The notes below the pieces were generated by a model. The model saw nothing but the letters and a program-made list of their open reading frames with translations. It did not search any database and had not been told where the DNA came from. Positions 1 through 64,000 of a DNA stretch of 64,000 nt are shown here, piece by piece (positions within the stretch are counted from its first letter, which is position 1; every line of letters starts with the position of its first letter). The DNA is taken from NCBI GenBank assembly GCA_030651135.1, contig JAUSCS010000013.1, positions 186,001-250,000 of the forward strand, read 5' to 3'. The stretch comes from Candidatus Woesearchaeota archaeon (GTDB taxonomy: Archaea; Nanobdellota; Nanobdellia; Woesearchaeales; JACPBO01). A program made the translations under genes and the position numbers.

Positions 1-213
1 CACTTTATAGCCTATTTTAACAAGAGAAAAAGTTGTTCTTCCGGAGCCGCAGCCTATATCAAATATTCTTGATCCTGGCTTAAAATATTTTTTAAATAGT
101 TTTTCTTCTGATTTCCACAAGCCTTCCCTTGTTGCTTCTTCGTATGATTTCTGGACTTTTTCATTTGAAAATTCCCTTACGACCAGATTTTGAAGTGGTT
201 TGTAGCTACTCAT
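1..213 (-). CDS. SAM-dependent methyltransferase, N-terminal part (runs off the window)
   Basis: The 71 codons present begin MSSYKPLQNLVVREFS and reach the glycine-rich motif I, FDIGCGSGRTT, of class I Rossmann methyltransferases, which binds S-adenosylmethionine. The C-terminal part lies beyond base 1, so the substrate cannot be judged. An AT-rich TATA-like box (about 236-247, reverse strand) lies about 25-30 nt upstream of the ATG at 213, as expected for a leaderless archaeal mRNA. The gene is transcribed away from the histidine cluster. Confidence 0.75.
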   Translation of the reverse strand, partial: MSSYKPLQNLVVREFSNEKVQKSYEEATREGLWKSEEKLFKKYFKPGSRIFDIGCGSGRTTFSLVKIGYKV

Positions 214-263
214 AATAATTAAAAATGCGGTTGTGTTTATAAATTTTACCGGCGTAAAACACA

Positions 264-283
264 AAACCGAAAGTTATTTAAAC
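264..283 (+). promoter_or_regulatory. Archaeal BRE/TATA promoter for a non-coding transcript
   Basis: The bases AACCGAAAGTTATTTAAAC combine a BRE-like CCGAAAG with a TATA-like TTATTTAAA. The same arrangement precedes many genes in this window. It points to a transcript starting near 303, although no convincing coding region follows before tRNA-His at 562. Confidence 0.5.
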
Positions 284-302
284 AAAAAACACATTCCAAA
301 TG

Positions 303-486
303 ACTATGATAAACAACACAATTGGTGGTTATCGGCATTGTTTTGAGCTGTAATTCTGTTTTGATTAGCTTGATCGCCAAGATTAATTCTGCATTCTTTC
401 ATTGCTGGCTCAAAGCTAGCTCTATAAACTAAAACAAATTCTTTTAATTTCCGATAAGGAAAAATAAGCTCATTTCGGGCTTATTT
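303..486 (+). ncRNA. Candidate structured RNA upstream of tRNA-His
   Basis: This fills most of the 348-base gap before tRNA-His. Nested complementary segments are visible: TTATCGG (329-335) with CCGATAA (451-457); inside it TTTGAGC (342-348) with GCTCAAA (408-414); inside that ATTA+CTTG (364-372) with CAAG+TAAT (378-387). A separate hairpin, AAATAAGC (462-469) with GCTTATTT (479-486), follows. A promoter at 264-283 would start transcription near 303. I recognise no known RNA family (no RNase P, SRP or C/D-box signatures). It could be a stand-alone RNA or the leader of the tRNA-His/his transcript. Confidence 0.4.
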
Positions 487-561
487 AAAGTTGATTTTGT
501 CGTCGATAAAATCTAAGAAAGATCAAATAAAAAATAGCGTGAGCTATGAAAAATTCAAGAC

Positions 562-633
562 GGCGATAGTGGTGTAATGGCAGCACAGGAGATTGTGGAT
601 CTTCAGGACTGGGTTCGAATCCCGGCTATCGCC
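562..633 (+). tRNA. tRNA-His (GTG)
   Basis: An eight-base-pair acceptor stem (562-569 with 626-633) encodes the extra G-1 opposite C73 that marks tRNA-His. D-stem 572-575/583-586, anticodon stem 588-592/600-604 around the loop TTGTGGA with anticodon GTG (595-597), and T-stem 609-613/621-625 around TTCGAAT all fit. CCA is not encoded and there is no intron. It lies 13 bases upstream of hisG on the same strand, so tRNA-His and histidine synthesis may share a transcript. Confidence 0.96.
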
Positions 634-646
634 CTTAAGGTGAAAA

Positions 647-1231
647 ATGAAAGGACCAATAATAATAAAGCCAACAAACAAAAGGCTACAGGAATTTGTG
701 GAGAAAGGATTAGGATTTTTTAATAGATTGGAGGCTAAAGAAATGATGGAAGCAAGAGGTGAAGACATCCCAAGCATTACAGAGCAATTTGTAGAAGACA
801 AGATGGTTGCTTTCGGCTTGACAGGAGAAGACCTTTTTAATGATTACATGCTAAGCAAAAGCTGTAATTCTAGGATAGAGATCATTAAAAGGATCGTGTG
901 GCGTGATGAAAAAGCATTATTTGGCAAGCCAACATTATGTTTGCTTGGTCCCGATGGCGGCAATCCGCTGAGCAAAAATCCAAGAATTTGCATCAATGCA
1001 AAATACAAAAATATGGCGCTTGCATTTCTTAAGTCAAAAGGCATTAAGTTCAAACCCCTTTACGTTAATGGGCAAACAGAATCTTGTGTTGGAAAGATAG
1101 CTGACTTAGCAATTGACATTGTTTACAGCGGTTCTACTATAAGGGAGCTTAAGCTCGCAGTCTATGATAGGATATTTTCATCAGATTTTGTAATTATTGG
1201 AGGTAAAAATGGAAGCAAGGAACTATATTAA
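647..1231 (+). CDS. hisG: ATP phosphoribosyltransferase, short form (HisG)
   Basis: This enzyme catalyses the first committed step of histidine synthesis, ATP + PRPP to phosphoribosyl-ATP. The 194 residues have the short-form length. Visible landmarks are the GLTGEDLF segment, the CINAKYKN region, and the PRPP-binding stretch near DIVYSGSTIREL. The C-terminal regulatory domain of long HisG is absent, and no hisZ (the usual partner of bacterial short HisG) lies in the cluster, so feedback control is unclear. It is preceded by AGGTG at 638-642 and overlaps the following hisC by 23 bases, in a compact operon. Confidence 0.9.
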   Translation: MKGPIIIKPTNKRLQEFVEKGLGFFNRLEAKEMMEARGEDIPSITEQFVEDKMVAFGLTGEDLFNDYMLSKSCNSRIEIIKRIVWRDEKALFGKPTLCLLGPDGGNPLSKNPRICINAKYKNMALAFLKSKGIKFKPLYVNGQTESCVGKIADLAIDIVYSGSTIRELKLAVYDRIFSSDFVIIGGKNGSKELY

Positions 1232-2852
1232 AAATCTGAACGGGTATGCGCCGCCAAATTCCGGAAGAAAGGATTTCATCAGGCTCGACTTTAATGAGAA
1301 CACAAAGGGATGTTCAAAAAAAGTGCTTGATAAAATGAAAAGCATAGATAAAATGTATCTTTCGACTTATCCCGATTATAGCGGCTTAAATGAAAAAGTG
1401 GCCGGATACTGCAAAGTAAAACCGAATAATATTGTGGTGACAAATGGCTGTGATGCAGCCTTAAAGTTAGTAGCAGATTGTTTTGTTGACAAAAATGACT
1501 CAGCTGTGATTATCGAACCAACTTTTTCCATGTATGAATTTTTTCTAACAATTGCTGGAGCAAAAATAAAAAAAATAAAATATAATAAAAATCTTAGTTT
1601 CCCAACAGAGAATTTATTAAAAGCTGTCAATAAAAAGACAAAAATTATCATCTTATGCAACCCAAACAACCCTACTGGAACATCAATAGATCAAAAAAGC
1701 ATTATGAGGATACTCAAAAAAGCAAAAAATTCAGTTGTTTTAATTGACGAAGCATATGGTGAATTTTCTAATTTTACAGCAAGCAATATGATTGAAAAAT
1801 ATGGCAATTTGATCATAACGAGAACTTTTTCCAAGGCTTTTGGATTAGCTGGGTTAAGGGCAGGATATATAATATCAAATAACAAAAATATTGAAATTTT
1901 GAAAAAGGCTTATGGCCCTTTTGAGGTGAATTCGATTGCTAAAACAGCCATAGAAGCGGCCTTGGACGATGTTGCTTGGATGAAAAAGAGCATTAAAGAT
2001 GTCAAAGAAAACAAGAAAGTGCTTGAAAGCGAATTTAGAAAATTGAGCATAGAGTTTTACCCAAGCAAAGCTAATTTTTTGCTTGCAAGATTTGATGATG
2101 CGGAATATATCAGAGGCAGACTAAAGGAAAACAAGATTCTGGTTAGAGGCATGAGCAGATATCCTCTAATTAAAAATTGCCTGAGAATCACGATAGGGAC
2201 AAAAAAACAGATGAGGAAACTGGCCAAATCCCTGGAACAAATACTAAAGCCTGCCTTAATCTTTGACATGGATGGTGTTCTGGTTGATGTTGGCAGATCT
2301 TACAGGACGGCAATAAAAAAAACAGCAGAGTTCTTTACAGGCTCCAGAGTTAGTTATGGTGAAATTCAGGCATATAAGGAAAAAACAGGGTTTAATAACG
2401 ACTGGAATATAACAGAAGCCATAATCAAAAGCAGGGGCAAATTGATAAAAAGAGGAAAAATAATAGATAAATTTCAGAACTGCTATTTGGGAAATGATTT
2501 TGATGGATTGGTAAAAAATGAAAAATGGCTGCTGAAGAGAAAGATTTTGGAAAAATTATCTAAAAAATACGAGTTGGCAATTGTGACGGGCAGACCCAAG
2601 AAAGAAGCAGAGTATGCATTAATAAGAAACAATGTTAAAAGTTTTTTCTCTGTGGTCATGGCTCTTGAGGACGTTTCCAAAGATAAGCCAAATCCGGAAG
2701 GCATTATCAAAGCGATGAATGCGCTTAGCGTCAGCAGAGCAATCTATTTCGGAGATACAAAAAATGACAAGCTAGCAGCTTCCAATGCAAAAATTGGCTT
2801 TGAATTTGTTAATAAAAACATAAATAAGATTGTCAGAGGCTATGCAAAATGA
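1209..2852 (+). CDS. hisC: Histidinol-phosphate aminotransferase fused to a HAD phosphatase
   Basis: This is a two-domain protein of 547 residues. Residues 1 to about 345 are a fold-type I PLP aminotransferase (NPNNPTG, LIDEAYGEF, and TRTFSKAFGLAGLRAGY with the Schiff-base lysine), the HisC reaction. Residues from about 350 on are a HAD hydrolase with all four motifs: FDMDGVLVD, IVTGRP, KPNPEG and FGDTKNDK. HAD domains of this kind occur beside archaeal HisC, and this one probably supplies histidinol-phosphate phosphatase, the step otherwise missing here. Start: ATG 1209, behind GGAGGT at 1199-1204, rather than the in-frame TTG at 1197. The stop overlaps hisB by ATGA. Confidence 0.9.
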   Translation: MEARNYIKNLNGYAPPNSGRKDFIRLDFNENTKGCSKKVLDKMKSIDKMYLSTYPDYSGLNEKVAGYCKVKPNNIVVTNGCDAALKLVADCFVDKNDSAVIIEPTFSMYEFFLTIAGAKIKKIKYNKNLSFPTENLLKAVNKKTKIIILCNPNNPTGTSIDQKSIMRILKKAKNSVVLIDEAYGEFSNFTASNMIEKYGNLIITRTFSKAFGLAGLRAGYIISNNKNIEILKKAYGPFEVNSIAKTAIEAALDDVAWMKKSIKDVKENKKVLESEFRKLSIEFYPSKANFLLARFDDAEYIRGRLKENKILVRGMSRYPLIKNCLRITIGTKKQMRKLAKSLEQILKPALIFDMDGVLVDVGRSYRTAIKKTAEFFTGSRVSYGEIQAYKEKTGFNNDWNITEAIIKSRGKLIKRGKIIDKFQNCYLGNDFDGLVKNEKWLLKRKILEKLSKKYELAIVTGRPKKEAEYALIRNNVKSFFSVVMALEDVSKDKPNPEGIIKAMNALSVSRAIYFGDTKNDKLAASNAKIGFEFVNKNINKIVRGYAK

Positions 2853-3442
2853 GAACTTCCAAGATTGAAAGAAAAACAAAGGAAACAGAGATATGTGTAG
2901 AATTAAATCTCGATGGAAGCGGGAAATACAATGTAGATGCGCCAATAAGATTTTTTGCGCACATGATTGAATCTTTCTCAAAGCACGGGCTCTTTGACAT
3001 CGCTATGCAGGCAAAAGGAGATGTTGAAGTGGATCAGCATCACATAATAGAAGATTGCGGAATAGTGTTGGGACAGGCATTCAGGGAGGCATTGGATGAC
3101 AAAAAGGGAATTAACAGGGCAGGATATTTCATTTATCCAATGGATGATGCTCTTGCAATTGTGGCATTAGACATATCAGGAAGACCTTACCTGAGGTTTG
3201 AGGGAAAGCCAAGAAGGAGATTCTGCGGAGATTTTGATGCAGATTTGCTTGAGGATTTTTTTTATGGTTTTTCAACGGGCTTGCAGGCAAATATAGCCAT
3301 TCGGATGAAATATGGAAGAAGCGACCACCACAAAATCGAGGCTTTATTCAAGGCTTTTGCAAAAGCAATGAAAACTGCATGCTCAAGGGACAAGCGAGCC
3401 TTGAAAGAAACGCCATCAACTAAGGGTTTGATTGAAAAATGA
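2849..3442 (+). CDS. hisB: Imidazoleglycerol-phosphate dehydratase (HisB)
   Basis: This dehydrates imidazole-glycerol phosphate to imidazole-acetol phosphate. The 197-residue monofunctional form shows the metal-binding histidine clusters: the RFFAHMI segment near residue 32, EVDQHHIIEDCG near residue 70, and GRSDHHKIEALFKAFAKA near residue 152. It lacks the N-terminal phosphatase found in proteobacterial HisB; that activity seems to sit on the HisC fusion upstream. It is coupled on both sides by ATGA overlaps, which suggests translational coupling. Confidence 0.96.
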   Translation: MRTSKIERKTKETEICVELNLDGSGKYNVDAPIRFFAHMIESFSKHGLFDIAMQAKGDVEVDQHHIIEDCGIVLGQAFREALDDKKGINRAGYFIYPMDDALAIVALDISGRPYLRFEGKPRRRFCGDFDADLLEDFFYGFSTGLQANIAIRMKYGRSDHHKIEALFKAFAKAMKTACSRDKRALKETPSTKGLIEK

Positions 3443-4032
3443 TAGGAATAATAGACTGCGGAACTGGAAATTTGAATAGTGTAAAAAATGCACTTGATTA
3501 TTTAAGAACGAAATCTAAGGTAGTGAATACTCCGGAAGAAATAGAAAATGCTGATGCGATAATCCTGCCCGGTGTTGGTGCATTTGGGTTTGTGATGGAT
3601 AATTTAAGGGACAAAGGATTAGAAATGCCTATAAGAAACTCAATTAAGGACGGAAAACCATTTTTGGGCATTTGTTTGGGTCTTCAAGCGCTTTTTGAAG
3701 AAAGTGAGGAAAGCAAAGGAGTAAAGGGTCTTGGCATCTTTAAAGGCAAGGCGGTGAAATTCTCAAAAGGAAAAGTTCCACAAGTGGGGTGGAATAAGGT
3801 AATTCCCACCAAAAAAGGCATTTTCAGAGAAAGCTATTTCTATTTTGTCAATTCATATTATGTTGTACCTGAAGAAAAAGAGATTGTTGCAGCAACGACA
3901 GATTACTTTGGCAGCTTTGTTAGCGGAATTCAGTATAAGAATGTGGCTGCTGTCCAATTCCACCCTGAGAAAAGCGGTAAATCTGGCTTAGAACTATTAA
4001 GGAGATGGTTAAAATGCTCGCTAAAAGAATAA
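3439..4032 (+). CDS. hisH: Imidazole glycerol phosphate synthase, glutaminase subunit (HisH)
   Basis: This is the class I glutamine amidotransferase that feeds ammonia to HisF. It begins [14 protein letters not shown], has the nucleophile elbow GICLGLQ with the catalytic cysteine, and ends with the His-Glu pair in [12 protein letters not shown]. The length of 197 residues is normal. It shares ATGA with hisB upstream and overlaps hisF downstream, the usual pairing of the two synthase subunits. Confidence 0.96.
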
Positions 4033-4769
4033 TCCCTTGCTTGGATGTAAAAGAAGGCATTGTTGTAAAAGGAACTAATTTCGTTAATTTAAGGTGCGCT
4101 GGCGATGCAGTCAGGTTAGCAAAGAAATATGATAGCGAAGGTGCAGACGAACTTGTATTTTTGGATATTGCTGCATCCTCTGAAAAAAGGAAAATAACGA
4201 TTGAACTAGTCAAAAAAGTAGCAAAACAAATATTTATCCCCCTGACTGTCGGTGGAGGGATAAACACAATCGAAGATATAAGAGACGTGCTTAATGCGGG
4301 CGCAGACAAGGTTTCAATTAACACAGCAGCAGTCAAAAATCCGCAGTTGATCAAAAAAGCCGCAAAAAAATTTGGAAGCCAATGCATAGTCGTAGCTGTA
4401 GATGTCAAGAAGATCAATGGGAAATATGAAGTTTTTATCGAAGGAGGAAGGCGATCTGCAGGAATTAGCGCTGTAAGATGGGCTAAACAAGCCGAGCTTC
4501 TGGGTGCAGGTGAAATTCTCTTGACATCTATGGACAAAGATGGGACAAAAGAAGGTTATGATATTGAACTTACTAAAGCAATCTCCCAATCAGTTAATAT
4601 CCCGGTAATAGCGTCTGGGGGGGCAGGCTCATTGCCGAGTTTAGCCGAGGTTTTCAGGAAAGGGAAAGCAGATGCTGTATTGGCGGCATCAATCTTCCAC
4701 TATGGCACATATTCAATATCTGAAGTAAAAGATTATTTGAATAATGAAGGCATCGAGGTAAGAAAATGA
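4014..4769 (+). CDS. hisF: Imidazole glycerol phosphate synthase, cyclase subunit (HisF)
   Basis: A 251-residue (beta/alpha)8 barrel that forms imidazole-glycerol phosphate and AICAR using ammonia from HisH. The N-terminal catalytic Asp lies in [10 protein letters not shown]. The second barrel half has [15 protein letters not shown] with the second catalytic Asp, and the phosphate sites are VGGGI and ASGGAGS. Start: ATG 4014 lies about 9 nt behind AGGAG, while the upstream ATG at 4005 abuts that ribosome-binding site. It ends in an ATGA overlap with the next gene. Confidence 0.96.
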
Positions 4770-5989
4770 TAATTCCCAGCATTGATTTAATGGATGGGAA
4801 AGCAGTTCAATTGAAGCAGGGGAAATCAAAAGTGCTTGAAAGGCAGGATGTATTAGATTTGGCTCTGGAATTCAGGAAGTATGGAGAACTTGCTGTAATT
4901 GATTTGGATGCAGCTCTAGGCAAAGGCAACAATACAGCGTTGGTGAAAGACATTTGTAAGATAGCAGACTGCAGAGTCGGCGGCGGGATAAGGACTGTGA
5001 AGAAAGCGTATGAGATCTTGCGGTCAGGCGCCAAAAAAATCATAATTGGAACAAAGGCAGAGCCAAGGTTTTTAAAACAGCTGCCAAAAGAACGCCTTAT
5101 TGCAGCAATAGATGTAAAAAACAATTATGTCGCAAGCGAAGGCTGGACTAAGAACACAGGGGAAAAACCAGAAGATGTCATAAAACAACTGGAAAATTAT
5201 TGTTCCGAATTTCTCTTTACAGATATTGAAAGGGAAGGGCTTATGCAGGGCTTTGATTTTAAAAGAATTGCAGCATTAAAAAAGCTTACAAAAAACAAAA
5301 TAACGGCCGCAGGCGGAATAACATCAATAGATGAAATCAAAAAGCTTGAGAACCTCGGAATTAATTCACAGATAGGAATGTCCATTTATAAAAATAAAAT
5401 AAAACTAGATGAAGCGTTTATTTCATTATTGGACTTTAGCAAAAACAACTGCTTAATGCCCACAATTGCACAAGATGACAAAAAACAGGTCCTAATGCTG
5501 GCTTTTTCAACAAAAGAATCGTTGTTGAAAACATTCAGGACTAATAAAGCAACATACTACAGCAGGTCAAAGAAAAAACTTTGGACAAAGGGCGAAACTT
5601 CAGGAAACTTTCAGGAACTTATCAAGGCACGATACGATTGTGACAGGGACTGTTTGCTGTTTACTGTAATGCAAAAGAATTCAGCATGCCACACTAAAGC
5701 TTATTCGTGCTTCGGTGAGAAGGAATTTGAGCTGGAAGACCTTTACGACATCATATTAGACAGGCTAAAAAATCCGAAAGAAGAGTCTTATACATCAAAG
5801 CTATTGAAGAACGAAGATTTAATAAAGCGAAAAATTAAAGAAGAAGCGTATGAGGTCATAAACTACAAGGACGAAAATAATCTGGTTTGGGAAATCGCAG
5901 ATCTGATGTATTTCGTGATGGTTTTAATGGCCAAAAAAAGAATAAATATAATGGATGTGAAGAATGAACTATGGAGCAGAAGAAAATGA
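4766..5989 (+). CDS. hisA: Trifunctional HisA-HisI-HisE fusion
   Basis: Three consecutive enzymes are joined in 407 residues. Residues 1 to about 225 are HisA isomerase ([48 protein letters not shown]). Residues about 228 to 325 are HisI phosphoribosyl-AMP cyclohydrolase ([30 protein letters not shown], and the metal-site cysteines in CDRDCLLF and ACHTKAYSC). Residues about 330 to 407 are HisE phosphoribosyl-ATP pyrophosphatase ([30 protein letters not shown]). HisIE fusions are common; adding HisA at the N-terminus is not a usual arrangement. No internal start or stop suggests separate proteins. The stop overlaps hisD. Confidence 0.93.
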
Positions 5990-7083
5990 AGACCACAAAT
6001 ATTGCAAGTAAAATAATAAAAGAAGTAAGAGAGAAAGGAGATTCTGCTATTTTAAGATATAATATTTTATTTGATAAAAAGTATAATAAAAGATTTGAAA
6101 TAACTAGAAAACAGATAAGAGAATGTTATAAAAAAGCAGATAAAGAAACAATTAAGGCAATAAAATATGCGATTAAAAATATCGAAGAATTTGCAAAAGC
6201 GCAGCTAAAACAGCTTAAAAACTTCGAGTTAAAAAGAGAGTATGGCATCATAGGCCAAAAAATCGTTCCAATAGAAAAAGTTGGCTGCTATGTTCCGGGT
6301 GGCAATTTTCCTCTGCTTAGTTCAGCATTAATGTCAATCATCCCCGCAAAAATTGCTGGGGTGAATGATATTATTGTTTGTTCGCCTAAAATTAAACCAG
6401 ATGTCATTGTCGCAGCAGATTTAGCGGGTGCGAATAGAATATTTGATGTTGGTGGAGTACAAGCAATTGCTGCCTTAGCGTATGGAACAAAACAAATTCC
6501 AAAAGTTGATAAAATAGTTGGTCCTGGAAACAAGTATGTTCAAGAAGCAAAAAAACAAGTTTTCGGGGATGTTGGAATTGATTTTATTGCCGGCCCTAGT
6601 GAAATAATGATCATAGCTGACGAAACTGCAAATATGAATTTTATAAATGCAGATCTTGCTGCTCAGAAAGAACACGATAAAGGCGTAAAAGTATGGTTAA
6701 TCAAAGCATCATCAAAATCAGATAAACAAATAGAAGAAGCCATTAAAAAAGCCAATGAAATAGCACCAGAACACTTGGAACTGTTTGTTAAAAAGTTCAA
6801 TAAGTACATCAAAGGACTTAGAAACTATGGCTCTTTGTTTATTGGTTATAATTCAGGAGTTGTTTTTGGCGATTATTGCAGCGGAACAAACCACATTTTA
6901 CCTACAAATAAGGCTTCAAAATATGCTGGCGGTTTATCTGTAAGGGATTTTATTAAAGTACAAACCTATCAAAAAATAAAACCGAACAAAAAACTGATGA
7001 AAATGACCATTAAATTGGCGGAATTGGAAGGTTTAAAAAAACACAAAAAATCTGCAGAAATAAGGCTGAAGAAAAAGAACTGA
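5986..7083 (+). CDS. hisD: Histidinol dehydrogenase, compact form (HisD)
   Basis: This oxidises histidinol to histidine in two NAD-dependent steps. Visible are YVPGGNFPLLSSALM, IVGPGNKYVQEAKKQV, GPSEIMIIAD, the zinc/catalytic residues in AAQKEHD, APEHLEL, GDYCSGTNHILPT and the C-terminal HKKSAEIR. At 365 residues it is shorter than the usual 420-440; the stretch between AAQKEHD and APEHLEL is about 35 residues instead of about 75. Start: ATG 5986 is chosen because it makes the ATGA overlap seen at other junctions of this operon; ATG 5971 is the alternative. It is the last gene of the operon. Confidence 0.93.
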   Translation: MKTTNIASKIIKEVREKGDSAILRYNILFDKKYNKRFEITRKQIRECYKKADKETIKAIKYAIKNIEEFAKAQLKQLKNFELKREYGIIGQKIVPIEKVGCYVPGGNFPLLSSALMSIIPAKIAGVNDIIVCSPKIKPDVIVAADLAGANRIFDVGGVQAIAALAYGTKQIPKVDKIVGPGNKYVQEAKKQVFGDVGIDFIAGPSEIMIIADETANMNFINADLAAQKEHDKGVKVWLIKASSKSDKQIEEAIKKANEIAPEHLELFVKKFNKYIKGLRNYGSLFIGYNSGVVFGDYCSGTNHILPTNKASKYAGGLSVRDFIKVQTYQKIKPNKKLMKMTIKLAELEGLKKHKKSAEIRLKKKN

Positions 7084-7094
7084 TTTTTTTCAAA

Positions 7095-7110
7095 ACCTTT
7101 TTAAACTTTG
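7095..7110 (+). promoter_or_regulatory. TATA-type promoter of hisS
   Basis: A T-rich box (CCTTTTTAAAC, 7097-7107) sits in the 54-base gap between hisD and hisS, about 30 nt before the hisS start. The synthetase gene is therefore probably transcribed separately from, as well as through, the his operon. Confidence 0.4.
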
Positions 7111-7137
7111 CAATAAAAAGGCATGATGAGGAGCAAA

Positions 7138-8385
7138 ATGGCATTCCAAAAAGTAAAAGGAACAGCGGATTTTTATCCGGAAGAAAAGGAGATCCAGAAC
7201 AGAGTATTTTCAATACTCAGAGCTATGGCGATCAAATACGGATTCAGCGAGGTTGAAAGCCCGGCTTTTGAACATCTGAAAGTATTGACTGAAAAGGAAG
7301 GGGAAGAGATAAAGAAACAAGTATTCGTGCTTGAAAAGAGAAGCGATGAAGAGCTTGGACTGAGGTTTGATCTGACTGTTCCTTTGGCGAGAATGTTCAT
7401 CGAAAAGCAGAAGACAGTTCCAAAGCCTGTAAAATGGTTTTATTTGACTAGAATGTGGAGATATGAGCAGCCTCAGCAGGGCAGAGCAAGGGAATTTTAT
7501 CAGTTTGGGGTGGAGCTATTCGGAAGCGACAAGCCCGAAGCAGATGCCGAGGTTATTAATTTAGTAATTGATTCTTTAACGGCATTAGGGCTGACAAAAA
7601 AGGATTTTTTCATAAAAATAAACAACAGGAAATTATTGGAAGGTTTATTGACTGATTTTATTGATAAAAACAAGCTTGAAGAAACAATAAGGATCATTGA
7701 TAAAAAATCAAAAGTTTCTGAAAAAGAGTTTGAAACAGAGCTGAAAGGCATTAAATTAAATGATGAACAAATAACTAAAATAAAAAACATCCTGAAAATA
7801 AATAAAATCGAGGAAATAGAAAAATTAAAGCTAAATGAAGAAGCTTCTAGAGGCTGTGAAGAATTAAAGAATATCTTAAAATTTGTCAAAAAAGAATTTG
7901 TAATGATTGACCTTTCAGCTGCCCGCGGCCTGGCCTACTATACCGGAACTGTGTTTGAGTGCTTTGATTCAGAGCAGAAGTTCAGGGCAATTGCAGGCGG
8001 CGGGAGATACGATAAGATGATTGAGCAGTTTGGCGGAGAACCATGCCCGGCAACAGGATTTGGAATGGGCTACTCGACATTGATGCTTTTACTGGAAGAT
8101 AAGAAGCTAATTCCCAAAATTGATCTTGGCCCTGATTATTTTGTCGCTATATTGAATGATGATGTAAGGGAAGATGCACTTAAAATAGTTGATAAATTAA
8201 GGAAGAAATATTCTGTTGACTACGATCTGAGCAGGAGAAATTTAGGCAACCAATTAAAATATGCAAATTCAATAAAAGCAAAAAAAGCAATAGTTATCGG
8301 TGAAGACGAAGTTAAGAAAAAAGAGGTGAAAGTAAAGGATATGAATACGGGTAAGGAGGAAAAGGTTTTTTTGGATAAGTTATAA
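7138..8385 (+). CDS. hisS: Histidyl-tRNA synthetase
   Basis: A class II synthetase charging tRNA-His, 415 residues. Motif 2 and the histidine A/B signatures are visible: LRFDLTVPLARM, MWRYEQPQQGRAREFYQFGVE, LAYYTGTVFEC, and GGRYDKMIEQFGG. The C-terminal anticodon-binding domain ends in KVKDMNTGKEEKV. Start: ATG 7138 (MAFQKVKGTADFYPEE) follows GAGGAG at 7128-7133; an in-frame ATG lies at 7123. Its place after the complete his pathway, which itself follows tRNA-His, groups synthesis and charging in one block. Confidence 0.96.
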   Translation: MAFQKVKGTADFYPEEKEIQNRVFSILRAMAIKYGFSEVESPAFEHLKVLTEKEGEEIKKQVFVLEKRSDEELGLRFDLTVPLARMFIEKQKTVPKPVKWFYLTRMWRYEQPQQGRAREFYQFGVELFGSDKPEADAEVINLVIDSLTALGLTKKDFFIKINNRKLLEGLLTDFIDKNKLEETIRIIDKKSKVSEKEFETELKGIKLNDEQITKIKNILKINKIEEIEKLKLNEEASRGCEELKNILKFVKKEFVMIDLSAARGLAYYTGTVFECFDSEQKFRAIAGGGRYDKMIEQFGGEPCPATGFGMGYSTLMLLLEDKKLIPKIDLGPDYFVAILNDDVREDALKIVDKLRKKYSVDYDLSRRNLGNQLKYANSIKAKKAIVIGEDEVKKKEVKVKDMNTGKEEKVFLDKL

Positions 8386-8544
8386 AATGGAAGTTAAAAT
8401 ATATTCAGGTTGGGCGAGATGAATGAGAAATATGCTGATGCCATTAAAGCAGCATTAAATCTTGGTTAATTTCAATCGAAAAGATGGCTAACGATTTATA
8501 GGGACATTTTTAACTACGAAACAAAAACGAATGGGTGAGTTAAG

Positions 8545-9402
8545 TTACTTCTTACTTTTATCTTCTAACTTCTTCTTTTTCATTTCTTCAGTCAAATGCA
8601 AATAATTTTCTGATGAGATGACTGTTTTTCCAATTTTCTGCTCCAGTTCTTTTCGTGTATTTTTAGCGATGTCTCCGCCTTCCTTAGCGGTTTGTTTTAA
8701 TTGTGGAAACTCCTTTGCGTCTTTCGCAACAGTAATGTCTGTCGTTGCTTTCTCCCCAACCATTGTTAAAATCAGTTCCCAATCAGTCATATGATCCCTG
8801 AGATTTTGATTTTGTTTCTTCAATCCCTTAAATTGTTTGTATTCTCCTATGGTCTTCCCAAATGTTGCTTTGGATATTTCATTTGTCAGAATGGCGAAAT
8901 CTCTTTCTTCTTCAATACCTCTGTTTTTCCATTCATCGGTTAAATCCTGCCTGATGGCAATCCCCCTTATCCTTTTGTCTATCCAATCTTTTGGATAACC
9001 CTTGAATTCATAATATTCTTTAACCCTGTCTTGAGCAAGTTCCGGGTTTTCAATCTCTTCTATACGCTCTTTAGCTAACTGAGCTAGCCATTGCTTAAAC
9101 GGCTCTGCCTTTTTTGATGGAATGGATTGAATAAGCCGAAAGGCATTTTTTGTATTGACGCAGTCGGTGTATCGTAATTTGCCATCTTCAGCGGGCATTT
9201 TCAACTGTACCCAAATTGGGGACAGTTCAAGTTGAATAAATTCTCGGTCTTTAACTTTCCCCCAGTATTGTCTTGGTGTTGGACTATCTGTTAAAACTTC
9301 AACTATATCAACAACAGAATAAAACCACTCATCATTATACCAAATCCTACGGATTTTCCTGTCCTGAAAAACAATCAGTCCTTTTTGAACTTCTTCTGCC
9401 AT
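8545..9402 (-). CDS. BRO-N domain protein (DinD-like)
   Basis: The 285-residue protein opens with a BRO-N domain (about residues 6-110: KGLIVFQDRKIRRIWYNDEW, then YSVVDIVEVLTDSPTPRQYW), a DNA-binding fold found in viral, plasmid and DinD proteins. The middle part resembles DinD (RVKEYYEFKGYPKDWIDKRI, then DEWKNRGIEEERDFAILTNE). The C-terminal end is lysine-rich. Start: ATG 9402 is about 30 nt from a TATA-like ATTTAAATA (near 9425-9437). It probably has an accessory or mobile origin; its function is unknown. Confidence 0.8.
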   Translation of the reverse strand: MAEEVQKGLIVFQDRKIRRIWYNDEWFYSVVDIVEVLTDSPTPRQYWGKVKDREFIQLELSPIWVQLKMPAEDGKLRYTDCVNTKNAFRLIQSIPSKKAEPFKQWLAQLAKERIEEIENPELAQDRVKEYYEFKGYPKDWIDKRIRGIAIRQDLTDEWKNRGIEEERDFAILTNEISKATFGKTIGEYKQFKGLKKQNQNLRDHMTDWELILTMVGEKATTDITVAKDAKEFPQLKQTAKEGGDIAKNTRKELEQKIGKTVISSENYLHLTEEMKKKKLEDKSKK

Positions 9403-9510
9403 CTCAACAATCACAAACAGCTTCTAATTTAAATACTTTTTTAAAATGAATTTGCAGAATCTCCTGAATTTCTACAGCGCTTCAGCGTTTAGGTTTAAAA
9501 AAATAAAAAC

Positions 9511-10410
9511 TTAAGAAAAAACTTTTTCAAAAACCTGAACTACCTTGGCTTTTACTTTTTTTGAATCCAATAAAGTATTACCAAGGAATTCATTATATTT
9601 GTCCAATCCGTTACGCAATGATTCTACTGCTGCATCATAATTCTGTCCAAATACATTCTTCATCTCACTTTTAAATTGAGATTTCTTCTCTTCATCCAGA
9701 TTAATTGTATCTGTAAGTATTCCTTTGTAAATCTCTAAAGCGACAATGTCTTTGACTTTATTTTTAACCGTATAAAGGTAGCATCCATCTGATTTTATTT
9801 CAACGTTATATGATTCAAATATTTCTCCCAGACCTGAAATTGCCAAAGCGATATATAGTTTTGAATATTTTTGGATACAATTAGCACTCATAAAATCATA
9901 GTATTTTTTTACATACCCTCCATCTCCATCGCAGCCTCCACCTCCATTACCAAACATACTCAATATTCTTGCTTCAACTGAGTCTAGACTTTCTATGATA
10001 TGATCTCCAGATTCTCCTTTGATTAGATAGTCCAACTTATAGCAACCGCAACCAAAAGACGCATATTCTATATCTTTTCCAGACTCTAGCTTGAGAAAGT
10101 ATTTAGCAAATTTAAATGTCTCTTCTATAGTCTCTTTTCTATACTTATATTGTTCTTCTCTAGTCTCTTCTCTATATGTATATTGTTCTCTATACAGAGG
10201 GTTATTATAACCGTCGTGTGCACTTTCTCTTTTTCCAATTTTTGACATGACTCTATCTTGAAATATGCCAAATACCTCTTCTTTTGTTTTGCATTCTTGC
10301 AATCGTTTTTCTAAATCTCGAAGTTTTTCAAGTCTTTCTTCTTTAAGTTTTTCTAAATCTTTTTTCTTCTTATCTTCCTTCAACATTTGCGCGATTGATT
10401 TCATTTTCAT
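9511..10410 (-). CDS. Unknown 299-aa protein with coiled coil and glycine/cysteine-rich core
   Basis: I do not recognise this protein. Residues 1-45 are highly charged and predicted coiled coil. Residues about 70-100 hold an imperfect repeat of the type YREQYTYREET/REEQYKYRKET. Then come FGCGCYKLDYLI, with two close cysteines, and the low-complexity GNGGGGCDGDGG. The C-terminal half looks alpha-helical. There is no clear signal peptide or membrane segment. Its ATG lies in an ATGA overlap with the small gene upstream, behind GGAGGT, so the two are probably translated together. Confidence 0.65.
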   Translation of the reverse strand: MKMKSIAQMLKEDKKKKDLEKLKEERLEKLRDLEKRLQECKTKEEVFGIFQDRVMSKIGKRESAHDGYNNPLYREQYTYREETREEQYKYRKETIEETFKFAKYFLKLESGKDIEYASFGCGCYKLDYLIKGESGDHIIESLDSVEARILSMFGNGGGGCDGDGGYVKKYYDFMSANCIQKYSKLYIALAISGLGEIFESYNVEIKSDGCYLYTVKNKVKDIVALEIYKGILTDTINLDEEKKSQFKSEMKNVFGQNYDAAVESLRNGLDKYNEFLGNTLLDSKKVKAKVVQVFEKVFS

Positions 10411-10574
10411 TTACCTCCAAAATCATACTCAAATTTTATTTTCTTATTCAGCTGAGATCTTTCTTTTAGATCCATACCTACATACCTCACGATCGAGCTG
10501 ACGTAACTTTGATCAATAGCGAAGTCTTTAGCTGCATCAATTTTGTCTTCTACACTTAATTTTTCCATTATCAT
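10407..10574 (-). CDS. Small 55-aa protein, first gene of a two-gene unit
   Basis: It encodes MIMEKLSVEDKIDAAKDFA onward, a small helical protein whose middle (DQSYVSSIVRYVG) could form a helix-turn-helix, though this is not certain. Start: ATG 10574 lies behind GGAGG; an in-frame GTG at 10589 sits inside that Shine-Dalgarno. Its stop overlaps the start of the 299-aa gene. A TTTATATAG box (about 10645-10655, reverse strand) is its likely promoter, divergent from the TrmB gene. Confidence 0.6.
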   Translation of the reverse strand: MIMEKLSVEDKIDAAKDFAIDQSYVSSIVRYVGMDLKERSQLNKKIKFEYDFGGK

Positions 10575-10661
10575 TTTCTTTTCCTCCACGCTTTAAGCCC
10601 GTGCGGCTTTATTATTTTTATCTTGATATAGTAGTAACGTAATAACTATATAAACAAGGGT

Positions 10662-10676
10662 GTCCTTGTACAGGAC
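10662..10676. promoter_or_regulatory. Inverted repeat between divergent promoters
   Basis: GTCCTTGTACAGGAC is an inverted repeat (GTCCT/AGGAC, five-base centre). It sits between the TATA box of the leftward 55-aa gene (about 10645-10655) and that of the rightward TrmB gene (about 10689-10699). It is a good candidate operator, plausibly for the adjacent TrmB regulator. Confidence 0.45.
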
Positions 10677-10719
10677 TACTTTAGAAAGATTTATATAGCA
10701 GATCAGCTAACTTAACACT

Positions 10720-11478
10720 ATGGAGCTTTCGGATCTCAGAAAAATAGGCCTTACAGAAGGCGAAATCAAGGTTTATGATGCTTTGCTCGAGCTTGGAGAA
10801 TGCACAAAAACAGCATTGGCAAAGAAATCAGGCATCTCCCCTTCCAATATCTATGACGTAACTAACAGATTGGTTGAAAAAGGCATAATCTCAAAAGTAG
10901 AAAAAAACGGCATTGCGCATTTCAGCCCGGCAAATCCAAGTCACATTATGGATTTTCTGGATCAAAAGGAAAAAGAGCTTCAAAACGAAAGAAATTTTGT
11001 AAATCAAATGCTTCCAACCCTGCTTCTCAAATTCAGCGAAACAAAAGAAAAGGTCAATGTTGAGGTATTCCAGGGATGGAGCGGCATGAAAACAATATTT
11101 GAGGATTTGATTAATGAATGCAAAAAAGGAGACCAAAACTATGTTTTCGGAGCAAGCAAAGGCGAATCAGAAAATCAGGCAGACATGTTCTTTGTCAAAT
11201 ACTCGAAATTAAGGGCTGAGAAAGGAATAGCCACAAGCATAATCTTCAATGAAGAGCTGAGAAAAAGAAAGGAAAGGATTGATTTCTTCCTAAAATCAAG
11301 AAAATACCAGGTAAGATTTTTGCAGCAGGCAACCCCTGCTGAAATAATGCTTTATAAAAACAGGTCATGCATAATGATCCTGACAAAAGATCCGCTGGCC
11401 ATAAGGATAACTGGAAAAGAAGTTGCTGATTCTTTCAGGCAGTACTTCGAGATAATGTGGAATGCAGCAAAGCAGTAA
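10720..11478 (+). CDS. TrmB-family transcriptional regulator
   Basis: A 252-residue TrmB-type regulator: winged HTH at residues 1-75 (GLTEGEIKVYDALLELGECT, then SNIYDVTNRLVEKGIIS), a coiled segment near 80-115, and the TrmB sensor domain ending GKEVADSFRQYFEIMWNAAK. Such proteins usually sense sugars and repress or activate transport and glycolytic genes. TATA box at about 10689-10699, so the mRNA is probably leaderless. Its C-terminal motif resembles that encoded by the repeated fragments at 20321, 21648 and 23174, although DNA identity to those is low. Confidence 0.88.
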   Translation: MELSDLRKIGLTEGEIKVYDALLELGECTKTALAKKSGISPSNIYDVTNRLVEKGIISKVEKNGIAHFSPANPSHIMDFLDQKEKELQNERNFVNQMLPTLLLKFSETKEKVNVEVFQGWSGMKTIFEDLINECKKGDQNYVFGASKGESENQADMFFVKYSKLRAEKGIATSIIFNEELRKRKERIDFFLKSRKYQVRFLQQATPAEIMLYKNRSCIMILTKDPLAIRITGKEVADSFRQYFEIMWNAAKQ

Positions 11479-11505
11479 GGCGGCGAAGAGTAAATTTGAC
11501 TCCTA

Positions 11506-11772
11506 TCACTTTTCGCGCCAATTCAACCACGCCTTCTTAAAGAAATCAAGAGTTAAAGTAGATAACAAAAATGCTATTGCAGGAACAATCGAATTCACAA
11601 AGGGATTTGGCAGTCCAGCGAAATAAAAGAATGAAACTATAACCAAATAAGTTAATACTATTATAAGAGTTCTTCTAGACCAGCTCGTTTCCCAAGCCTT
11701 ATCTTTCTCAACCCTTTTATTTCGCTCTTTTATTTGATCTATTTCTCGCTTTAGCTCTCCAAGCGTAACCAT
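11506..11772 (-). CDS. Small membrane protein, two helices
   Basis: 88 residues: a charged N-terminal helix (about 1-30), then two hydrophobic segments (LIIVLTYLVIVSFFYFAGL and FVNSIVPAIAFLLSTLTL) and a basic tail. It resembles a widespread family of conserved small membrane proteins in candidate-phylum bacteria and archaea, with no known function. It is transcribed convergently with the TrmB gene. Confidence 0.7.
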   Translation of the reverse strand: MVTLGELKREIDQIKERNKRVEKDKAWETSWSRRTLIIVLTYLVIVSFFYFAGLPNPFVNSIVPAIAFLLSTLTLDFFKKAWLNWREK

Positions 11773-11900
11773 AATGAGATACGTGGCAATCTTATATATA
11801 AAGCTTTTTACGGGGTTAAAATTTACTCTTTGTTGGGATTTGCCTTCCTAATCTAAGCACTGCGTAGTCTCGGGAACATAACACACACATAGGTTATATT

Positions 11901-12785
11901 TCATTTCAACGCTGTCAGAATTTCAACATTATCGTCAACTAAAACAGTATGCTCTGCCTGCGAAACAATTCCATGCTTCTTGTCAGGCAATGGAGGAAAT
12001 TCTTTCAGGATCCCAATATTCCTCAATTCCCTTAATGCAAACTGGGTCTGCGGCATTGAAAACTTCTTTGCAAGCCATCTTGTGCAGAACGGAAGATTTT
12101 TGTAATTTGCGATCTCCTGCAGCACTTTTCTTGTTATCGGGTTTCTGACTGGCTTTACGTCAATCAGCATAAAAATATTTGCATTAGAGCTTTCATAAAC
12201 AACTCCTGCTCCGTTTGTTGCGAATGGCTCGATTGCAACTATGGTGCCTTTCTCTAATTTTGTTTTATCGCCAGTGTCAAAATTTGGTATTGTGGGCTTT
12301 GTATGAATATCATACAGATCAAGGCCATGACCGGATAAATTTGTTATTGGCGAAAAGCCGTGTTTTGCTATTGCAGCATGGATTGCTTTTCCTATTTCTC
12401 CTAATGCAATGCCTGGCTTTATTATTTTTATTGCTTCCTGAAGCGCCTCTTCAGCTGCTTTTACCAGATCAGCATATTTCCCGGACAAATCAACTGTGCA
12501 AGCTGTGTCGCCGATTGCGCCGTTGACATGAACGCCAACATCTAAGCTGACTAATTGATCTGTAAATTTAATGTCCTCGCCAGGCTCAACTGTAAAATGC
12601 GCTGCAATATCATTAAGGCTAAGCTGAACCGGAAAAGCGCATTCTCCGCCTAATTCCATTATTTTTGCCTCTATCTTTTCAGTTACATCTGAGTAAGAAG
12701 CTCCATTTATGATCAGCGACTTTCCATAATCCAAAGCTTCAGCAGCTATTCTTCCGGCTTTTCTCCAGTCTTCAATGTTTTCCAT
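11901..12785 (-). CDS. map: Methionine aminopeptidase, type II
   Basis: This removes initiator methionine. The 294-residue pita-bread fold has the dinuclear metal ligands in VSLDVGVHVNG and GDTACTVDLSG (Asp), NLSGHGLDLYDIH (His), IEPFATNG (Glu) and QAEHTVLV (Glu). The helical insertion of type II enzymes is visible around residues 215-255 (FCTRWLAKKFSMPQTQFALREL). It is a single gene with its own TATA-rich upstream region (about 12795-12815). Confidence 0.95.
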   Translation of the reverse strand: MENIEDWRKAGRIAAEALDYGKSLIINGASYSDVTEKIEAKIMELGGECAFPVQLSLNDIAAHFTVEPGEDIKFTDQLVSLDVGVHVNGAIGDTACTVDLSGKYADLVKAAEEALQEAIKIIKPGIALGEIGKAIHAAIAKHGFSPITNLSGHGLDLYDIHTKPTIPNFDTGDKTKLEKGTIVAIEPFATNGAGVVYESSNANIFMLIDVKPVRNPITRKVLQEIANYKNLPFCTRWLAKKFSMPQTQFALRELRNIGILKEFPPLPDKKHGIVSQAEHTVLVDDNVEILTALK

Positions 12786-12823
12786 AATAAAGAGAAAAAT
12801 TGATTTATATATAAAGATTTAGT

Positions 12824-13255
12824 TTAATTCAATCTGAAGTCAATGGGTGTTTTATTAAATACATATCCAGGCAATTCGCAATTAGTTGTTAGTGCAACTT
12901 TCTCTAAGAATTTTATTGTAGGAAATCTTTCATATAAGATGCTGTTCGATGTTTTGGTCTCAACACAATTATAAAGAGATGGGCATTTGAGCTCTAAGTT
13001 TGAAAGTGGGCGTATCAAGTTTAATCTATGCCCCAACTTCTTTTGTTCGCCAGAGAGGGTTAGCGCAGTGATTATCTTGCCATCTTTAGCTAAAACATAA
13101 TCGAATTCCAGTTCTTGCTGTCGCTTATATTCTCCTATTACAATAATTACATTTTTTAAAGGAATATAATGTAAAGATTCATATTTTTTAACTTCAGTAT
13201 CTATTAATGTATTCGGAACAGACTTCGTAAATGGAATCTTTTTTTTTCCGTTCAT
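12824..13255 (-). CDS. Unknown 143-aa protein, last gene of the lepB operon
   Basis: Not recognised. A soluble, beta-rich looking protein with several cysteines (LKCPSLYNCVET, TNCELPG). Its ATG overlaps the stop of the 38-aa membrane peptide gene by ATGA, so the order signal peptidase, membrane peptide, this protein is one transcript. A role at or near the membrane is inferred from that context only. Confidence 0.65.
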   Translation of the reverse strand: MNGKKKIPFTKSVPNTLIDTEVKKYESLHYIPLKNVIIVIGEYKRQQELEFDYVLAKDGKIITALTLSGEQKKLGHRLNLIRPLSNLELKCPSLYNCVETKTSNSILYERFPTIKFLEKVALTTNCELPGYVFNKTPIDFRLN

Positions 13256-13368
13256 TTCAATGCACCTATGATCGTCAATATGATTATTAAAGCCATCAGC
13301 GCGAAATAAAATATTTCCTCTGCTCTCGTGTATGATATAAGAGCTTTTATGGTTTTGTTGCTTATCAT
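13252..13368 (-). CDS. 38-aa single-span membrane peptide
   Basis: The frame encodes MISNKTIKALISYTRAEEIF and continues into a hydrophobic stretch (YFALMALIIILTIIGALK), one transmembrane helix near the C-terminus. The start has GGAG 8-9 nt upstream, and the stop shares ATGA with the next gene. It begins 13 bases after the signal peptidase stop. The tight coupling on both sides argues that this short frame is real. Function unknown; it might be an accessory subunit of the peptidase. Confidence 0.65.
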   Translation of the reverse strand: MISNKTIKALISYTRAEEIFYFALMALIIILTIIGALK

Positions 13369-13381
13369 TTTAGAGTCTCCT

Positions 13382-13900
13382 TTAATAAATTATCGCGACA
13401 ACCAGCCTTTGGATCTGAGAAAACCTTATCCTGCCCGGATCTGGCTCAGGGTTGTTGTCGCCTTTCATCATGGCATACCAGCCATCTGAATCCTGGCCAA
13501 CAGCTATAACACGGTGGATTATGGATCCGTCAGCGTATTCTGATTTGTAAGATACGATATCGCCTACATTGATGTAGCTTTCATCCTTAGGCACTATTTC
13601 AATTGCATTTGATCCCTTGCTTAAAACAGGCTCCATTGAATGCGTATCTGTGAAAGTTGCCCATTGAGCATCCTTTAAGTCAATAACAACGTTATTATTC
13701 AGAACATGTATCTGATCCTCTTTTATCCAGTCAGAAGGAGATGCCTTTGGCTGATGCCCATCATTAAAAGCCATAGTTGACGTTATCTCATTGTTCTTGT
13801 TTGTCTTTTCATTGGTAAACTGAACAGCAAGCAAGCTAGCCAGAACAGCTAAAACAAGAATCCCCGCAGCAATGAATGCCATAAACAGCTTGTTCGCCAT
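13382..13900 (-). CDS. lepB: Signal peptidase I (archaeal/ER type)
   Basis: 172 residues with an N-terminal membrane anchor (LFMAFIAAGILVLAVLASLL). The catalytic serine lies in TDTHSMEPVLSKG, and the downstream IIHRVIAVG carries the histidine that replaces the bacterial lysine in archaeal and eukaryotic signal peptidases; MKGDNNPEPD is the conserved third box. Start: ATG 13900 lies about 25-30 nt from the TATA box TTTATATAC (13921-13933 region) with CGAAAG beside it, indicating a leaderless mRNA. Confidence 0.9.
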   Translation of the reverse strand: MANKLFMAFIAAGILVLAVLASLLAVQFTNEKTNKNNEITSTMAFNDGHQPKASPSDWIKEDQIHVLNNNVVIDLKDAQWATFTDTHSMEPVLSKGSNAIEIVPKDESYINVGDIVSYKSEYADGSIIHRVIAVGQDSDGWYAMMKGDNNPEPDPGRIRFSQIQRLVVAIIY

Positions 13901-13948
13901 ATAAATAGAACAGCAGAGCAAGTATATAAAGCTTTCGGTTTATAACTA

Positions 13949-14806
13949 CTATTTAGTAATTACACTAGAAACGACATTAATTGCCTGGCTTCCACCATGC
14001 TTAACAGGATAAGAATAGCTGCCATTGCTGTATCTGTCTATTTTCACATGATCTCCAATATCAAATTCATTATCCAATGCAACCATTCTTTCTAGACCGT
14101 CATCTTTGAATGCATAAGAAAACGAATTCGCCTCTCCTTTTTTATCTTCAACCCAAATCTTCCATCCGGGGTGGTTCTGATTGGATTCGTCTGTATGAAA
14201 GATATGGTCAAGTATAAGGCTCATAGGAAAAGACGGCCCTGCTGATGTTTTTGTTTTAATTTCTCCGATAAACGGCCCTTCTTTTGCAGGCAATTCAATT
14301 ACTTTGCCAACAGTATGGTACATGACTTCATATAAAAAAGATCTTTTTACAGGGGTGTTTATTTCTACCCCCAGGTATTCTTTCATTTTATTAAGGGCAA
14401 ATTGACAGGCTGCTTTATGAAAATCTCTGAATTCTTGAGAATATGCATCATATTTTGGGTGCAGATCACAAGACATATCACAAGAGATTTCATCACTATG
14501 AAAAAACTCATCAAAAAAAGTTGGCGATAGCCGCCTGCCGAGTTTTCCAAGTTTTTGTTTAGCCTCTTCTAAAATTTCGGGCTTTAATTCCATAAGTTTT
14601 TCAAAATAAGAATATACAAGTCCGCTCCCCATATATCGTCCTGGGTAGCATTCAAGTCTTTTCTGCATAAACTCGACATCTTTTTCATTTTCTGCTGCCC
14701 AGAAGATCTTAGCAACGCCATCTATGGTTCTCGGGTCTGTGTCCAAGGTCTTCAATTTTTTTTTAATTCCTTCAATCACATTTTCGTTCTTTTCTTGGTT
14801 AGTCAT
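13949..14806 (-). CDS. Unknown 285-aa protein
   Basis: Not recognised. A soluble protein with an alpha-helical first half and a more beta-like second half (FIGEIKTKTSAGPSFPMSLI, then WKIWVEDKKGE). A cysteine/histidine patch, SCDMSCDLHPKYD near residue 110, could bind metal. It follows the 277-aa gene by 6 bases with its own AAGGTGA, so the two form an operon. Confidence 0.6.
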   Translation of the reverse strand: MTNQEKNENVIEGIKKKLKTLDTDPRTIDGVAKIFWAAENEKDVEFMQKRLECYPGRYMGSGLVYSYFEKLMELKPEILEEAKQKLGKLGRRLSPTFFDEFFHSDEISCDMSCDLHPKYDAYSQEFRDFHKAACQFALNKMKEYLGVEINTPVKRSFLYEVMYHTVGKVIELPAKEGPFIGEIKTKTSAGPSFPMSLILDHIFHTDESNQNHPGWKIWVEDKKGEANSFSYAFKDDGLERMVALDNEFDIGDHVKIDRYSNGSYSYPVKHGGSQAINVVSSVITK

Positions 14807-14812
14807 TTAAAT

Positions 14813-15646
14813 TCACCTTATCGGCTTAAGTTTAACTATCCCGTCAGGGAATTCTTTGTCTAAGTTTCTGGCAAATTTTTTGTAAGATAACATTTCACTT
14901 AATGGCATGTATCCTTCATCGCCAGTCTGTTTTCCATTATAGCCTTGATCCAAGTAACTAAAAACCATCTCTTTAGCAACTGCTGTTGTTAATTCTTCGT
15001 TGTAAAATGGAATAAATACAAGATCCACATCGCTCTTTCTTTCAAAGTTGACCTTCCTGTAGTCTTCTTCTGAAATATCTTCCAATGTAGGAACTCCCAT
15101 TCTGCCCAAACAACCGCCTCTTCCAACTTGCTTAATGATGCCTTTAAGTAATTTTTTGCTGCTTGTCTCATCTGTATAAAATCCGATATTTCTCTTGCCT
15201 CTGTCCTTGCTGTACTTTTTAGCAAAAGGCAAGACGCGCGTATTTATAATATGATTTACAGCGCTTTCATATCCTCTATCAGCAGCCAGATAATAAAGCG
15301 GAGTGAAGTGCAGGCCATCATTCTCAGGAACATCCCAAACATCATATGCAACAACGCCCACTATTTTTCCCTTTACTTCGCCCTCAAATGCAGTTTTATC
15401 CTTTTCCCGGATAACTATCCATCTGTATGCATCATTTGTATAAGTGCCATCATTATTTTTCTTAGATAAAAAATCTACTGCATCATCAAGTGAGATTAAT
15501 TTGTCTTTAGCTTTACTTTTGGGGTATGTTGTTAATAGATATGCTAGAACATCGTTAAGATCATCAGTTCTTTGCCAATAATTCTTATTAGTTATTGTTG
15601 GTTTTACTTCCACACCACCCAGAACATCAGTGTCTTTTTTATTCAT
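14813..15646 (-). CDS. Unknown 277-aa protein, possibly GNAT-like
   Basis: The segment from WIVIREKDK through GKIVGVVAYDVWDVPEN and LYYLAADRGYESAVNHII has the strand-strand-helix feel of a GNAT acetyltransferase core, with a later NIGFYTDETSSKKLL. The acetyl-CoA loop is not clear, so this is only a suggestion. A BRE/TATA element (CGAAAGGTTTAAATAG, reverse strand, about 15683-15700) lies upstream with a leader of about 30 nt. It is the first gene of a two-gene operon. Confidence 0.55.
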   Translation of the reverse strand: MNKKDTDVLGGVEVKPTITNKNYWQRTDDLNDVLAYLLTTYPKSKAKDKLISLDDAVDFLSKKNNDGTYTNDAYRWIVIREKDKTAFEGEVKGKIVGVVAYDVWDVPENDGLHFTPLYYLAADRGYESAVNHIINTRVLPFAKKYSKDRGKRNIGFYTDETSSKKLLKGIIKQVGRGGCLGRMGVPTLEDISEEDYRKVNFERKSDVDLVFIPFYNEELTTAVAKEMVFSYLDQGYNGKQTGDEGYMPLSEMLSYKKFARNLDKEFPDGIVKLKPIR

Positions 15647-15748
15647 TTTTTCTTTTTACCCCGGAATATGAGTGCTAGAGCTACTATTTAAACCTTTCGT
15701 TTTATAGTTACTAATTAGTGGTTATAAATTTAAGAGAAAACGCGTTGT

Positions 15749-15919
15749 TTAGTTTTGCCCTTGATAATTCTTCGCTTCTTCCTTATATTGTGATCCTGGT
15801 GAAGATGAAATATTAAGCGCATGTTCAACTTCTTCGTGATTTGTAAAATCATTTAGAAACAATTTCTCTACTCTTTTTACTAAAGATTCTCTAAATTTGC
15901 CTATTTTTGTGAATTCCAT
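15749..15919 (-). CDS. Small 56-aa protein
   Basis: The frame encodes MEFTKIGKFRESLVKRVEKL and then a hydrophilic tail ending KEEAKNYQGQN. It has no recognised domain. A TATA-like AGTATTTAAAC (about 15940-15953, reverse strand) lies 25-30 nt upstream, the spacing of a leaderless archaeal gene. It fills the gap between the 277-aa gene and FttA. Confidence 0.45.
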   Translation of the reverse strand: MEFTKIGKFRESLVKRVEKLFLNDFTNHEEVEHALNISSSPGSQYKEEAKNYQGQN

Positions 15920-15970
15920 ATTTTTAGAAAAAGCCTCCTGTTTAAATACTTTACTATTCCTTAGTTACAA

Positions 15971-17860
15971 TTACTTAATCCTCACTGCTTCCAGAACCTT
16001 CGGAGCAGATGTTTCTATTCTCTGAGCTTTATGTATTGAACTTGCAAGATCTAAGCAGCGCGAGTTCTCTCCGTGATTGACAATAACTTTCTTGGGTCTT
16101 GGATTGCAGTCATAAATAAAGTTCATCAGCTGCTTCCTGTCGCTGTGGTCTGTTATTTCTATCTTCTCAACTTCCATTTTGATATGGCACACTTCCTGCT
16201 TTATGCCGCTCTTAAACACTATCTCCCTTTCGCCATTATGGATTCTTCTTCCTAGAGAGCCTTCGCCCTGGTAGCATGAAAAAACAAGTGAATTGTTTGG
16301 ATTGTCAGCAAGCTGCTTCAGATATTCTACTGAAGGCCCTCCAACCAGCATCCCGGAAGTTGCCAATATTATGCATGGCCCTGTTTCTTCTATTACTTCT
16401 TTTCTTTCTTTAGGGCTGCCCACTCTTCTGAATATGTCGGATAAGAAAGGATTCTCATCCTTATGAAATATCTGCTTTCTTATTGTATTGTTCAAAAACT
16501 CAGGATACGCTGTATGGATTGCCGTAACATCCCATACCATGCCATCTATGAAAACAGGCACCTTCTCTAATTGCCCGGTTCTGACCATCTGCTCTATCAG
16601 GATTATCATGTCCTGCGCCCTTCCTGATCCTAAAACAGGCATCAGAACTTTGCCCTTTCTGTCAATAGTTCTTTTAATGATATTGCGCAGCTCTTCATCC
16701 TCTTCTTTCGGAGAAGGCAGAATATTGTCTTTGCCGCCGTATGTGGCTTCTATCATTAATGTTTCCAATCTTGGGAATTGTGTTGCTGCTGGCTCCAATA
16801 GCTGCGATCTTCCATATTTAAGGTCGCCGGTATAAAGTATATTGTGCAGGCCGTTTCCGACATGCATGTGAATCATTGAGCTGCCAAGAATGTGGCCGGA
16901 ATTATAGAGTGTTACTCTTACGTCAGGAGTTACATCAGTAACTTCTTCATATTCCAGCGTTATGGTATGCTTCACCATTTCCCTTATATCATCCACGCTA
17001 TATATTGCCTCTTTTCTTTCGCTCTGCATTATCTTGACATAATCAAGCATTAGCAAAGACATTACATCCCGAGTCGGAGCAGTGCAGTAAACCGGTCCCC
17101 TATATTGAAGCTTAAATAGATAAGGCAATAAGCCGCAATGGTCCAGATGAGAATGCGAGATTATGACAGCATCAAGCTCCTGCAGCTTGAATTCAGGCAC
17201 CTCAAAGAGAGGATATGCATGCTCTTCGCTGGCAACATTAACCCCGCAATCCAGCAATATCCTTGATTCTGGAGTCTGAAGCAGAATGCAGCTTCTCCCA
17301 ACTTCTCTTGCCCCGCCCAAAAATGTTACCCTGATCCATTCTTCTTTCTTCGCCCTCAGCCAGCCGTCATATACGCGATGGCCGACCCTGTCAAGAAATT
17401 TTCTTCTGTAATCTGAATTCTGGTAAAGTACTGAGCGTATGCTTTCTATCAATGGCGACTTTATTGCAGGAGTCCTTCTTATCAAAGGCACCCATAATGT
17501 TTTCTCCCTTATCTCCCTCAAAAGCTCGCCTTGCTTGCCGATTGCCAGCCCCGGCTTTTCAGCTTCAATTATGACGCTTGAGCGCTGCGGGTCAAATATT
17601 ATATTGCCCACTCCGGATTCCTCAGGCATTATTTTCTTTATCTCTTTTTCAGCCTTTTCAAGCTCCATTGTAATGCTTGGATCCGGCCTTAACTCTACTC
17701 TTTTCTTTATTTTGTTAACTATTTCGCGTATAATGCCTTCATTATTAAGGAAGAAATCCTTGTCTTTTGTGTAGAGGACAATATTTGCGCCCTCAAAACA
17801 CGCATCAGATATCTTTTCCTTTGGCAAATCTTTTAAGATTTCCTCAATTATTGTAGTCAT
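15971..17860 (-). CDS. fttA: Ribonuclease FttA / aCPSF1 (KH, metallo-beta-lactamase, beta-CASP)
   Basis: The transcription termination ribonuclease of archaea, 629 residues. Residues 1 to about 150 are KH-like RNA-binding domains (IVLYTKDKDFFL, then PGLAIGKQGELLREI). The metallo-beta-lactamase core follows with VTFLGGAREVGRSC, the zinc motif SHSHLDHCG and YTGDLKYG, and then the beta-CASP domain (IEATYGG, PVLGSGRAQ, ATSGMLVGG, HSDRKQL, VNHGE). It cleaves RNA at U-rich termini. Its place directly downstream of the proteasome beta gene (38-base gap) is a neighbourhood conserved in many archaea. Confidence 0.96.
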   Translation of the reverse strand: MTTIIEEILKDLPKEKISDACFEGANIVLYTKDKDFFLNNEGIIREIVNKIKKRVELRPDPSITMELEKAEKEIKKIMPEESGVGNIIFDPQRSSVIIEAEKPGLAIGKQGELLREIREKTLWVPLIRRTPAIKSPLIESIRSVLYQNSDYRRKFLDRVGHRVYDGWLRAKKEEWIRVTFLGGAREVGRSCILLQTPESRILLDCGVNVASEEHAYPLFEVPEFKLQELDAVIISHSHLDHCGLLPYLFKLQYRGPVYCTAPTRDVMSLLMLDYVKIMQSERKEAIYSVDDIREMVKHTITLEYEEVTDVTPDVRVTLYNSGHILGSSMIHMHVGNGLHNILYTGDLKYGRSQLLEPAATQFPRLETLMIEATYGGKDNILPSPKEEDEELRNIIKRTIDRKGKVLMPVLGSGRAQDMIILIEQMVRTGQLEKVPVFIDGMVWDVTAIHTAYPEFLNNTIRKQIFHKDENPFLSDIFRRVGSPKERKEVIEETGPCIILATSGMLVGGPSVEYLKQLADNPNNSLVFSCYQGEGSLGRRIHNGEREIVFKSGIKQEVCHIKMEVEKIEITDHSDRKQLMNFIYDCNPRPKKVIVNHGENSRCLDLASSIHKAQRIETSAPKVLEAVRIK

Positions 17861-17898
17861 TTTAACTTAATTTATTTGAACTGAAAAATCACAGAACC

Positions 17899-18543
17899 TT
17901 AATCCTCAAGTTTTATTCTTATTTCCTTTTCAAAAACTTTCTTGACAGCTTCCTTGGTTATGGTGACAACATCAATGCCGTCGCCGCTTGCTATATCCCT
18001 CTGCAATGCTGCGTTTACTGACTGGATAGCGAGCTTTACGCCTTCTGCCACAGAAAGGCCTTTCTTGTACAAAGTTTCCAAAACACCATAAACCATTACA
18101 CTGCCTGATCCTGAAGAAATAAAATCGTCAATCTCTGTTATTGTTCCGTCCGGGAAGATTTCGTAAATAAAGAACCCGCCTTCATCCTTGCCGCCCATCA
18201 CAAAATGCGACACACCAGGAATCATGCTCATTTTCCTTATATTTGAGTAAACTAAGCGTGAGAAAAGGTTTGCAGCTTCCTTTACAGTGGCTTCCTTTCC
18301 TGTCCTTATTTTTTTAAGCCTAAGCTCTGATTGGCCGTATCTTATTAGCAATTGGGAATCTGAAGCTGTTCCAGCCATTGTAACTGCAATATTATCTGTA
18401 ACTTTATGTATTTTTTCTGTCTTTTTGCTGGCTATTAAATAGCCTGCTGTGGCTCTCTTGTCTGCTGCAAGAACAATCCCGTCTTTGCAGAGTATTCCTA
18501 CTGTTGTTGTTCCAGTTTTCATTATGTTTTCGTTTTTGTCCAT
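17899..18543 (-). CDS. psmB: Proteasome beta subunit
   Basis: The catalytic subunit of the 20S core. A short propeptide (MDKNENIMKTG) precedes the TTTVG sequence whose first threonine becomes the N-terminal nucleophile. GIVLAADKRATAG carries the conserved Asp and Lys, and SGSGSVMVYGVLE with DGIDVVTIT completes the family pattern. Length 214. It is transcribed with fttA. No alpha subunit gene lies in the window. Confidence 0.96.
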   Translation of the reverse strand: MDKNENIMKTGTTTVGILCKDGIVLAADKRATAGYLIASKKTEKIHKVTDNIAVTMAGTASDSQLLIRYGQSELRLKKIRTGKEATVKEAANLFSRLVYSNIRKMSMIPGVSHFVMGGKDEGGFFIYEIFPDGTITEIDDFISSGSGSVMVYGVLETLYKKGLSVAEGVKLAIQSVNAALQRDIASGDGIDVVTITKEAVKKVFEKEIRIKLED

Positions 18544-18612
18544 TTTAACCAGAATTCCCCTCTAAGACTAAGGTATGAATAGGGGGTATTTAAATATTGC
18601 GGTTTTTGTGCA

Positions 18613-19407
18613 TCAACTCATCTCAACGCAAATCTTTGCCCCAAGCTTTGATGTTATGCTGTTAATGTCTTTTTTAGGATTTATTTCAGCTATATCAAGG
18701 GCTTTTAGGTTTTTTAAAAACTTTAATCTTTGCAGGAAGTAAAGCAATTCCCTTGAAGTCAGTCCGCCTGGCTCAATATAACCTGTTCCAGGCGCAAAAG
18801 CAGGATCAACAGCATCAATATCTATGGAAATATACAAAGCATCAAAGTTCTTTGCTATCGACATTACTGCTTCGCAGCTTTCATGCAGGCCTTCTTCAGT
18901 TATTTCCTTCATATTAAAGAATCTTATCTTGTTTTTCTTAAGAAATTCAAGCTCGTTAGTATGCCAGTTTCTGATGCCCACCAAAATTATATTGGCGGCT
19001 TTTATTAAATTCTCATTTATCATCGCAGGCAGCAAGTCCTCTTGTGTAGGCGGCATAAAATAGTCCTCTGCGTCAGGGTGCGCATCAAATACTATAATGC
19101 CCGGATTCTTGTTAAATGTATTCGAGAACGCCCTCACAACAGGATAGGTTATTGCGTGGTCTCCACCTATGAAAATCGCCTTTTCATTTTTTTTGAAGAT
19201 CTCCATTGCTTTGTTGAATATGTTTTTGTTTGTTTCCTCTAGATTTGAGCTTGCGATCTTGACTTCATCTATTTCAAAAACAGGCAGTTCGCCTTTCTCG
19301 TTCAGGAACAAGTCACGAGTTTGCTTAATAACTTCGTCTGGGGCAAGCTCTGATCCGTCTGACTTTCCCAGCCCTCCCTGTGAAGAGGGGATTTTTATGA
19401 GCTTCAT
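18613..19407 (-). CDS. Agmatinase/arginase family ureohydrolase
   Basis: A 264-residue manganese enzyme with the three metal motifs of the family: FIGGDHAITYP, VFDAHPDAED, and SIDIDAVDPAFAPGTGYIEP. The archaeal members are mostly agmatinases (agmatine to putrescine and urea), so a polyamine role is likely, but substrate cannot be fixed from sequence. The second box reads DAHPD, usual for the agmatinase group. It overlaps the upstream 195-aa gene by ATGA. Confidence 0.88.
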   Translation of the reverse strand: MKLIKIPSSQGGLGKSDGSELAPDEVIKQTRDLFLNEKGELPVFEIDEVKIASSNLEETNKNIFNKAMEIFKKNEKAIFIGGDHAITYPVVRAFSNTFNKNPGIIVFDAHPDAEDYFMPPTQEDLLPAMINENLIKAANIILVGIRNWHTNELEFLKKNKIRFFNMKEITEEGLHESCEAVMSIAKNFDALYISIDIDAVDPAFAPGTGYIEPGGLTSRELLYFLQRLKFLKNLKALDIAEINPKKDINSITSKLGAKICVEMS

Positions 19408-19991
19408 TTTGTTATCCTTATGGCATTTTGCACTTTTCTGATCTTTTCTACAAGTACATCTGCAAACTTATCAACAATTTCTTTATCAAAGAAATGACCG
19501 TCTGCTTTCTCGTACAATGCGCTTCTTCCGCTTGTCAGCAGTCTGTAAATTTCATCCCTCTCTTCCCTTGAATATGCGCTTAAGAAAAGCTGTTCAGTGC
19601 CAAGCATAAAAGGCGTTAGTATTTCATCGTACTCTTCTTCTTTGTACAGCAATGTAGGCGCGAATAAATGATGTTTGATGTAATCTGCTGCTTTTCCTGG
19701 AGTCTCTGATAAAATGTGCAAATTAATGGAATGGGCATATATTTCAGTTTCTTCCTTATTAATAGTTCTATGCGAATCGTATTCAACCACAGCATTTCCA
19801 AACCTAACTATGATGTTGCTCAATCTGTTTTTGGAACCGCCGCCACATCCCAAAACATCCAACATCTTATACAGCACCAAGCCATCTTTCATTAAAAATT
19901 CTCGAATTTCAGCGTCAAGGCTTTTTATTGCCGTTAAGCTATTGCTGCTCAATCCGCTGTATTCTATTGCAAGGGTTTTTGATTTTTTCAT
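19404..19991 (-). CDS. Unknown 195-aa partner of the ureohydrolase
   Basis: Not recognised. It opens KKSKTLAIEYSGLSSNSLT and contains LGCGGGSKNRLSNIIVRFG. The rest is helical with many acidic residues. The ATGA overlap with the ureohydrolase indicates co-translation, so a role in polyamine or arginine metabolism is possible. It lacks the recognisable serine cleavage site of pyruvoyl arginine decarboxylases, which I considered. Confidence 0.6.
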   Translation of the reverse strand: MKKSKTLAIEYSGLSSNSLTAIKSLDAEIREFLMKDGLVLYKMLDVLGCGGGSKNRLSNIIVRFGNAVVEYDSHRTINKEETEIYAHSINLHILSETPGKAADYIKHHLFAPTLLYKEEEYDEILTPFMLGTEQLFLSAYSREERDEIYRLLTSGRSALYEKADGHFFDKEIVDKFADVLVEKIRKVQNAIRITK

Positions 19992-20027
19992 GTTGAATAG
20001 GAATAAAGACTTATTTAAAAAACTATC

Positions 20028-20093
20028 CTCTGAGGATCTCTATTCTTTTGATCGCATCGTCTATTGTTAATATGTCGGAAATATACCCTCAGT
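20028..20093 (-). pseudogene. Gene remnant: C-terminal fragment
   Basis: Read on the reverse strand this encodes GYISDILTIDDAIKRIEILR and a final glycine before a stop, a convincing protein C-terminus. A TGA codon lies directly in front of it and there is no start, so only the 3' end of a gene remains. The fragment overlaps the left arm of the inverted repeat at 20075-20089. The parent family is not identified. Confidence 0.35.
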
Positions 20094-20268
20094 CTATGAC
20101 TGATGGACAAGCTATCTGCGTATTTCGCTGCAGGGTATATTTCCGAGCATGCTCAAATGTCAAAAATGTTTGCATTTTTGAGCAAATTGGAAATGTGAAC
20201 ATTTCCAATTAACCACCTGATGCGTGGAACTACAGCAACATGCCACCCATCTTTGATGGGTGGTTTTT
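20075..20268. other. Cluster of strong hairpins (candidate structured RNA or transposon-end element)
   Basis: This occupies most of the 400-base gap between 19992 and 20391. A perfect 15-bp inverted repeat TCGGAAATATACCCT (20075-20089) and its complement (20132-20146) enclose TCAGTC/GACTGA (20089-20103). Then follow GAGCATGCTC (20145-20154), TCAAAAATG/CATTTTTGA (20160-20181), the 11-bp AATTGGAAATG/CATTTCCAATT (20185-20210), CCAC/GTGG (20213-20227), and CCACCCATC/GATGGGTGG (20243-20263) with a run of five T. The last looks like an intrinsic terminator or a transposon subterminal hairpin. No transposase is present. Confidence 0.5.
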
Positions 20269-20320
20269 GACATTTCCGGGTTTTTAAACAGAAAGGGATC
20301 AGTTTTTTCAGGATTTTGGT

Positions 20321-20390
20321 AGAAAACAAGGAAGTGGCGGATTCCTACAGGAGTTATTTTGAGATGGTATGGAAAATAGCCAAGCCTTAA
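20321..20390 (+). repeat. trmB 3'-end repeat, copy 1
   Basis: Translated in frame it gives ENKEVADSYRSYFEMVWKIA and a stop, the typical C-terminus of a TrmB regulator, with no complete gene upstream. Its 63 bases match copy 2 at 21648-21710 with a single difference (A/G). The two copies are direct repeats that bracket the HEPN-MNT gene pair. Confidence 0.75.
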
Positions 20391-20391
20391 T

Positions 20392-20946
20392 TTACTGGCT
20401 TAAGATTTCCTCGATCTTTGTAATGAACTCATCTGCATCATCTAAGGCAAGTTTAGCCATTTCTCTTGTGATAGAAGGGGTAGCATCATATTGGGCAGTT
20501 TCTCTTTTTATTTTCGTCTGGATAAGTTTAGCAACGAGTTGTTCGCTTAAAGCATAAGCTTTCGCAAGTTTATGAATATCTTTTGCTTCAAGATTCTTTC
20601 CATCGGCTTTATCCATAAAATCATGCTCCAAAACTGTGATTGTTGCAGCGTGGCTTTTTGATTTATAACTGAGGCGGGCCAATGCAGACAAAGCAGAAGT
20701 GTACATCGCATAATAAGAAACAACAATCACCCAATCGTGCGCTTCAAAGTCAGAGGCAAGATTAAGCAGTTTTCTCGTATCTTCCTGCTCTGAGATCTTA
20801 AAGAGAAGGTTGGCTACAGTAAAATTCTTTCTTGATTTCGCTAAAAATGGCTTCTCCAGCTTTTTATGCTCGTCATTTTTAAAAAGCTGTTCTTTTTTCA
20901 GATATCTCTCAATCTTTTTCTTTAGCATTTCTATCCTCTTCTTCAT
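20392..20946 (-). CDS. HEPN-domain protein (probable toxin)
   Basis: 184 residues with a HEPN-type helical bundle around DWVIVVSYYAMYTSALSALA and a basic YKSKSHAAT segment resembling the catalytic region of HEPN ribonucleases. It is paired with a nucleotidyltransferase antitoxin gene upstream through an ATGA overlap, the classical HEPN-MNT arrangement. Start: ATG 20946 behind GGAGG. In characterised systems the MNT protein AMPylates and silences the HEPN RNase. The stop lies just 2 bases from the trmB-end repeat. Confidence 0.8.
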   Translation of the reverse strand: MKKRIEMLKKKIERYLKKEQLFKNDEHKKLEKPFLAKSRKNFTVANLLFKISEQEDTRKLLNLASDFEAHDWVIVVSYYAMYTSALSALARLSYKSKSHAATITVLEHDFMDKADGKNLEAKDIHKLAKAYALSEQLVAKLIQTKIKRETAQYDATPSITREMAKLALDDADEFITKIEEILSQ

Positions 20947-21566
20947 GCTGCAATCCTCCAAAACATTTCATGCCCATACATGGATATCCCATGTTCCCTT
21001 GCTTCTTTTCCGGCATTCATCTCGCTTGCTTTCAGCATCTTTCTCAGCTCCGCTATATCTGTGATTAGCGGGCTTATTTTAATATTGTGCGAATATTGGT
21101 AGCTTGCGCTTTCTTGGTCTATTGCTTCCCTTAATTTTTTGTACTTTAAATCATTCACTATAAACAGCAAGTCTATATCGGATTGTTTTGTCGCTGTGCC
21201 TTTTGCATAGCTTCCGAACAAAACAATTGAGTGAATTTCAGAGATAAATCTTTCAGTTAGTTTTGAGATTAAGCTTTCAACAGCTGCTTTTAGCTTTTGG
21301 TTTTTCCCATATATTTCTTCTTTTTTGGCCATGTCCCATGATTCAAGTAAATGCCTTGTTTTTGGGCTATTGAAATCCAGTTTGCATTGCTTTGAGCTTC
21401 CCACTCTTTCTATCTGGATTATTCCCTCTTTTTCCATCTCGCCTATGTGGTTGTAAGCGGGGCGATAGCCTATTTTCAATTGTTTAGAAATCTCCAATAT
21501 CGTGAGCCCGCCAGCTAATTTGCTCCTCATCAGCCCTATGATTTTTAATAGTGTTTCCTGCCTCAT
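20943..21566 (-). CDS. HTH-nucleotidyltransferase (MNT) antitoxin
   Basis: 207 residues. Residues 1-75 are a winged HTH (GLTILEISKQLKIGYRPAYN, then EMEKEGIIQIERVG). Residues about 105-200 are a minimal nucleotidyltransferase with VLFGSYAKGTATKQSDIDLL, which holds the GS motif and the two catalytic Asp residues. The fused HTH suggests that the protein represses its own operon, matching the direct repeats at its promoter. It is co-translated with the HEPN gene. Confidence 0.85.
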   Translation of the reverse strand: MRQETLLKIIGLMRSKLAGGLTILEISKQLKIGYRPAYNHIGEMEKEGIIQIERVGSSKQCKLDFNSPKTRHLLESWDMAKKEEIYGKNQKLKAAVESLISKLTERFISEIHSIVLFGSYAKGTATKQSDIDLLFIVNDLKYKKLREAIDQESASYQYSHNIKISPLITDIAELRKMLKASEMNAGKEAREHGISMYGHEMFWRIAA

Positions 21567-21571
21567 GTTAG

Positions 21572-21604
21572 TTATTCACTTTATGAATAATGTTATTCAC
21601 TTTA
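21572..21604. promoter_or_regulatory. Direct-repeat operator of the HEPN-MNT operon
   Basis: GTTATTCACTTTA occurs twice (21571-21583 and 21592-21604), with copies 21 bases apart, two helical turns. The repeats lie between the TATA box (CTTATATAC on the reverse strand, about 21605-21613) and the start codon at 21566, overlapping the expected transcription start. The likely ligand is the HTH of the adjacent MNT protein. Confidence 0.55.
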
Positions 21605-21647
21605 GTATATAAGTCTTTCGCTTTTAACATGGCAATTTTAGGGCGCA

Positions 21648-21732
21648 AGAAAACAAGGAAGTGGCGGATTCCTACAGGAGTTATTTTGAGATGGTATGGA
21701 AGATAGCCAATAAAGAAGAGGTAGCTTTTTAA
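21648..21732 (+). repeat. trmB 3'-end repeat, copy 2
   Basis: The bases encode ENKEVADSYRSYFEMVWKIA, then NKEEVAF and a stop. 62 of 63 bases are identical to copy 1. It lies between the HEPN-MNT promoter and the 3' end of the DUF4143 ATPase gene. Upstream, TTTAACATGGCAATTT (21623-21638) is also found before copy 3. Confidence 0.75.
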
Positions 21733-21748
21733 TCAGTTCTATGCGCGT

Positions 21749-23023
21749 TTAATTCGCATTGTTAAGAATAATCTTGCCCAGTGAATATGGCAGAATTAAA
21801 TGTGTGTTTCCTGATGTTTTTTGAGAGCCAAAATTAATCAAATAACTCTTCTTTGTCTTCGGGTAGTCATTCAAAAACGCATTTGTGCCCCTAAAATCTT
21901 CTGATTTAAGGCTCTGTTTAAATTTTACCTCTATTGGTATTAAAACCGAATTTTCTTCCAGCAGCATATCAACCTCATGTCCATTCTTATCTTGCCAGAA
22001 TCTGATATTTTTGGCGCCCTTTTTTAAGAATTCGGACAACACAAATCCCTCAAATAAGAAGCCAGAATCATCCCTTAAAGACAGCTCATTAAAATTATTG
22101 ATGAAGAAGTTTCTTACACCATTATCTATAAAGTATATTTTGGGTATTTTAACAAGTTCCTTGTTCTTATTTGTATAAAATGGCCTTAGAATTTCCACCA
22201 TGTAGGTTTCCCTGAGTATTTCTAAATATCTTTTTGTTTCGTTAAATTTTAAGGAAGTTAAACTTGATATCTCTTCATATTTTATCTTTTTGCCATTGTT
22301 TATCGCTAAAAACTCAATTAATTTTTTCATCTCGAGTATTCTTTCAATATTAAGATATTCTACAAGGTCCTTTTTTACGTATAAATCAAATATGCCTGAT
22401 AAGACATCTATTTTTTCCTGCTTTGAGATCTTTAATACAACTTCAGGATAGCCGCCAAAAATGAGAAACTCCTTAAGCAAGTCATTAAATTCCTTCAAGG
22501 AAGAATGCAGATTTTCGCCTTTCAAGCCTTTAATGTTCTGAAATTTGTTGAGGAGCTTATCATTCTGCTTGAACCATAAAAATTCCTCAAAATCCAACGG
22601 AAAAATCACATTTATTTTTTTTCTTCCTGCTAAGGATTCCTGTATCTGGCTTTTTATTGCTAATGATGAAGAGCCAGAGGCGTAAATCTTAACATTGTTG
22701 AAGTTGTCATAAACGTTCTTCATTATTTTTGCAAGAGCCGGATATCTCTGAAATTCGTCTAAAAACAGGTAAAAGAACTCTTTTTGCTCTTCTTTATAGC
22801 CGTTTAACTTAATCGTGTTGATTAAATTTTCGAAAGTGCCTACTTTCTCATAATTAGAGATAATGTCAAGGTCAAGAAAAAGGCATCTATTTGATTCGGA
22901 TAATTCTAAATAAAGCTCTTTAAGCAGGGTTGTTTTTCCTACCTGCCTTGCTCCTAAAAGCAAGGCTATCTTTTTATCCTTTGCCTGATCCTTCAATTTT
23001 TTAAATATTTTTCTCGGTAACAT
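21749..23023 (-). CDS. AAA family ATPase with DUF4143
   Basis: 424 residues. The N-terminal P-loop is LLLGARQVGKTTLLKELYLE (Walker A) and YLFLDEFQRYP (Walker B, AAA_14 type). The C-terminal half is the DUF4143 region, ending in a PD-(D/E)XK-like segment (NGHEVDMLLEENSVLIPIEV, then KFKQ). Such ATPases are abundant, variable accessory proteins in archaea; their biochemical role is poorly defined. It is flanked by trmB-end repeat copies 2 and 3. Possible operator: TTTTAGT/ACTAAAA inverted repeat upstream (23052-23069). Confidence 0.85.
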   Translation of the reverse strand: MLPRKIFKKLKDQAKDKKIALLLGARQVGKTTLLKELYLELSESNRCLFLDLDIISNYEKVGTFENLINTIKLNGYKEEQKEFFYLFLDEFQRYPALAKIMKNVYDNFNNVKIYASGSSSLAIKSQIQESLAGRKKINVIFPLDFEEFLWFKQNDKLLNKFQNIKGLKGENLHSSLKEFNDLLKEFLIFGGYPEVVLKISKQEKIDVLSGIFDLYVKKDLVEYLNIERILEMKKLIEFLAINNGKKIKYEEISSLTSLKFNETKRYLEILRETYMVEILRPFYTNKNKELVKIPKIYFIDNGVRNFFINNFNELSLRDDSGFLFEGFVLSEFLKKGAKNIRFWQDKNGHEVDMLLEENSVLIPIEVKFKQSLKSEDFRGTNAFLNDYPKTKKSYLINFGSQKTSGNTHLILPYSLGKIILNNAN

Positions 23024-23051
23024 CTTACTCCAAAGTTTATATGACCTAAAT

Positions 23052-23069
23052 TTTAGTTTAGACTAAAAT
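23052..23069. promoter_or_regulatory. Inverted repeat upstream of the DUF4143 ATPase
   Basis: TTTTAGT and ACTAAAA (seven base pairs, four-base centre) lie 29-46 bases before the ATPase start at 23023. A BRE/TATA element on the reverse strand (GCGAAAGGTTTATAAAC, about 23098-23116) lies just upstream, so the repeat would be in the 5' leader or overlap the initiation site. Confidence 0.35.
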
Positions 23070-23156
23070 TAAAGATTAATGAATAATAGAGTGAACTAGT
23101 TTATAAACCTTTCGCTTTTTAAATGGTAAATTGATAGGCAGAATAAACCTTGTTCT

Positions 23157-23210
23157 TTAACATGGCAATTTCATGGAAAACAAGGAGGTGGCGGATTCTG
23201 AGATGGTGTA
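23157..23210 (+). repeat. trmB 3'-end repeat, degenerate copy 3
   Basis: TTTAACATGGCAATTT is followed by a frame reading MENKEVADSEMV and a stop. Relative to copies 1 and 2 the YRSYF part is deleted and point changes are present. It lies in the 301-base gap between the ATPase gene and argS (23024-23324); the rest of that gap holds only the ATPase promoter region and AT-rich sequence with ATTAGT/ACTAAT repeats near 23263-23300. Confidence 0.6.
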
Positions 23211-23324
23211 GAGTATTGCTCTTTCTTAATTGAAAATCCCCTTTTCCTCTGTTTTAATTGTATAATTAGTTTTATACTAATTTAAATTATACTAATAATA
23301 AAATCCTTCGGTTTTCTTTCGTTT

Positions 23325-25010
23325 TTACATCCTCTCCAAAACATCAATCCCTAGCATCTTAAGCCCGTTCTCTAAAACCTGCTTTGCGCAGCTCACCAGC
23401 AGCAGCCTTGCCTTCTTCAGATCTTCATCTTCCTTGAGGATCTGGCATGCATGATAGAATTCAGAGAATAATTTCGCCAGCTCAGAGAGGTAATTGGCGA
23501 TCATATGCGGCCTTAAATTTTCTGTTGCGTCATCAACTGTGTTTTTAAATTCAGACATTTTTTTTATTAATTCAACTTCTTCTTTTGAATTCAGCAGTGA
23601 ATAATCAATCTTCTCATCTATTTCCTTGCCGTATTTTTTAAGTATTGAGCAAGCCCTCACATAAGCATACTGCATATAAGGGCCGGAATCGCCTTCAAAG
23701 TTCAAAGCCCGCTCCCAGTTGAAATTAACATTTTTCTCAGCGCTCACCCTTAAAATAGAGTATTTTATTGCGCCATAGCCGATTATCCTTGAATTTTTCT
23801 CCAGCAGCTTCTTGCTTATCTTCGGCTCTCTTTTCAGTATCTCCTTTTCAGCCTTTTGCCTTGCCTCTTTCATAAAGTCTTCCAGTAAAACAAGGTTGCC
23901 CTCTCTTGTCGACATCTTGCTTTCCTGCAGCAAAACATGGGAATAATGCACAGCTTCAGGAGCTTTTAAATTCAGCAATTCAAGCGCTGCTTTTATCTGC
24001 TGGAAATAAAGCTTGTGGTCTTCCCCCAGTACAAGAATATTCCTGTCAGCTTTTTTGTTTATCTTGTCAGTTGTATAAGCAAGATCCCTTAAAGGATATA
24101 AAGAAGTTCCGTCTGCCCTTGTAAGAACTAAAACAGGGGATTTCATTGCAAGATCATGGCCTTCCTGGTTCAAAACAAGCCTCCCCTCATCATCAGTAAA
24201 CAACTTGCCTGTTTTTTTCAGCTTTTCCAGGACTTCTTTTGTAAGGTTTTTCCATAAATAGCCTGATTCATAGTCGAACTCGTCGTATTTTATTCCTAAC
24301 TCAGAGAATATCTTTGTCTGGCCTTTGATGCAGATCCCGACAACATCCTTGAATCTTTTTATTGTCTTTTTGTCTTTTTTCTCCAGTTCATTCAGCAGCC
24401 CGAAAATCTGCTTCTCGATTTCCGGGTTTGCCTCAGCCTTTTTGTTTATTTCAACATAAATTTTCAGCAGGTCATCGAATTCTATTTTTTTCCTAGCATT
24501 CCCGCATCCAAGAACAAGCATTGCAATCTGCTTTCCGACATCATTTACAAAGTAATGCGTTTCTACATCATATCCCTGAAATTTCAGAATCCTTACAATG
24601 GAGTCGCCGATCAATGCATTTCTTGCCCTGCCTACATGAGGCGAGGCATTTGGGTTAATGGAAGTGTGCTCAATCAGCGCTTTTTTATTTTTTCCGGTTC
24701 TGGATGCCCCGTATTTCTCTTTCTCATCCAATATTTTTTTCAGGGTATCTTTAATAATATCAATTTTCTTGATGAAAAAATTAACATAAGGCCCTTTCAC
24801 TTCAACCTTTTCAATAAAGGGGATTTTCTCCTTTTCGATCTTTGCCTTTAATTCATTCGCTATCTCAACCGGGTTTTTTCTGTAGATCTTTGACAATGAA
24901 AAGCACGGAAAAGCATAATCTCCAAGAGAATTATCAGGAGGGATCTCTAAATTGATTTCCGCCCTGATCTCTTTTTTCAGGATCTTTGTTATTTCTTCTT
25001 TATAATCCAT
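23325..25010 (-). CDS. argS: Arginyl-tRNA synthetase
   Basis: A class I synthetase, 561 residues. The N-terminal tRNA-recognition domain (residues 1 to about 85: NSLGDYAFPCFSLSKIYRKN) is followed by the Rossmann core with the HIGH-equivalent INPNASPHVGRARNALIGD near residue 115 and the KMS loop SKMSTREGNLVLLEDF near residue 360, and the helical anticodon-binding domain ending LENGLKMLGIDVLERM. HVGR replaces the common HVGH; this variant I associate with one archaeal ArgRS clade. tRNA-Arg(CCT) is encoded about 4 kb away. Confidence 0.95.
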   Translation of the reverse strand: MDYKEEITKILKKEIRAEINLEIPPDNSLGDYAFPCFSLSKIYRKNPVEIANELKAKIEKEKIPFIEKVEVKGPYVNFFIKKIDIIKDTLKKILDEKEKYGASRTGKNKKALIEHTSINPNASPHVGRARNALIGDSIVRILKFQGYDVETHYFVNDVGKQIAMLVLGCGNARKKIEFDDLLKIYVEINKKAEANPEIEKQIFGLLNELEKKDKKTIKRFKDVVGICIKGQTKIFSELGIKYDEFDYESGYLWKNLTKEVLEKLKKTGKLFTDDEGRLVLNQEGHDLAMKSPVLVLTRADGTSLYPLRDLAYTTDKINKKADRNILVLGEDHKLYFQQIKAALELLNLKAPEAVHYSHVLLQESKMSTREGNLVLLEDFMKEARQKAEKEILKREPKISKKLLEKNSRIIGYGAIKYSILRVSAEKNVNFNWERALNFEGDSGPYMQYAYVRACSILKKYGKEIDEKIDYSLLNSKEEVELIKKMSEFKNTVDDATENLRPHMIANYLSELAKLFSEFYHACQILKEDEDLKKARLLLVSCAKQVLENGLKMLGIDVLERM

Positions 25011-25057
25011 GATGCAGAAAAGAGAACAGCTTAAATATAAAGTTTTGGGTTTATTTG

Positions 25058-25186
25058 TTAAGCTTTTTCATACCCTTCCATAAACCCTTCTTCCCAGTCA
25101 TTTAGCTCGTCATTATCCCTTCCTTCTTCAGCTTTATTGTAAATGTCCATATCATCCTCATCATCAAACCAGTCGTCGACTTTCAT
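25058..25186 (-). CDS. 42-aa acidic protein with WEEGFMEG motif
   Basis: It encodes MKVDDWFDDEDDMDIYNKAE and ends DWEEGFMEGYEKA. It is strongly acidic and lacks cysteines. The segment DIY..EGR..DE...WEEGFMEG also occurs in the zinc-binding protein at 44091-44354, so the two are paralogues of which this one has lost, or never had, the zinc finger. RBS GGTGAT. Third gene of a three-gene operon of tiny proteins. Confidence 0.7.
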   Translation of the reverse strand: MKVDDWFDDEDDMDIYNKAEEGRDNDELNDWEEGFMEGYEKA

Positions 25187-25190
25187 TCTA

Positions 25191-25313
25191 TCACCCCCTG
25201 CGCTTTTTTAACTTCTTGAAATGCCTTGCGAATTCAGGATAATCCCGCTTTGAAAGGTTTAATTTAAGAAATTCTGCCAATTTTTTGATGTCCACTATTT
25301 TTTCCTTGATCAT
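25191..25313 (-). CDS. 40-aa basic protein
   Basis: It encodes MIKEKIVDIKKLAEFLKLNL and ends HFKKLKKRRG, a lysine-rich helical peptide. The start is preceded by GGTGAT, and its TGA lies 4 bases before the next start, with that gene's GGGGGTGAT formed by its own last codons. Second gene of the tiny-protein operon. No known family. Confidence 0.65.
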   Translation of the reverse strand: MIKEKIVDIKKLAEFLKLNLSKRDYPEFARHFKKLKKRRG

Positions 25314-25322
25314 TCTATCACC

Positions 25323-25460
25323 TTACAAAAACGTCGGAAGCCTTGTCTGAATCGCGCTTTTCCTTGGCGCTTCGTTTATTTTGTATTTTTTACTGTAAAG
25401 CAATCTCAAAAATGAACTTAAAATGCCTTTCTTTCCCAACTCTTTTTTGGCATAGCTCAT
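25323..25460 (-). CDS. 45-aa basic protein, first gene of the tiny-protein operon
   Basis: It encodes MSYAKKELGKKGILSSFLRL and ends RKSAIQTRLPTFL, a positively charged, possibly membrane-surface or nucleic-acid-binding peptide. GGTGGT precedes the ATG. A TATA-like ATTTAAATAG (about 25517-25527, reverse strand) and the palindrome at 25478-25490 lie upstream. No known family. Confidence 0.65.
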   Translation of the reverse strand: MSYAKKELGKKGILSSFLRLLYSKKYKINEAPRKSAIQTRLPTFL

Positions 25461-25477
25461 CTTACCACCCCGCGTCT

Positions 25478-25564
25478 ATTGATTATCAATAACGTATAAC
25501 GATGTAGATAAACAACTATTTAAATATTTCTATGCCAGAACATAGATAATCAATAATGATAATC
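25478..25564. promoter_or_regulatory. Shared operator region with GATAATC sites between divergent genes
   Basis: ATTGATTATCAAT (25478-25490) is a 13-bp palindrome containing GATAATC in reverse. Two more direct GATAATC sites lie at 25545-25551 and 25558-25564, the last touching the TATA box (CTTTATATAC, 25564-25573) of the HTH-PAS regulator. The palindrome lies between the tiny-protein operon promoter and its first start. The HTH-PAS protein is the obvious candidate to bind both. Confidence 0.5.
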
Positions 25565-25587
25565 TTTATATACAAATCAGGCTTTAT

Positions 25588-26169
25588 ATGGCTATGGTGA
25601 GTCTGGAAACGAAAAACAGGATTCTTGAGTTTGTAAAAAACAACGAGATGTGCTCTTCCACCGAGATTGCTGAAAAGCTGGGCATTAACCGGGTGACAAT
25701 TACCAAGTACCTTGCAATACTGTGCTCTGAAAGAATGATAAATTTCAAGCGCATAGGCATGGCGAAAGTCTGGTTCATTGAAAAATCTCCTCTTTTGGGG
25801 ATATTTGGCAGTGAAAACTACAATGAGAATCTTAAAAGGATGATGGACCTCATAGGGGAAGGGGTGATTGTTTTAAATGACAAAGGAGAAATAGTGTGGG
25901 TAAATGACTTAATCGAAAAGATAAATGGCAAATTAAAAAGCATAAAGGGCAGAATGTGCTATGAGATATTTAACAACGGCAAAATAAATGAGAATTGCCC
26001 GGCCATGCAGACCCTTAAGAACAGTAAAGTTCACCGCTCCAAATATCATACGATCTGCTCATTTTTCAAGAAGCGCTCTGCGCAGATAACGTCTTCTCCG
26101 ATATTTGACACTCACAAAAAGGTTGTCGGAGTGATAGAGATCGTCAAGTTCGAGGAAGAAGTGAAATAA
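25588..26169 (+). CDS. Winged-HTH regulator with PAS sensor domain
   Basis: 193 residues. Residues 1-70 are a winged HTH (MCSSTEIAEKLGINRVTITK, then YLAILCSERMINFKRIG). Residues about 85-190 form a PAS domain (GEGVIVLNDKGEIVWVNDLI and, at the end, VVGVIEIVKF) with two inner cysteines (RMCYEIF, NENCPAMQ) and a third in HTICSFF that could hold a cofactor or sense redox. TATA at 25564-25573 makes a leaderless mRNA likely, starting at ATG 25588 or 25594. It is divergent from the tiny-protein operon, which it may control. Confidence 0.8.
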   Translation: MAMVSLETKNRILEFVKNNEMCSSTEIAEKLGINRVTITKYLAILCSERMINFKRIGMAKVWFIEKSPLLGIFGSENYNENLKRMMDLIGEGVIVLNDKGEIVWVNDLIEKINGKLKSIKGRMCYEIFNNGKINENCPAMQTLKNSKVHRSKYHTICSFFKKRSAQITSSPIFDTHKKVVGVIEIVKFEEEVK

Positions 26170-26198
26170 TGGATTTAAATTGCTCAACCCAAGCAAAA

Positions 26199-26211
26199 AC
26201 CTTATAAATGA
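26199..26211 (+). promoter_or_regulatory. Promoter of tRNA-Thr
   Basis: CCTTATAAATGAA is a TATA-type box about 25-30 bases before the tRNA-Thr 5' end at 26233. It may also serve adk, which follows 52 bases after the tRNA. Confidence 0.45.
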
Positions 26212-26232
26212 AATAATAAATTCTTGCGTTAT

Positions 26233-26317
26233 GCCTCCGTGGCATAGTAGCTATTGCGGCTGACTTGTATCTATGCAAGCCATCAGCAGGTCGGGAGTGC
26301 AAATCTCCCCGGAGGCT
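26233..26317 (+). tRNA. tRNA-Thr (TGT) with a 12-nt anticodon-loop intron
   Basis: Acceptor GCCTCCG (26233-26239) pairs with CGGAGGC (26310-26316); discriminator T fits Thr. The anticodon stem GCTGA/TCAGC (26259-26263, 26283-26287) holds a 19-base loop. Removing TCTATGCAAGCC (26270-26281) after position 37 leaves CTTGTAA with anticodon TGT. CTTGTA of the exon pairs with TGCAAG of the intron, as in archaeal bulge-helix-bulge introns. Oddities: the D loop lacks the GG pair, and the T loop reads TGCAAAT with G in place of the usual T at position 55. Confidence 0.85.
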
Positions 26318-26368
26318 TTAAATCAAATTTAAGGCAAGCAAAAGCCGACGCAGGAGGCTTTGGTTACA

Positions 26369-26995
26369 ATGAAAATAATTTTACTGGGCCCGCCAGGCAT
26401 CGGAAAGGGAACAATTGCTAAGATGATCTCTTCTAAATACAGCATTCCGCAGGTTTCAACCGGAGATCTTCTCAGGACAAACATTGCAAAAGGCACATCA
26501 TTGGGAAAAGAAGCTAAAAAATACATGGATGCCGGCAAGCTTGTTCCTGATAACTTGGTTATTGATGTGCTTGCTGATAGATTGAACAAAACAGACTGCA
26601 AAAATGGATTTATTCTGGACGGTTTTCCAAGGACTATTCCGCAGGCCGAAGCATTGGATAAAATAGCCAAAATTGATGTTGTGATTAATTTTGAAGCGTC
26701 TGAGAAAACAATAATAAAAAGGTTGGGCGGAAGAAGGACGTGCAGCAAATGCGGCCATATTTTTCATATTGAAAACATACCGCCGAAAAAAGAGAATGTT
26801 TGCGACAAATGCGGCGGCAAGCTTTATTTGAGGGACGATGACAAACCAGAAGTTATAAAGCAGAGATTAAAGACATATAATGAGCTGACAGCTCCGCTAA
26901 TAGCATATTATTCTGCCAAAGATCTATTGGAAGAAATAAACGCAGAGAAAACTCCGGAAGAGATATTTGAAAGCGTTGTTTGTGTTTTGGAATGA
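26369..26995 (+). CDS. adk: Adenylate kinase
   Basis: 208 residues, ATP + AMP to 2 ADP. P-loop GPPGIGKGTIAKMI, AMP site STGDLLR, FILDGFPRT, and a zinc-type LID domain with two CxxC pairs (CSKCGHIFH and CDKCGGKLYLR). Start: ATG 26369 (MKIILLGPPG) follows AGGAGG at 26352-26357; an in-frame TTG at 26360 is less likely. It follows tRNA-Thr on the same strand. Confidence 0.96.
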   Translation: MKIILLGPPGIGKGTIAKMISSKYSIPQVSTGDLLRTNIAKGTSLGKEAKKYMDAGKLVPDNLVIDVLADRLNKTDCKNGFILDGFPRTIPQAEALDKIAKIDVVINFEASEKTIIKRLGGRRTCSKCGHIFHIENIPPKKENVCDKCGGKLYLRDDDKPEVIKQRLKTYNELTAPLIAYYSAKDLLEEINAEKTPEEIFESVVCVLE

Positions 26996-27020
26996 ATGAT
27001 TAAAAATTCTTAGAATACAC

Positions 27021-27974
27021 TCATTTCTCTTTTCTGTAAAACTTCGCTGCCTTCTCCGGGCTTATTGTGTTCATCACGTCATTTGTTGAGAATTCAAACC
27101 CCGCCCAGTAGGCAATTCTTGGGGCGATCTCGACATGGAAATGAAAGTCATGCTGCGCCGGGGCGTAATGGAAGTACAGGTTGTAGGAATCTGTAACCTT
27201 CATCACCCTGTCTAAAATCAAATTTATTATTTCAGCAAGGCTATGAAATTCTCTGTCGGTAAAATCTGTAAAAGTCTTAAAGTGCTTCTTCGGAAAGATC
27301 CATGCTTCATAGTTGAAGCGCGAGGCATAAGGCGCAAATGCAATAAAGGATCCATTTTCTTTTATAAACCTCGGAGAATTCCTTTCCTGCTTTATTATCT
27401 TGCAGTACGGGCAGCCATAGTTCTTGTCCATATATGCATCGAAGGCATTAAGCTCCTCTCTGACAAGTGTCGGAATAATCGGATATGAAATGATCTGGGC
27501 ATGTGAGTGCTGCAATGAAGCCCCTCCTTCTTTTCCTTCATTCTTGAAAACAACAACGTATTTTGCTTTCGGGTCCTTCAGCAGCTCTTTCACCCTTAAT
27601 GCATACACCTTGAAGATTTCTTTTTGGTCTTCTATTGGAAGATCTGACAGCTGCTTTGTGTGAAAAGGAGTTTCAATGACTATTTCATGCGAGCCATAGG
27701 CAGATGTTCTTTCAAGGAAGCCGCGTGTTATTATATTCGCAGACCCTACCTTGCTCACAGCAGGAAACTTATTTGGAATAACCCTTGCGCTCCATTTGCC
27801 GTCTTTTGTCACCCTGTAAATTTCAGGCGGGGAGAGGTTTTCATGGCCAGGGCAAAATGGGCAGGTTTTCTGTGGCTCAATCCTCACAAGTCTTTTGAAT
27901 TCCCTAGGCCTCCTTTTCCTGCCTTCAGTTATTATGACCCATCTGTCCAATAAGTAGTCTTTTCTTAATTCCAT
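27021..27974 (-). CDS. galT: Galactose-1-phosphate uridylyltransferase family
   Basis: 317 residues of the HIT-like GalT family. Zinc-type CPFCPGHE and CPYCKII, the nucleophile region SLQHSHAQIIS, and the final FHFHVEIAPR. It would exchange UMP between UDP-glucose and a sugar 1-phosphate. No galactokinase or epimerase is in the window, so use in making activated sugars for surface glycans (cluster at 29209-35628) is as likely as galactose catabolism. It is convergent with adk. Confidence 0.9.
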   Translation of the reverse strand: MELRKDYLLDRWVIITEGRKRRPREFKRLVRIEPQKTCPFCPGHENLSPPEIYRVTKDGKWSARVIPNKFPAVSKVGSANIITRGFLERTSAYGSHEIVIETPFHTKQLSDLPIEDQKEIFKVYALRVKELLKDPKAKYVVVFKNEGKEGGASLQHSHAQIISYPIIPTLVREELNAFDAYMDKNYGCPYCKIIKQERNSPRFIKENGSFIAFAPYASRFNYEAWIFPKKHFKTFTDFTDREFHSLAEIINLILDRVMKVTDSYNLYFHYAPAQHDFHFHVEIAPRIAYWAGFEFSTNDVMNTISPEKAAKFYRKEK

Positions 27975-28014
27975 TTTGTATTCAATTCATTCTTTTAATC
28001 GTTGTTTAAATAGT

Positions 28015-29040
28015 TTATTGTTTTTTGAACAGGAAGTCAACTGCAACAGTCGCATAGCTTCCTTTTTGAAGGCTGAATTTTATTGTTATTTTTTCTTTGT
28101 TTTTATTTAGCTCATCTTTTTCTTTTTTAATAATTTTAAAGCCTTTAATCTTAATGAACAAATTTCTCAATCCGCCTTCAGAACTTAATTCGGGAAGAAA
28201 CTTTAAAACAAAATCCCTCGGATTGATCTTTTCAGCTTCAAGGGTTTTTTTAATTATTTTTTTTAATTTTGGATTTTTAACGGCATCAAGATCCAAGCCA
28301 AATCCGATTAGCGGGATCTTCAGGTTTTTTTTATTTTTATAATTTTTCAAGAACACAGAAACAATATCATTCCATAAAAAGCTCTGATATGAGTGAATAT
28401 ACAGCCTTAAAACGCGCTTTGGAATGATCTTCAATGCAGCGTTATAGTTGTTTTTGTTATTTTCCAAAAAACCATTTATTTTTTCTTTCAGAAAGCCATC
28501 GTTTTCAATAATCAGCTCAATTGCTTCTTTAATTTTATTCTTTAGGATCAATTTTCCTATCTCGATGTTGTTTTTTGAGAATCTCTGCTCACCGTAATAA
28601 TTCGGAATCTTTAATTTGTTGCTTTTTATCATTTTTGTATTTTTCAAAAATACATTTATCTCTTTTTTATCTAAATTCCTAATAATAATCTCAAAACTAT
28701 TGCCTTCTAAATCGCCTAATGAGATTGGCTGGTCAGAATAACCAAGGAATTTCAGTTCGATATTTTTTATTTTCAGGTTGTTTATTTTTTCAAAAAAAGC
28801 ATCATTGAAAATTTTAATAGAAACAATCTGTTCGGTTATTGCTTCTTTATCTTTATTCCCGGCATAACCTATTTCTTTATTTTTTATATTTAATGAATGA
28901 GAAATAAGCTCTATTGCTTCTGGAGTTGAACAATTTCTTTTTTTCAATAAAAAAACCCCGTGACTGCCTTTTTCTTTCAACTTGATATTGCTTATCTCCT
29001 TTACAGCAAAATCCTCAGGAATCTGCTTTATTCTGTACAT
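28015..29040 (-). CDS. truD: tRNA pseudouridine synthase TruD
   Basis: 341 residues. Family marks are the opening KQIPEDFAVKEIS, IGYAGNKDKEAITEQ with the catalytic Asp, and NYYGEQRFS. It modifies U13 of tRNA in the D arm. Its DNA is the most AT-rich of the larger genes here, with many lysines and isoleucines. It diverges from tRNA-Arg, whose D arm carries an intron. Confidence 0.93.
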   Translation of the reverse strand: MYRIKQIPEDFAVKEISNIKLKEKGSHGVFLLKKRNCSTPEAIELISHSLNIKNKEIGYAGNKDKEAITEQIVSIKIFNDAFFEKINNLKIKNIELKFLGYSDQPISLGDLEGNSFEIIIRNLDKKEINVFLKNTKMIKSNKLKIPNYYGEQRFSKNNIEIGKLILKNKIKEAIELIIENDGFLKEKINGFLENNKNNYNAALKIIPKRVLRLYIHSYQSFLWNDIVSVFLKNYKNKKNLKIPLIGFGLDLDAVKNPKLKKIIKKTLEAEKINPRDFVLKFLPELSSEGGLRNLFIKIKGFKIIKKEKDELNKNKEKITIKFSLQKGSYATVAVDFLFKKQ

Positions 29041-29092
29041 AATCAGAAATAATCAAAAACTATTTAAAACCTTTACTAATAATATTGCATGT

Positions 29093-29199
29093 GGACCTGT
29101 AGCGCAGTCTGGTAACTTCAATGTTGGACAAATAGCGCGGCAGCCCCCTAAGCTGTAGGTCGGGAGTTCGAAACAAATGCGAAAGTCTCCCCAGGTCCG
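29093..29199 (+). tRNA. tRNA-Arg (CCT) with introns in the D loop and the T loop
   Basis: Acceptor GGACCTG (29093-29099) pairs with CAGGTCC (29192-29198). D stem GCGC (29102-29105) pairs with GCGC (29135-29138) only when about 20 bases (29115-29134) are removed. Anticodon stem 29140-29144/29152-29156 encloses CCCCTAA with anticodon CCT, and C at position 33 instead of T. T stem GGGAG/CTCCC (29162-29166, 29187-29191) encloses TTCGAA-T after removal of 13 bases (29173-29185). With both removed a textbook tRNA results. These are non-canonical intron sites; exact boundaries may shift by a base or two. Confidence 0.85.
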
Positions 29200-29208
29200 C
29201 TATTAAAA

Positions 29209-30183
29209 ATGAAAAAATGGATCATAATCTCAACATTGATCGGCATTGCATTATTCATATCTGTCTTCTTCAGGCTTGGATTGGGCGATGTCATTGAAAC
29301 ATTCAAAAAAGCCAATTTCATTTACCTTATCCCTTACTTGATCTTTTTCATTGCAATATTCATAGGCATACAGTACAGATTAAAAATCATATTAAAAGCC
29401 CATGGCTTCAGCATAAGCCTGCTGAAATTGCTGCCAATAGGCTTTTCAGGGTTTGCAGTAAGCTATTTGACGCCAAGCGCGCAGGTTGGCGGAGAGCCAG
29501 TCAGGGCTTATCTTTTAAGCAAGCAGGGCATGAAATATTCCAAAGCTTTGGCATCTGCTGTTATAGATAAATCGCTTGAATTGAGCGTCAATGCATTCTT
29601 CGCTTTTGTCGGCCTGATCCTTTTTTTACTGAAATTTGCATTGCCAAGAAAGGCTGAAATTGTGATATCTTTCAGCATAGTGCTTCTTATTGTTTTCCTA
29701 TTTGTTCTTTATTACAGGCTTGCCCGCGGGCTTGGATTTTTCAGCGAACTGTTCAGGATTCTGGGCTTTAACAGAATAAAATATAAGCACATCCTGAAAA
29801 TAGAGAAGACAATACTGGATATGGAAAGCCACATAACCAAGTTCTTCAAGCACAAAACTAAAACATTGATATTGACTTTGCTTCTCTCGCTGTTTTTATG
29901 GATATGCATGTTTCTGGAGTACAAGCTGGCATTGCTCATGTTCGGCCTTGATGCATCATTCTATGTAATATTTCTCGTCATAACAGTTGTCGGAATTGCT
30001 TATATTTTTCCTATCCCGGCAGCTCTTGGGGTGCTGGAAGTCGGCCAAGCGTCTTTGTTCGCCATTATAGGCCTTCCCGTCAGCATTGGCGTTGCTGCAA
30101 GCATTCTGCTGAGAGCAAGGGATTTAACATGGACTTTTCTTGGTTTGATAAATCTGTTTTTGCACGGCTTTAAAAGAAAATAA
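29209..30183 (+). CDS. LPG-synthase-TM / flippase-like membrane protein (UPF0104)
   Basis: 324 residues with about eight hydrophobic helices, beginning MKKWIIISTLIGIALFISVF. The family marks are GFAVSYLTPSAQVGGEPVRA and the C-terminal FPIPAALGVLEVGQASLF. The related region of MprF moves lipids across the membrane; stand-alone archaeal members are probably involved in lipid or glycolipid export. It starts 9 bases after tRNA-Arg, so the tRNA promoter probably drives it too. One base separates it from the next gene. Confidence 0.85.
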   Translation: MKKWIIISTLIGIALFISVFFRLGLGDVIETFKKANFIYLIPYLIFFIAIFIGIQYRLKIILKAHGFSISLLKLLPIGFSGFAVSYLTPSAQVGGEPVRAYLLSKQGMKYSKALASAVIDKSLELSVNAFFAFVGLILFLLKFALPRKAEIVISFSIVLLIVFLFVLYYRLARGLGFFSELFRILGFNRIKYKHILKIEKTILDMESHITKFFKHKTKTLILTLLLSLFLWICMFLEYKLALLMFGLDASFYVIFLVITVVGIAYIFPIPAALGVLEVGQASLFAIIGLPVSIGVAASILLRARDLTWTFLGLINLFLHGFKRK

Positions 30184-30184
30184 C

Positions 30185-31279
30185 ATGAAACTGATTCATT
30201 TAAAAGAAGGATTTAGAATTTTTAAAAAAAGCTTGAAGAGAAGATTTTTTGGGGTTAAAAAATACAATGGGAGTGCTGAGCAGATATGCAGGCAAATAAT
30301 CAAAGATTGCTGGAATGGAAGATATTTTCAGGCAAGCTCAGGCCATTTCTGCGAATTCTACACAAGGGATTTCGGTTTTTGCATTGAGGCATTGCTGAAA
30401 CTCGGCTATAAAGATGAAATTAAAAAAACACTGGAATATGTCCTGAACATTTTCGAAAAAAACAGGAAAATAACAACAACTATATCGCCCGATGGAATTC
30501 CGTTTGACTTCCCTTATTACGCAGTTGACTCTGTTCCTTATCTTATAAGAAGCTTGAGGATTTTTAATGATAAAAATTTAATCATAAGATATAATGCTTT
30601 TTTAAATAAAGAAATAAAAAAATTCTATGAAATTGTCTTCGATAAGGAAAAAGGGCTTGTCAAGGAGAATGCCTGCTTTTCCTCGATGAAGGACTATTCT
30701 GTAAGAAAAAGCAGCTGCTATGATAATGTGATGGCTGCAATGCTCAGCAATGAATTAAAAAAAATAGAAATCCTGGAAAATCCTTTTAAGGACTATGACT
30801 TTAAAAAAACAATAAAAGAAAAGTTCTGGACTGGCTCTTATTTTCTTGATGACCTGTCCGGCTCAAGCCATGTTGCAGGAGACGCAAATGTCTTTCCTTT
30901 CTGGAGCAATGTTTTTGATGACAAAAAAATGCTGAGATCATCAATTGAAGCGATCCAAAAAGAAGGGCTTGACAGTCCGTTTCCGTTGAAATACACAGGT
31001 AATACGGAAAAATTAAGAATGATAAATGCCGAATTTTTTGTCCCCGGCTATGAAAGAAGCAGCATATGGATGCACATGGGCCCTTTGTTTATTGGCTTGG
31101 TTAAAAAAATAAATAAGAATAAAGCCGAAGATTATGTTCAGCAATACAGATCGCTTATTGAAAAATATAAAAATTATCCTGAAGTGTTTGATGCAGATGG
31201 AAAGCCGTACAAAACCCCTTTTTATTATTCTGATGAAGGGATGCTGTGGGCAGCTATGTTTCTGGATTTAATATATTAA
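30185..31279 (+). CDS. (alpha/alpha)6-barrel glycosidase-like protein
   Basis: 364 residues resembling six-hairpin glycosidases (GH15-like): CEFYTRDFGFCIEALLKLGY near the N-terminus, TISPDGIPFDFPYYAVDSVP, FVPGYERSSIWMHMGP, and YYSDEGMLWAAMFLD. Acidic residues in the expected places (RDFGF, YYSDEG) suggest a hydrolase for a surface or storage glycan. No signal peptide is visible, so it probably acts in the cytoplasm. It begins 1 base after the flippase-like gene. Confidence 0.7.
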   Translation: MKLIHLKEGFRIFKKSLKRRFFGVKKYNGSAEQICRQIIKDCWNGRYFQASSGHFCEFYTRDFGFCIEALLKLGYKDEIKKTLEYVLNIFEKNRKITTTISPDGIPFDFPYYAVDSVPYLIRSLRIFNDKNLIIRYNAFLNKEIKKFYEIVFDKEKGLVKENACFSSMKDYSVRKSSCYDNVMAAMLSNELKKIEILENPFKDYDFKKTIKEKFWTGSYFLDDLSGSSHVAGDANVFPFWSNVFDDKKMLRSSIEAIQKEGLDSPFPLKYTGNTEKLRMINAEFFVPGYERSSIWMHMGPLFIGLVKKINKNKAEDYVQQYRSLIEKYKNYPEVFDADGKPYKTPFYYSDEGMLWAAMFLDLIY

Positions 31280-31307
31280 AGGTGGCCATTTTATTTTTCT
31301 TATCAAA

Positions 31308-31658
31308 TTATTTTTTATATGCTGAAATTCCAACTGCTCTTACTCCATTACAATAGGATAGAACATATTTCCCAACTAATTCTTTAGCTTTATCAACTCC
31401 GACATCATGCATTATCCCTTTTATGTCCTTCTTACAAAGATAACTCACACCTGCTGTTCCTAAATTAGAATCAAGCATAAGGTGTAAGCCATATAAGCCA
31501 TAATCAGGTTCTCTTCCCATATATGCTTCTGTGATCTCGTTTTTTCGTTTGGTCAACAAACCTTCTTTTCTTAAATCCTCCAGTCTTGAATGATCTTCCC
31601 AAGTATTGCAGTGGTAATAAATTTTTGATTCGTTTTTTGGTTCTTTTGTTTTTTTCAT
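31308..31658 (-). CDS. Unknown 116-aa protein
   Basis: Not recognised. A small soluble protein (KIYYHCNTWEDHSRLEDLRK, then YGLYGLHLMLDSNLGTAGVS). Start: ATG 31658 has GGAG 9 bases upstream; an in-frame TTG lies 12 bases further up. It forms a two-gene unit with the membrane protein gene upstream (14-base gap). Confidence 0.55.
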   Translation of the reverse strand: MKKTKEPKNESKIYYHCNTWEDHSRLEDLRKEGLLTKRKNEITEAYMGREPDYGLYGLHLMLDSNLGTAGVSYLCKKDIKGIMHDVGVDKAKELVGKYVLSYCNGVRAVGISAYKK

Positions 31659-31672
31659 TTTTTGCTCCAAGA

Positions 31673-32020
31673 TTATTTTACAGGTTTTATTTCATATGGC
31701 TGTAATACAGCTCTTCCAGAGTCATCATATTTTAGCAAGTAAGGAACACCATTAATTTTCTCTATTGTTTCTTTTTCCCCATTTTGATCTAAATCGCTAA
31801 CTGTTATTTCTATTTTGCTTGGCGGGATATATCTCTCTTGAACTTTATTTACATTAGGGATTGTACTAGAGGTACGGAGAGAATATATGATAGATGCGAT
31901 GATGCTGATACCTATAGCTGTACAAAGACCAATACGCCCTATTCTCTCCATCGATTTAGATTCAGCTAGTTGTGTCTCTAATGATTCAATACGCTGATCA
32001 ATTTCACTTTCTTCAGTCAT
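31673..32020 (-). CDS. Unknown single-span membrane protein, 115 aa
   Basis: An N-terminal coiled-coil-like stretch (EIDQRIESLETQLAESKS) precedes one membrane helix (IGLCTAIGISIIASIIYSL) and an outer domain of about 65 residues with an Asp-rich loop (DLDQNGEKETIEKI). Start: ATG 32020 behind GGAGG; TTG 32035 lies inside that signal. Function unknown. It is divergent from the Lrp regulator at 32151. Confidence 0.6.
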   Translation of the reverse strand: MTEESEIDQRIESLETQLAESKSMERIGRIGLCTAIGISIIASIIYSLRTSSTIPNVNKVQERYIPPSKIEITVSDLDQNGEKETIEKINGVPYLLKYDDSGRAVLQPYEIKPVK

Positions 32021-32106
32021 TTTGTTTTCCTCCAAACTATTTATTCACTTAATAGTGATAAGTATATTCTAACAGATATATAAAACTTTTCATTGATTTT
32101 TTTACG

Positions 32107-32152
32107 ATTTAACCAAAAAGTATATAAATAATAGTCAATTAGTAGGTTAAAT
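32107..32152. promoter_or_regulatory. Inverted repeat flanking the promoter of the Lrp gene
   Basis: ATTTAACC (32107-32114) and GGTTAAAT (32145-32152) are perfect complements flanking the TATA box GTATATAAATAA (32120-32131). The second arm overlaps the start codon. The 14-mer AATTAGTAGGTTAA (32137-32150) recurs with one difference upstream of the other Lrp-type gene (58256-58269). A likely autoregulatory site. Confidence 0.45.
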
Positions 32153-33113
32153 GGCTTATAAATTAGATAAGAAAGATAGGCTAATCCTGTATCAGCTGGA
32201 TCTCAACAGCAGGCAGAGCTTTAACCAGATCGCAAAAAAGGTAAAGCTGAGCAGGGAGGTAGTGCAGTACCGCGTCAAACAATTAGAAAAAGCAGGCATA
32301 ATTAAGGGCTACCAAACTTTAATTGATGTAAGCAAACTGGGGTATCTTAATTGCAGATTCTTCATAAAGTTCCAAAAAGACACGCCTGATGAGGAAAACG
32401 AAGTTATTGAATATTATAAGAAACATCCAAGATTCTGGTGGGTTGACAGTATTGATGGCTTCAGAGACTTAGGAATTGCATGCTGGGTAAAAAACATGTA
32501 TGAATTCTTTGAAATCAAAGAGGACTTAATAAAAAGATTTGGAAACTACATTTATGATTTAGATATTTCAGTTTATTATAAATTCCATATTTACAAGAGA
32601 ACATATTTATTGGATGATAAAAAAATCGAATCCCCTCCGGCAAAAAGCATGTTTTCACCAGAAACAGCTGAATTTGATAACAAGGACATGGAAATATTGA
32701 GGTTAATCGCCCCAAACGCAAGGATAAGTTCTGTTGAAGTTTCGCAAAAAACAGGAATAAGTGTTTCTAATGTTAATTACAGGATTAAAAAAATGGCTGA
32801 AAGGGAGATTATTACAGATTTCAGGGTGATTATCGATTTAGGGAAAATCGGCTATTACTGGTATAAAATTGAAATGCAGTTAGATGACTTAAAGATTAAA
32901 AAATCCATGCTTGAATACTTCCATCAGCACCCCAATATAGTTTATGCATATGAAACAGTAAGTGATAATGATCTTGAAGTAGAAATGGAAGTGCAAAGCT
33001 ATGAGGAGTTTAGAAATGTTTTAGGTGAAATAAGAAACCTATTTGGAAAGCACATTAAAAAATATCATCACTTATTGTGGTACAAGGAGCATAAATTTTT
33101 ATTTATGCCTTAA
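32151..33113 (+). CDS. Lrp/AsnC-type regulator, two-module form
   Basis: 320 residues made of two Lrp units: an HTH at 1-55 (NSRQSFNQIAKKVKLSREVV), a ligand-type RAM domain at about 60-155, a second HTH at about 170-225 (NARISSVEVSQKTGISVSNV) and a second RAM-like domain to the end. The gene is homologous in layout to the one at 57215-58189. It is expected to sense a small molecule such as an amino acid. It is leaderless, with TATA 20-30 bases upstream, and precedes the glycosyltransferase cluster by 40 bases. Confidence 0.85.
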   Translation: MAYKLDKKDRLILYQLDLNSRQSFNQIAKKVKLSREVVQYRVKQLEKAGIIKGYQTLIDVSKLGYLNCRFFIKFQKDTPDEENEVIEYYKKHPRFWWVDSIDGFRDLGIACWVKNMYEFFEIKEDLIKRFGNYIYDLDISVYYKFHIYKRTYLLDDKKIESPPAKSMFSPETAEFDNKDMEILRLIAPNARISSVEVSQKTGISVSNVNYRIKKMAEREIITDFRVIIDLGKIGYYWYKIEMQLDDLKIKKSMLEYFHQHPNIVYAYETVSDNDLEVEMEVQSYEEFRNVLGEIRNLFGKHIKKYHHLLWYKEHKFLFMP

Positions 33114-33153
33114 ACTAGATAGATTTAAATATTAAAAACAAAACAAAGAACAC

Positions 33154-33867
33154 ATGATCTCCATAATACTCCCCACATTCAACGAAGAGCATACAATAGA
33201 AAGCTCCTTGAGGCAGTTTATTAAGCTGAAAAAGAAATTTGACCTTGAGCTTATTGTTTCTGACGGCGGAAGCACAGATAATACAGTTAAGATCGCAAAA
33301 AAGCTTGTTGACAAGATTGTTGTCCATCAAAAAAGCTGGGTAAAAACAATATCGGAAGGAAGAAACAAAGGGGCAGCAAAGGCAAAGGGCGACATCATTA
33401 TCTTCTTCGATGCTGATGTAAGGCTCGAAAATCCTGAGAAGTTTTTTAACGCTGTTATTGAAAAATTCAAGGATCCAAAAATAGTCGGTGCAACATGCAG
33501 GACTCGCGCTCATCTTGATGAAGAAAAAACATTCGACAGGATTTTCTATTCAACAATGTCAAGTTACATAATGTTTCTTAATTTTATTGGAGTGGGAGCT
33601 TCATGGGGATGCCAGATGGTGAGAAAAAAGACCTTTGATAAGCTTAAAGGGTACGATTGTTATCTTGTCGCAGGCGAGGATTTTGAATTTTTCCATAGGC
33701 TCGCAAAGGAGGGCAGAATATATTTTTTCAATAAGCTCATTATAAGAAAAAGTCCAAGGAGATTTAGGAAACTGGGATATCCAAGAGTGCTATGGCAATG
33801 GTTTTTAAACTACTTGTTTTCATTTTTTGGAAAAGCTTACTCAAAGGAATGGAAGCCAGTCAGATAA
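33154..33867 (+). CDS. Family 2 glycosyltransferase
   Basis: 237 residues, GT-A fold. ISIILPTFNEEHTIESSL, VSDGGSTDNT, then FFDADVRLENP with the DxD metal motif, and AGEDFEFFHRLAKEG. The C-terminal part (residues 205-237) is amphipathic and may lie on the membrane. TATA at about 33119-33130. The stop overlaps the next gene start (TAATG), so the two are translationally coupled. Confidence 0.9.
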   Translation: MISIILPTFNEEHTIESSLRQFIKLKKKFDLELIVSDGGSTDNTVKIAKKLVDKIVVHQKSWVKTISEGRNKGAAKAKGDIIIFFDADVRLENPEKFFNAVIEKFKDPKIVGATCRTRAHLDEEKTFDRIFYSTMSSYIMFLNFIGVGASWGCQMVRKKTFDKLKGYDCYLVAGEDFEFFHRLAKEGRIYFFNKLIIRKSPRRFRKLGYPRVLWQWFLNYLFSFFGKAYSKEWKPVR

Positions 33868-34919
33868 TGACAAGAATAATCTATTCAGTGAATGGCGAAG
33901 GATTGGGCCATGCAACAAGAAGCAAGCCCATAATCGAGCATCTGCTCAAGAAGCACGATGTTAAGATCCTCGCAGGCTACAGGGCGTATGATTACTTATC
34001 AAAATTCTTTAAAGTTGACAGGATACACTCCCCAGATATAATCTACAAAAGGGATTCTGTCAACATAACTGCGACAGCATTGAAATGGATTTTATCTTTC
34101 CCGTTCATTACAATACCGACTCTCTTCAAAGTGATGTATATGTTTTTGAAATTCAAGCCTGACATTGTAATATCTGATTTCGAGCCTTATTCCAATTGGG
34201 CCTGCAATATTTTAAGGGTTCCTTCAATATGCTACGACAACCAGCACATTGTAACCAATGCAAAAGTCGAGTTTCCTCCAAGATATTGGTTCAGCGCATT
34301 CCTCGACACATTCATAATTGTAATGTTCATGGCATTTTCTGAATACTATCTTATAACAACTTTCTTTTACCCTGAAGTCAGGTCAAAAAGAACATTTCTT
34401 TTTGCGCCTATTGTAAGGAAGGATGTATTGAAATTGAAGCCGCAAAAGAAGGATCATTTTCTTGTTTACCAGACATCGCATTCTTATGATTATTTGATAC
34501 CTATATTGAAGCAGCTGAAGAATGAAAAGTTCATGATCTACAAGTCAGCGCATCATGGTGTAGATCAAAATGTTGTTTACAGGGAGTTCAACGAAGAGAA
34601 TTTCCTGGAAGATCTCAGGACATGCAAGGCGATAATAACAAATGGCGGCTTCAGCTTAATAAGTGAAGCGCTTTATCTCAAAAAGCCGATCTTGTCTGTT
34701 CCTGTAAGAGGCCAGTTCGAGCAGATCCTGAATGCAATCTATTTGGAGAAAGAAGGCTTTGGAAAGTTCTATGGGAAATTGAGCAAGGACGCTATTGAAA
34801 ATTTTGTTAAGAATCTCGAAAAATACGAGAAGAGCCTCAAAAAGTTCAATAAGGTTGGGAATGAAGATGTTATAAGGAAGATGGAAGAGATAATAAAATC
34901 GCATAAAAATAAAACCTAA
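33867..34919 (+). CDS. GT-B glycosyltransferase (MJ1255/VC2487-like)
   Basis: 350 residues. The N-terminal motif IIYSVNGEGLGHATRSKPII and C-terminal IITNGGFSLISEALYLKKPI, then VPVRGQFEQILNA, are those of the MurG/UGT-like MJ1255 family. The donor-binding half is clear; the acceptor is unknown, probably a lipid or glycan at the membrane (hydrophobic patches around residues 80-100 and 150-175). Start ATG 33867 overlaps the previous stop by one base; in-frame upstream starts lie inside the preceding gene. Confidence 0.85.
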   Translation: MTRIIYSVNGEGLGHATRSKPIIEHLLKKHDVKILAGYRAYDYLSKFFKVDRIHSPDIIYKRDSVNITATALKWILSFPFITIPTLFKVMYMFLKFKPDIVISDFEPYSNWACNILRVPSICYDNQHIVTNAKVEFPPRYWFSAFLDTFIIVMFMAFSEYYLITTFFYPEVRSKRTFLFAPIVRKDVLKLKPQKKDHFLVYQTSHSYDYLIPILKQLKNEKFMIYKSAHHGVDQNVVYREFNEENFLEDLRTCKAIITNGGFSLISEALYLKKPILSVPVRGQFEQILNAIYLEKEGFGKFYGKLSKDAIENFVKNLEKYEKSLKKFNKVGNEDVIRKMEEIIKSHKNKT

Positions 34920-34920
34920 A

Positions 34921-35628
34921 ATGATCACCATCATAATCCCGGCATTGAACGAAGAAGAGTATCTTCCTGTTTTATTGAAATCCATAGAAGAGCAGGGCTT
35001 AAAGGATTATGAAATAATAGTTGCTGACGCAGGATCAAAAGACAAAACAAGGCATATTGCAAAAAGCTTTGGGGCAAAGGTTGTAAAAGGAGGGCTGCCT
35101 GCAGCAGGAAGAAACAGAGGCGCTAACGCTGCAAAAAAAGAGCTACTGCTGTTTCTTGACGCTGATGTAAAGCTGCCAAAAGGATTTCTTAAAAAAACAA
35201 TAGATGAGTTCCATAAAAGAAAGCTCGATGTTGCAACTTGCTTCTATAAGCCGCAGAGCAGGCATCTGGCAGATCATGCCATAATGAACATAATGAATGT
35301 CTGGACTTACTTATCGCAGTTCTTCTGGCCGCATGCAATCGGAGTGTGCATATTTGCAAAAAGCGATGTGCATAAAAAGCTCAATGGGTTTGATGAAACT
35401 ATAAAGATAGCTGAGGACATGGATTATGTGAACAGGGCAGGGAAGATCGGGAAGTTCAGGGTAATGCATGCGCATCATGTGCTTGTTTCAATGAGGAGAT
35501 ATGAGAAGAAAGGCAGGCTTAAGATGGTAATTTCATATCTTAAAGGATTTTTCTATAGAATGTTGTTTGGCGAGATAAGGGATGGCAAAGTAATGGAATA
35601 TGAATTTGGAAAATTTAAAAAGAAATAA
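34921..35628 (+). CDS. Family 2 glycosyltransferase
   Basis: 235 residues. ITIIIPALNEEEYLPVLLKS, VADAGSKDKTRHIA, GRNRGAN, LLFLDADVKLP with the DxD, and KIAEDMDYVNRAGK. It starts 1 base after the preceding GT-B gene, making a three-enzyme unit with the GT2 at 33154. They probably add successive sugars to one membrane-bound glycan. The sequence is clearly diverged from the first GT2, so this is not a recent duplicate. Confidence 0.9.
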   Translation: MITIIIPALNEEEYLPVLLKSIEEQGLKDYEIIVADAGSKDKTRHIAKSFGAKVVKGGLPAAGRNRGANAAKKELLLFLDADVKLPKGFLKKTIDEFHKRKLDVATCFYKPQSRHLADHAIMNIMNVWTYLSQFFWPHAIGVCIFAKSDVHKKLNGFDETIKIAEDMDYVNRAGKIGKFRVMHAHHVLVSMRRYEKKGRLKMVISYLKGFFYRMLFGEIRDGKVMEYEFGKFKKK

Positions 35629-35670
35629 CTCATCGAAATCTATTTAAATTATCGTATATTAAATGATAAT

Positions 35671-36108
35671 ATGAGCCCCTTATTAATCTTTATTTGGATA
35701 TTCATTGCAATGACTGCTGCAGCTTTTTGGGAATCTTATGCAGAAGGAAGAAACGCTTGGCATAAAGGTAAATTGGGCTGGAAAATAAAATTAGGCAATT
35801 CTTTTATATTGACTGCTTATCATTTTTATCTTTTTTGGATTATGTGGCCGATATTATTAACGCTGCCATTTATAATCTACGGATGGAATTTTAAATTATT
35901 CGGAGTTTTGGTCAGCGCATATTTTTCCGGACTCGTCTACCAAGACATTATGTGGTTCATAGTAAACCCAGTTGTAAATTTTTCAGAGCTGAATCCTAAA
36001 TTTGCAAATTATTATCCTTGGATCAAGTTGGGAAGGTTCAAGGTACCGCTCTTTTATGCCGTAGAATTGTTCATAGCTTTTCTATCATGGTTTTTTATAT
36101 GGAGGTAA
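35671..36108 (+). CDS. Multi-span membrane protein, 145 aa
   Basis: Four hydrophobic segments are visible (LLIFIWIFIAMTAAAFW; YHFYLFWIMWPILLTLPFII; LFGVLVSAYFSGLVY; VPLFYAVELFIAFLSWFFIW). It is rich in Trp and Tyr. Not recognised. It has its own TATA-like CTATTTAAATTATC (35640-35653) and is probably separately expressed after the glycosyltransferase operon. Confidence 0.6.
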   Translation: MSPLLIFIWIFIAMTAAAFWESYAEGRNAWHKGKLGWKIKLGNSFILTAYHFYLFWIMWPILLTLPFIIYGWNFKLFGVLVSAYFSGLVYQDIMWFIVNPVVNFSELNPKFANYYPWIKLGRFKVPLFYAVELFIAFLSWFFIWR

Positions 36109-36134
36109 CTTAGGTGTTCGTAAGTTTTTACTTG

Positions 36135-36533
36135 TTATTTTTCCTTTGGCTTAAAAATAAATAAGAGAACAATATAAATCATCAATAAAATCATCTCAAC
36201 AATCAGCTGAAGTTTTTTTGCCGGGGCGCCAAGCTGAACGAAATCAATCTTCCACAGTTGCCAGATATTGGCAATGACTGTAAGAATTCCTCCAACTATT
36301 ACAACTTTGAGTGCATCAATATTTTTTATCGGATTTTTTGCAATAACAAACAATAACATTGAAATGACTATTGCGACTAATGCGACCATCGTGTCGTGGT
36401 ATGGGGAATAAAGTTCTTTTACAAAGAAAGGGAAGATAGTTAAGCCAAAGAAATGGGCAATAGCCCCGATTAGATAATATATAGATCCCAGAATCAGTAA
36501 TATTTGAAGGAATTTTGTTTTATTAAATGCCAT
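36135..36533 (-). CDS. Four-helix membrane protein, 132 aa
   Basis: Four membrane helices (FLQILLILGSIYYLIGAIAH; MVALVAIVISMLLFVIA; VVIVGGILTVIANIWQLW; LIVEMILLMIYIVLLFIF). Not recognised. Start: ATG 36533 (MAFNKTKF) lies about 25 bases from the TATA box ATTTATATAC (36554-36563, reverse strand); longer in-frame starts would place the box inside the gene. Confidence 0.6.
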   Translation of the reverse strand: MAFNKTKFLQILLILGSIYYLIGAIAHFFGLTIFPFFVKELYSPYHDTMVALVAIVISMLLFVIAKNPIKNIDALKVVIVGGILTVIANIWQLWKIDFVQLGAPAKKLQLIVEMILLMIYIVLLFIFKPKEK

Positions 36534-36660
36534 GAAAGTTGTTCGCATTAAATTGTATATAAATGTTTCTAAAGGCAAATGAAAATGATTCTACTTCAGT
36601 AAGATGCCGTGAAAACGCCAACTAAGCAGCAATTAAAAATAGCTTACTCAATGAAGCCCA

Positions 36661-36990
36661 TCAATAAATCTTCAATGACTTCATGATTTTATTGAGTTTT
36701 TCGTTAATTTGCTCAAATTCGTTTCTATATGGGTCTGATCTATACGAATCCTGGCTGGGCCTTCGTGATTCAGAATTTTCGCCTTTTCTAAAACAATCAC
36801 TGCAAAAAACAGGCTTGTCTCTTATTGGCCTGAATGGAACCTGACATTGTTTCCCGCATTTATCGCAAGTAACATCATGCATTTCAAGAGGCCTTCTTTC
36901 AGAGCTACCTGAATCTCTTCTGTCAAACCTTGGCTCATCTGATCTTGAAGTTCTTCTTCCGAATTTACTTTCCCTATTGAAATTTTTCAT
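36661..36990 (-). CDS. Zinc-ribbon protein with disordered arms, 109 aa
   Basis: A CxxC-x3-C-type ribbon (VTCDKCGKQCQVPFRPI, then PVFCSDCFRKG) is centred at residues 37-70, between an Arg/Ser/Asp-rich N-terminal arm and a C-terminal arm ending in a short helix. The pattern CxxCxxxCxVPFxP...KPVxCxxCF is a common small zinc-binding family (CXXC-type, nucleic-acid associated). A paralogue lies at 37118-37300. The arms suggest RNA or DNA contacts. Confidence 0.75.
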   Translation of the reverse strand: MKNFNRESKFGRRTSRSDEPRFDRRDSGSSERRPLEMHDVTCDKCGKQCQVPFRPIRDKPVFCSDCFRKGENSESRRPSQDSYRSDPYRNEFEQINEKLNKIMKSLKIY

Positions 36991-37117
36991 TTTTCACCCA
37001 TATTGTTGAATGTTTCACGTTCGTATATAAACTTATCTGTAAAGAGCGCTAATGCCAAACCCTCACATAACTGTTTAAGCTAAAAAACAAAAAAAATAAT
37101 AAAAAAACTAAGAAAAA

Positions 37118-37300
37118 CTAAAATCTTTTCTTCCTTTTCATGAAGCAGTCTTTGCAAAAAACTGGCTTGCCTTCGGTTGGCTTGAATGGAACTTCGCATT
37201 CCTGATTGCATTCCGAGCAAGTTGCCTTATGCATTTCCCTTGGTCCAAAATCTCCTCGTGGCCCAAAATCTCTTCTGGGTTCCCTATTAAATTCTCCCAT
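37118..37300 (-). CDS. Zinc-ribbon protein, short paralogue, 60 aa
   Basis: It has the same ribbon as the preceding entry (ATCSECNQECEVPFKPTEGK, then FCKDCFMKRKKRF), after a short Gly/Arg/Phe repeat (DFGPRGDFGPRE). Start: ATG 37300 behind GGAGG; a longer in-frame start would add hydrophobic residues not seen in the paralogue. The two genes are separate, each with its own AT-rich upstream region, and probably arose by duplication. Confidence 0.75.
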   Translation of the reverse strand: MGEFNREPRRDFGPRGDFGPREMHKATCSECNQECEVPFKPTEGKPVFCKDCFMKRKKRF

Positions 37301-37414
37301 TTTCGTTCGTTCCTCCTCGTATATTATTGGCATAAAGAAAACATTGAAAAAGTAAATTTTCAAAGCCTCCCCTATGCTGTTACGCAGAAAAGCCCTTTGT
37401 TTTATAAATCTTTG

Positions 37415-40063
37415 CTATTTTGTCACGCTCGCCTTGACATTCTTCTCCTTCAAAGCAGCCTGGGCAGCAGCCAATATCGCTATCGGCACCCTGAATGGAG
37501 AGCAGCTCACATAATCCAGGCCAAGCTCATGGCAGAACTCAACTGAGTTCGGGTCTCCGCCATGCTCCCCGCATATTCCTATTTCAAGCTCATGATTCGC
37601 TTTTCTTCCCTTTTCAATGCAGAGCTTCATCATTCCGCCCACTCCTCTCCTGTCAATTGTCTGGAATGGGTCCTTTTCAAATATCTTCTGCTCCACATAC
37701 TTTGGAATAAATTTGCCTGCATCGTCCCTTGAAAAGCCCAATGTTGTCTGCGTCAGGTCATTTGTCCCGAAAGAGAAGAATTCAACTTCTTTTGCCAAAT
37801 CATCAGCAACAATGCATGCTCGAGGCAGCTCAATCATTGTTCCGATCTTGTAATCAACCTTTACTCCTGATTTCCTGATAAGCTCATCTGCTATTCTCTT
37901 CACCATTGGCTTTAAATTCAGTATCTCTTCATTAAAGCCGACAACAGGAATCTCAATCTCAGGAATTGCCTTTCCGCCTTTTTTATTGACTTCAATTGCA
38001 GCATTTATTATTGCCCTGACCTGCATTTCAGAGATCTCAGGATAAACAACACCTAAGCGGCATCCTCTAAAGCCAAGCATTGGATTGAATTCATGCAGTG
38101 ATATGACTTTATTCTTTAATTTTTCAACAGGCACTTTCATCTCCTTTGCAATCTCTTTTATATCCTCTTCTTCTTTTGGCAAAAACTCGTGCAACGGAGG
38201 ATCAAGCAGCCTTATTGTAACTGGGTAGCCGCTCATAACCTTAAAAATTCCTATAAAATCTTCCTTCTGCATTGGCTCTATTTTTGCCAATGCCCTCTTC
38301 CTCTCTTCAGCAGTTTCTGCCAGAATCATCTCTCTCACTGCTTTAATCCTGTCTTCCTGGAAGAACATATGCTCTGTTCTTGTCAAGCCAATTCCTTCTG
38401 CGCCGAATTTCCTTGCCACTTCGCTGTCATGCGGCGTATCTGCATTAGCCCTTACTTTCAATTTTCTTACTGCATTCGACCATTCCATCAAAATTTTGAA
38501 TTCGCCCTTTAATTCCGGATCAACAGTCGGAACCTTGCCAAGAATAACTTCGCCTGTATTTCCATTCAAAGTTATGTAATCGCCTTCTTTTACAACTTCA
38601 CCGCCAACAACAAACTCGCCTTCATCTTCTTTTACAATAACTTTTTCACATCCTGAAACGCAGCATTTTCCCATGCCTCTTGCTACAACTGCAGCATGTG
38701 AAGTCATTCCGCCTCTTGCAGTCAATATTCCTTCTGCGGCATTCATTCCTTCAATATCTTCAGGAGAAGTTTCCTGCCTTACAAGAATAACCTTTTTGCC
38801 GTCTTCAGCCCAGTCATGGGCTCTTTCAGAATTAAAAACAGCCTGGCCAACAGCTGCTCCTGGAGACGCTGGCAGGCCTTGCGCAATAACTTTCATTTTA
38901 GCTTTTGGATCAATTGTTTTGTGCAATAACTGGTCAAGCTGCTTTGGCTCGAGTCTCATCAATGCTTCATCTTTAGTTATAAGCCCTTCTTTCACCATAT
39001 CAACTGCAATCTTAACTGCAGCCTGCGCTGTTCTCTTTCCGTTTCTTGTCTGCAGCATGTATAATTTTCCTGTTTCAATTGTAAATTCAATGTCCTGCAT
39101 GTCCTTATAATGTTTTTCAAGCTTATGATAAATTTCTTCAAGCTGCTTGTAAGCATGCGGCATTTCTTTTTTCAAATCAGTTATTGGATGCGGAGTTCTT
39201 ATTCCTGCAACAACATCTTCTCCCTGCGCATTCATCAGATATTCGCCGTAAAAATGATTATCTCCTGTACTTGGGTTTCTTGTAAAGGCAACTCCTGTGC
39301 CGCAATCATCGCCCATATTGCCGAACACCATTGTCTGCACATTGACCGCTGTTCCTAGATTGTTTGGAATGTCGTTCAATCTTCTGTATGTTATCGCCCT
39401 TTCATTGTTCCACGAGTTGAAAACAGAATCAATCGCCATCTTCAGCTGCTTTTTTGGATCTTCCGGGAAATCTATGTTTGCTTCCTGCTTTATTGCTTTC
39501 TTATACAGGCTGATGATCTCTTTGAGCTCTTCAATATTAAGCTCTGTGTCTAATTTTATTTTCCTCAGATTTTTCACTTCATCAAGAACTGATTCAAAAA
39601 CCTCGCGTTTTACTCCTAAAACAACATTGCCGAACATCTGGATGAATCGCCTGTAGCTGTCAAGTGCAAATCTTTCGTTTCCGGTTAATTCTGACAATCC
39701 TTCAACTGCATCTGGGTTTATTCCGAGGTTAAGGATAGTGTCCATCATTCCCGGCATTGAGAATTTTGCCCCAGACCTTACAGAAACAAGCAACGGATTT
39801 TTATCATCTCCGAACTTCTTGCCTGTTTTCTTCTCCAGCTCTTTCAGCTTTGTCTCAACCTGGTCCATTGCTCCTTCAGGATATTTTTTTCCAAGCTTGT
39901 AGAACAAAACACATGCTTCTGTTGTTATTGTAAATCCAGGCGGAACTGGAATTCCTAGATTTGTCATCTCAGCAAGATTAGCTCCCTTGCCGCCAAGAAG
40001 ATCCTTCATCTTTGCATTTCCTTCTTCAAATGCATAAACATATTTTTCAGTATTGTTTGCCAT
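37415..40063 (-). CDS. ppdK: Pyruvate, phosphate dikinase
   Basis: 882 residues, the normal length. It interconverts pyruvate + ATP + Pi with PEP + AMP + PPi. The N-terminal ATP-grasp has GGKGANLAEMTNLGIPVPPG. The phosphohistidine domain has LTARGGMTSHAAVVARGMGK. The C-terminal PEP/pyruvate barrel has SFGTNDLTQTTLGFSRDDAG and the catalytic cysteine in IGICGEHGGDP. It is monocistronic and divergent from polX. It probably serves glycolysis or gluconeogenesis in place of pyruvate kinase. Confidence 0.97.
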   Translation of the reverse strand: MANNTEKYVYAFEEGNAKMKDLLGGKGANLAEMTNLGIPVPPGFTITTEACVLFYKLGKKYPEGAMDQVETKLKELEKKTGKKFGDDKNPLLVSVRSGAKFSMPGMMDTILNLGINPDAVEGLSELTGNERFALDSYRRFIQMFGNVVLGVKREVFESVLDEVKNLRKIKLDTELNIEELKEIISLYKKAIKQEANIDFPEDPKKQLKMAIDSVFNSWNNERAITYRRLNDIPNNLGTAVNVQTMVFGNMGDDCGTGVAFTRNPSTGDNHFYGEYLMNAQGEDVVAGIRTPHPITDLKKEMPHAYKQLEEIYHKLEKHYKDMQDIEFTIETGKLYMLQTRNGKRTAQAAVKIAVDMVKEGLITKDEALMRLEPKQLDQLLHKTIDPKAKMKVIAQGLPASPGAAVGQAVFNSERAHDWAEDGKKVILVRQETSPEDIEGMNAAEGILTARGGMTSHAAVVARGMGKCCVSGCEKVIVKEDEGEFVVGGEVVKEGDYITLNGNTGEVILGKVPTVDPELKGEFKILMEWSNAVRKLKVRANADTPHDSEVARKFGAEGIGLTRTEHMFFQEDRIKAVREMILAETAEERKRALAKIEPMQKEDFIGIFKVMSGYPVTIRLLDPPLHEFLPKEEEDIKEIAKEMKVPVEKLKNKVISLHEFNPMLGFRGCRLGVVYPEISEMQVRAIINAAIEVNKKGGKAIPEIEIPVVGFNEEILNLKPMVKRIADELIRKSGVKVDYKIGTMIELPRACIVADDLAKEVEFFSFGTNDLTQTTLGFSRDDAGKFIPKYVEQKIFEKDPFQTIDRRGVGGMMKLCIEKGRKANHELEIGICGEHGGDPNSVEFCHELGLDYVSCSPFRVPIAILAAAQAALKEKNVKASVTK

Positions 40064-40198
40064 TTTAAATCGCCTTTTGTATTAGATGCGGATTATTACT
40101 AAATTCAGAATGGGCGGTTTATTTATAAAGATTGTGGTGGTTTTTTATGCTTTATTTTTAGAAATTTTTATAAACAAGCAAAATAAATAACAAAAATA

Positions 40199-42049
40199 AT
40201 GAAAAACCTCGAAATCGCAGCATTGTTCTATGAAATAGCAGATATGCTCGAAATGCAAAATGTGCAGTGGAAGCCTCAGGCATATAGAAAGGCTGCAAAA
40301 GGATTAGAAGCATTAGGCGAGGATGTTGAGGAGATCTATAAAAAAGAAGGCATAGACGGCTTCAGAAAAATTCCCGGTGTCGGCGAAAATCTTGCCCTGA
40401 AAATAGAGCAGTACATCAAGACAGGCAAAATAAATGAATATGAAAAATTAAAAAGATCAATGCCTGCTCATCTTAATGATCTGATGGCAATTTCATCTCT
40501 TGGCCCGAAAAAAGCCATTATTCTGAATAAAAAATTAGGCATTAAAAGTGTTGGTGATTTAGGAAGAGCGATAAAACAGCACAGGATTGCAAAATTATTT
40601 GGGTTCGGGGCAAAAACAGAGGAAAACATTTTGAGAGGAATTGAGCTGATGAAAAGAGGCCAGGAGAGAAAATTGCTTGGTATTGTGCTGCCAATTGCCC
40701 GCGATATTGCTGCTAAATTAAAGAAACTGAAAGAGGTTGATAAGATTGAAGTCGGCGGCAGCATCAGAAGAAGAAAAGAAACAATAAGGGACATTGACAT
40801 TTTAATAACATCAAAAAAGCCCGCTCCTGTGATGGATCTTTTCACATCTCTGCCTGATGTTGATAGAGTTTTAGCTAAAGGCATTACAAAATCTTCAGTT
40901 ATCTTAAAAAACAATATGCAGGTTGATTTAAGGGTTCTCGATCCAAAATGTTTTGGCGCAGCATTGCAGTACTTTACAGGCAACAAAGAGCACAACATAA
41001 TATTAAGGGAAAGGGCAATCAAAAAAGGATTAAAGTTAAGTGAATATGGCTTGTTTAACAAAAAGACAAACAGATTAGTCGCTGGCAAAACAGAGGAAGA
41101 AGTCTATAAAAAATTAGGTTTGCCTTATATCGAACCAGAGTTAAGAGAAAATACAGGCGAAATAGATGCTGCATTAAATAAAAAACTGCCTAAAGTAATC
41201 GGCTATAATGACATCAAAGGGGATTTGCACGTGCACAGCAAATATTCTGATGGTGATGACAGCATAGAAGATATTGCGAATTACGCCAAAAAAATTGGTT
41301 ACGAATATATTTGCATTTCAGACCATTCCAAAAGCCAGCATATCGCGCATGGCCTTGATGAAAACAGATTGTTAAAGCAGATTGATGAAATTAAAAAAAT
41401 AAACAAAAAACTGAAAAATTTCAGAATACTGATGGGAAGCGAAGTTGATATAAAATCAGACGGCAGCCTGGATTTCAGCGACGATATTCTTAAAAAATTG
41501 GATGTTGTTATTGCATCTGTCCATTCTGGGTTTAAATCTCCAAAAGAAGAAATGACAAACAGAGTTGTTAAAGCCCTTAAAAATGAAAATGTTGACATCT
41601 TCGGCCATCCAACAGGAAGGCTGATCAATGAAAGAGAGCCTTATGAAATCGATCTTAATGAAGTCTTTGATGTTGCAAAAGAAAGAAAAAACCTCTTTTT
41701 GGAGATCAATGCTTCTCCTTCAAGAATGGATCTAAATGATGCAAACATAAAACTGGCAGTAAGCAAAGGGTTAAAATTGGCAATAAACACAGATTCTCAC
41801 AGCATAATGCAGCTTCATTATATGGAGCTAGGCATAGCAGCTGCAAGAAGAGGATGGGCTGAAAAGAAAGACATTATTAATTGCCTCGGATTGAAAGAAA
41901 TAATGAAAATCTTCAGAATAAGTAATTATCTTAATTCCGCGCCTTCTCTGGCTTCAACAGCAACTTCACTGCTTACAATCCTTCCCGAAAGAAAGTCTAA
42001 AATTTTTCTGCCGCCCCGCCTTAATGACCATCTAGTTCCTCTTAAGTAA
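40199..42049 (+). CDS. polX: Family X DNA polymerase with PHP domain
   Basis: 616 residues. An N-terminal HhH 8-kDa domain (KAAKGLEALGEDVEEIYKK; IPGVGENLALKIEQYI), the polymerase motif GGSIRRRKETIRDIDIL with its Asp pair, then a PHP phosphoesterase (GDLHVHSKYSDG, CISDHSKSQ, EINASPSRMDL, INTDSHSI). It would fill gaps in base excision repair, with 3'-5' nuclease activity from PHP. The last 41 codons lie antisense to the end of the gene at 41926-42336 and do not resemble the family terminus, so the original stop was probably lost. Confidence 0.92.
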   Translation: MKNLEIAALFYEIADMLEMQNVQWKPQAYRKAAKGLEALGEDVEEIYKKEGIDGFRKIPGVGENLALKIEQYIKTGKINEYEKLKRSMPAHLNDLMAISSLGPKKAIILNKKLGIKSVGDLGRAIKQHRIAKLFGFGAKTEENILRGIELMKRGQERKLLGIVLPIARDIAAKLKKLKEVDKIEVGGSIRRRKETIRDIDILITSKKPAPVMDLFTSLPDVDRVLAKGITKSSVILKNNMQVDLRVLDPKCFGAALQYFTGNKEHNIILRERAIKKGLKLSEYGLFNKKTNRLVAGKTEEEVYKKLGLPYIEPELRENTGEIDAALNKKLPKVIGYNDIKGDLHVHSKYSDGDDSIEDIANYAKKIGYEYICISDHSKSQHIAHGLDENRLLKQIDEIKKINKKLKNFRILMGSEVDIKSDGSLDFSDDILKKLDVVIASVHSGFKSPKEEMTNRVVKALKNENVDIFGHPTGRLINEREPYEIDLNEVFDVAKERKNLFLEINASPSRMDLNDANIKLAVSKGLKLAINTDSHSIMQLHYMELGIAAARRGWAEKKDIINCLGLKEIMKIFRISNYLNSAPSLASTATSLLTILPERKSKIFLPPRLNDHLVPLK

Positions 42050-42336
42050 TCATCCAAATAGTTAGCTCCTTTTGATTCGACAACAGCAGGCGGCCCAGTG
42101 ATGTCAAGAAAGGGCTCTATGACTTTTTTTATATTTTCTGCTTCTCCCCTTAAATGAACCGAGTACCTTGAAAGAGGAAGATTATAAAAATAATCCTGCC
42201 GCCCTTCTTCTGTAGTGATCCAGTATTCAACTCCTTCTTGTTTTAGTTTATCACCCACTTCTTTTAATGCTTCAAAAAATGCAATATGATCATCAATTCC
42301 AGAAGGGCATTCATAAGTCACATAAAATTGTTCCAT
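41926..42336 (-). CDS. Unknown 136-aa protein overlapping polX
   Basis: Not recognised. A soluble alpha/beta protein (YVTYECPSGIDDHIAFFEAL, then YWITTEEGRQDYFYNLPLSR). Its final 41 codons are antisense to the end of polX. The 5' two thirds lie outside polX and look protein-like; the arginine-rich last part is less convincing. It may be a real gene whose 3' end overlaps polX after read-through in either direction. Confidence 0.55.
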   Translation of the reverse strand: MEQFYVTYECPSGIDDHIAFFEALKEVGDKLKQEGVEYWITTEEGRQDYFYNLPLSRYSVHLRGEAENIKKVIEPFLDITGPPAVVESKGANYLDDYLRGTRWSLRRGGRKILDFLSGRIVSSEVAVEAREGAELR

Positions 42337-42448
42337 ATTAAAATAGAATTATTTAAAACTATATAAATTTAACGGCACGGCTCTGTCATAACTCGAAAAT
42401 ATATAAATTTCATTACTCTCAGATAGTTTTAAAAAGATAAAGCTCTTC

Positions 42449-43483
42449 TTGTGGGATGTGAAACAATATTTAGATGACAAGCTATTAAGGATTGAAAAAA
42501 GTTTGCAAAGATTTTATAATAAATTAAAATCCAGTGATTTGCTTGATAATTTAGCTACAATTGGGTCAATTAACAAGGATACTTTTAGAAAAGCGATTTA
42601 TGAGCCATCAAAGGAGGCCGTAGTTGTTACTGGTGGAAAAAGGATAAGGCCTGTTTTGGTTTACCTTGCTCATGATATAGTTGGAGGATCATTCAAGCAC
42701 ATTGATGATTTGGCCATTCTTCCAGAATTTTCCCATAAGGGTTCTGTTGTTATTGATGATGTTGAAGATGAAGCACAAAAAAGAGATGGCAGAGATCCTC
42801 TGTATAAATCTCATGGAGTATCAATCGCATTAAATACGGGTAATTTTCTTTATTTTGTTGTGAAGTTAGTTTTGGATGGAGTTGAGATAGATGAAAAAAG
42901 AAAATTAGAAATTCTGCAAGATTATTTTCATGGTGGATTAATCGCACATATTGGACAAGGTTCAGATATATATTGGAGAGAAACGCAAACATTACCGACA
43001 GAACAAGAATATTTACAAATGAATGCTTACAAAAATTCTACATTCAGGTTTGCTACCAAACTAGGAGCAATTTCAGGAAATGGAACTAAAGAACAAAAAA
43101 GAAGTTTAGAAGAAATTGCGGAAGCTACAGGAACCGCTTATCAACTAAGAGATGACTTGTTAAGTTTAGAAGAAAATGCACATGATTATGGAGATGATAT
43201 TACAGAAGGAAAAATTAGTTTAATGGTTTTGAGAACATTGCAGAATCAAGGTAAAAATGCAGAAAGGTTAAGGAGCATTTTATCTTCAAAAACAAGAACT
43301 CCGGCAGTGATAAGGGAAGCGATTAACATAATGAAGAATAACGGTTCAATTGAATATGCAGAACATACAGCAAGAAATTTGGTTGATAAGGCTAATGAAA
43401 AATTATTCAAAGAATTTCCAGAATCAAAATACAGGAAACTTTTTTCACAATTTATTGAATACGCAGTCTCACGAAAGAAATAA
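42449..43483 (+). CDS. Polyprenyl (probably geranylgeranyl) diphosphate synthase
   Basis: 344 residues. First Asp-rich motif VVIDDVEDEAQKRDG, TGGKRIRPVLVYLAHD, and second motif YQLRDDLLSLEENAHDYGDD, then ITEGK. It makes prenyl diphosphates for archaeal lipids; chain length is not predictable with confidence here. The start is non-ATG: TTG 42449, or GTG 42458. A TATA box AAATATATAAATTT (42394-42407) lies upstream. Confidence 0.88.
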   Translation: MWDVKQYLDDKLLRIEKSLQRFYNKLKSSDLLDNLATIGSINKDTFRKAIYEPSKEAVVVTGGKRIRPVLVYLAHDIVGGSFKHIDDLAILPEFSHKGSVVIDDVEDEAQKRDGRDPLYKSHGVSIALNTGNFLYFVVKLVLDGVEIDEKRKLEILQDYFHGGLIAHIGQGSDIYWRETQTLPTEQEYLQMNAYKNSTFRFATKLGAISGNGTKEQKRSLEEIAEATGTAYQLRDDLLSLEENAHDYGDDITEGKISLMVLRTLQNQGKNAERLRSILSSKTRTPAVIREAINIMKNNGSIEYAEHTARNLVDKANEKLFKEFPESKYRKLFSQFIEYAVSRKK

Positions 43484-43571
43484 AAAATATTTTTAGATAA
43501 CGGGCTGTAATAAATTTCTAAGTGCTACCACTACCGAAAAGTATTTATATCTATTGATTTCTCTAAACACA

Positions 43572-44066
43572 ATGGCAAACCAAGAAGAATTAGATGCTAT
43601 TAAGATTTATGAAAGGGCAAGTTCAGATATACGAAGAGAAGAAGACGTATTATTTAGGGAGCTAAATGTCGAGTATGAAAGCTTCAATGATATTTTTAAA
43701 GCACTTGCATTTGGGATGAAAGAAATCTACGACCCAAACATCTATTTTAATTATAAGCGGCTAAAAGGAGAAAAGCGGCTAAATTGCCTTACTCATGTTG
43801 ATCTTGGGCTTTTAGTTATGGATAAGGCACTTTCTTTAAAACCAGACGGAATGATAGGAAAAGAGGAGTATTTAGCTGCGGTACGCGAAGCTTACAATGA
43901 AGTGGGTTTTGAAAATGTGGAAATATTGCTTGGAATAGATGATTTATCATTAGAGCTTGAAAAAACCATCGAAGAAGAAAGGCTAAGGCCATCTGAACAC
44001 AGGAATAACATTGTAACAACGATCTATAAAAGATTTTTTGAATACATAACTAACAGTTCTTTATAG
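43572..44066 (+). CDS. Unknown 164-aa protein
   Basis: Not recognised. An all-alpha, acidic soluble protein (DAIKIYERASSDIRREEDVL, then HVDLGLLVMDKALSLKPDG). Start: ATG 43572 lies about 25 bases from the TATA box GTATTTATATC (43540-43550), so it is probably leaderless; an in-frame start 18 bases upstream is less likely. Confidence 0.6.
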   Translation: MANQEELDAIKIYERASSDIRREEDVLFRELNVEYESFNDIFKALAFGMKEIYDPNIYFNYKRLKGEKRLNCLTHVDLGLLVMDKALSLKPDGMIGKEEYLAAVREAYNEVGFENVEILLGIDDLSLELEKTIEEERLRPSEHRNNIVTTIYKRFFEYITNSSL

Positions 44067-44090
44067 CAATTAAAAACAAAGACATAAGAA

Positions 44091-44354
44091 TTATTCTTCC
44101 TCTTCCCCTGTCTTCTTTCTAACAAACTCTTTTGCGCATGTAGTAGAGCAAAACCTGTGGATCTTGCTGCTGATCTCCTCTTCAACAAAGCTTACTCCAA
44201 GGACTTTGCCGCAGTTCCTGCACTTGGCTCCCTGGCCTCCTGCTTCTGCGCCTTCCATAAACCCTTCTTCCCATGGCTCTATCTCATCATCATCCATTTC
44301 TTCTTCTCTTCCTTCTGCGGAATAGATGTCCTTGTCTTCGTCATCATCTGCCAT
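44091..44354 (-). CDS. Acidic zinc-finger protein with WEEGFMEG motif, 87 aa
   Basis: An acidic N-terminal half (ADDDEDKDIYSAEGREEEMD, then EPWEEGFMEGAEAGGQGA) is followed by a zinc finger (KCRNCGKVLG, then RFCSTTCAKEFVRKK), four cysteines in CxxC and CxxxxC pairs. The first half is shared with the 42-aa protein at 25058-25186. Start: ATG 44354 is about 27 bases from TATTTATATATG (44379-44391, reverse strand), matching a leaderless mRNA. Possibly a DPANN-specific family; function unknown. Confidence 0.7.
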   Translation of the reverse strand: MADDDEDKDIYSAEGREEEMDDDEIEPWEEGFMEGAEAGGQGAKCRNCGKVLGVSFVEEEISSKIHRFCSTTCAKEFVRKKTGEEEE

Positions 44355-44426
44355 GAAAAGAGAAATTTCGGTTTTCATATATAAATATTTGTGTTTTTAA
44401 AAAATTTTATAAGAAAAAAATAAAAA

Positions 44427-44747
44427 TTATCTTGTCTGGTTGCTGCCAGTTTGGTTGCTTGTTTGCCTGACGCATTTTCCAGCAACACAGCCATTCGGGC
44501 AGGTATAATTCAGCCATTTGTACTGGGTTCCGCTGCAATAGCCTTCTTTCAATATAACGGGGCCAATGCATATGTCAGGGTAAGACACTGCTCCGACTTT
44601 AACGATCCCTTTTGTGTAATAGCTGATGCCGTCGCTGTCGCTGCAATTCTTAATTATTTTTAAAGCTTCTCCCGTTGTACATCCAGCTAAAACAAATATC
44701 AAAGCCAATAAAGGAATCATTCCGAACAACAGAGTTCTTGTTTTCAT
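44427..44747 (-). CDS. Small lipoprotein, cysteine-rich repeat domain, 106 aa
   Basis: A lipoprotein signal (LLALIFVLAGC) anchors a cysteine-rich domain: NCSDSDGISYYTKGIV, then DICIGPVILKEGYCSGTQYK and YTCPNGCVAGKCV, followed by a Gln/Thr/Asn tail that could be N-glycosylated. The same unit opens the adjacent lipoprotein at 44772-45317. Start: ATG 44747 behind AAGGTG. Surface location is inferred; function unknown. Confidence 0.75.
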   Translation of the reverse strand: MKTRTLLFGMIPLLALIFVLAGCTTGEALKIIKNCSDSDGISYYTKGIVKVGAVSYPDICIGPVILKEGYCSGTQYKWLNYTCPNGCVAGKCVRQTSNQTGSNQTR

Positions 44748-44771
44748 ATTTTGCACCTTCTTTTTTATCAT

Positions 44772-45317
44772 TTAATCTTTAAAGCAAGCGCCAGCATCGC
44801 AGCCGTCAAATCCATAGGCCTTGCAGCTGTACTCCACAAAATCGCATGACTTGGGATCCTGCAATAACGGCGAGCAGTAATAATCAACCAAATAATCTCC
44901 CTTGCAGTAATCAGCATTAACATCTGCGCCCACAGTGCAATTTCCTTTAGTTGCAAGCCTGTCATGAATGCTGCCAAACCAGTCTTCATCCACGCATGCC
45001 TCATTTGTTGCAGAAATGCAGGCGCCATCTTTGCAGCCGGCAGCGCAGACATATGTTCTTGAAATAGCTGCATTGCCATCGCAGTAATATTCTGTAAGCG
45101 CATCTGAATCAATGCATTTGTCTTGATAGTCTTTTCCCCTATAGCTCACTGTTCCAATGCTGTAATAATTGATTCCGCTGTCGCTGTCTTTGCAGGCAGC
45201 ATACTGGATTTTTATAGCCTCGCCTGTAGGCTGACCTGATTGGCAGGCAGCCAAAACAAAAACTAGCGCAAATAAAGAAATGCCAAGAATTAGCAGCCTC
45301 TTGTTTGTCATTTTCAT
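44772..45317 (-). CDS. Lipoprotein with two cysteine-rich units, 181 aa
   Basis: Lipobox FVLAACQSG after a hydrophobic signal. The first unit (ACKDSDSGINYYSIGTVSYR, CIDSDALTEYYC, YVCAAGCKDGACI) matches the neighbouring lipoprotein; a second related unit (CTVGADVNADYCKGDYLVDY through CKAYGFDGCDAGACF) follows. Even cysteine numbers suggest disulfides outside the cell. The gene precedes its paralogue by 24 bases, so the pair is one operon from duplication. Confidence 0.8.
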   Translation of the reverse strand: MKMTNKRLLILGISLFALVFVLAACQSGQPTGEAIKIQYAACKDSDSGINYYSIGTVSYRGKDYQDKCIDSDALTEYYCDGNAAISRTYVCAAGCKDGACISATNEACVDEDWFGSIHDRLATKGNCTVGADVNADYCKGDYLVDYYCSPLLQDPKSCDFVEYSCKAYGFDGCDAGACFKD

Positions 45318-45368
45318 AATCTTTACTTCAGCGATATTTTAATCTTTCGTTTTTCTCTGGATAATGAA

Positions 45369-45422
45369 GGCCCCCTGATAATTGTTATGGGGGTGGTTTA
45401 CAAGAAGTAAATCCAGGGGGCC
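45369..45422. terminator. Stem-loop with alternative pairing between two leftward genes
   Basis: GGCCCCCTG (45369-45377) pairs perfectly with CAGGGGGCC (45414-45422). Its CCCCC can instead pair with GGGGG at 45389-45393, extended by ATAA/TTAT, so two folds exclude one another. It lies 20 bases beyond the stop of the 45443-45856 gene and upstream of the lipoprotein promoter. No T run follows. It could be a 3'-end structure or a small regulatory RNA. Confidence 0.4.
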
Positions 45423-45442
45423 GATGCCAAAAAGCGCGATCT

Positions 45443-45856
45443 TCATTTTGAGCTTCTCACCTTAAACGGCGGCTTGTCCATTTCCTTGGACCACATAACT
45501 CCGATCTCCATCATCACTTCTTTAAATTTCCTTGATACCTTGTAAGTTTTCTTGTACATGTCATAGTCTATCAATCCCATTGCTTTCATTGGAGTCAATA
45601 TCCTGTCGTAAAACTGCCTTTTGTTATAGCTCAGCTTCACTTTTTTTCCCTTGAATTCGGGCTCATCAATCTCTGCCACTAAATTGCCTTCATGCAGCTG
45701 ATTTGCGAACATAGACATCTCTGTCTTGCCTATCTCGCCGTCATTCGTTTTCATGTGGTCGATCAGCAGCTTTGCCACTATCTTCTGCTGGCTTGTAGCA
45801 AAGATCACTTCAAATATATCTTCAGGTAAATGAAACTGATCAAGTAAAATTACCAT
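45443..45856 (-). CDS. Probable winged-helix regulator, 137 aa
   Basis: No family is certain. The arrangement of helices (EIGKTEMSMFANQLHE, then NKRQFYDRILTPMKAMGLID) and a basic wing-like stretch (YDMYKKTYKVSRKFKEVMME) resembles a winged HTH. It has its own TATA-type region (TTATATATAAATG, about 45867-45885, reverse strand). Function unknown. Confidence 0.5.
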   Translation of the reverse strand: MVILLDQFHLPEDIFEVIFATSQQKIVAKLLIDHMKTNDGEIGKTEMSMFANQLHEGNLVAEIDEPEFKGKKVKLSYNKRQFYDRILTPMKAMGLIDYDMYKKTYKVSRKFKEVMMEIGVMWSKEMDKPPFKVRSSK

Positions 45857-46007
45857 TATTGCCTGTTAAGAGAAGCTTATATATAAATGTTACGTTTTTG
45901 TATACTGGTGTGGTAATTAAGTACATTATACTGTAAGCCCAGCAAATCTGTGTTGTATTCAAATTACTAGCCGTGCCCTAAAAAACAAAATATAAAAAGA
46001 GCAAAAA

Positions 46008-46352
46008 TTATTTTCTAGAAGCCATTAAAGCCTTTTTCATTAAAACTGCTTTTTGATGTTTTGATAAACGAAGATATTCAATTATTGCTCCTTTTTCAGG
46101 AAAAAGAACTTCCTCTCTACCTTCATAAAGAACAACTTTCTCTAGCCCTTTTATGTTTTTAATTAAATCATCAGGAATTTCTCCTCTTTTTGAAGGAAAA
46201 AAACTTTCAAATCTTTGCTCTCTCAAAAAATATCCCTTTTCTTTAATATCTGCATCTGGAGTACCGCATAGATGTTTTCCAAGTATACGTTGTGAGTCAT
46301 CCCATACGACAATTTTTTGATATCTCCCTAAAATAACTCCATAATCGCCCAT
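46008..46352 (-). CDS. Unknown 114-aa protein
   Basis: Not recognised. A small soluble protein beginning MGDYGVILGRYQKIVVWDDS with a Lys/Arg-rich middle (YFLREQRFESFFPSKRGEIP) and a helical end. A TATA-like TATTTATATAT (about 46376-46389, reverse strand) lies upstream. It lies between XPD helicase and the preceding regulator with no sign of an operon. Confidence 0.55.
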   Translation of the reverse strand: MGDYGVILGRYQKIVVWDDSQRILGKHLCGTPDADIKEKGYFLREQRFESFFPSKRGEIPDDLIKNIKGLEKVVLYEGREEVLFPEKGAIIEYLRLSKHQKAVLMKKALMASRK

Positions 46353-46417
46353 TGTATTAATTCCAAAGTGAAAACTAATATATAAATATTTGTTTTCTAC
46401 AGCTCATCACACAAGAA

Positions 46418-48277
46418 TTATAAACTAAAAAACTTCTTTATCTCTTCCATATACTCATTCGTCACCTTAAGATTCGTCTCATTCTCAAAGCACCTGAAAT
46501 AAGTCGGCAAAATATATCTTTCTTCCAAAAATACAATAACGCCCTTGTCTGTTTCTGATCTTATGCATCTCCCTGCAGCCTGCAGGATTTTCTGGAGAGC
46601 AGGCAGTATATAGCCGTAATCAACGCCTTTCCCGAATTTCTCTTCATAGTATTTCATCAACTCCTTTATTTCAAGGCTTGGCTTCTGCAATGGCAGGCCG
46701 ACTATTACAACAGCTTTCAATAAATCTGGAAGATCTATCCCCTCTGCAAAATTCGCACCGATAACAGCCAATAAAGTTGCACCGCCTTTATTTTTATAAC
46801 TTTTAAATTTCTCAAGAAACTCAATTTTTTCTTTTTTGTTGAATTTCCTGTCTTCAATAAAAGTTGTTATCCTGCATAAATCCTTAAAAAATAAATTTAC
46901 ATTCTTCATAAGCTCATAGCTTGGGAAGAAAATTATTGAATTGCCCGGGACATTATTTGCTATATCCGCGCAAATGGCTGCAATCTTCCTGTACTGCTCT
47001 TCATTTCTTTTTGTGAATTTTGTTGTTGTCTGCGGAACAACCAGCATCAGTTTGTTTTTCTCCGGAAAAGGGCTTTTAAGGCTGGCTTCAACTGTCCCTT
47101 TTGGAAAGCCAAGCAGATCAGCATACATTGAAGTGGGAGTCAATGTGCCTGACATCATGATTGTTGAATGCGAATTGGCTATTACCGGCCTCGTTGTCAG
47201 CGAAGGATCAAGGCAGCGATAGGTTAATGCAATTGAAGGCCCGAATTTGGTATTCTTGTTTTCCAATATTCTTGTAAATCCCTCGTCATCGCCATGCCAT
47301 GATTCCAGAAAATTTGCAACAGATCCTATAAAGCTCTTTTTTTCATTCTCCCTTATCTCTGTTCCAATCAGCTCAAGCTCTGCAGTTAATTCATCATAGT
47401 CTGCAAACTTCTTTGTTTTGTCAATGAATTCTTCTTTTTCAACAAGCTTCTCATGGTCAGTTTCAAGGTCTTCAGCCAGATCATTCAGCACATCCTGTAT
47501 CTGCGATAATTTGGGTATTATATCCTTGTTGTTCTTCTTTGCCTCCTGTATTGCCCTTTTAATTGTAAAGCTCGAAATGATGCTTGTCATCAGCTCCCGC
47601 ATCCTTGAAGGCAGGTTATGGCCCTCGTCAATTATTATTACGGATTTTCCAATCTCCTTGCCTGTTTTTGCAAAAAACGAATCCTGTATTTTTGGATTGA
47701 AAATATAATTATAATCTGTTATTATCACCTTGGAATTCTTGGCAAGCTCAATTGCAATCTCATAAGGGCATAGCTTTCTATTCCTGCAGAGCTCTATTAT
47801 CCTTTCCGAGCTGCATGGGGAATCATTTTCAAGCTGATCTATTGCCTGCTTTGCCTCAACGCTCAGCTTTGCTTTTTTTGTGTTGACATAGAATTCGCAT
47901 TTGTCATCTTTCCTCATTGATTTGCAGTAATCCGCAAAATCATTTGAGCCCAGATTTTCCACTTCCGGAAAAGAGCACATCCATTTCTTCCCGATTATGT
48001 CTGCTACTGTGAACTTCAGATCATATTTTTCTTTTATTTCCTTTAAGGTTTTTATTGCAATCTGATGCTGTGTATGCCTTGATGTTAAAAAGAAAACAGT
48101 CAGATCGTTTTTTATTGAGTTCTTTAAAGCAGGCGCCAATACTGCAGCTGTTTTCCCCAGCCCAGTCGGAGCATGGACGATCAGCTTTTTCCCGTTCATT
48201 ATCGCATCATCAACCAAAGAAAGCATCTCTTTCTGGACATCTCTCACAGCGTCATAAGGGAATAAAAGATCTTTCAT
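46418..48277 (-). CDS. xpd: XPD/Rad3-type DNA helicase with iron-sulfur domain
   Basis: 619 residues, superfamily 2 5'-3' helicase. Walker A HAPTGLGKTAAV, DEAH-type box DEGHNLPSR, four cysteines of the 4Fe-4S domain between motifs (WMCSFPE, DYCKSMRKDDKCEF, and ELCRNRKLCPYE region), motif V ANFAEGIDLP and motif VI ILQAAGRCIRSETDKG. The role is in DNA repair. It is divergent from the MarR-like gene at 48454. Confidence 0.93.
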   Translation of the reverse strand: MKDLLFPYDAVRDVQKEMLSLVDDAIMNGKKLIVHAPTGLGKTAAVLAPALKNSIKNDLTVFFLTSRHTQHQIAIKTLKEIKEKYDLKFTVADIIGKKWMCSFPEVENLGSNDFADYCKSMRKDDKCEFYVNTKKAKLSVEAKQAIDQLENDSPCSSERIIELCRNRKLCPYEIAIELAKNSKVIITDYNYIFNPKIQDSFFAKTGKEIGKSVIIIDEGHNLPSRMRELMTSIISSFTIKRAIQEAKKNNKDIIPKLSQIQDVLNDLAEDLETDHEKLVEKEEFIDKTKKFADYDELTAELELIGTEIRENEKKSFIGSVANFLESWHGDDEGFTRILENKNTKFGPSIALTYRCLDPSLTTRPVIANSHSTIMMSGTLTPTSMYADLLGFPKGTVEASLKSPFPEKNKLMLVVPQTTTKFTKRNEEQYRKIAAICADIANNVPGNSIIFFPSYELMKNVNLFFKDLCRITTFIEDRKFNKKEKIEFLEKFKSYKNKGGATLLAVIGANFAEGIDLPDLLKAVVIVGLPLQKPSLEIKELMKYYEEKFGKGVDYGYILPALQKILQAAGRCIRSETDKGVIVFLEERYILPTYFRCFENETNLKVTNEYMEEIKKFFSL

Positions 48278-48453
48278 ACAAAAAATGATTTGAGCGGGTT
48301 ATTTAAAGTTTTATGTTTTGCATTTTAATTTGTAATATGTATCGAAAGATATATAATACAAACTATATTTTACAAAATAGTAATGTTTAAATATAGATAT
48401 TAAATCACATTTACTATAATATACATCGAACTGGGGGCTTTAAGGTGATTTAA

Positions 48454-48723
48454 TTGGATAACAAAAAAATATTCCATGTATTTTTCAGGGACAAGCCGAC
48501 GCTGATGCTTATAGGCCTAAGGAATTCAAAATCTAAGATTTACGCTTCTAACCTTGCAAAATCAATTGACTGCACTTATTCGCATGTTGTGAAGATCCTG
48601 CAGGAAATGGAAAAAGCAGGCCTTGTGAACTTCGACAAGCAGGGAAGATTAAAGCTGCTGGCCCTTACAAAGAAAGGCGAAGAGATCGCAGAGCACATGG
48701 AAAAGGTAAGGAATTTATTGTAA
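48454..48723 (+). CDS. MarR/HxlR-like winged-HTH regulator, 89 aa
   Basis: A winged HTH alone: NSKSKIYASNLAKSIDCTYS, HVVKILQEMEKAGLVNFDKQ, LALTKKGEEIAEHM. The start codon is TTG 48454, behind GGTGAT at 48444-48449; no in-frame ATG is near. It lies divergent from xpd, across 175 AT-rich bases. It may act as an autoregulator. Target unknown. Confidence 0.75.
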   Translation: MDNKKIFHVFFRDKPTLMLIGLRNSKSKIYASNLAKSIDCTYSHVVKILQEMEKAGLVNFDKQGRLKLLALTKKGEEIAEHMEKVRNLL

Positions 48724-48815
48724 GGTTTATGGGCGGTTAATGAGTGTTGAATACGATTAAAAAGGTGCCCCCCCTTAATAAACTTCATATATTTTAATCA
48801 TTTTATCCAACTAAT

Positions 48816-49829
48816 ATGAAACACAATATCATAAAAAATAATGAAAAATATTCAAAGCAAGAATACAAAGAGGAAGAAGAATTAACTGACTTATTTACCA
48901 AAAACTATAGAAATATAATATCTGAAAAATCTCTTTTTATTAAAATAGAAAAACAGGTTAAAAGTAAAAATTTCAAAAATTTTAAACATTCAATTAGTGA
49001 TGGCTTTCTGCTTGTATGGAATAATCCAACAACACCATCATTGTATATAACGGAGATTGAATTAGAAGAACATGATATTGATAGACACATTCTACCTCAA
49101 TTAGGAAACTTCATTTCATTTATACAAAGTGCTTTAGCAGAAGAATTAAATGCAGTCAGGAACTTTTTATATGCTGAAATAAAGAAGAACAAGCAGATTT
49201 TTGATAAAATACAAAAAGACACAGGAAAGGAAGTGTATGAATTATTAGATAATTCAATGGAAGATTTACAAATCTTGTTGGTGATTGATAGGATTTCACC
49301 AGAATTAAGCATAGGTTTATCTCAAATAGAAAAAGCAATAAAGGTGAAGATTAGAAAAATGGAGATTTCTTTATTCACTAAAGATAAAGAAGAAGTCGTA
49401 TTATTCAGTGATAGTGAGGTAGAAGTAACAGAAGAAGAAATCTCTACATCTAAAGAAAGATATGAGATGGAAGAATATACATTAGAATATCATACAGAAA
49501 ATAAACCTGAAAAAACATCTGCTATGCTTAATTCATTTTTAGAACACCTCAAAACAAAGGAAATAAAAATCTCTCCAATGAAACACTATATTGGCTTTTT
49601 TAAGAATGATAAGATGATATTTTCATGTGTAGTTAGAAAAAACAGTTTAGTATATTATTCCAAATCAAAAATAAATGAATTCAAAACCGAAAATTATAAG
49701 ATCCCTTTCAGGGATGTTAGATCAATAGGTCATTATACAAACCATTTACCTACAGAAATTGTTATAACAGAAACAGAACAAATAGGAGATTTAATCAAAT
49801 ATTTTGATGAGGTATTTAAAAAATATTAG
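48816..49829 (+). CDS. DUF5655 protein with nuclease-like N-terminal domain
   Basis: 337 residues. The C-terminal 95 (KISPMKHYIGFFKNDKMIFS, then YYSKSKINEFKTENYKIPF, VRSIGHYTNHLPTEIVI) match DUF5655. The first part (FLLVWNNPTTPSLYITEIEL, then EEHDIDRHILPQLGNFISF) resembles the PD-(D/E)XK-like region often found with DUF5655. A Glu-rich linker joins them. It is very AT-rich relative to its neighbours. Defence or accessory role is possible but not shown. Confidence 0.7.
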   Translation: MKHNIIKNNEKYSKQEYKEEEELTDLFTKNYRNIISEKSLFIKIEKQVKSKNFKNFKHSISDGFLLVWNNPTTPSLYITEIELEEHDIDRHILPQLGNFISFIQSALAEELNAVRNFLYAEIKKNKQIFDKIQKDTGKEVYELLDNSMEDLQILLVIDRISPELSIGLSQIEKAIKVKIRKMEISLFTKDKEEVVLFSDSEVEVTEEEISTSKERYEMEEYTLEYHTENKPEKTSAMLNSFLEHLKTKEIKISPMKHYIGFFKNDKMIFSCVVRKNSLVYYSKSKINEFKTENYKIPFRDVRSIGHYTNHLPTEIVITETEQIGDLIKYFDEVFKKY

Positions 49830-49866
49830 GTGGCATTTTTTCAACTTCTTCAAATCCTTATTAATC

Positions 49867-51291
49867 TCACTCGCCAATCTTCTCTTCAATTGCATACCTT
49901 CTTAAAACGCTCTTTGCCGCTTCTATGAATTCATGCTCTTTTTCAGTCCTGATCAAAGCTCCTGCTGCCTGTTTGTGGCCTCCGATCTCAGATCCTTCTG
50001 CTTTGCCAACTATTTCCTCAATTATGTCCTTCAGATTCATATCATTAGCTTCATGCCCGGCAACTCTTAACGAAATCTTTGTCATTTTGCCGTCAGTCCT
50101 TGCCATTGAAAGAATAAGCGTGCCTTCCCTAAAGCCACCTGATTTAGAGATTATTGATGCCATTGTCCCTATCATGGTCGGCATTATATTGTCTTCTGCA
50201 TTTATTATCATAAACCCATCTTCAGTCATTATATTTTTACTGCTCTTGTTTTCATCAAACCATCTCATCGCATTTACAATTTCTTTTTTGTATTCAGTCA
50301 GCTGCCTTATCGCTTTCAATTTTATTTTTTTATCATTCAAACAAGCGCCAATGCCAAGCGATGCTTTATTCAGTCTTCCGCAGGCATTCAATAAAGTTGA
50401 AAACTCCTTTGCATCCCTTAATGGAGATTCTTTCTCTTCTTCAACCAAAGTATAAACATCAGCAAAAATATCCTCGGGCTTTTTCTCTGACAATCTCCTC
50501 AAAATTATCCCAGTTGCTAATTTCTGCAAATCCTCTTCTTCAAGCCTTGAAAGCTTGTTCCAGTCCTTGCCTGTTTTTGCATCTACGCCGATATCATTAA
50601 GAAATTGTATAGCTCCGGATTCAGATCCTGTAACACCCGGGATAAACACATCAGAGCTGTATTCGAGAACTTTGTGCAGCGGCTTTGTCTCGCCGCCAAA
50701 CACCTTTAACCCTCTTGTTACCTTTATCTTTCCCTGCTTCTCTGCTTCTCTCAAAATCTCCTCATTTAATCTTAAAAAACCATTATTGTTCTGTATGTCG
50801 CCGATTGCGCCGACAATTGCAATATGCGCCATATCCTTGTTTTTCTCATTCAATGTTGAAGCAAAAAGATAAGCCAGCCCTGCTCCTGCTATTTCCTTCG
50901 AGCCGTCTATGCCAAGAAGATGAGGGTTAATGAATGTCATATTATCATTAGTTTCAAATTCTTCAACCTCATGGTGGTCAAGCACGATTGTTGTTTTATT
51001 CGCAAGTGTTTTTTTGATTGCGTCTATCTGCCCTGAGCCAAGGTCGACAAAGAAATAATAGCTGTAATTTTCAGCAGCAAGCTCCTTGATAACATCCTGC
51101 GTCAGCTGGTGCACTATGGAAATAGAGTATTTTCTGTTAGCATTATTCAGCGCCCTTATCATAATGGAAGACGCGGCAATTCCGTCGGAATCCAGATGCC
51201 CTATAAGCCTTATTGTTTCATTTTTGTCCCACTGCCTGAAGCTTTCGACTGCTTTGGCTATCTCTTCCTTGAATTGCTCGTACTTGTCCAT
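49867..51291 (-). CDS. DHH-family exonuclease, GAN/RecJ-like
   Basis: 474 residues. DHH motifs RLIGHLDSDGIAASSIMIRA, FFVDLGSGQ and VLDHHEVEEF, then IVGAIGDIQ. The C-terminal DHHA1 domain has SEIGGHKQAAGALI. It belongs to the archaeal RecJ-like proteins, including GAN, that associate with GINS and Cdc45 roles at the replication fork. It overlaps nothing and ends the uS15 operon (2-base gap after the uS15 stop), a conserved archaeal neighbourhood. Confidence 0.9.
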   Translation of the reverse strand: MDKYEQFKEEIAKAVESFRQWDKNETIRLIGHLDSDGIAASSIMIRALNNANRKYSISIVHQLTQDVIKELAAENYSYYFFVDLGSGQIDAIKKTLANKTTIVLDHHEVEEFETNDNMTFINPHLLGIDGSKEIAGAGLAYLFASTLNEKNKDMAHIAIVGAIGDIQNNNGFLRLNEEILREAEKQGKIKVTRGLKVFGGETKPLHKVLEYSSDVFIPGVTGSESGAIQFLNDIGVDAKTGKDWNKLSRLEEEDLQKLATGIILRRLSEKKPEDIFADVYTLVEEEKESPLRDAKEFSTLLNACGRLNKASLGIGACLNDKKIKLKAIRQLTEYKKEIVNAMRWFDENKSSKNIMTEDGFMIINAEDNIMPTMIGTMASIISKSGGFREGTLILSMARTDGKMTKISLRVAGHEANDMNLKDIIEEIVGKAEGSEIGGHKQAAGALIRTEKEHEFIEAAKSVLRRYAIEEKIGE

Positions 51292-51293
51292 TT

Positions 51294-51749
51294 TTATTCT
51301 AAGTAAAGCTTTATGTTGCTGGGATCGTATGTCCAGCTTTCTGGCAATCTGCGCGATTTCTTATAGTACTTGACTAGCTTCTTGATTTTTGACTCTGTTA
51401 TTGTCAGCCCTCTTTTTGCAGCCTCGTCTTTCTTATTTGCTTCGATATGCTTTCTGATAATGATTGATCTTTTGATGAGCGCCACAATATCCTCAGGAAT
51501 TTCCTTCAGCAAACCCTTTTCTTTCAGAACAGCTGTTACATTTTTTTTCATCAGTGTTTTTATATCTGGAATTCCATAAGCATCCCTTAGAATAATGCCT
51601 ATCTGAGACGATGTTTTTCCTTCTTTTGCCAATTTTGTAATCAGCAGTTCTACTTCCTTGTCCTTATAGCGGACCCAGCTTGATATTGCTCTTTTGCTTG
51701 GCCTTTTTGATCCAGCATGCCCTCTTTTCCTTGAATACATTCTTGCCAT
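51294..51749 (-). CDS. rps15: Ribosomal protein uS15, archaeal/eukaryotic form
   Basis: 151 residues: ARMYSRKRGHAGSKRPSKRA, SSQIGIILRDAYGIPDIKTL, the central RSIIIRKHIEANKKDEAAKR, and a C-terminal YDPSNIKLYLE. The N-terminal extension is the archaeal one. It is followed at once by the GAN-like nuclease gene. The mRNA has a leader of about 110 bases with two strong hairpins (51762-51856), which may control its own synthesis. Confidence 0.96.
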   Translation of the reverse strand: MARMYSRKRGHAGSKRPSKRAISSWVRYKDKEVELLITKLAKEGKTSSQIGIILRDAYGIPDIKTLMKKNVTAVLKEKGLLKEIPEDIVALIKRSIIIRKHIEANKKDEAAKRGLTITESKIKKLVKYYKKSRRLPESWTYDPSNIKLYLE

Positions 51750-51761
51750 TTTGTTTTCTCC

Positions 51762-51856
51762 GAGACAATAAGAATCAGCTCTTTTGTCTCCAGTATAAGC
51801 AAGCCAGGGACATTAAATTGACGAAGTCAATTTATGGCGTCTCCCAACCGGCTTAT
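51762..51856 (-). promoter_or_regulatory. Structured 5' leader of the uS15 mRNA
   Basis: Two hairpins lie between a TATA box (TTATAAATAAAAAG, about 51880-51893, reverse strand) and the start codon. The first (51795-51856) has a perfect apical stem AAATTGAC/GTCAATTT (51815-51822, 51826-51833), GGGA/TCCC below it, then AAGCC/GGCTT or ATAAG/CTTAT as alternatives. The second (51762-51790) has GAGACAA/TTGTCTC plus AAGA/TCTT and abuts the GGAG ribosome site. uS15 represses its own mRNA in bacteria through leader structure; the same is plausible here, but an independent small RNA is possible. Confidence 0.45.
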
Positions 51857-51910
51857 CCCTCGATGCATTACAGAATTATCTTTTTATTTATAAATATGAT
51901 GGTTTTTAAC

Positions 51911-52279
51911 TTATTTAAATATCGTCTGCGCTTTTCTGCTGTAGCTCAATGGATCTTTCACCCTTAAAATTTCAAGGACGGTTGTGAAAGGCAGCAATTC
52001 TTTATTTATCTCTTCAAACAATCTCCTGCCTCTTGCTGTCAATGAAAGATTCTTGTTTTTATAGCTGACGATCTTCTTCTTTTCCAGAGTTTCAAGATGC
52101 TTGTATAATGTCCTTTCATCCCGCTCTGTAATGTGGGCTTTTTTGATCAGATCAATAAAAACAGCTTTTGAAATCGCAATCTCCAGCTGCTGCTCTTTCA
52201 GCTTCTTGTTCGCCTCAAGATACCAGCTGCCAAGAGAATACAAAATGAATTGTTGTTTTTTCGTAAGCCCCATAACCAT
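51911..52279 (-). CDS. Helix-turn-helix regulator, 122 aa
   Basis: A winged HTH protein (GLTKKQQFILYSLGSWYLEA, then TERDERTLYKHLETLEKKKI, LSLTARGRRLFEEINKELLP). Start: ATG 52279 lies behind GGGGTG and about 30 bases from AATTTAAATATAAAC (52305-52318, reverse strand). The target is unknown; it lies upstream of the uS15 operon on the same strand, but separate promoters make a link uncertain. Confidence 0.65.
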   Translation of the reverse strand: MVMGLTKKQQFILYSLGSWYLEANKKLKEQQLEIAISKAVFIDLIKKAHITERDERTLYKHLETLEKKKIVSYKNKNLSLTARGRRLFEEINKELLPFTTVLEILRVKDPLSYSRKAQTIFK

Positions 52280-52374
52280 ACACCCCTTTATTGCAATTAA
52301 GCAGAGTTTATATTTAAATTTATCTTTTATAAATAGCTTTAAATAAGCCGGCGCATTCATTCTTAATTAACAAG

Positions 52375-53112
52375 ATGAAAAAAGGATTTTCGAAAGCAAC
52401 AGATGATGTTATCAGGAAGTCAGACATAGTCTTAGAAATACTGGATGCAAGGTATGTTTCCGAAAGCAGAAACCTAAAGACTGAGAATAAAATAAAGTCA
52501 TATGGAAAGAAGCTCATTTATGTTGCGAATAAATGCGATCTTGTGGATAAAGATGTCCTTGAAAAACAGATGAAAGCGCTTAAGCCCTCTGCCTTTGTTT
52601 CCGCTAAAAAGCATTACGGAATGACTATTTTAAAAAAATTAATAATCAGGGAAAGCAATAAAATAACCGATCCTAAAGTGGGCGTAATCGGCTACCCGAA
52701 TGTCGGGAAAAGCTCGATCATCAACATGCTGAAAGGCACAAAAGCAGCGATTACAGGCTCTATGCCGGGCATTACAAGGGGCCTGCAGCTTGTCCGCGCG
52801 GGAAAGATCATGCTGATCGACGCTCCCGGCGTAATCCCATTCTCAGAGAAAGATTCAACAAAGCATGCGCTTATGGGTGCAAAATCTTTTGTTAATGTTG
52901 AAGATCCTTCCTTTGTTGTCATGGACATCATGAAAGAAAGGCCTGGCTTGATCGAGGATGCTTACGGCGTTGCTGTTGATGATGACAAAGAAAAAACACT
53001 TGAAGAGATCGCATTGAAAACAAATGCAGTTATCAAAGGCAACAAGCCCGACATCAACAGAATTTCAAAAAGGATTCTGATGAGGATTATGAAAGCAGAG
53101 ATTAAGGTTTAA
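52375..53112 (+). CDS. Circularly permuted GTPase, YlqF/YawG type
   Basis: 245 residues. The order of G motifs is permuted: NKCDLVDKD (G4) precedes VGVIGYPNVGKSSIINML (G1), then PGITRGLQL (G2) and LIDAPGVIP (G3). This is the pattern of ribosome-assembly GTPases (YlqF, Lsg1, Nog2). The C-terminal domain (KRILMRIMKAEIKV) may contact rRNA. A TATA-type region lies at 52325-52348. Confidence 0.9.
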   Translation: MKKGFSKATDDVIRKSDIVLEILDARYVSESRNLKTENKIKSYGKKLIYVANKCDLVDKDVLEKQMKALKPSAFVSAKKHYGMTILKKLIIRESNKITDPKVGVIGYPNVGKSSIINMLKGTKAAITGSMPGITRGLQLVRAGKIMLIDAPGVIPFSEKDSTKHALMGAKSFVNVEDPSFVVMDIMKERPGLIEDAYGVAVDDDKEKTLEEIALKTNAVIKGNKPDINRISKRILMRIMKAEIKV

Positions 53113-53152
53113 TGTTTGCTGATAAAGGGCTATAATTTTTAAGAAAAATTAG

Positions 53153-53252
53153 TAGCCCCGGGCGGATTCGAACCGCCGTCTCAGCCTCCAAAGGGCCGAA
53201 TGAATTGCCTTCTCTAATAAATTAGAGAATTTGACCGCTACACTACGGGGCT
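53153..53252 (-). tRNA. tRNA-Gln (TTG) with a D-loop intron
   Basis: On the reverse strand, AGCCCCG (53252-53246) pairs with CGGGGCT (53160-53154), followed by discriminator A. Anticodon stem CGGCC/GGCTG encloses CTTTGGA with anticodon TTG (53191-53189). T stem GGCGG/CCGCC encloses TTCGAAT. Between D-loop GGTCAA and the 3' D-stem strand lies an insertion of about 27 bases (53204-53230) that itself folds (TTCTCTAA/TTAGAGAA). Removing it restores a normal D arm, so it is read as an intron. Confidence 0.88.
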
Positions 53253-53299
53253 GTAAGCTGAAAGAAATCAATTTTGTTTAAAAATGTTGTTGTTTTAAA

Positions 53300-54052
53300 T
53301 CACCTAAATGATTCAATCATTTCTTCTTCCATAAAATGCATCTTAGAAGGAACTATCAGGCATTGCAGCCCTTCCTTAAACTTGTAATTCATCAGCTCTT
53401 TCGCAGCCCCTGATTTTATCTCCTGATCAAGGCTGCCAAGCTTCACGCACCCCACACATAAATTTTTTTCACTGAAAACCTTCTCATTCCTTCTCAGCTC
53501 GACTTTGAGCAAATACCTGATCGCATCGTTTATTGACATAAACTTATTCTCATCAGGCCTCAGATCAAGCAGAAACAGCGTATGCGCATTTATTGATCTG
53601 TTCTCTTTCAGAACATCATAAGGCGATTCAACATTTTCATTGCCAAACGGAATGCTTGTTGTCTTTCCAAACTTGTAAAGCTGCAGCCCTGTCATAGCTA
53701 TTGATGTGAGGGCAGATGCGTTATGTATTACATAGCATTTTATATTCTCTTTTCTCGCCCTCAGATACAAATCAATGTGCGTTGTCGCTGCAAATGGATC
53801 TCCCGCAACAAGAAATGCAATAGTTTTCGTCTTTGCATTGTTCAAGATGGCATCAGGTTTTTTTTCAACAATCTCCCTTGTCGCAAGGGTTATTTTTTTA
53901 TTATAAAATTTTTCAAGAATCTCGATCGGTATGTTCAATTTTGAAGTATAATCTTCCAAATAAATAAAATCTGCTTTCTTGATTATTTCAAGCCCTTTGA
54001 CTGATACATCTTTCTCGTCATTCAATCCCAATCCGATAAAATATAATGCCAT
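53300..54052 (-). CDS. dphB: Diphthine synthase (DphB)
   Basis: 250 residues of the tetrapyrrole-methylase fold. MALYFIGLGLNDEKDVSVKG, VAGDPFAATTHIDLYLRA, and NASALTSIAMTGLQLYKFG, then TTSIPFG, are the family marks. It adds methyl groups to the EF2 histidine intermediate on the way to diphthamide. About 500 bases away lies a gene whose C-terminal domain is Dph6, the amidation step, so two diphthamide genes are neighbours. Confidence 0.94.
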   Translation of the reverse strand: MALYFIGLGLNDEKDVSVKGLEIIKKADFIYLEDYTSKLNIPIEILEKFYNKKITLATREIVEKKPDAILNNAKTKTIAFLVAGDPFAATTHIDLYLRARKENIKCYVIHNASALTSIAMTGLQLYKFGKTTSIPFGNENVESPYDVLKENRSINAHTLFLLDLRPDENKFMSINDAIRYLLKVELRRNEKVFSEKNLCVGCVKLGSLDQEIKSGAAKELMNYKFKEGLQCLIVPSKMHFMEEEMIESFR

Positions 54053-54115
54053 ATCATTATTATTCTCAGCTATTTTTTAAATTTATTGGAAAAAATACAT
54101 ACATTGCGGTGTTTT

Positions 54116-54472
54116 CTATTTTTCATAAATCAGCTCAATCTGCCTGTAAAGCCTCATGATCTTAGAATCAGCAAATTCTTTCAAAATAACAGTTCCACGA
54201 ACTACAGATATCCTGAACTCATGATGGGAAACTGCCTTTCTTGCAGCAAACAACGGATTTTTATAATATGTCCTATGTTCGTAAGAAATTTTGATTTGCA
54301 CATCGGAACTTTTGCACATGTATGCCTTTACAGCAAATTCATGATCAAGTACAACCATGTTTGCCATATTAATGCTGCTCTGCGAAGAATGCACAGCGGG
54401 GAGTTCTTCCCAACCAGATATCTCTTCTGCCAAAAGCAGCAATTCATTCAAAGATAATTCGTCTATCTCCAT
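54116..54472 (-). CDS. Unknown 118-aa protein
   Basis: Not recognised. A small soluble protein starting MEIDELSLNELLLLAEEISG and rich in aromatic and basic residues (IKISYEHRTYYKNPLFAARK). Start: ATG 54472 lies about 25 bases from ATTTATAAATTCG (54492-54504, reverse strand); the longer in-frame start would put the box inside the gene. It lies between dphB and the AsnB-Dph6 fusion. Confidence 0.55.
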   Translation of the reverse strand: MEIDELSLNELLLLAEEISGWEELPAVHSSQSSINMANMVVLDHEFAVKAYMCKSSDVQIKISYEHRTYYKNPLFAARKAVSHHEFRISVVRGTVILKEFADSKIMRLYRQIELIYEK

Positions 54473-54564
54473 GCTCGTTGGTGTAAAACTCGAATTTATA
54501 AATATTCCTCTTATTTGCATTTAAAACCGCAACAAATAAAAACAATCTAAGATTACAGTCAGTT

Positions 54565-56643
54565 ATGTGCGGCATTATCGGAGTGTTCGGAAGGAAGGAT
54601 GCAAAAGCCCTTGTTGAAAAAGGCATGCTTGTTTTGAAGAACAGGGGCAGGGATGCAAAAGGCATTTATTTTAAAGGCAATAACTGTGTCGGTCATCTGC
54701 TTCATTCAATTGTAGGCTTTCTGAAGCAGCCTTTGATCGGAAAAGGCGTATTTGGGGCCAATTGTGAAATATATAACTGGAAAGAACTGAACAAAAAATA
54801 CAGTTTAAACGCAAAAAATGACTCTGATCTTATTTTTAAGCTGTTGGAAAAAAGAGGCATTGAAGATATAAAAAATATTCTCGAAGAGCTTGACGGTGTT
54901 TATGCCTTTTTTTATTGGATTGAAAATCATATTTTCCTTGCAAGAGACATAATCGGGGAAAAGCCAATCTGGTTCTCAAATACAGATGGCTTTGCATTTG
55001 CATCTGAAAAGAAAGCGCTTGAAAAATCAGGCTATTTGGATATTGTTGAATTAAACCCAAGGCAGATATTGAAATACAATATAAAAGAAAACAGCATTCA
55101 GCTCATAAACAGGGATTTCTTTAAAATAGAGCCGGAAATAAAGGACAAGTTAGAAACAATAAAAAACAATGTAAAAAGCCTTTTGATTGGTGCAGTTAAA
55201 AGAAGACTCCCGGAAACAAAGTTCGGCTTATTATTTTCAGGCGGCCTTGATTCTGCAGTTATAGCTTCTATTTTAAAAAAGCTTGGGAAAAAGTTCAATT
55301 GTTACACCGCAGTATTGGAAGACAATGAAATGAAGCAGCCGCATGACTTAATTGCTGCAAAATATGCTGCAGATGCCCTTGGCTTAAAACTGAATGTTGT
55401 GAAAATAAAATTAAATGATGTTGAAAAATATCTGAAAAAAATAGTTCCGTTGATTGAGGATTCAAATGTTGTTAAAGTCGGCGTTGCTCTGACTTTTTTT
55501 GAAGCATGCAGCAGAGCAAGAAAAGACGGCTGCAAGGTTGTTTTCTCTGGATTAGGATCAGAAGAAATCTTTGCAGGCTACAAAAGGCACAAGGATTCAG
55601 CAAACATCAACAAGGAATGCCTATCTGGATTGCTAAAGCTTTATGAGAGGGATCTTTACAGGGATGATGTAATAACAATGTTCAATAGCCTTGAGCTTAG
55701 GCTTCCGTTTCTGGATAAAAAACTAGTTGACTATTGTTTAAAAATACCTGGCGAATACAAAATAAAAAATAACCAGGAAAAATACATCTTGAGATTGGCT
55801 GCAAAAGATCTCGGATTGAAAAAAGAAATTTACGAGAGAAAAAAGAAAGCAGCCCAGTACGGCTCAAATTTTCACAAAGCAATTGGAAAGCTTGCAAGAA
55901 GAAATAAATTCAAGTTAAAATCAGACTATCTGAGGCAATTTTATCCTAGCCATAATCTAAAGCTCGGCGCATTAGTGAGTTCTGGAAAGGACAGCATCTA
56001 TGCGATGTACGTAATGCTAAAACAAAATTATAAAATTGGATGCTTAATAACAATAAAAAGCAAAAATCCTGATTCTTTCATGTTCCACACGCCTTCTGTT
56101 GATTTAGTCAGGCTGCAGGCCGAGTCAATGAATATTCCTTTGGTTGAATTTGAAACAAAAGGCGAAAAAGAAGAAGAACTGAAAGATTTAAAAAAAGCAT
56201 TAGAAATTGCAAAAAAAGAGCACAAAATAGAAGGCGTTGTAACAGGCGCGCTTTACTCAACTTACCAGCGCGACAGAATTGAAAAAATCTGCGATGATCT
56301 TGGATTAAAAATATTCTCTCCATTATGGCACATCAACCAGGAAACTGAGCTTAGGGAAATACTGAATGCCGGCTTTAAATTTATACTGGCATCTGTTGCT
56401 GCTGATGGGCTTGACAAAAGCTTTTTAGGCAAGACAGTTGATAACGAATTTGTTGATAAATTAAAAAAAATAAGCGAAAAGAACAGGATGAACATTGCAG
56501 GCGAAGGCGGAGAATATGAGAGTTTTGTTGTTGACGGCCCGATTTTTAATAGAAAAATAAAGATCTTAGATTACGAGATAAAGGAAGAAAGCAGGAATAC
56601 TGCAAAGCTTATAATAAAGAAAGCTGAGTTGGTTGAAAAATAA
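54565..56643 (+). CDS. Asparagine synthetase-like glutaminase/ATPase fused to diphthine-ammonia ligase (Dph6)
   Basis: 692 residues in three parts. Residues 1 to about 190: class II glutaminase (MCGIIGVFG with N-terminal Cys). Residues about 195-440: asparagine-synthetase ATP-pyrophosphatase (LLFSGGLDSAVIASILKKLG, SGLGSEEIFAGYKRH, NSLELRLPFLDKKLVDYC). Residues about 470-692: Dph6 (LGALVSSGKDSIYAMYVMLK, LASVAADGLDKSFLG, and GEGGEYESFVVDGPIF). Dph6 amidates diphthine; free ammonia is its usual donor. The fusion suggests delivery of glutamine-derived ammonia, in keeping with dphB nearby. Asparagine synthesis remains possible. Confidence 0.88.
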   Translation: MCGIIGVFGRKDAKALVEKGMLVLKNRGRDAKGIYFKGNNCVGHLLHSIVGFLKQPLIGKGVFGANCEIYNWKELNKKYSLNAKNDSDLIFKLLEKRGIEDIKNILEELDGVYAFFYWIENHIFLARDIIGEKPIWFSNTDGFAFASEKKALEKSGYLDIVELNPRQILKYNIKENSIQLINRDFFKIEPEIKDKLETIKNNVKSLLIGAVKRRLPETKFGLLFSGGLDSAVIASILKKLGKKFNCYTAVLEDNEMKQPHDLIAAKYAADALGLKLNVVKIKLNDVEKYLKKIVPLIEDSNVVKVGVALTFFEACSRARKDGCKVVFSGLGSEEIFAGYKRHKDSANINKECLSGLLKLYERDLYRDDVITMFNSLELRLPFLDKKLVDYCLKIPGEYKIKNNQEKYILRLAAKDLGLKKEIYERKKKAAQYGSNFHKAIGKLARRNKFKLKSDYLRQFYPSHNLKLGALVSSGKDSIYAMYVMLKQNYKIGCLITIKSKNPDSFMFHTPSVDLVRLQAESMNIPLVEFETKGEKEEELKDLKKALEIAKKEHKIEGVVTGALYSTYQRDRIEKICDDLGLKIFSPLWHINQETELREILNAGFKFILASVAADGLDKSFLGKTVDNEFVDKLKKISEKNRMNIAGEGGEYESFVVDGPIFNRKIKILDYEIKEESRNTAKLIIKKAELVEK

Positions 56644-56645
56644 AC

Positions 56646-56894
56646 TTATTGTTCGTCTTTGTGGTATAAATCAAAGAAAAGCACTTTATTTTCTTCTTTT
56701 ATGTACAGGTAAGAAAGTCTGAAAGGGTGTATGTAGACTTCTCTTGTGCCTTTTCTGTCATATTTCATTGGCTTGCCAACTTCAGGATTCTCTCTGATCT
56801 TTGAAAATTGCTTTATTATTCTCTCTTTTAATGATCTATCCTTAATCTTAGAAAAGATCTCCTTAAAATAAGGATGAAAGGCAGCACTTACCAT
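56646..56894 (-). CDS. RelE/ParE-type toxin
   Basis: 82 residues: FHPYFKEIFSKIKDRSLKER, REVYIHPFRLSYLYIKEENK, VLFFDLYHKDE. It has the size and strand pattern of RelE-family mRNA interferases. Its start overlaps the end of the AbrB-type gene upstream by 7 bases, antitoxin first, the usual order. Cleavage on the ribosome is inferred from the family. Confidence 0.82.
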   Translation of the reverse strand: MVSAAFHPYFKEIFSKIKDRSLKERIIKQFSKIRENPEVGKPMKYDRKGTREVYIHPFRLSYLYIKEENKVLFFDLYHKDEQ

Positions 56895-57154
56895 TTTTCT
56901 ACTTCTTTTAAGAAATCATCAAAATCCATCTCTATAAATTCGCCTTTCTCATATCTCTTCCAAGCTTCCTCAGTTCGTCTGGCAAATTCCAGATCCTCTT
57001 CAAGGTTTTTATCCAGATCGCTTGCCTTTTCCAGAATAAACTGGTGTTTGTTTTTTATAATGACTAATTTTTCGCCTTCATTAATGCCTTCCCTCATTTC
57101 AGCAGGTATTACGATCTGCCCTTTTGAGCTCATTCTTGTTATAGCAATGTCCAT
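56888..57154 (-). CDS. AbrB/SpoVT-type antitoxin
   Basis: 88 residues. The AbrB swapped-hairpin DNA-binding domain is at residues 1-45 (ITRMSSKGQIVIPAEMREGI, then VIIKNKHQFILEK). The acidic C-terminal tail (LEEDLEFARRTEEAWKRYEK) probably wraps the toxin. It is translated just ahead of the RelE-type toxin gene. Autorepression through the palindrome at 57168-57183 is likely. Confidence 0.85.
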   Translation of the reverse strand: MDIAITRMSSKGQIVIPAEMREGINEGEKLVIIKNKHQFILEKASDLDKNLEEDLEFARRTEEAWKRYEKGEFIEMDFDDFLKEVEKW

Positions 57155-57167
57155 GTTATATCACCTA

Positions 57168-57183
57168 GTAAGATTAATCTTAC
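57168..57183. promoter_or_regulatory. Palindromic operator of the toxin-antitoxin operon
   Basis: GTAAGATTAATCTTAC is a perfect 16-base palindrome 14 bases before the antitoxin start, between it and the box AGTTTATATATC (57186-57197, reverse strand) with CCGAAAAG beside it. It overlaps the expected transcription start, a classic repressor site for the AbrB-type antitoxin. Confidence 0.65.
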
Positions 57184-57214
57184 ATGATATATAAACTTTT
57201 CGGTTTTTGATTTG

Positions 57215-58189
57215 TTATTTCTTCAGAGGCAGATAATTGATATACGGCTCGTAATAAATTATAAAAGAAGAATAGTTTTTTATCAAATCTGAAAATTTAT
57301 ACCTTAACTCCCTCATAATGTCATGGAATTCTTCATTTGATCTAACCATAACCTCGAACTCAAGCTCTGCAATGCCTACTGCCTTAGTTATATAAATGGA
57401 ATTAGTTAATGACTTCAAATAAGTAATCAATTTTAAGATACTTTCTTTAGATATATTTGTCAGATTTAAGAAAACCTTATGATGATCATATCCTAATAAC
57501 CTATGATTCAGCTTTACATTAAAGCCCAAAATTATCTTTTTCTTCAAAAGAGCATTAATCCTGTATTTCACAACTTTGGGATGTAATTTTAGCTCTTCCC
57601 CAATCTCCAATAATGATTTTCTTGCATCCTTTGTTAAAATCCCGATAATATTGTAATCAATTTCATCCAGCTTTGTTTCCTCGACCTTGCCGCCTAATAC
57701 AAACTCTGTTGAATCCTCTTTGTTCAGGAGAAATTTGTATTTTAAATGATGAATTCTGGTAGCGACCGATATGAGCTTTTCTTCAAAATATTTTCCGAAT
57801 TTATCTAATATTTCATCTATAACCTCTTCAAATTCTATAATATCCTTTGCCCACACTGCAACTGCAAAATCCCAGTCGCCATCAAGCTGGAATACCCGCC
57901 CGATCTTTTTATGCTTTCTGCAGAACTCTATTATTTCGTTTTCTTTCTCCGGGTTGACGTTTTGAAATTTAACGAAAAATCTATAATATAAATAACCTAA
58001 CTTATTGATATTCAAAATAGCATAATAACCCTCAATTATTCCTCTTTTCTCCAGATTTTCAAGCCTGTATTTGACAACTTGTTTAGACAAACCGACTTTC
58101 TTTGCTACATCTGATATGTTTTCTCTTGCATTCAGGCTTAACTCAGCAATGATCTTCTTATCTTTCAGATCCAACTTTATTTCCACCAT
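57215..58189 (-). CDS. Lrp/AsnC-type regulator, two-module form (second copy)
   Basis: 324 residues with two HTH-RAM units: NARENISDVAKKVGLSKQVV at the N-terminus, then DARKSLLEIGEELKLHPKVV near residue 190. The layout is the same as 32151-33113, and key helices align, so the two are paralogues. A TATA box GATTTAAATAC lies about 58210-58222 (reverse strand). It is divergent from the unknown gene at 58325; a shared motif with the other Lrp gene lies in between. Confidence 0.87.
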   Translation of the reverse strand: MVEIKLDLKDKKIIAELSLNARENISDVAKKVGLSKQVVKYRLENLEKRGIIEGYYAILNINKLGYLYYRFFVKFQNVNPEKENEIIEFCRKHKKIGRVFQLDGDWDFAVAVWAKDIIEFEEVIDEILDKFGKYFEEKLISVATRIHHLKYKFLLNKEDSTEFVLGGKVEETKLDEIDYNIIGILTKDARKSLLEIGEELKLHPKVVKYRINALLKKKIILGFNVKLNHRLLGYDHHKVFLNLTNISKESILKLITYLKSLTNSIYITKAVGIAELEFEVMVRSNEEFHDIMRELRYKFSDLIKNYSSFIIYYEPYINYLPLKK

Positions 58190-58191
58190 AT

Positions 58192-58280
58192 TTTAACTTA
58201 AGGATAAATTAGTATTTAAATCTTTCTATAAGTTAAAAAATTTAATAAGAAGTTTAATTAATAGGTTAATACTTACTAAT
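58192..58280. promoter_or_regulatory. Repeat-rich operator region of the second Lrp gene
   Basis: TTTTAACTTA (58192-58201) and TAAGTTAAAA (58229-58238) are perfect complements around the reverse-strand TATA box. TTACTAATAAGTAA (58273-58286) is a further inverted repeat. AATTAATAGGTTAA (58256-58269) matches the motif before the other Lrp gene in 13 of 14 bases. Binding by either Lrp protein is inferred. Confidence 0.4.
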
Positions 58281-58324
58281 AAGTAATTAAAACAAACTTA
58301 AACAAAACAAGGAGGTAAATAAAA

Positions 58325-58906
58325 ATGACAAGTTTACTAGAAAGATTATGTAAATCACCAGATGCAAAAGTAGAACGAACATATGATCTAGTTAAAAAAA
58401 CTTTCAAAGAAAGCTACGAGTTCGAATCATATGAAGGAATAGCTGATGCAAGAATATCGAATGCATTTAAATGTGAAATTGATAGAGGCGGATATTTTCC
58501 AGATGTCAGTTATTTTATATATCGCGGTAAGTACTTCACAGCTGTTAAAAAGCGAAATGGTGAGAGTGTTGACGTCATTATTGAAATTGACGGCAGGCGT
58601 CATACGGGTAGAACAGATTATGACTATGGCCCAAAACCAACTTTACCGGGTGTAGATGAAAATCTTTGGCCTACAATTTTAAAAAATAGGGAACATGTCA
58701 TAGATTTAATTGCAGAAAAGTATGGACTTGAAAGACCATGGAATGACCATAGCGGATTTGTATACCTATTAAAAAAGAACATAATTGGCACTTATGACGC
58801 AAAAGGCAAAAGAAAACAACACCTTGATGAAAAGGGCGTTGTTAAGAGACTAGAAGAATTTATGCATGCCCTTTCAGAATGGGCTACAAATGATCCATCT
58901 TGTTAA
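58325..58906 (+). CDS. Unknown 193-aa protein
   Basis: Not recognised. Mixed alpha/beta, soluble (FKCEIDRGGYFPDVSYFIYR, then GESVDVIIEIDGRRHTGRTD). The IIEIDGRRH segment is reminiscent of a nuclease strand but is not sufficient for a call. A strong GGAGG (58312-58316) lies 8 bases before the start. Gene 58950 follows with a similar AGGAGG, so both may share the transcript. Confidence 0.6.
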   Translation: MTSLLERLCKSPDAKVERTYDLVKKTFKESYEFESYEGIADARISNAFKCEIDRGGYFPDVSYFIYRGKYFTAVKKRNGESVDVIIEIDGRRHTGRTDYDYGPKPTLPGVDENLWPTILKNREHVIDLIAEKYGLERPWNDHSGFVYLLKKNIIGTYDAKGKRKQHLDEKGVVKRLEEFMHALSEWATNDPSC

Positions 58907-58949
58907 ATTTTAATTTTAAAATTAAATTAATAAAACCAATAGGAGGTAA

Positions 58950-59294
58950 ATGGAAACTAACCAAAATAATATAACGGGTATAAAATACAAATTAGTAGGT
59001 AGAGTACCAGCAATACCAAGAGACTGTAATAGTTTTGATGCTTTTTTTATACATAGCACAGCTACTGATCTTGCAAAGAAAGCTGGTGCTAAGGATAAGT
59101 TTTTTTATTGGGGAACACCTAAGCACGAAATAGGATATATAGCGAATAATTTTGAAGATATGAGGGGTAAAATAAAAGGTCTTATTGGTTTAATTGATAA
59201 GATTTTTTTGGATAACCTATTTTTTCCAGAACAATATAGGCATGAATGGGGTGTTTATATAGGAATTGAAGAGAAAAATAATAGGACAATATAA
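58950..59294 (+). CDS. Unknown 114-aa protein
   Basis: Not recognised. METNQNNITGIKYKLVGRVP, then DAFFIHSTATDLAKKAGAKD and WGTPKHEIGYIANNFEDMRG; soluble. AGGAGG lies at 58941-58946. Very AT-rich compared with the housekeeping genes. It follows the 193-aa gene by 43 bases. Confidence 0.6.
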   Translation: METNQNNITGIKYKLVGRVPAIPRDCNSFDAFFIHSTATDLAKKAGAKDKFFYWGTPKHEIGYIANNFEDMRGKIKGLIGLIDKIFLDNLFFPEQYRHEWGVYIGIEEKNNRTI

Positions 59295-59311
59295 AATCAA
59301 TAAAGTGGGTT

Positions 59312-59416
59312 AGAAAGGAGAAGCATAAGAAAGAACAACGCCTTGCTGCTCCTCCTTTCTGATAGCTTTAGGTGATTCATACACGGAGGTGTTCTGAACG
59401 CCTATACTATAATAGG
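59312..59416. other. Series of hairpins downstream of the 114-aa gene
   Basis: AGAAAGGAG (59312-59320) pairs with CTCCTTTCT (59352-59360); then AGGTGTT (59387-59393) pairs with AACGCCT (59397-59403, one G-T), and CCTAT (59401-59405) with ATAGG (59412-59416). These fill half of the 208-base gap before the 7TM gene. Either a 3'-end structure or a small RNA. No known family is recognised. Confidence 0.35.
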
Positions 59417-59502
59417 ATGAGGGGTTTATAAATACATTATGAAAGGCTGGTAAAGAACAAAAATACGCAAACTTTATAAAGGGCAATTCTCAAGCAATAT
59501 TG

Positions 59503-60180
59503 ATGGCTTTAGTGTTTAGTTTGGAATGGTTTCAAGGCATTAACTTTTTATTCGAATTATTCGCCTTAATCAGCACTTTATTGATAGCATTCTTCAGCTA
59601 CAGGGTTTTCAAGTACACTTCGCAGAGAAAATATTTTCATTTCGCGCTGGCTTTTTTCCTTGTGGCAGCTGCCTTTTTCCTGAAGATAATCTCGAGCGTC
59701 ATAGTTTATTCAGGCGAACAGCAGCTTCAGACAATCGGCGCAGCCACTCTAACAACATACAACATTTATTATTTTGAATGGATCCAGTCAAGCGGCTTCT
59801 TCATTGCGAGATTCGTGATGCTGCTTGCATTCCTGCTTCTCTTCATCGTTCATTTCAAGGTAAGAAGCAAAGTTGTGATGCTGCTTTTGATGTATCTTGT
59901 ATTTGTTTCAATACTGGCGCGCGATTCTTATCTCATATTCCACGCCACGCTTTTTGTGATTCTGCTTCCGTTAACTTACTATTATTTAAGGAATTATTTA
60001 AAGAACAGGAAGCTAAGCTCGGCCCTTGTACTCAGCTCTTTCTTCCTCATGCTCATCAGCCACCCTGTTTTCTCTTTCGTATTGCTCTATGACAAGCTTT
60101 ACATCATAGCTGAATTCATACAGAGCCTTGCATTTTTGATCTTGCTGCTTACAATTTTAATCCCAAGGTTCAGAAAATGA
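59503..60180 (+). CDS. Seven-helix membrane protein (probable sensor), 225 aa
   Basis: About seven hydrophobic helices from INFLFELFALISTLLIAFFS to IAEFIQSLAFLILLLTILI, with short loops and no other domain. It overlaps a winged-HTH gene by ATGA. Pairs of 7TM proteins and such HTH proteins occur in archaea and are thought to be sensor-regulator pairs. Leaderless, with TATA at 59470-59480. Confidence 0.75.
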   Translation: MALVFSLEWFQGINFLFELFALISTLLIAFFSYRVFKYTSQRKYFHFALAFFLVAAAFFLKIISSVIVYSGEQQLQTIGAATLTTYNIYYFEWIQSSGFFIARFVMLLAFLLLFIVHFKVRSKVVMLLLMYLVFVSILARDSYLIFHATLFVILLPLTYYYLRNYLKNRKLSSALVLSSFFLMLISHPVFSFVLLYDKLYIIAEFIQSLAFLILLLTILIPRFRK

Positions 60181-60449
60181 GCGCCAGAAGAACGAAGATC
60201 GAGATAATCCATGACATTCTTACTTCTATACAGCAGAAAGGCGGCAAGATAAAGCCCACTCACCTGTTGTATAAATCAAATCTCTCGCATAAGAAGATGA
60301 TGGAATACCTTGGAGAATTAATGGCTAAAAAGATGGTTGGGGAAACGTTCGAAGGCAAGGACAAGAAATACATCATAACTGAAGAAGGCCTGAAGTACAT
60401 ATTCGAATTTAAGAAGATCAAAGAGTTCACTGATTCGTTTGGGTTATAA
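60177..60449 (+). CDS. Winged-HTH regulator (HTH_45-like), 90 aa
   Basis: RTKIEIIHDILTSIQQKGGK, then IKPTHLLYKSNLSHKKMMEY and KYIITEEGLKYIFEFKKI, match the archaeal HTH_45 family of small winged regulators. It is co-translated with the 7TM protein upstream. The likely reading is a membrane sensor controlling this DNA-binding partner. Confidence 0.82.
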   Translation: MSARRTKIEIIHDILTSIQQKGGKIKPTHLLYKSNLSHKKMMEYLGELMAKKMVGETFEGKDKKYIITEEGLKYIFEFKKIKEFTDSFGL

Positions 60450-60465
60450 AACCGGGGGTGATTTA

Positions 60466-60933
60466 ATGCAAGAAACAATGCAGGAAAGGTTAGTCGCATG
60501 TCTAAGTAGGAAACTTATAACATTATGCCCTTGCTCGTGCTACATGGTCACAGAAAAAGGCAAGGAGCTTTTAAAAAGCCATGATATGGAAAAAGATATA
60601 AAACATGTACTGGACACCCAGCTAGGGGGATATATTTTTCGTGAACCTGACCGGGAACTCGAGCAAGATTATTTTATAGAGCATTTCTGGAGCGCATTGG
60701 AAGAAAAGGCAGAAGGCGATGTAAAAGAAAGAATTCATAATGCCATCAGCGATATTTCAGACAGAGAGGTTATTACTTGGGGAGCAGGCGCAATTTTTGT
60801 TTTTATAGGCGCATTAGATATGGCAAGAAATTTTGGTTATATCCGCCACAGAGGAGAAAACAAACTGGAATTAATGGATCACGAAAGATTTTTTAAAGAA
60901 AAAGAAAACCTGGCAGAGGTGATTAGAAGATGA
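60466..60933 (+). CDS. Unknown 155-aa protein
   Basis: Not recognised. Contains LCPCSCYMVTEKGKELLKSH near the N-terminus and one hydrophobic stretch (VITWGAGAIFVFIGALDMA) near residue 110 that may be a membrane helix. Start: ATG 60466 behind GGGGGTGAT (60453-60461); the longer in-frame start overlaps the upstream gene. The stop overlaps the DUF5652 gene by ATGA. Confidence 0.6.
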   Translation: MQETMQERLVACLSRKLITLCPCSCYMVTEKGKELLKSHDMEKDIKHVLDTQLGGYIFREPDRELEQDYFIEHFWSALEEKAEGDVKERIHNAISDISDREVITWGAGAIFVFIGALDMARNFGYIRHRGENKLELMDHERFFKEKENLAEVIRR

Positions 60934-61142
60934 CACCAGAACAATTTATTGCTTGGTTTATCCCAGTCTTGATCATATTATCAATCTGGGATGCTGTATG
61001 GAAAGGCATCGGAATGTGGAAAGCAGGAAGAAACAACCATCTTGCATGGTTCGTCTGCATCTTCATATTCAACACAGTCGGGATACTGCCGATAATCTAT
61101 CTTGCATTTTTCCAGCCGAAGATCAAGGCAAAGAAAAAATAG
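60930..61142 (+). CDS. DUF5652-like small membrane protein, 70 aa
   Basis: Two helices: FIAWFIPVLIILSIWDAVWK, then LAWFVCIFIFNTVGILPIIY, with the basic tail QPKIKAKKK. The W-rich pattern with KGIGMWKAGRNNHLAWF fits DUF5652. It is co-translated with the preceding gene. Function unknown. Confidence 0.75.
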   Translation: MTPEQFIAWFIPVLIILSIWDAVWKGIGMWKAGRNNHLAWFVCIFIFNTVGILPIIYLAFFQPKIKAKKK

Positions 61143-61194
61143 AAACCTTTATTAAAACCAAAGTATTTTTCTCATAATTAAATTAACTAATGGG

Positions 61195-61698
61195 GTGGTC
61201 GAAATAGCAAAAAACAATAATGGCAAAACCAATGGCAATTCAAAAGCTGTCTGCAAGCCAGCAAGGATGAATTTCTGGAAGATCTTATTGAGCGGAATTT
61301 TATTTGCAATAATCGCGCAGATAGTCCACACAATAGGGGCATTTTTAACAATGAGCTATTATACTGATGCAAATTATTTTGCGATATGGAGCAAGCTCAT
61401 GATGCCAAGTGCTGCTCCGCCAGGCTGGGAGTTCTATGCTTATGCAATTGGGTTCAGCATAATAACGGGCATTCTTTTGTCAATAGTCTATGTCATGGTG
61501 AGCTGCTGCTTTTCAGGCAGTGCTTTTAAGAAAGGAGCGCTATATGGAGTTTTATTATTTTTGGCAGCAGGCATACCCTCAGCATTATCGCTTTATCTGC
61601 TGATAAGCCTACCTTTGGCATTAATCATAAGCTGGGCAATCGGAGGCCTCGTTGCATATTTAATCGGAGGAATCATAATAGCGGCAATAAACAAATGA
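61195..61698 (+). CDS. Multi-span membrane protein, 167 aa
   Basis: Four hydrophobic segments (ILLSGILFAIIAQIVHTIGA; YAIGFSIITGILLSIVYVMV; YGVLLFLAAGIPSALSLYLL; IGGLVAYLIGGIIIAAI). Not recognised. The only plausible starts are GTG 61195 and a later in-frame ATG at 61267 (MNFWKILL); a run GGGGTG directly at the GTG makes the 5' end uncertain. It precedes rubrerythrin by 13 bases. Confidence 0.55.
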   Translation: MVEIAKNNNGKTNGNSKAVCKPARMNFWKILLSGILFAIIAQIVHTIGAFLTMSYYTDANYFAIWSKLMMPSAAPPGWEFYAYAIGFSIITGILLSIVYVMVSCCFSGSAFKKGALYGVLLFLAAGIPSALSLYLLISLPLALIISWAIGGLVAYLIGGIIIAAINK

Positions 61699-61711
61699 AG
61701 AGGCGATAAGA

Positions 61712-62284
61712 ATGAAACTCAAAGGAACAAAAACAGAGCAGAATCTTTTAAAGGCATTTGCAGGTGAATCACAGGCAAGAAACAGATACACTTATTTTTC
61801 TTCTGCTGCAAGAAAAGAGGGATTCGAGCAGATCTCAGCAATATTCGCAGAAACAGCTGACAATGAAAAAGAGCATGCAAAGATTTTCTTCAAATATCTT
61901 GAAGGTGGATCAATTGAGATCACAGCAGCCTATCCTGCAGGAGCGATAAAGGATACTAAGCAGAATCTTGAGGCAGCTGCAGAGGGTGAAAGGATGGAAT
62001 GGGGAACTATTTATCCGAACTTTGCAAAGATTGCCATGGAAGAGGGATTTTCAGAAATAGCAAGGTCTTTTGAAGAGATCGCAGAAGTCGAGAAATTCCA
62101 TGACGCAAGGTACAGGAAACTGATCAGCAACGTTGCAGGTAAGGAAGTGTTCATGAAAAACTCAGCTGTGAAGTGGCACTGCAGGAACTGCGGCTATATC
62201 TTTGAAGGCAAGGAAGCTCCAAAGGATTGCCCTGCATGCAAGCATCCTCGTGCATTTTACGAACTGCTGGCTGAGAATTATTAA
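61712..62284 (+). CDS. rbr: Rubrerythrin
   Basis: 190 residues, a peroxide-reducing diiron protein. The ferritin-like part has FAGESQARNRYTYFSS, ETADNEKEHAKIFFKYLEGG and EIAEVEKFHDARYRKL. The C-terminal rubredoxin domain has WHCRNCGYIFEGKEAPKDCP and ACKHP, four cysteines for iron. The start is behind GAGGCGAT. It heads the oxidative-stress block. Confidence 0.96.
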   Translation: MKLKGTKTEQNLLKAFAGESQARNRYTYFSSAARKEGFEQISAIFAETADNEKEHAKIFFKYLEGGSIEITAAYPAGAIKDTKQNLEAAAEGERMEWGTIYPNFAKIAMEEGFSEIARSFEEIAEVEKFHDARYRKLISNVAGKEVFMKNSAVKWHCRNCGYIFEGKEAPKDCPACKHPRAFYELLAENY

Positions 62285-62313
62285 TTTTTATTTTAAAATG
62301 ATAGCGATAATAT

Positions 62314-62397
62314 AGTAAAGGGCACAAAAATTTGAGCAATAGATATGCCCTTTACTTATTACGAGCGGACAACAATTGGTCAATTAATCTTGTCCGC
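62314..62397. other. Two strong hairpins between rubrerythrin and the zinc peptide
   Basis: AGTAAAGGGCA (62314-62324) and TGCCCTTTACT (62346-62356) form an 11-bp stem; GCGGACAA (62365-62372) and TTGTCCGC (62390-62397) form an 8-bp stem with inner AATTG/CAATT. They lie in the 167-base gap. A terminator for rbr or a regulatory leader of the following genes are both possible. Confidence 0.45.
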
Positions 62398-62451
62398 GAG
62401 TATAGCTGGGAAAAAAGTTTGGAGATGTAATGTTTGATGAGGTGAATACGA

Positions 62452-62598
62452 ATGAAAGGGCTATGCCAAATATGCAAAGAAAAACTCGATAAAAAGGAAA
62501 ACTCTGCTCTGTTCTATTGCATTAAATGCGATGAAGAGATAAAGAAAAGAAAGCTGAGCCCTTTAGAATATAAAAGATATTTTGAGGAGAATAAATAA
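62452..62598 (+). CDS. 48-aa zinc-ribbon peptide
   Basis: It encodes MKGLCQICKEKLDKKENSAL, then FYCIKCDEEIKKRKLSPLEY. Two CxxC knuckles (residues 5-8 and 23-26) can bind one zinc or iron. GAGGTG (62439-62444) lies 8 bases upstream. Its stop is 9 bases from the next gene. Placed between two rubrerythrin-type genes, a redox role is plausible. Confidence 0.68.
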   Translation: MKGLCQICKEKLDKKENSALFYCIKCDEEIKKRKLSPLEYKRYFEENK

Positions 62599-62607
62599 AA
62601 GGCCAAG

Positions 62608-63123
62608 ATGGTAAAGCTATGGAGATGTGAAATTTGCGGGGATTCTTTTATAGCTGATGAGCCAGAAATATGCCCCTTCTGCGGCGCGCATAAAGGATTT
62701 GTTAAGGAAGCAAAAGATGCAAAAGCTGATTTTGATGTTGAATTGAATGAAAAAGAAAAGGCAAATGCAGAAAAAGCATTAAAGCTTGAAATTTCGAATT
62801 CAGAATTTTATTTCTGCGCTGCAGAGAAAACTGATAATGAGGAAGGCAAGCTGTTATTTAATGTTTTAGGCAGGGTTGAAGCAGAGCATGTTTCTATTTG
62901 GAGGAAAATATTAAAATTAGATAAAATTAATCTTGGAAAAAGCCAATGTTCCGGCTCAAATATAGCTAATCTGGAAGAAAGCCATAATAGGGAAGAGATG
63001 GCAATTAAATTTTACAGAGAAGCGGTAAAAGAATCAGAAAATCCATTTGTAAGAAAGATATTTGGCGCTTTAGTTCAGGTAGAGAGCGATCATCTGCAGC
63101 TTTCTGAAGAAAGGCTGAAATAA
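62608..63123 (+). CDS. Reverse-type rubrerythrin (rubredoxin domain N-terminal)
   Basis: 171 residues. The rubredoxin-like knuckle comes first (KLWRCEICGDSFIADEPEIC, then PFCGAHKGF), and the diiron four-helix domain follows (EISNSEFYFCAAEKTDNEEG; RVEAEHVSIWRKIL; ESHNREEMAIKFYREAV; QVESDHLQLSEERL). The order is opposite to the rubrerythrin at 61712. A peroxide or superoxide role is likely. The stop abuts the RDD gene directly. Confidence 0.88.
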   Translation: MVKLWRCEICGDSFIADEPEICPFCGAHKGFVKEAKDAKADFDVELNEKEKANAEKALKLEISNSEFYFCAAEKTDNEEGKLLFNVLGRVEAEHVSIWRKILKLDKINLGKSQCSGSNIANLEESHNREEMAIKFYREAVKESENPFVRKIFGALVQVESDHLQLSEERLK

Positions 63124-63531
63124 ATGGAATACGCAACAATATGGCAACGGTTTTTGGCCACTGTTCTTGACAACATAATTTTAACTGTGTTTTTTTGGTT
63201 AATTATCATCTTTTTAGTGTTTATTCGAATCAATCCTGCAATAACAGCCGCAATCTTTATTCTACTTCTTTTATTTGAAGATATATTGTACTTCACACTG
63301 CTTGAAGCAAAATATTTTAAAACAATAGGAAAAATGGCATTAAATATCAAAGTTGTATCTGAAAATAATAAAAAAGTAAACTTCAAACAAGCTCTGATAA
63401 GGAATATAACTAAGTCGATGCCTTTTTTCATGGTCATATTTAGAATAATCGGCTTTTTCTTAATAATCTGCACAAAAAAACATCAGAGAATAGGCGATAT
63501 GCTGGCAAAAACTATTGTTGTAAAAGGATAA
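63124..63531 (+). CDS. RDD-family membrane protein, 135 aa
   Basis: The RDD pattern opens with ATIWQRFLATVLDNIILTVF, followed by helices to about residue 60, then TIGKMALNIKVVSENNKKVN and FKQALIRNITKSMP, and ends HQRIGDMLAKTIVVKG. About three membrane helices. RDD proteins are thought to be transporters or channels. It is translationally adjacent to the rubrerythrin gene. Confidence 0.85.
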   Translation: MEYATIWQRFLATVLDNIILTVFFWLIIIFLVFIRINPAITAAIFILLLLFEDILYFTLLEAKYFKTIGKMALNIKVVSENNKKVNFKQALIRNITKSMPFFMVIFRIIGFFLIICTKKHQRIGDMLAKTIVVKG

Positions 63532-63655
63532 TTTTCTCAAAAGTCAAAATAAAAAAATTTGCCTTCATCGTTTATATTGTTAGGGGCGGTATAAAGATGA
63601 AGACAAGAAATTAAAACAGAAACCTTTAAATACTACTTCATAGTTACTAATCTTA

Positions 63656-63925
63656 ATGGGTACAAAAGAATATACAAATCCACAAGAAGCATACGATCTC
63701 ATGAATCGATGGACTAGAATAAAAACTAGTTATGAAACTCAGTTTCATGGAAAGGATGTAACTAGAGTTGATATTCTGTTTGAAGGCGATCAACCAGTAT
63801 TTGCTTCAGTACACTATAAAACGGGTACACATATAGGAGTTGAATCTATTGATTTATCCAAAAAAATGCTTCTTGATCAACCAGAGAAACCAACTTTGGA
63901 TTTGAAATTAGTAAATCAAGAGTAA
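63656..63925 (+). CDS. Unknown 89-aa protein
   Basis: Not recognised. A small soluble protein with a central beta-rich stretch (RVDILFEGDQPVFASVHYKT). A TATA-like CCTTTAAATAC (63621-63631) about 25-30 bases upstream suggests a leaderless mRNA. Between RDD and this gene, 63532-63655 holds nothing else visible. Confidence 0.55.
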   Translation: MGTKEYTNPQEAYDLMNRWTRIKTSYETQFHGKDVTRVDILFEGDQPVFASVHYKTGTHIGVESIDLSKKMLLDQPEKPTLDLKLVNQE

Positions 63926-63929
63926 CTTC

Positions 63930-64000
63930 TTACCTTAATTCTTTTAATTGATTGAACTTAGTTCTTGGTCTAAAGTCCGTAAGAGTATCTTTACCCATTC
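63930..64000 (-). CDS. Possible 3' end of a leftward gene
   Basis: The reverse strand reads, from ATG 63998 or from further upstream outside the window, MGKDTLTDFRPRTKFNQLKE, then LR and a stop. The composition is protein-like but only 22 codons are seen, so it may be a short peptide, the end of a longer gene, or chance. Confidence 0.3.
   Translation of the reverse strand, partial: MGKDTLTDFRPRTKFNQLKELR

Follow-up and report, generated by a model that had tools for sequence, protein, structure and literature searches.

The tRNA-Arg(CCT) locus

The window, which is the whole analysed stretch of 64,000 nucleotides, is part of a 1.415-Mb genome in 13 contigs. Positions 29093-29199 of its forward strand hold a tRNA-Arg(CCT) gene of 107 nt that is interrupted by two short bulge-helix-bulge (BHB) introns, as identified by a BHB-aware cloverleaf search and by ARAGORN on the spliced form. 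Exon 1 (29093..29112) comprises the 5′ strands of the acceptor and D stems and the D loop up to G19, and homologues align to it over gene positions 1-20. Exon 2 (29132..29172) runs from the end of the D loop through the 3′ strand of the D stem and the anticodon arm, and continues with the variable loop, the 5′ strand of the T stem and the T loop up to A59. Exon 3 (29186..29199) contributes T60, the 3′ strands of the T and acceptor stems and the discriminator G73. The anticodon CCT lies at 29147..29149 with C33 immediately upstream at 29146, all on the plus strand. Removal of the introns gives a mature sequence of 75 nt (GGACCTGTAGCGCAGTCTGGATAGCGCGGCAGCCCCCTAAGCTGTAGGTCGGGAGTTCGAATCTCCCCAGGTCCG), a standard tRNA that agrees with intronless homologues; its stems are standard, as originally predicted, but not all perfect, with one G-U pair in the anticodon stem. 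A TATA-box-like element, TATTTAAAA, is located 24-32 nt upstream of the gene (29061..29069, plus strand), is conserved in the sister genome G001 and may act as a TATA box. The divergent neighbour is an open reading frame on the minus strand (28015..29040), which from its sequence we take to be truD (tRNA pseudouridine synthase D), and this synteny is kept in many relatives.

Standard tools do not recover the gene from the genomic sequence. Both ARAGORN on the unspliced positions 29093-29199 and Rfam at the gathering score miss it, and a permissive Rfam search of the locus returns weak, unrelated matches only; with both inserts deleted, ARAGORN calls tRNA-Arg(cct). The BHB-aware search joins exons across BHB motifs only (a 4-bp helix and two 3-nt bulges) and then scores the cloverleaf, such that it takes 3-4-3 motifs while looser motifs are outside its reach. 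It scores the locus at 61.2, whereas none of 2000 dinucleotide shuffles of this region exceeds 38.4. When the window is tiled with this search, four tRNAs stand out clearly (His, Arg(CCT), Gln(TTG) and Thr(TGT)), and no non-tRNA tile scores above 37.2. The prediction of a tRNA-Arg(CCT) with introns in the D and T loops, made earlier from the sequence alone, is borne out by the ARAGORN call and the shuffle comparison, and the BHB search that had been proposed as a check finds the motif at both introns.

Structure of the two introns

The D-loop intron has 19 nt (TAACTTCAATGTTGGACAA) and occupies 29113..29131 (plus strand) at site 19/20. Its BHB motif consists of the helix GTCT/GGAC, the bulges GG^T and AA^A, which set the cuts, and the inner helix AAC/GTT. 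In homologues without this intron (e.g., G034, G050 and G014), the stretch matching gene positions 1-20 is followed directly by the one matching 40-80. The intron is therefore placed at 29113-29131 by the BHB cuts together with the alignments of these homologues, and the originally predicted boundaries of 29115-29134 are incorrect; once spliced, the tRNA has the D loop AGTCTGGATA instead of AGTCTGGTA. The T-loop intron has 13 nt (ACAAATGCGAAAG) and occupies 29173..29185 (plus strand) at site 59/60, exactly as predicted. It is found by the BHB search, the genome pattern described below and the fold. Its motif consists of the helix TTCG/CGAA, the bulges AA^A and AG^T, and an inner helix of only one C:G pair closing AAAT.

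Both introns thus have a central helix of four pairs between 3-nt bulges at the exon-intron junctions, and neither has intact helices beyond both bulges. For the D-loop intron, the inner side is intact, whereas the outer helix has an A14-T20a pair and is then interrupted by an unpaired A. For the T-loop intron, the outer side is intact and the inner helix is reduced to a single pair. The two introns are BHB motifs relaxed on one side rather than non-BHB introns. When the precursor is folded without constraints, pair probabilities are 0.87-0.97 for the T-loop helix and 0.22-0.28 for the D-loop helix, and the D-loop BHB lies 0.4 kcal/mol above the predicted minimum without being itself the minimum.

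Introns in other tRNA genes of the genome

The tRNA-Arg(CCT) gene is not alone in having introns, since the window also holds a tRNA-Gln(TTG) gene with a D-loop intron of about 27 nt (53153..53252, minus strand; Rfam, ARAGORN and the BHB-aware search) and a tRNA-Thr(TGT) gene with a 12-nt anticodon-loop intron (26233..26317, plus strand), which is seen in the window tiling and missed by ARAGORN and Rfam. The T loop of this tRNA-Thr(TGT) reads TGCAAAT, with G at position 55, and that of Val(CAC) (L013) reads TGCAAGT. Over the genome, introns are found in 24 of the 36 tRNA genes resolved by search or by eye, a provisional fraction as the inventory, drawn from search hits and their loci, is incomplete, and 11 of the 36 have T-loop introns. 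The T-loop intron pattern GTTCRAAN{6,36}YGAAARTC occurs at 10 places in this genome compared with one for the reversed pattern used as control, and at 195 compared with 86 over 60 genomes; given the matches of the reversed control, the pattern alone is no proof of an intron. Eight of the 10 places are T-loop introns of tRNAs, namely Arg(CCT), Asp(GTC), Ala(TGC), Ala(GGC), Cys(GCA), Leu(TAG), Ile(TAT) and a class II tRNA, so the intron grammar of tRNA-Arg(CCT) recurs in seven other tRNA genes; the remaining two (L210 and L211) are not tRNAs and were rejected. Leu(TAG) and Ile(TAT) carry three introns each, and additional T-loop introns are present in Ser(TGA), Phe(GAA) and Tyr(GTA).

The class II tRNA (L029/L203; G000:C6, about 18417-18523, minus strand) has the anticodon loop CTTATGA (anticodon TAT), G73 and a 25-nt T-loop intron. 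It is conserved in G001 and G049, its homologues in G042 and G038 have CTTAAGA (Leu TAA), and the genome also has a class I Ile(TAT). The reassignment of AUA that this tRNA might suggest was rejected, because an invariant TruD isoleucine has ATA as its codon. A partial copy upstream of the intact gene (G000:C6:18564-18617), also present in G001, is perhaps a tRNA relic. A second tRNA-Lys(CTT) (L002) on a very short contig of 5 kb (G000:C7) is bacterial-looking and possibly a contamination.

Homologous genes in relatives

The TruD-related loci in named genomes belong mostly to Candidatus Woesearchaeota or Nanoarchaeota. Among 30 resolved homologous CCT genes, the D-loop intron is present in 10, the 59/60 T-loop intron in 12 and both in eight, while 12 genes of the same order, several of them adjoining truD, are intronless and allow the spliced sequence to be read directly. 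The D-loop introns are at 19/20, except at 20a/21 in G015 and G016, and some homologues are interrupted within the anticodon arm or close to it. Conservation of the mature tRNA is high, whereas the sequences and lengths of the introns vary widely, with T-site introns ranging from 13 to 121 nt across families. The oddity of C33 noted originally is confirmed: the anticodon loop is CCCCTAA in the window and CTCCTAA (U33) in nearly all homologues, with C33 also present in G001 and G056.

In the sister genome G001, the TruD of which is 82% identical to that of the window, both introns are identical, none of the 32 intron bases being changed. The tRNA-Arg(CCT) exons differ at two positions, which jointly form one compensatory change from G-C to A-T in the T stem, compared with about 11 changes per about 150 bases in the flanks.

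Splicing endonuclease and ligase

The genome encodes one EndA of 205 aa and alpha type, found by profile search with PF01974, which aligns with solved enzymes through its catalytic regions and has N. equitans subunit 3iey_A as the closest solved chain (E 1.1e-37). A query with the genome's own EndA detects no paralogue at E<=10, and PF01974 none at E<=1. The first of these negatives carries weight, as this EndA does match NEQ261 (3iey_B), the partner chain from N. equitans, at E 1.1e-12. An EndA match over the cut-off is found in 57 of 60 genomes, the window's own included, and with few exceptions it is a single one. The protein has the gene-level features of the alpha-4 class, being the only EndA homologue detected, of a size near the usual 180-200 aa, with no beta gene and no fusion. 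At 205 aa it lacks the three fused units of about 390 aa of an epsilon-2 enzyme, and with no second EndA match no beta subunit gene is detected as in (alpha-beta)2 enzymes. The ASL residues Y160/K161 named for ARMAN-2 EndA (PMC12397907) align with V and L in a loop that is three residues shorter. The question of subunit type posed originally is thus answered with a single alpha-type EndA having no detectable beta paralogue and no ASL motif, which would be predicted to form an alpha-4 tetramer. The C-terminal W202 is common to N. equitans 3iey_A; a case for broad specificity via an Arg/Trp base sandwich involving this residue was dropped, because W384 of ARMAN-2 falls at another alignment position. 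The tRNA ligase RtcB is also present, within a 982-aa ORF (L214/L215; G000:C6:535893-538694), and carries a large in-frame insert, probably an intein, which separates its two matching regions by about 1.47 kb.

Alternative explanations

That standard tRNA finders reject the locus and that C33 deviates from a near-universal U33 could indicate a pseudogene or decaying tRNA with its loops broken by unspliced insertions. This is highly improbable because the introns are unchanged in G001, the T-stem change is compensatory, no second CCT gene is found and the TATA-like element is conserved; neither pairing nor conservation has been lost. Exact BHB motifs at both inserts, the same intron grammar in many other tRNA genes of the genome and occupation of the same sites in other families also argue against decay. 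An intact second tRNA-Arg(CCT), which had been named as grounds for refuting the prediction, does not appear in a DNA search of this genome or among its resolvable Rfam matches. A separate question, concerning intron origin and not splicing, is whether the introns are old and have been lost in some lineages, or are recent mobile insertions that spread from one tRNA gene to another at two hot spots. The constancy of the sites across families, combined with very different intron sequences and lengths, is consistent with insertion, and intron transposition has been proposed for Thermoproteales (PMC4090602). However, an unsystematic look saw no intron sequence common to different tRNA genes beyond the BHB grammar, and the TruD tree with intron states is resolved too poorly to count gains against losses, such that recent insertion is considered rather unlikely.

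With regard to the enzyme, the introns could be removed by a broad-specificity (alpha-beta)2 endonuclease whose second subunit is strongly diverged or unannotated, as in Nanoarchaeum equitans. The nearest solved chain works with a beta subunit in that organism, and each BHB is relaxed on one side, which fits such an enzyme. The lack of any second EndA-like protein at the above thresholds, the ready detection of NEQ261 from this EndA and the single EndA in nearly all of the 60 genomes make a hidden beta subunit improbable.

Proposed splicing mechanism

The introns, their boundaries, BHB pairing and conservation, and the EndA and RtcB genes, are established here by sequence and comparison, and the preferred reading is that of a working, apparently single-copy tRNA-Arg(CCT) whose two BHB introns are very probably cut by a lone alpha-type EndA and whose exons are joined by RtcB. 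The precursor would be transcribed, cleaved and ligated as follows. The conserved loop bases of the tRNA itself would supply one strand of the BHB helix in each arm, with loop GTCT pairing with intron GGAC in the D arm, leaving G18 and G19 in the bulge, and loop TTCG pairing with intron CGAA in the T arm. A single alpha-type EndA would cut each motif within the 3-nt bulges, and RtcB would join the exons to a 75-nt tRNA like the intronless homologues. Points that speak against this reading are the low probability and interrupted outer helix of the D-loop motif, the one-pair inner helix of the T-loop motif and the narrow specificity ascribed to alpha-only EndAs (PMC6379350, PMC4033280). The D and T loops must touch in a finished tRNA, and the elbow partners G18/G19 and T55/C56 would be occupied until both introns are gone; splicing would therefore precede elbow-dependent maturation.

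Comparison with known systems and implications

Non-canonical tRNA intron sites including 20/21 and 59/60 are known in archaea (PMC8450103), especially in Crenarchaeota and Nanoarchaeota (PMC4090602). The sites 19/20 and 59/60 are recorded or near recorded archaeal sites, and the introns are of a known kind; what is noteworthy is their combination with a lone alpha-type EndA, recurring across a whole order. The presence of two non-canonical introns in a DPANN-type archaeon stands as predicted, but is less surprising than supposed, as Nanoarchaeum equitans and ARMAN-1/2 are already on record with multi-intron tRNAs (PMC4033280). The literature search found no report of tRNA introns in Woesearchaeales, which is weak evidence of absence.

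The original argument that introns at such sites need an endonuclease of broadened specificity is unsupported as far as it rests on site, because EndA recognises the BHB motif regardless of where it lies, and splice sites are called transplantable (PMC4090602). It receives some support from the relaxed motifs, for which (alpha-beta)2 or epsilon-2 enzymes are reported to be required (PMC6379350), alpha-4 enzymes being described as narrow and acting on canonical motifs only (PMC4033280, PMC6379350). We tentatively suggest that in Woesearchaeota-like archaea a lone alpha-type EndA without CSL, ASL or beta subunit might have broadened its own specificity and remove half-relaxed BHB introns at the recurrent sites 19/20 and 59/60, with conserved loop sequences of the tRNA providing one strand of the motif, although we consider this somewhat doubtful. 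If true, it would break the proposed link of EndA architecture to intron diversity, since odd tRNA introns are currently linked with special splicing enzymes that either bear a loop or have two subunits. The genome and its relatives appear to pair many odd introns with the simplest enzyme type, and the architecture rule can therefore be tested directly using a single small protein and a 107-nt RNA. As standard finders miss tRNA genes in these genomes, care is also needed with claims of missing tRNAs in DPANN archaea.

Several known systems resemble the present one in part. Thermoproteales (Pyrobaculum and others) likewise have many tRNA genes that each contain multiple short BHB introns, but are Crenarchaeota with CSL-bearing (alpha-beta)2 enzymes, in contrast to a DPANN order with one alpha-type EndA. 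ARMAN-1/2 are DPANN with multi-intron tRNAs, as here, whereas their epsilon-2 EndA is a three-unit enzyme with ASL Y160/K161, both absent from the present protein. The Asgard groups Atabeyarchaeia and Freyarchaeia have a very high load of non-canonical introns, with more than half of genes having several (PMC11291895), but represent another archaeal group, and the load here (24/36 resolved) is lower and incomplete. Nanoarchaeum equitans and Nst1 are of a related lineage, the former providing the closest solved EndA (3iey_A). As in the present genome, no beta gene has been identified in Nst1 (PMC3655853), where two of 41 tRNAs contain introns, compared with about two thirds of those resolved here.
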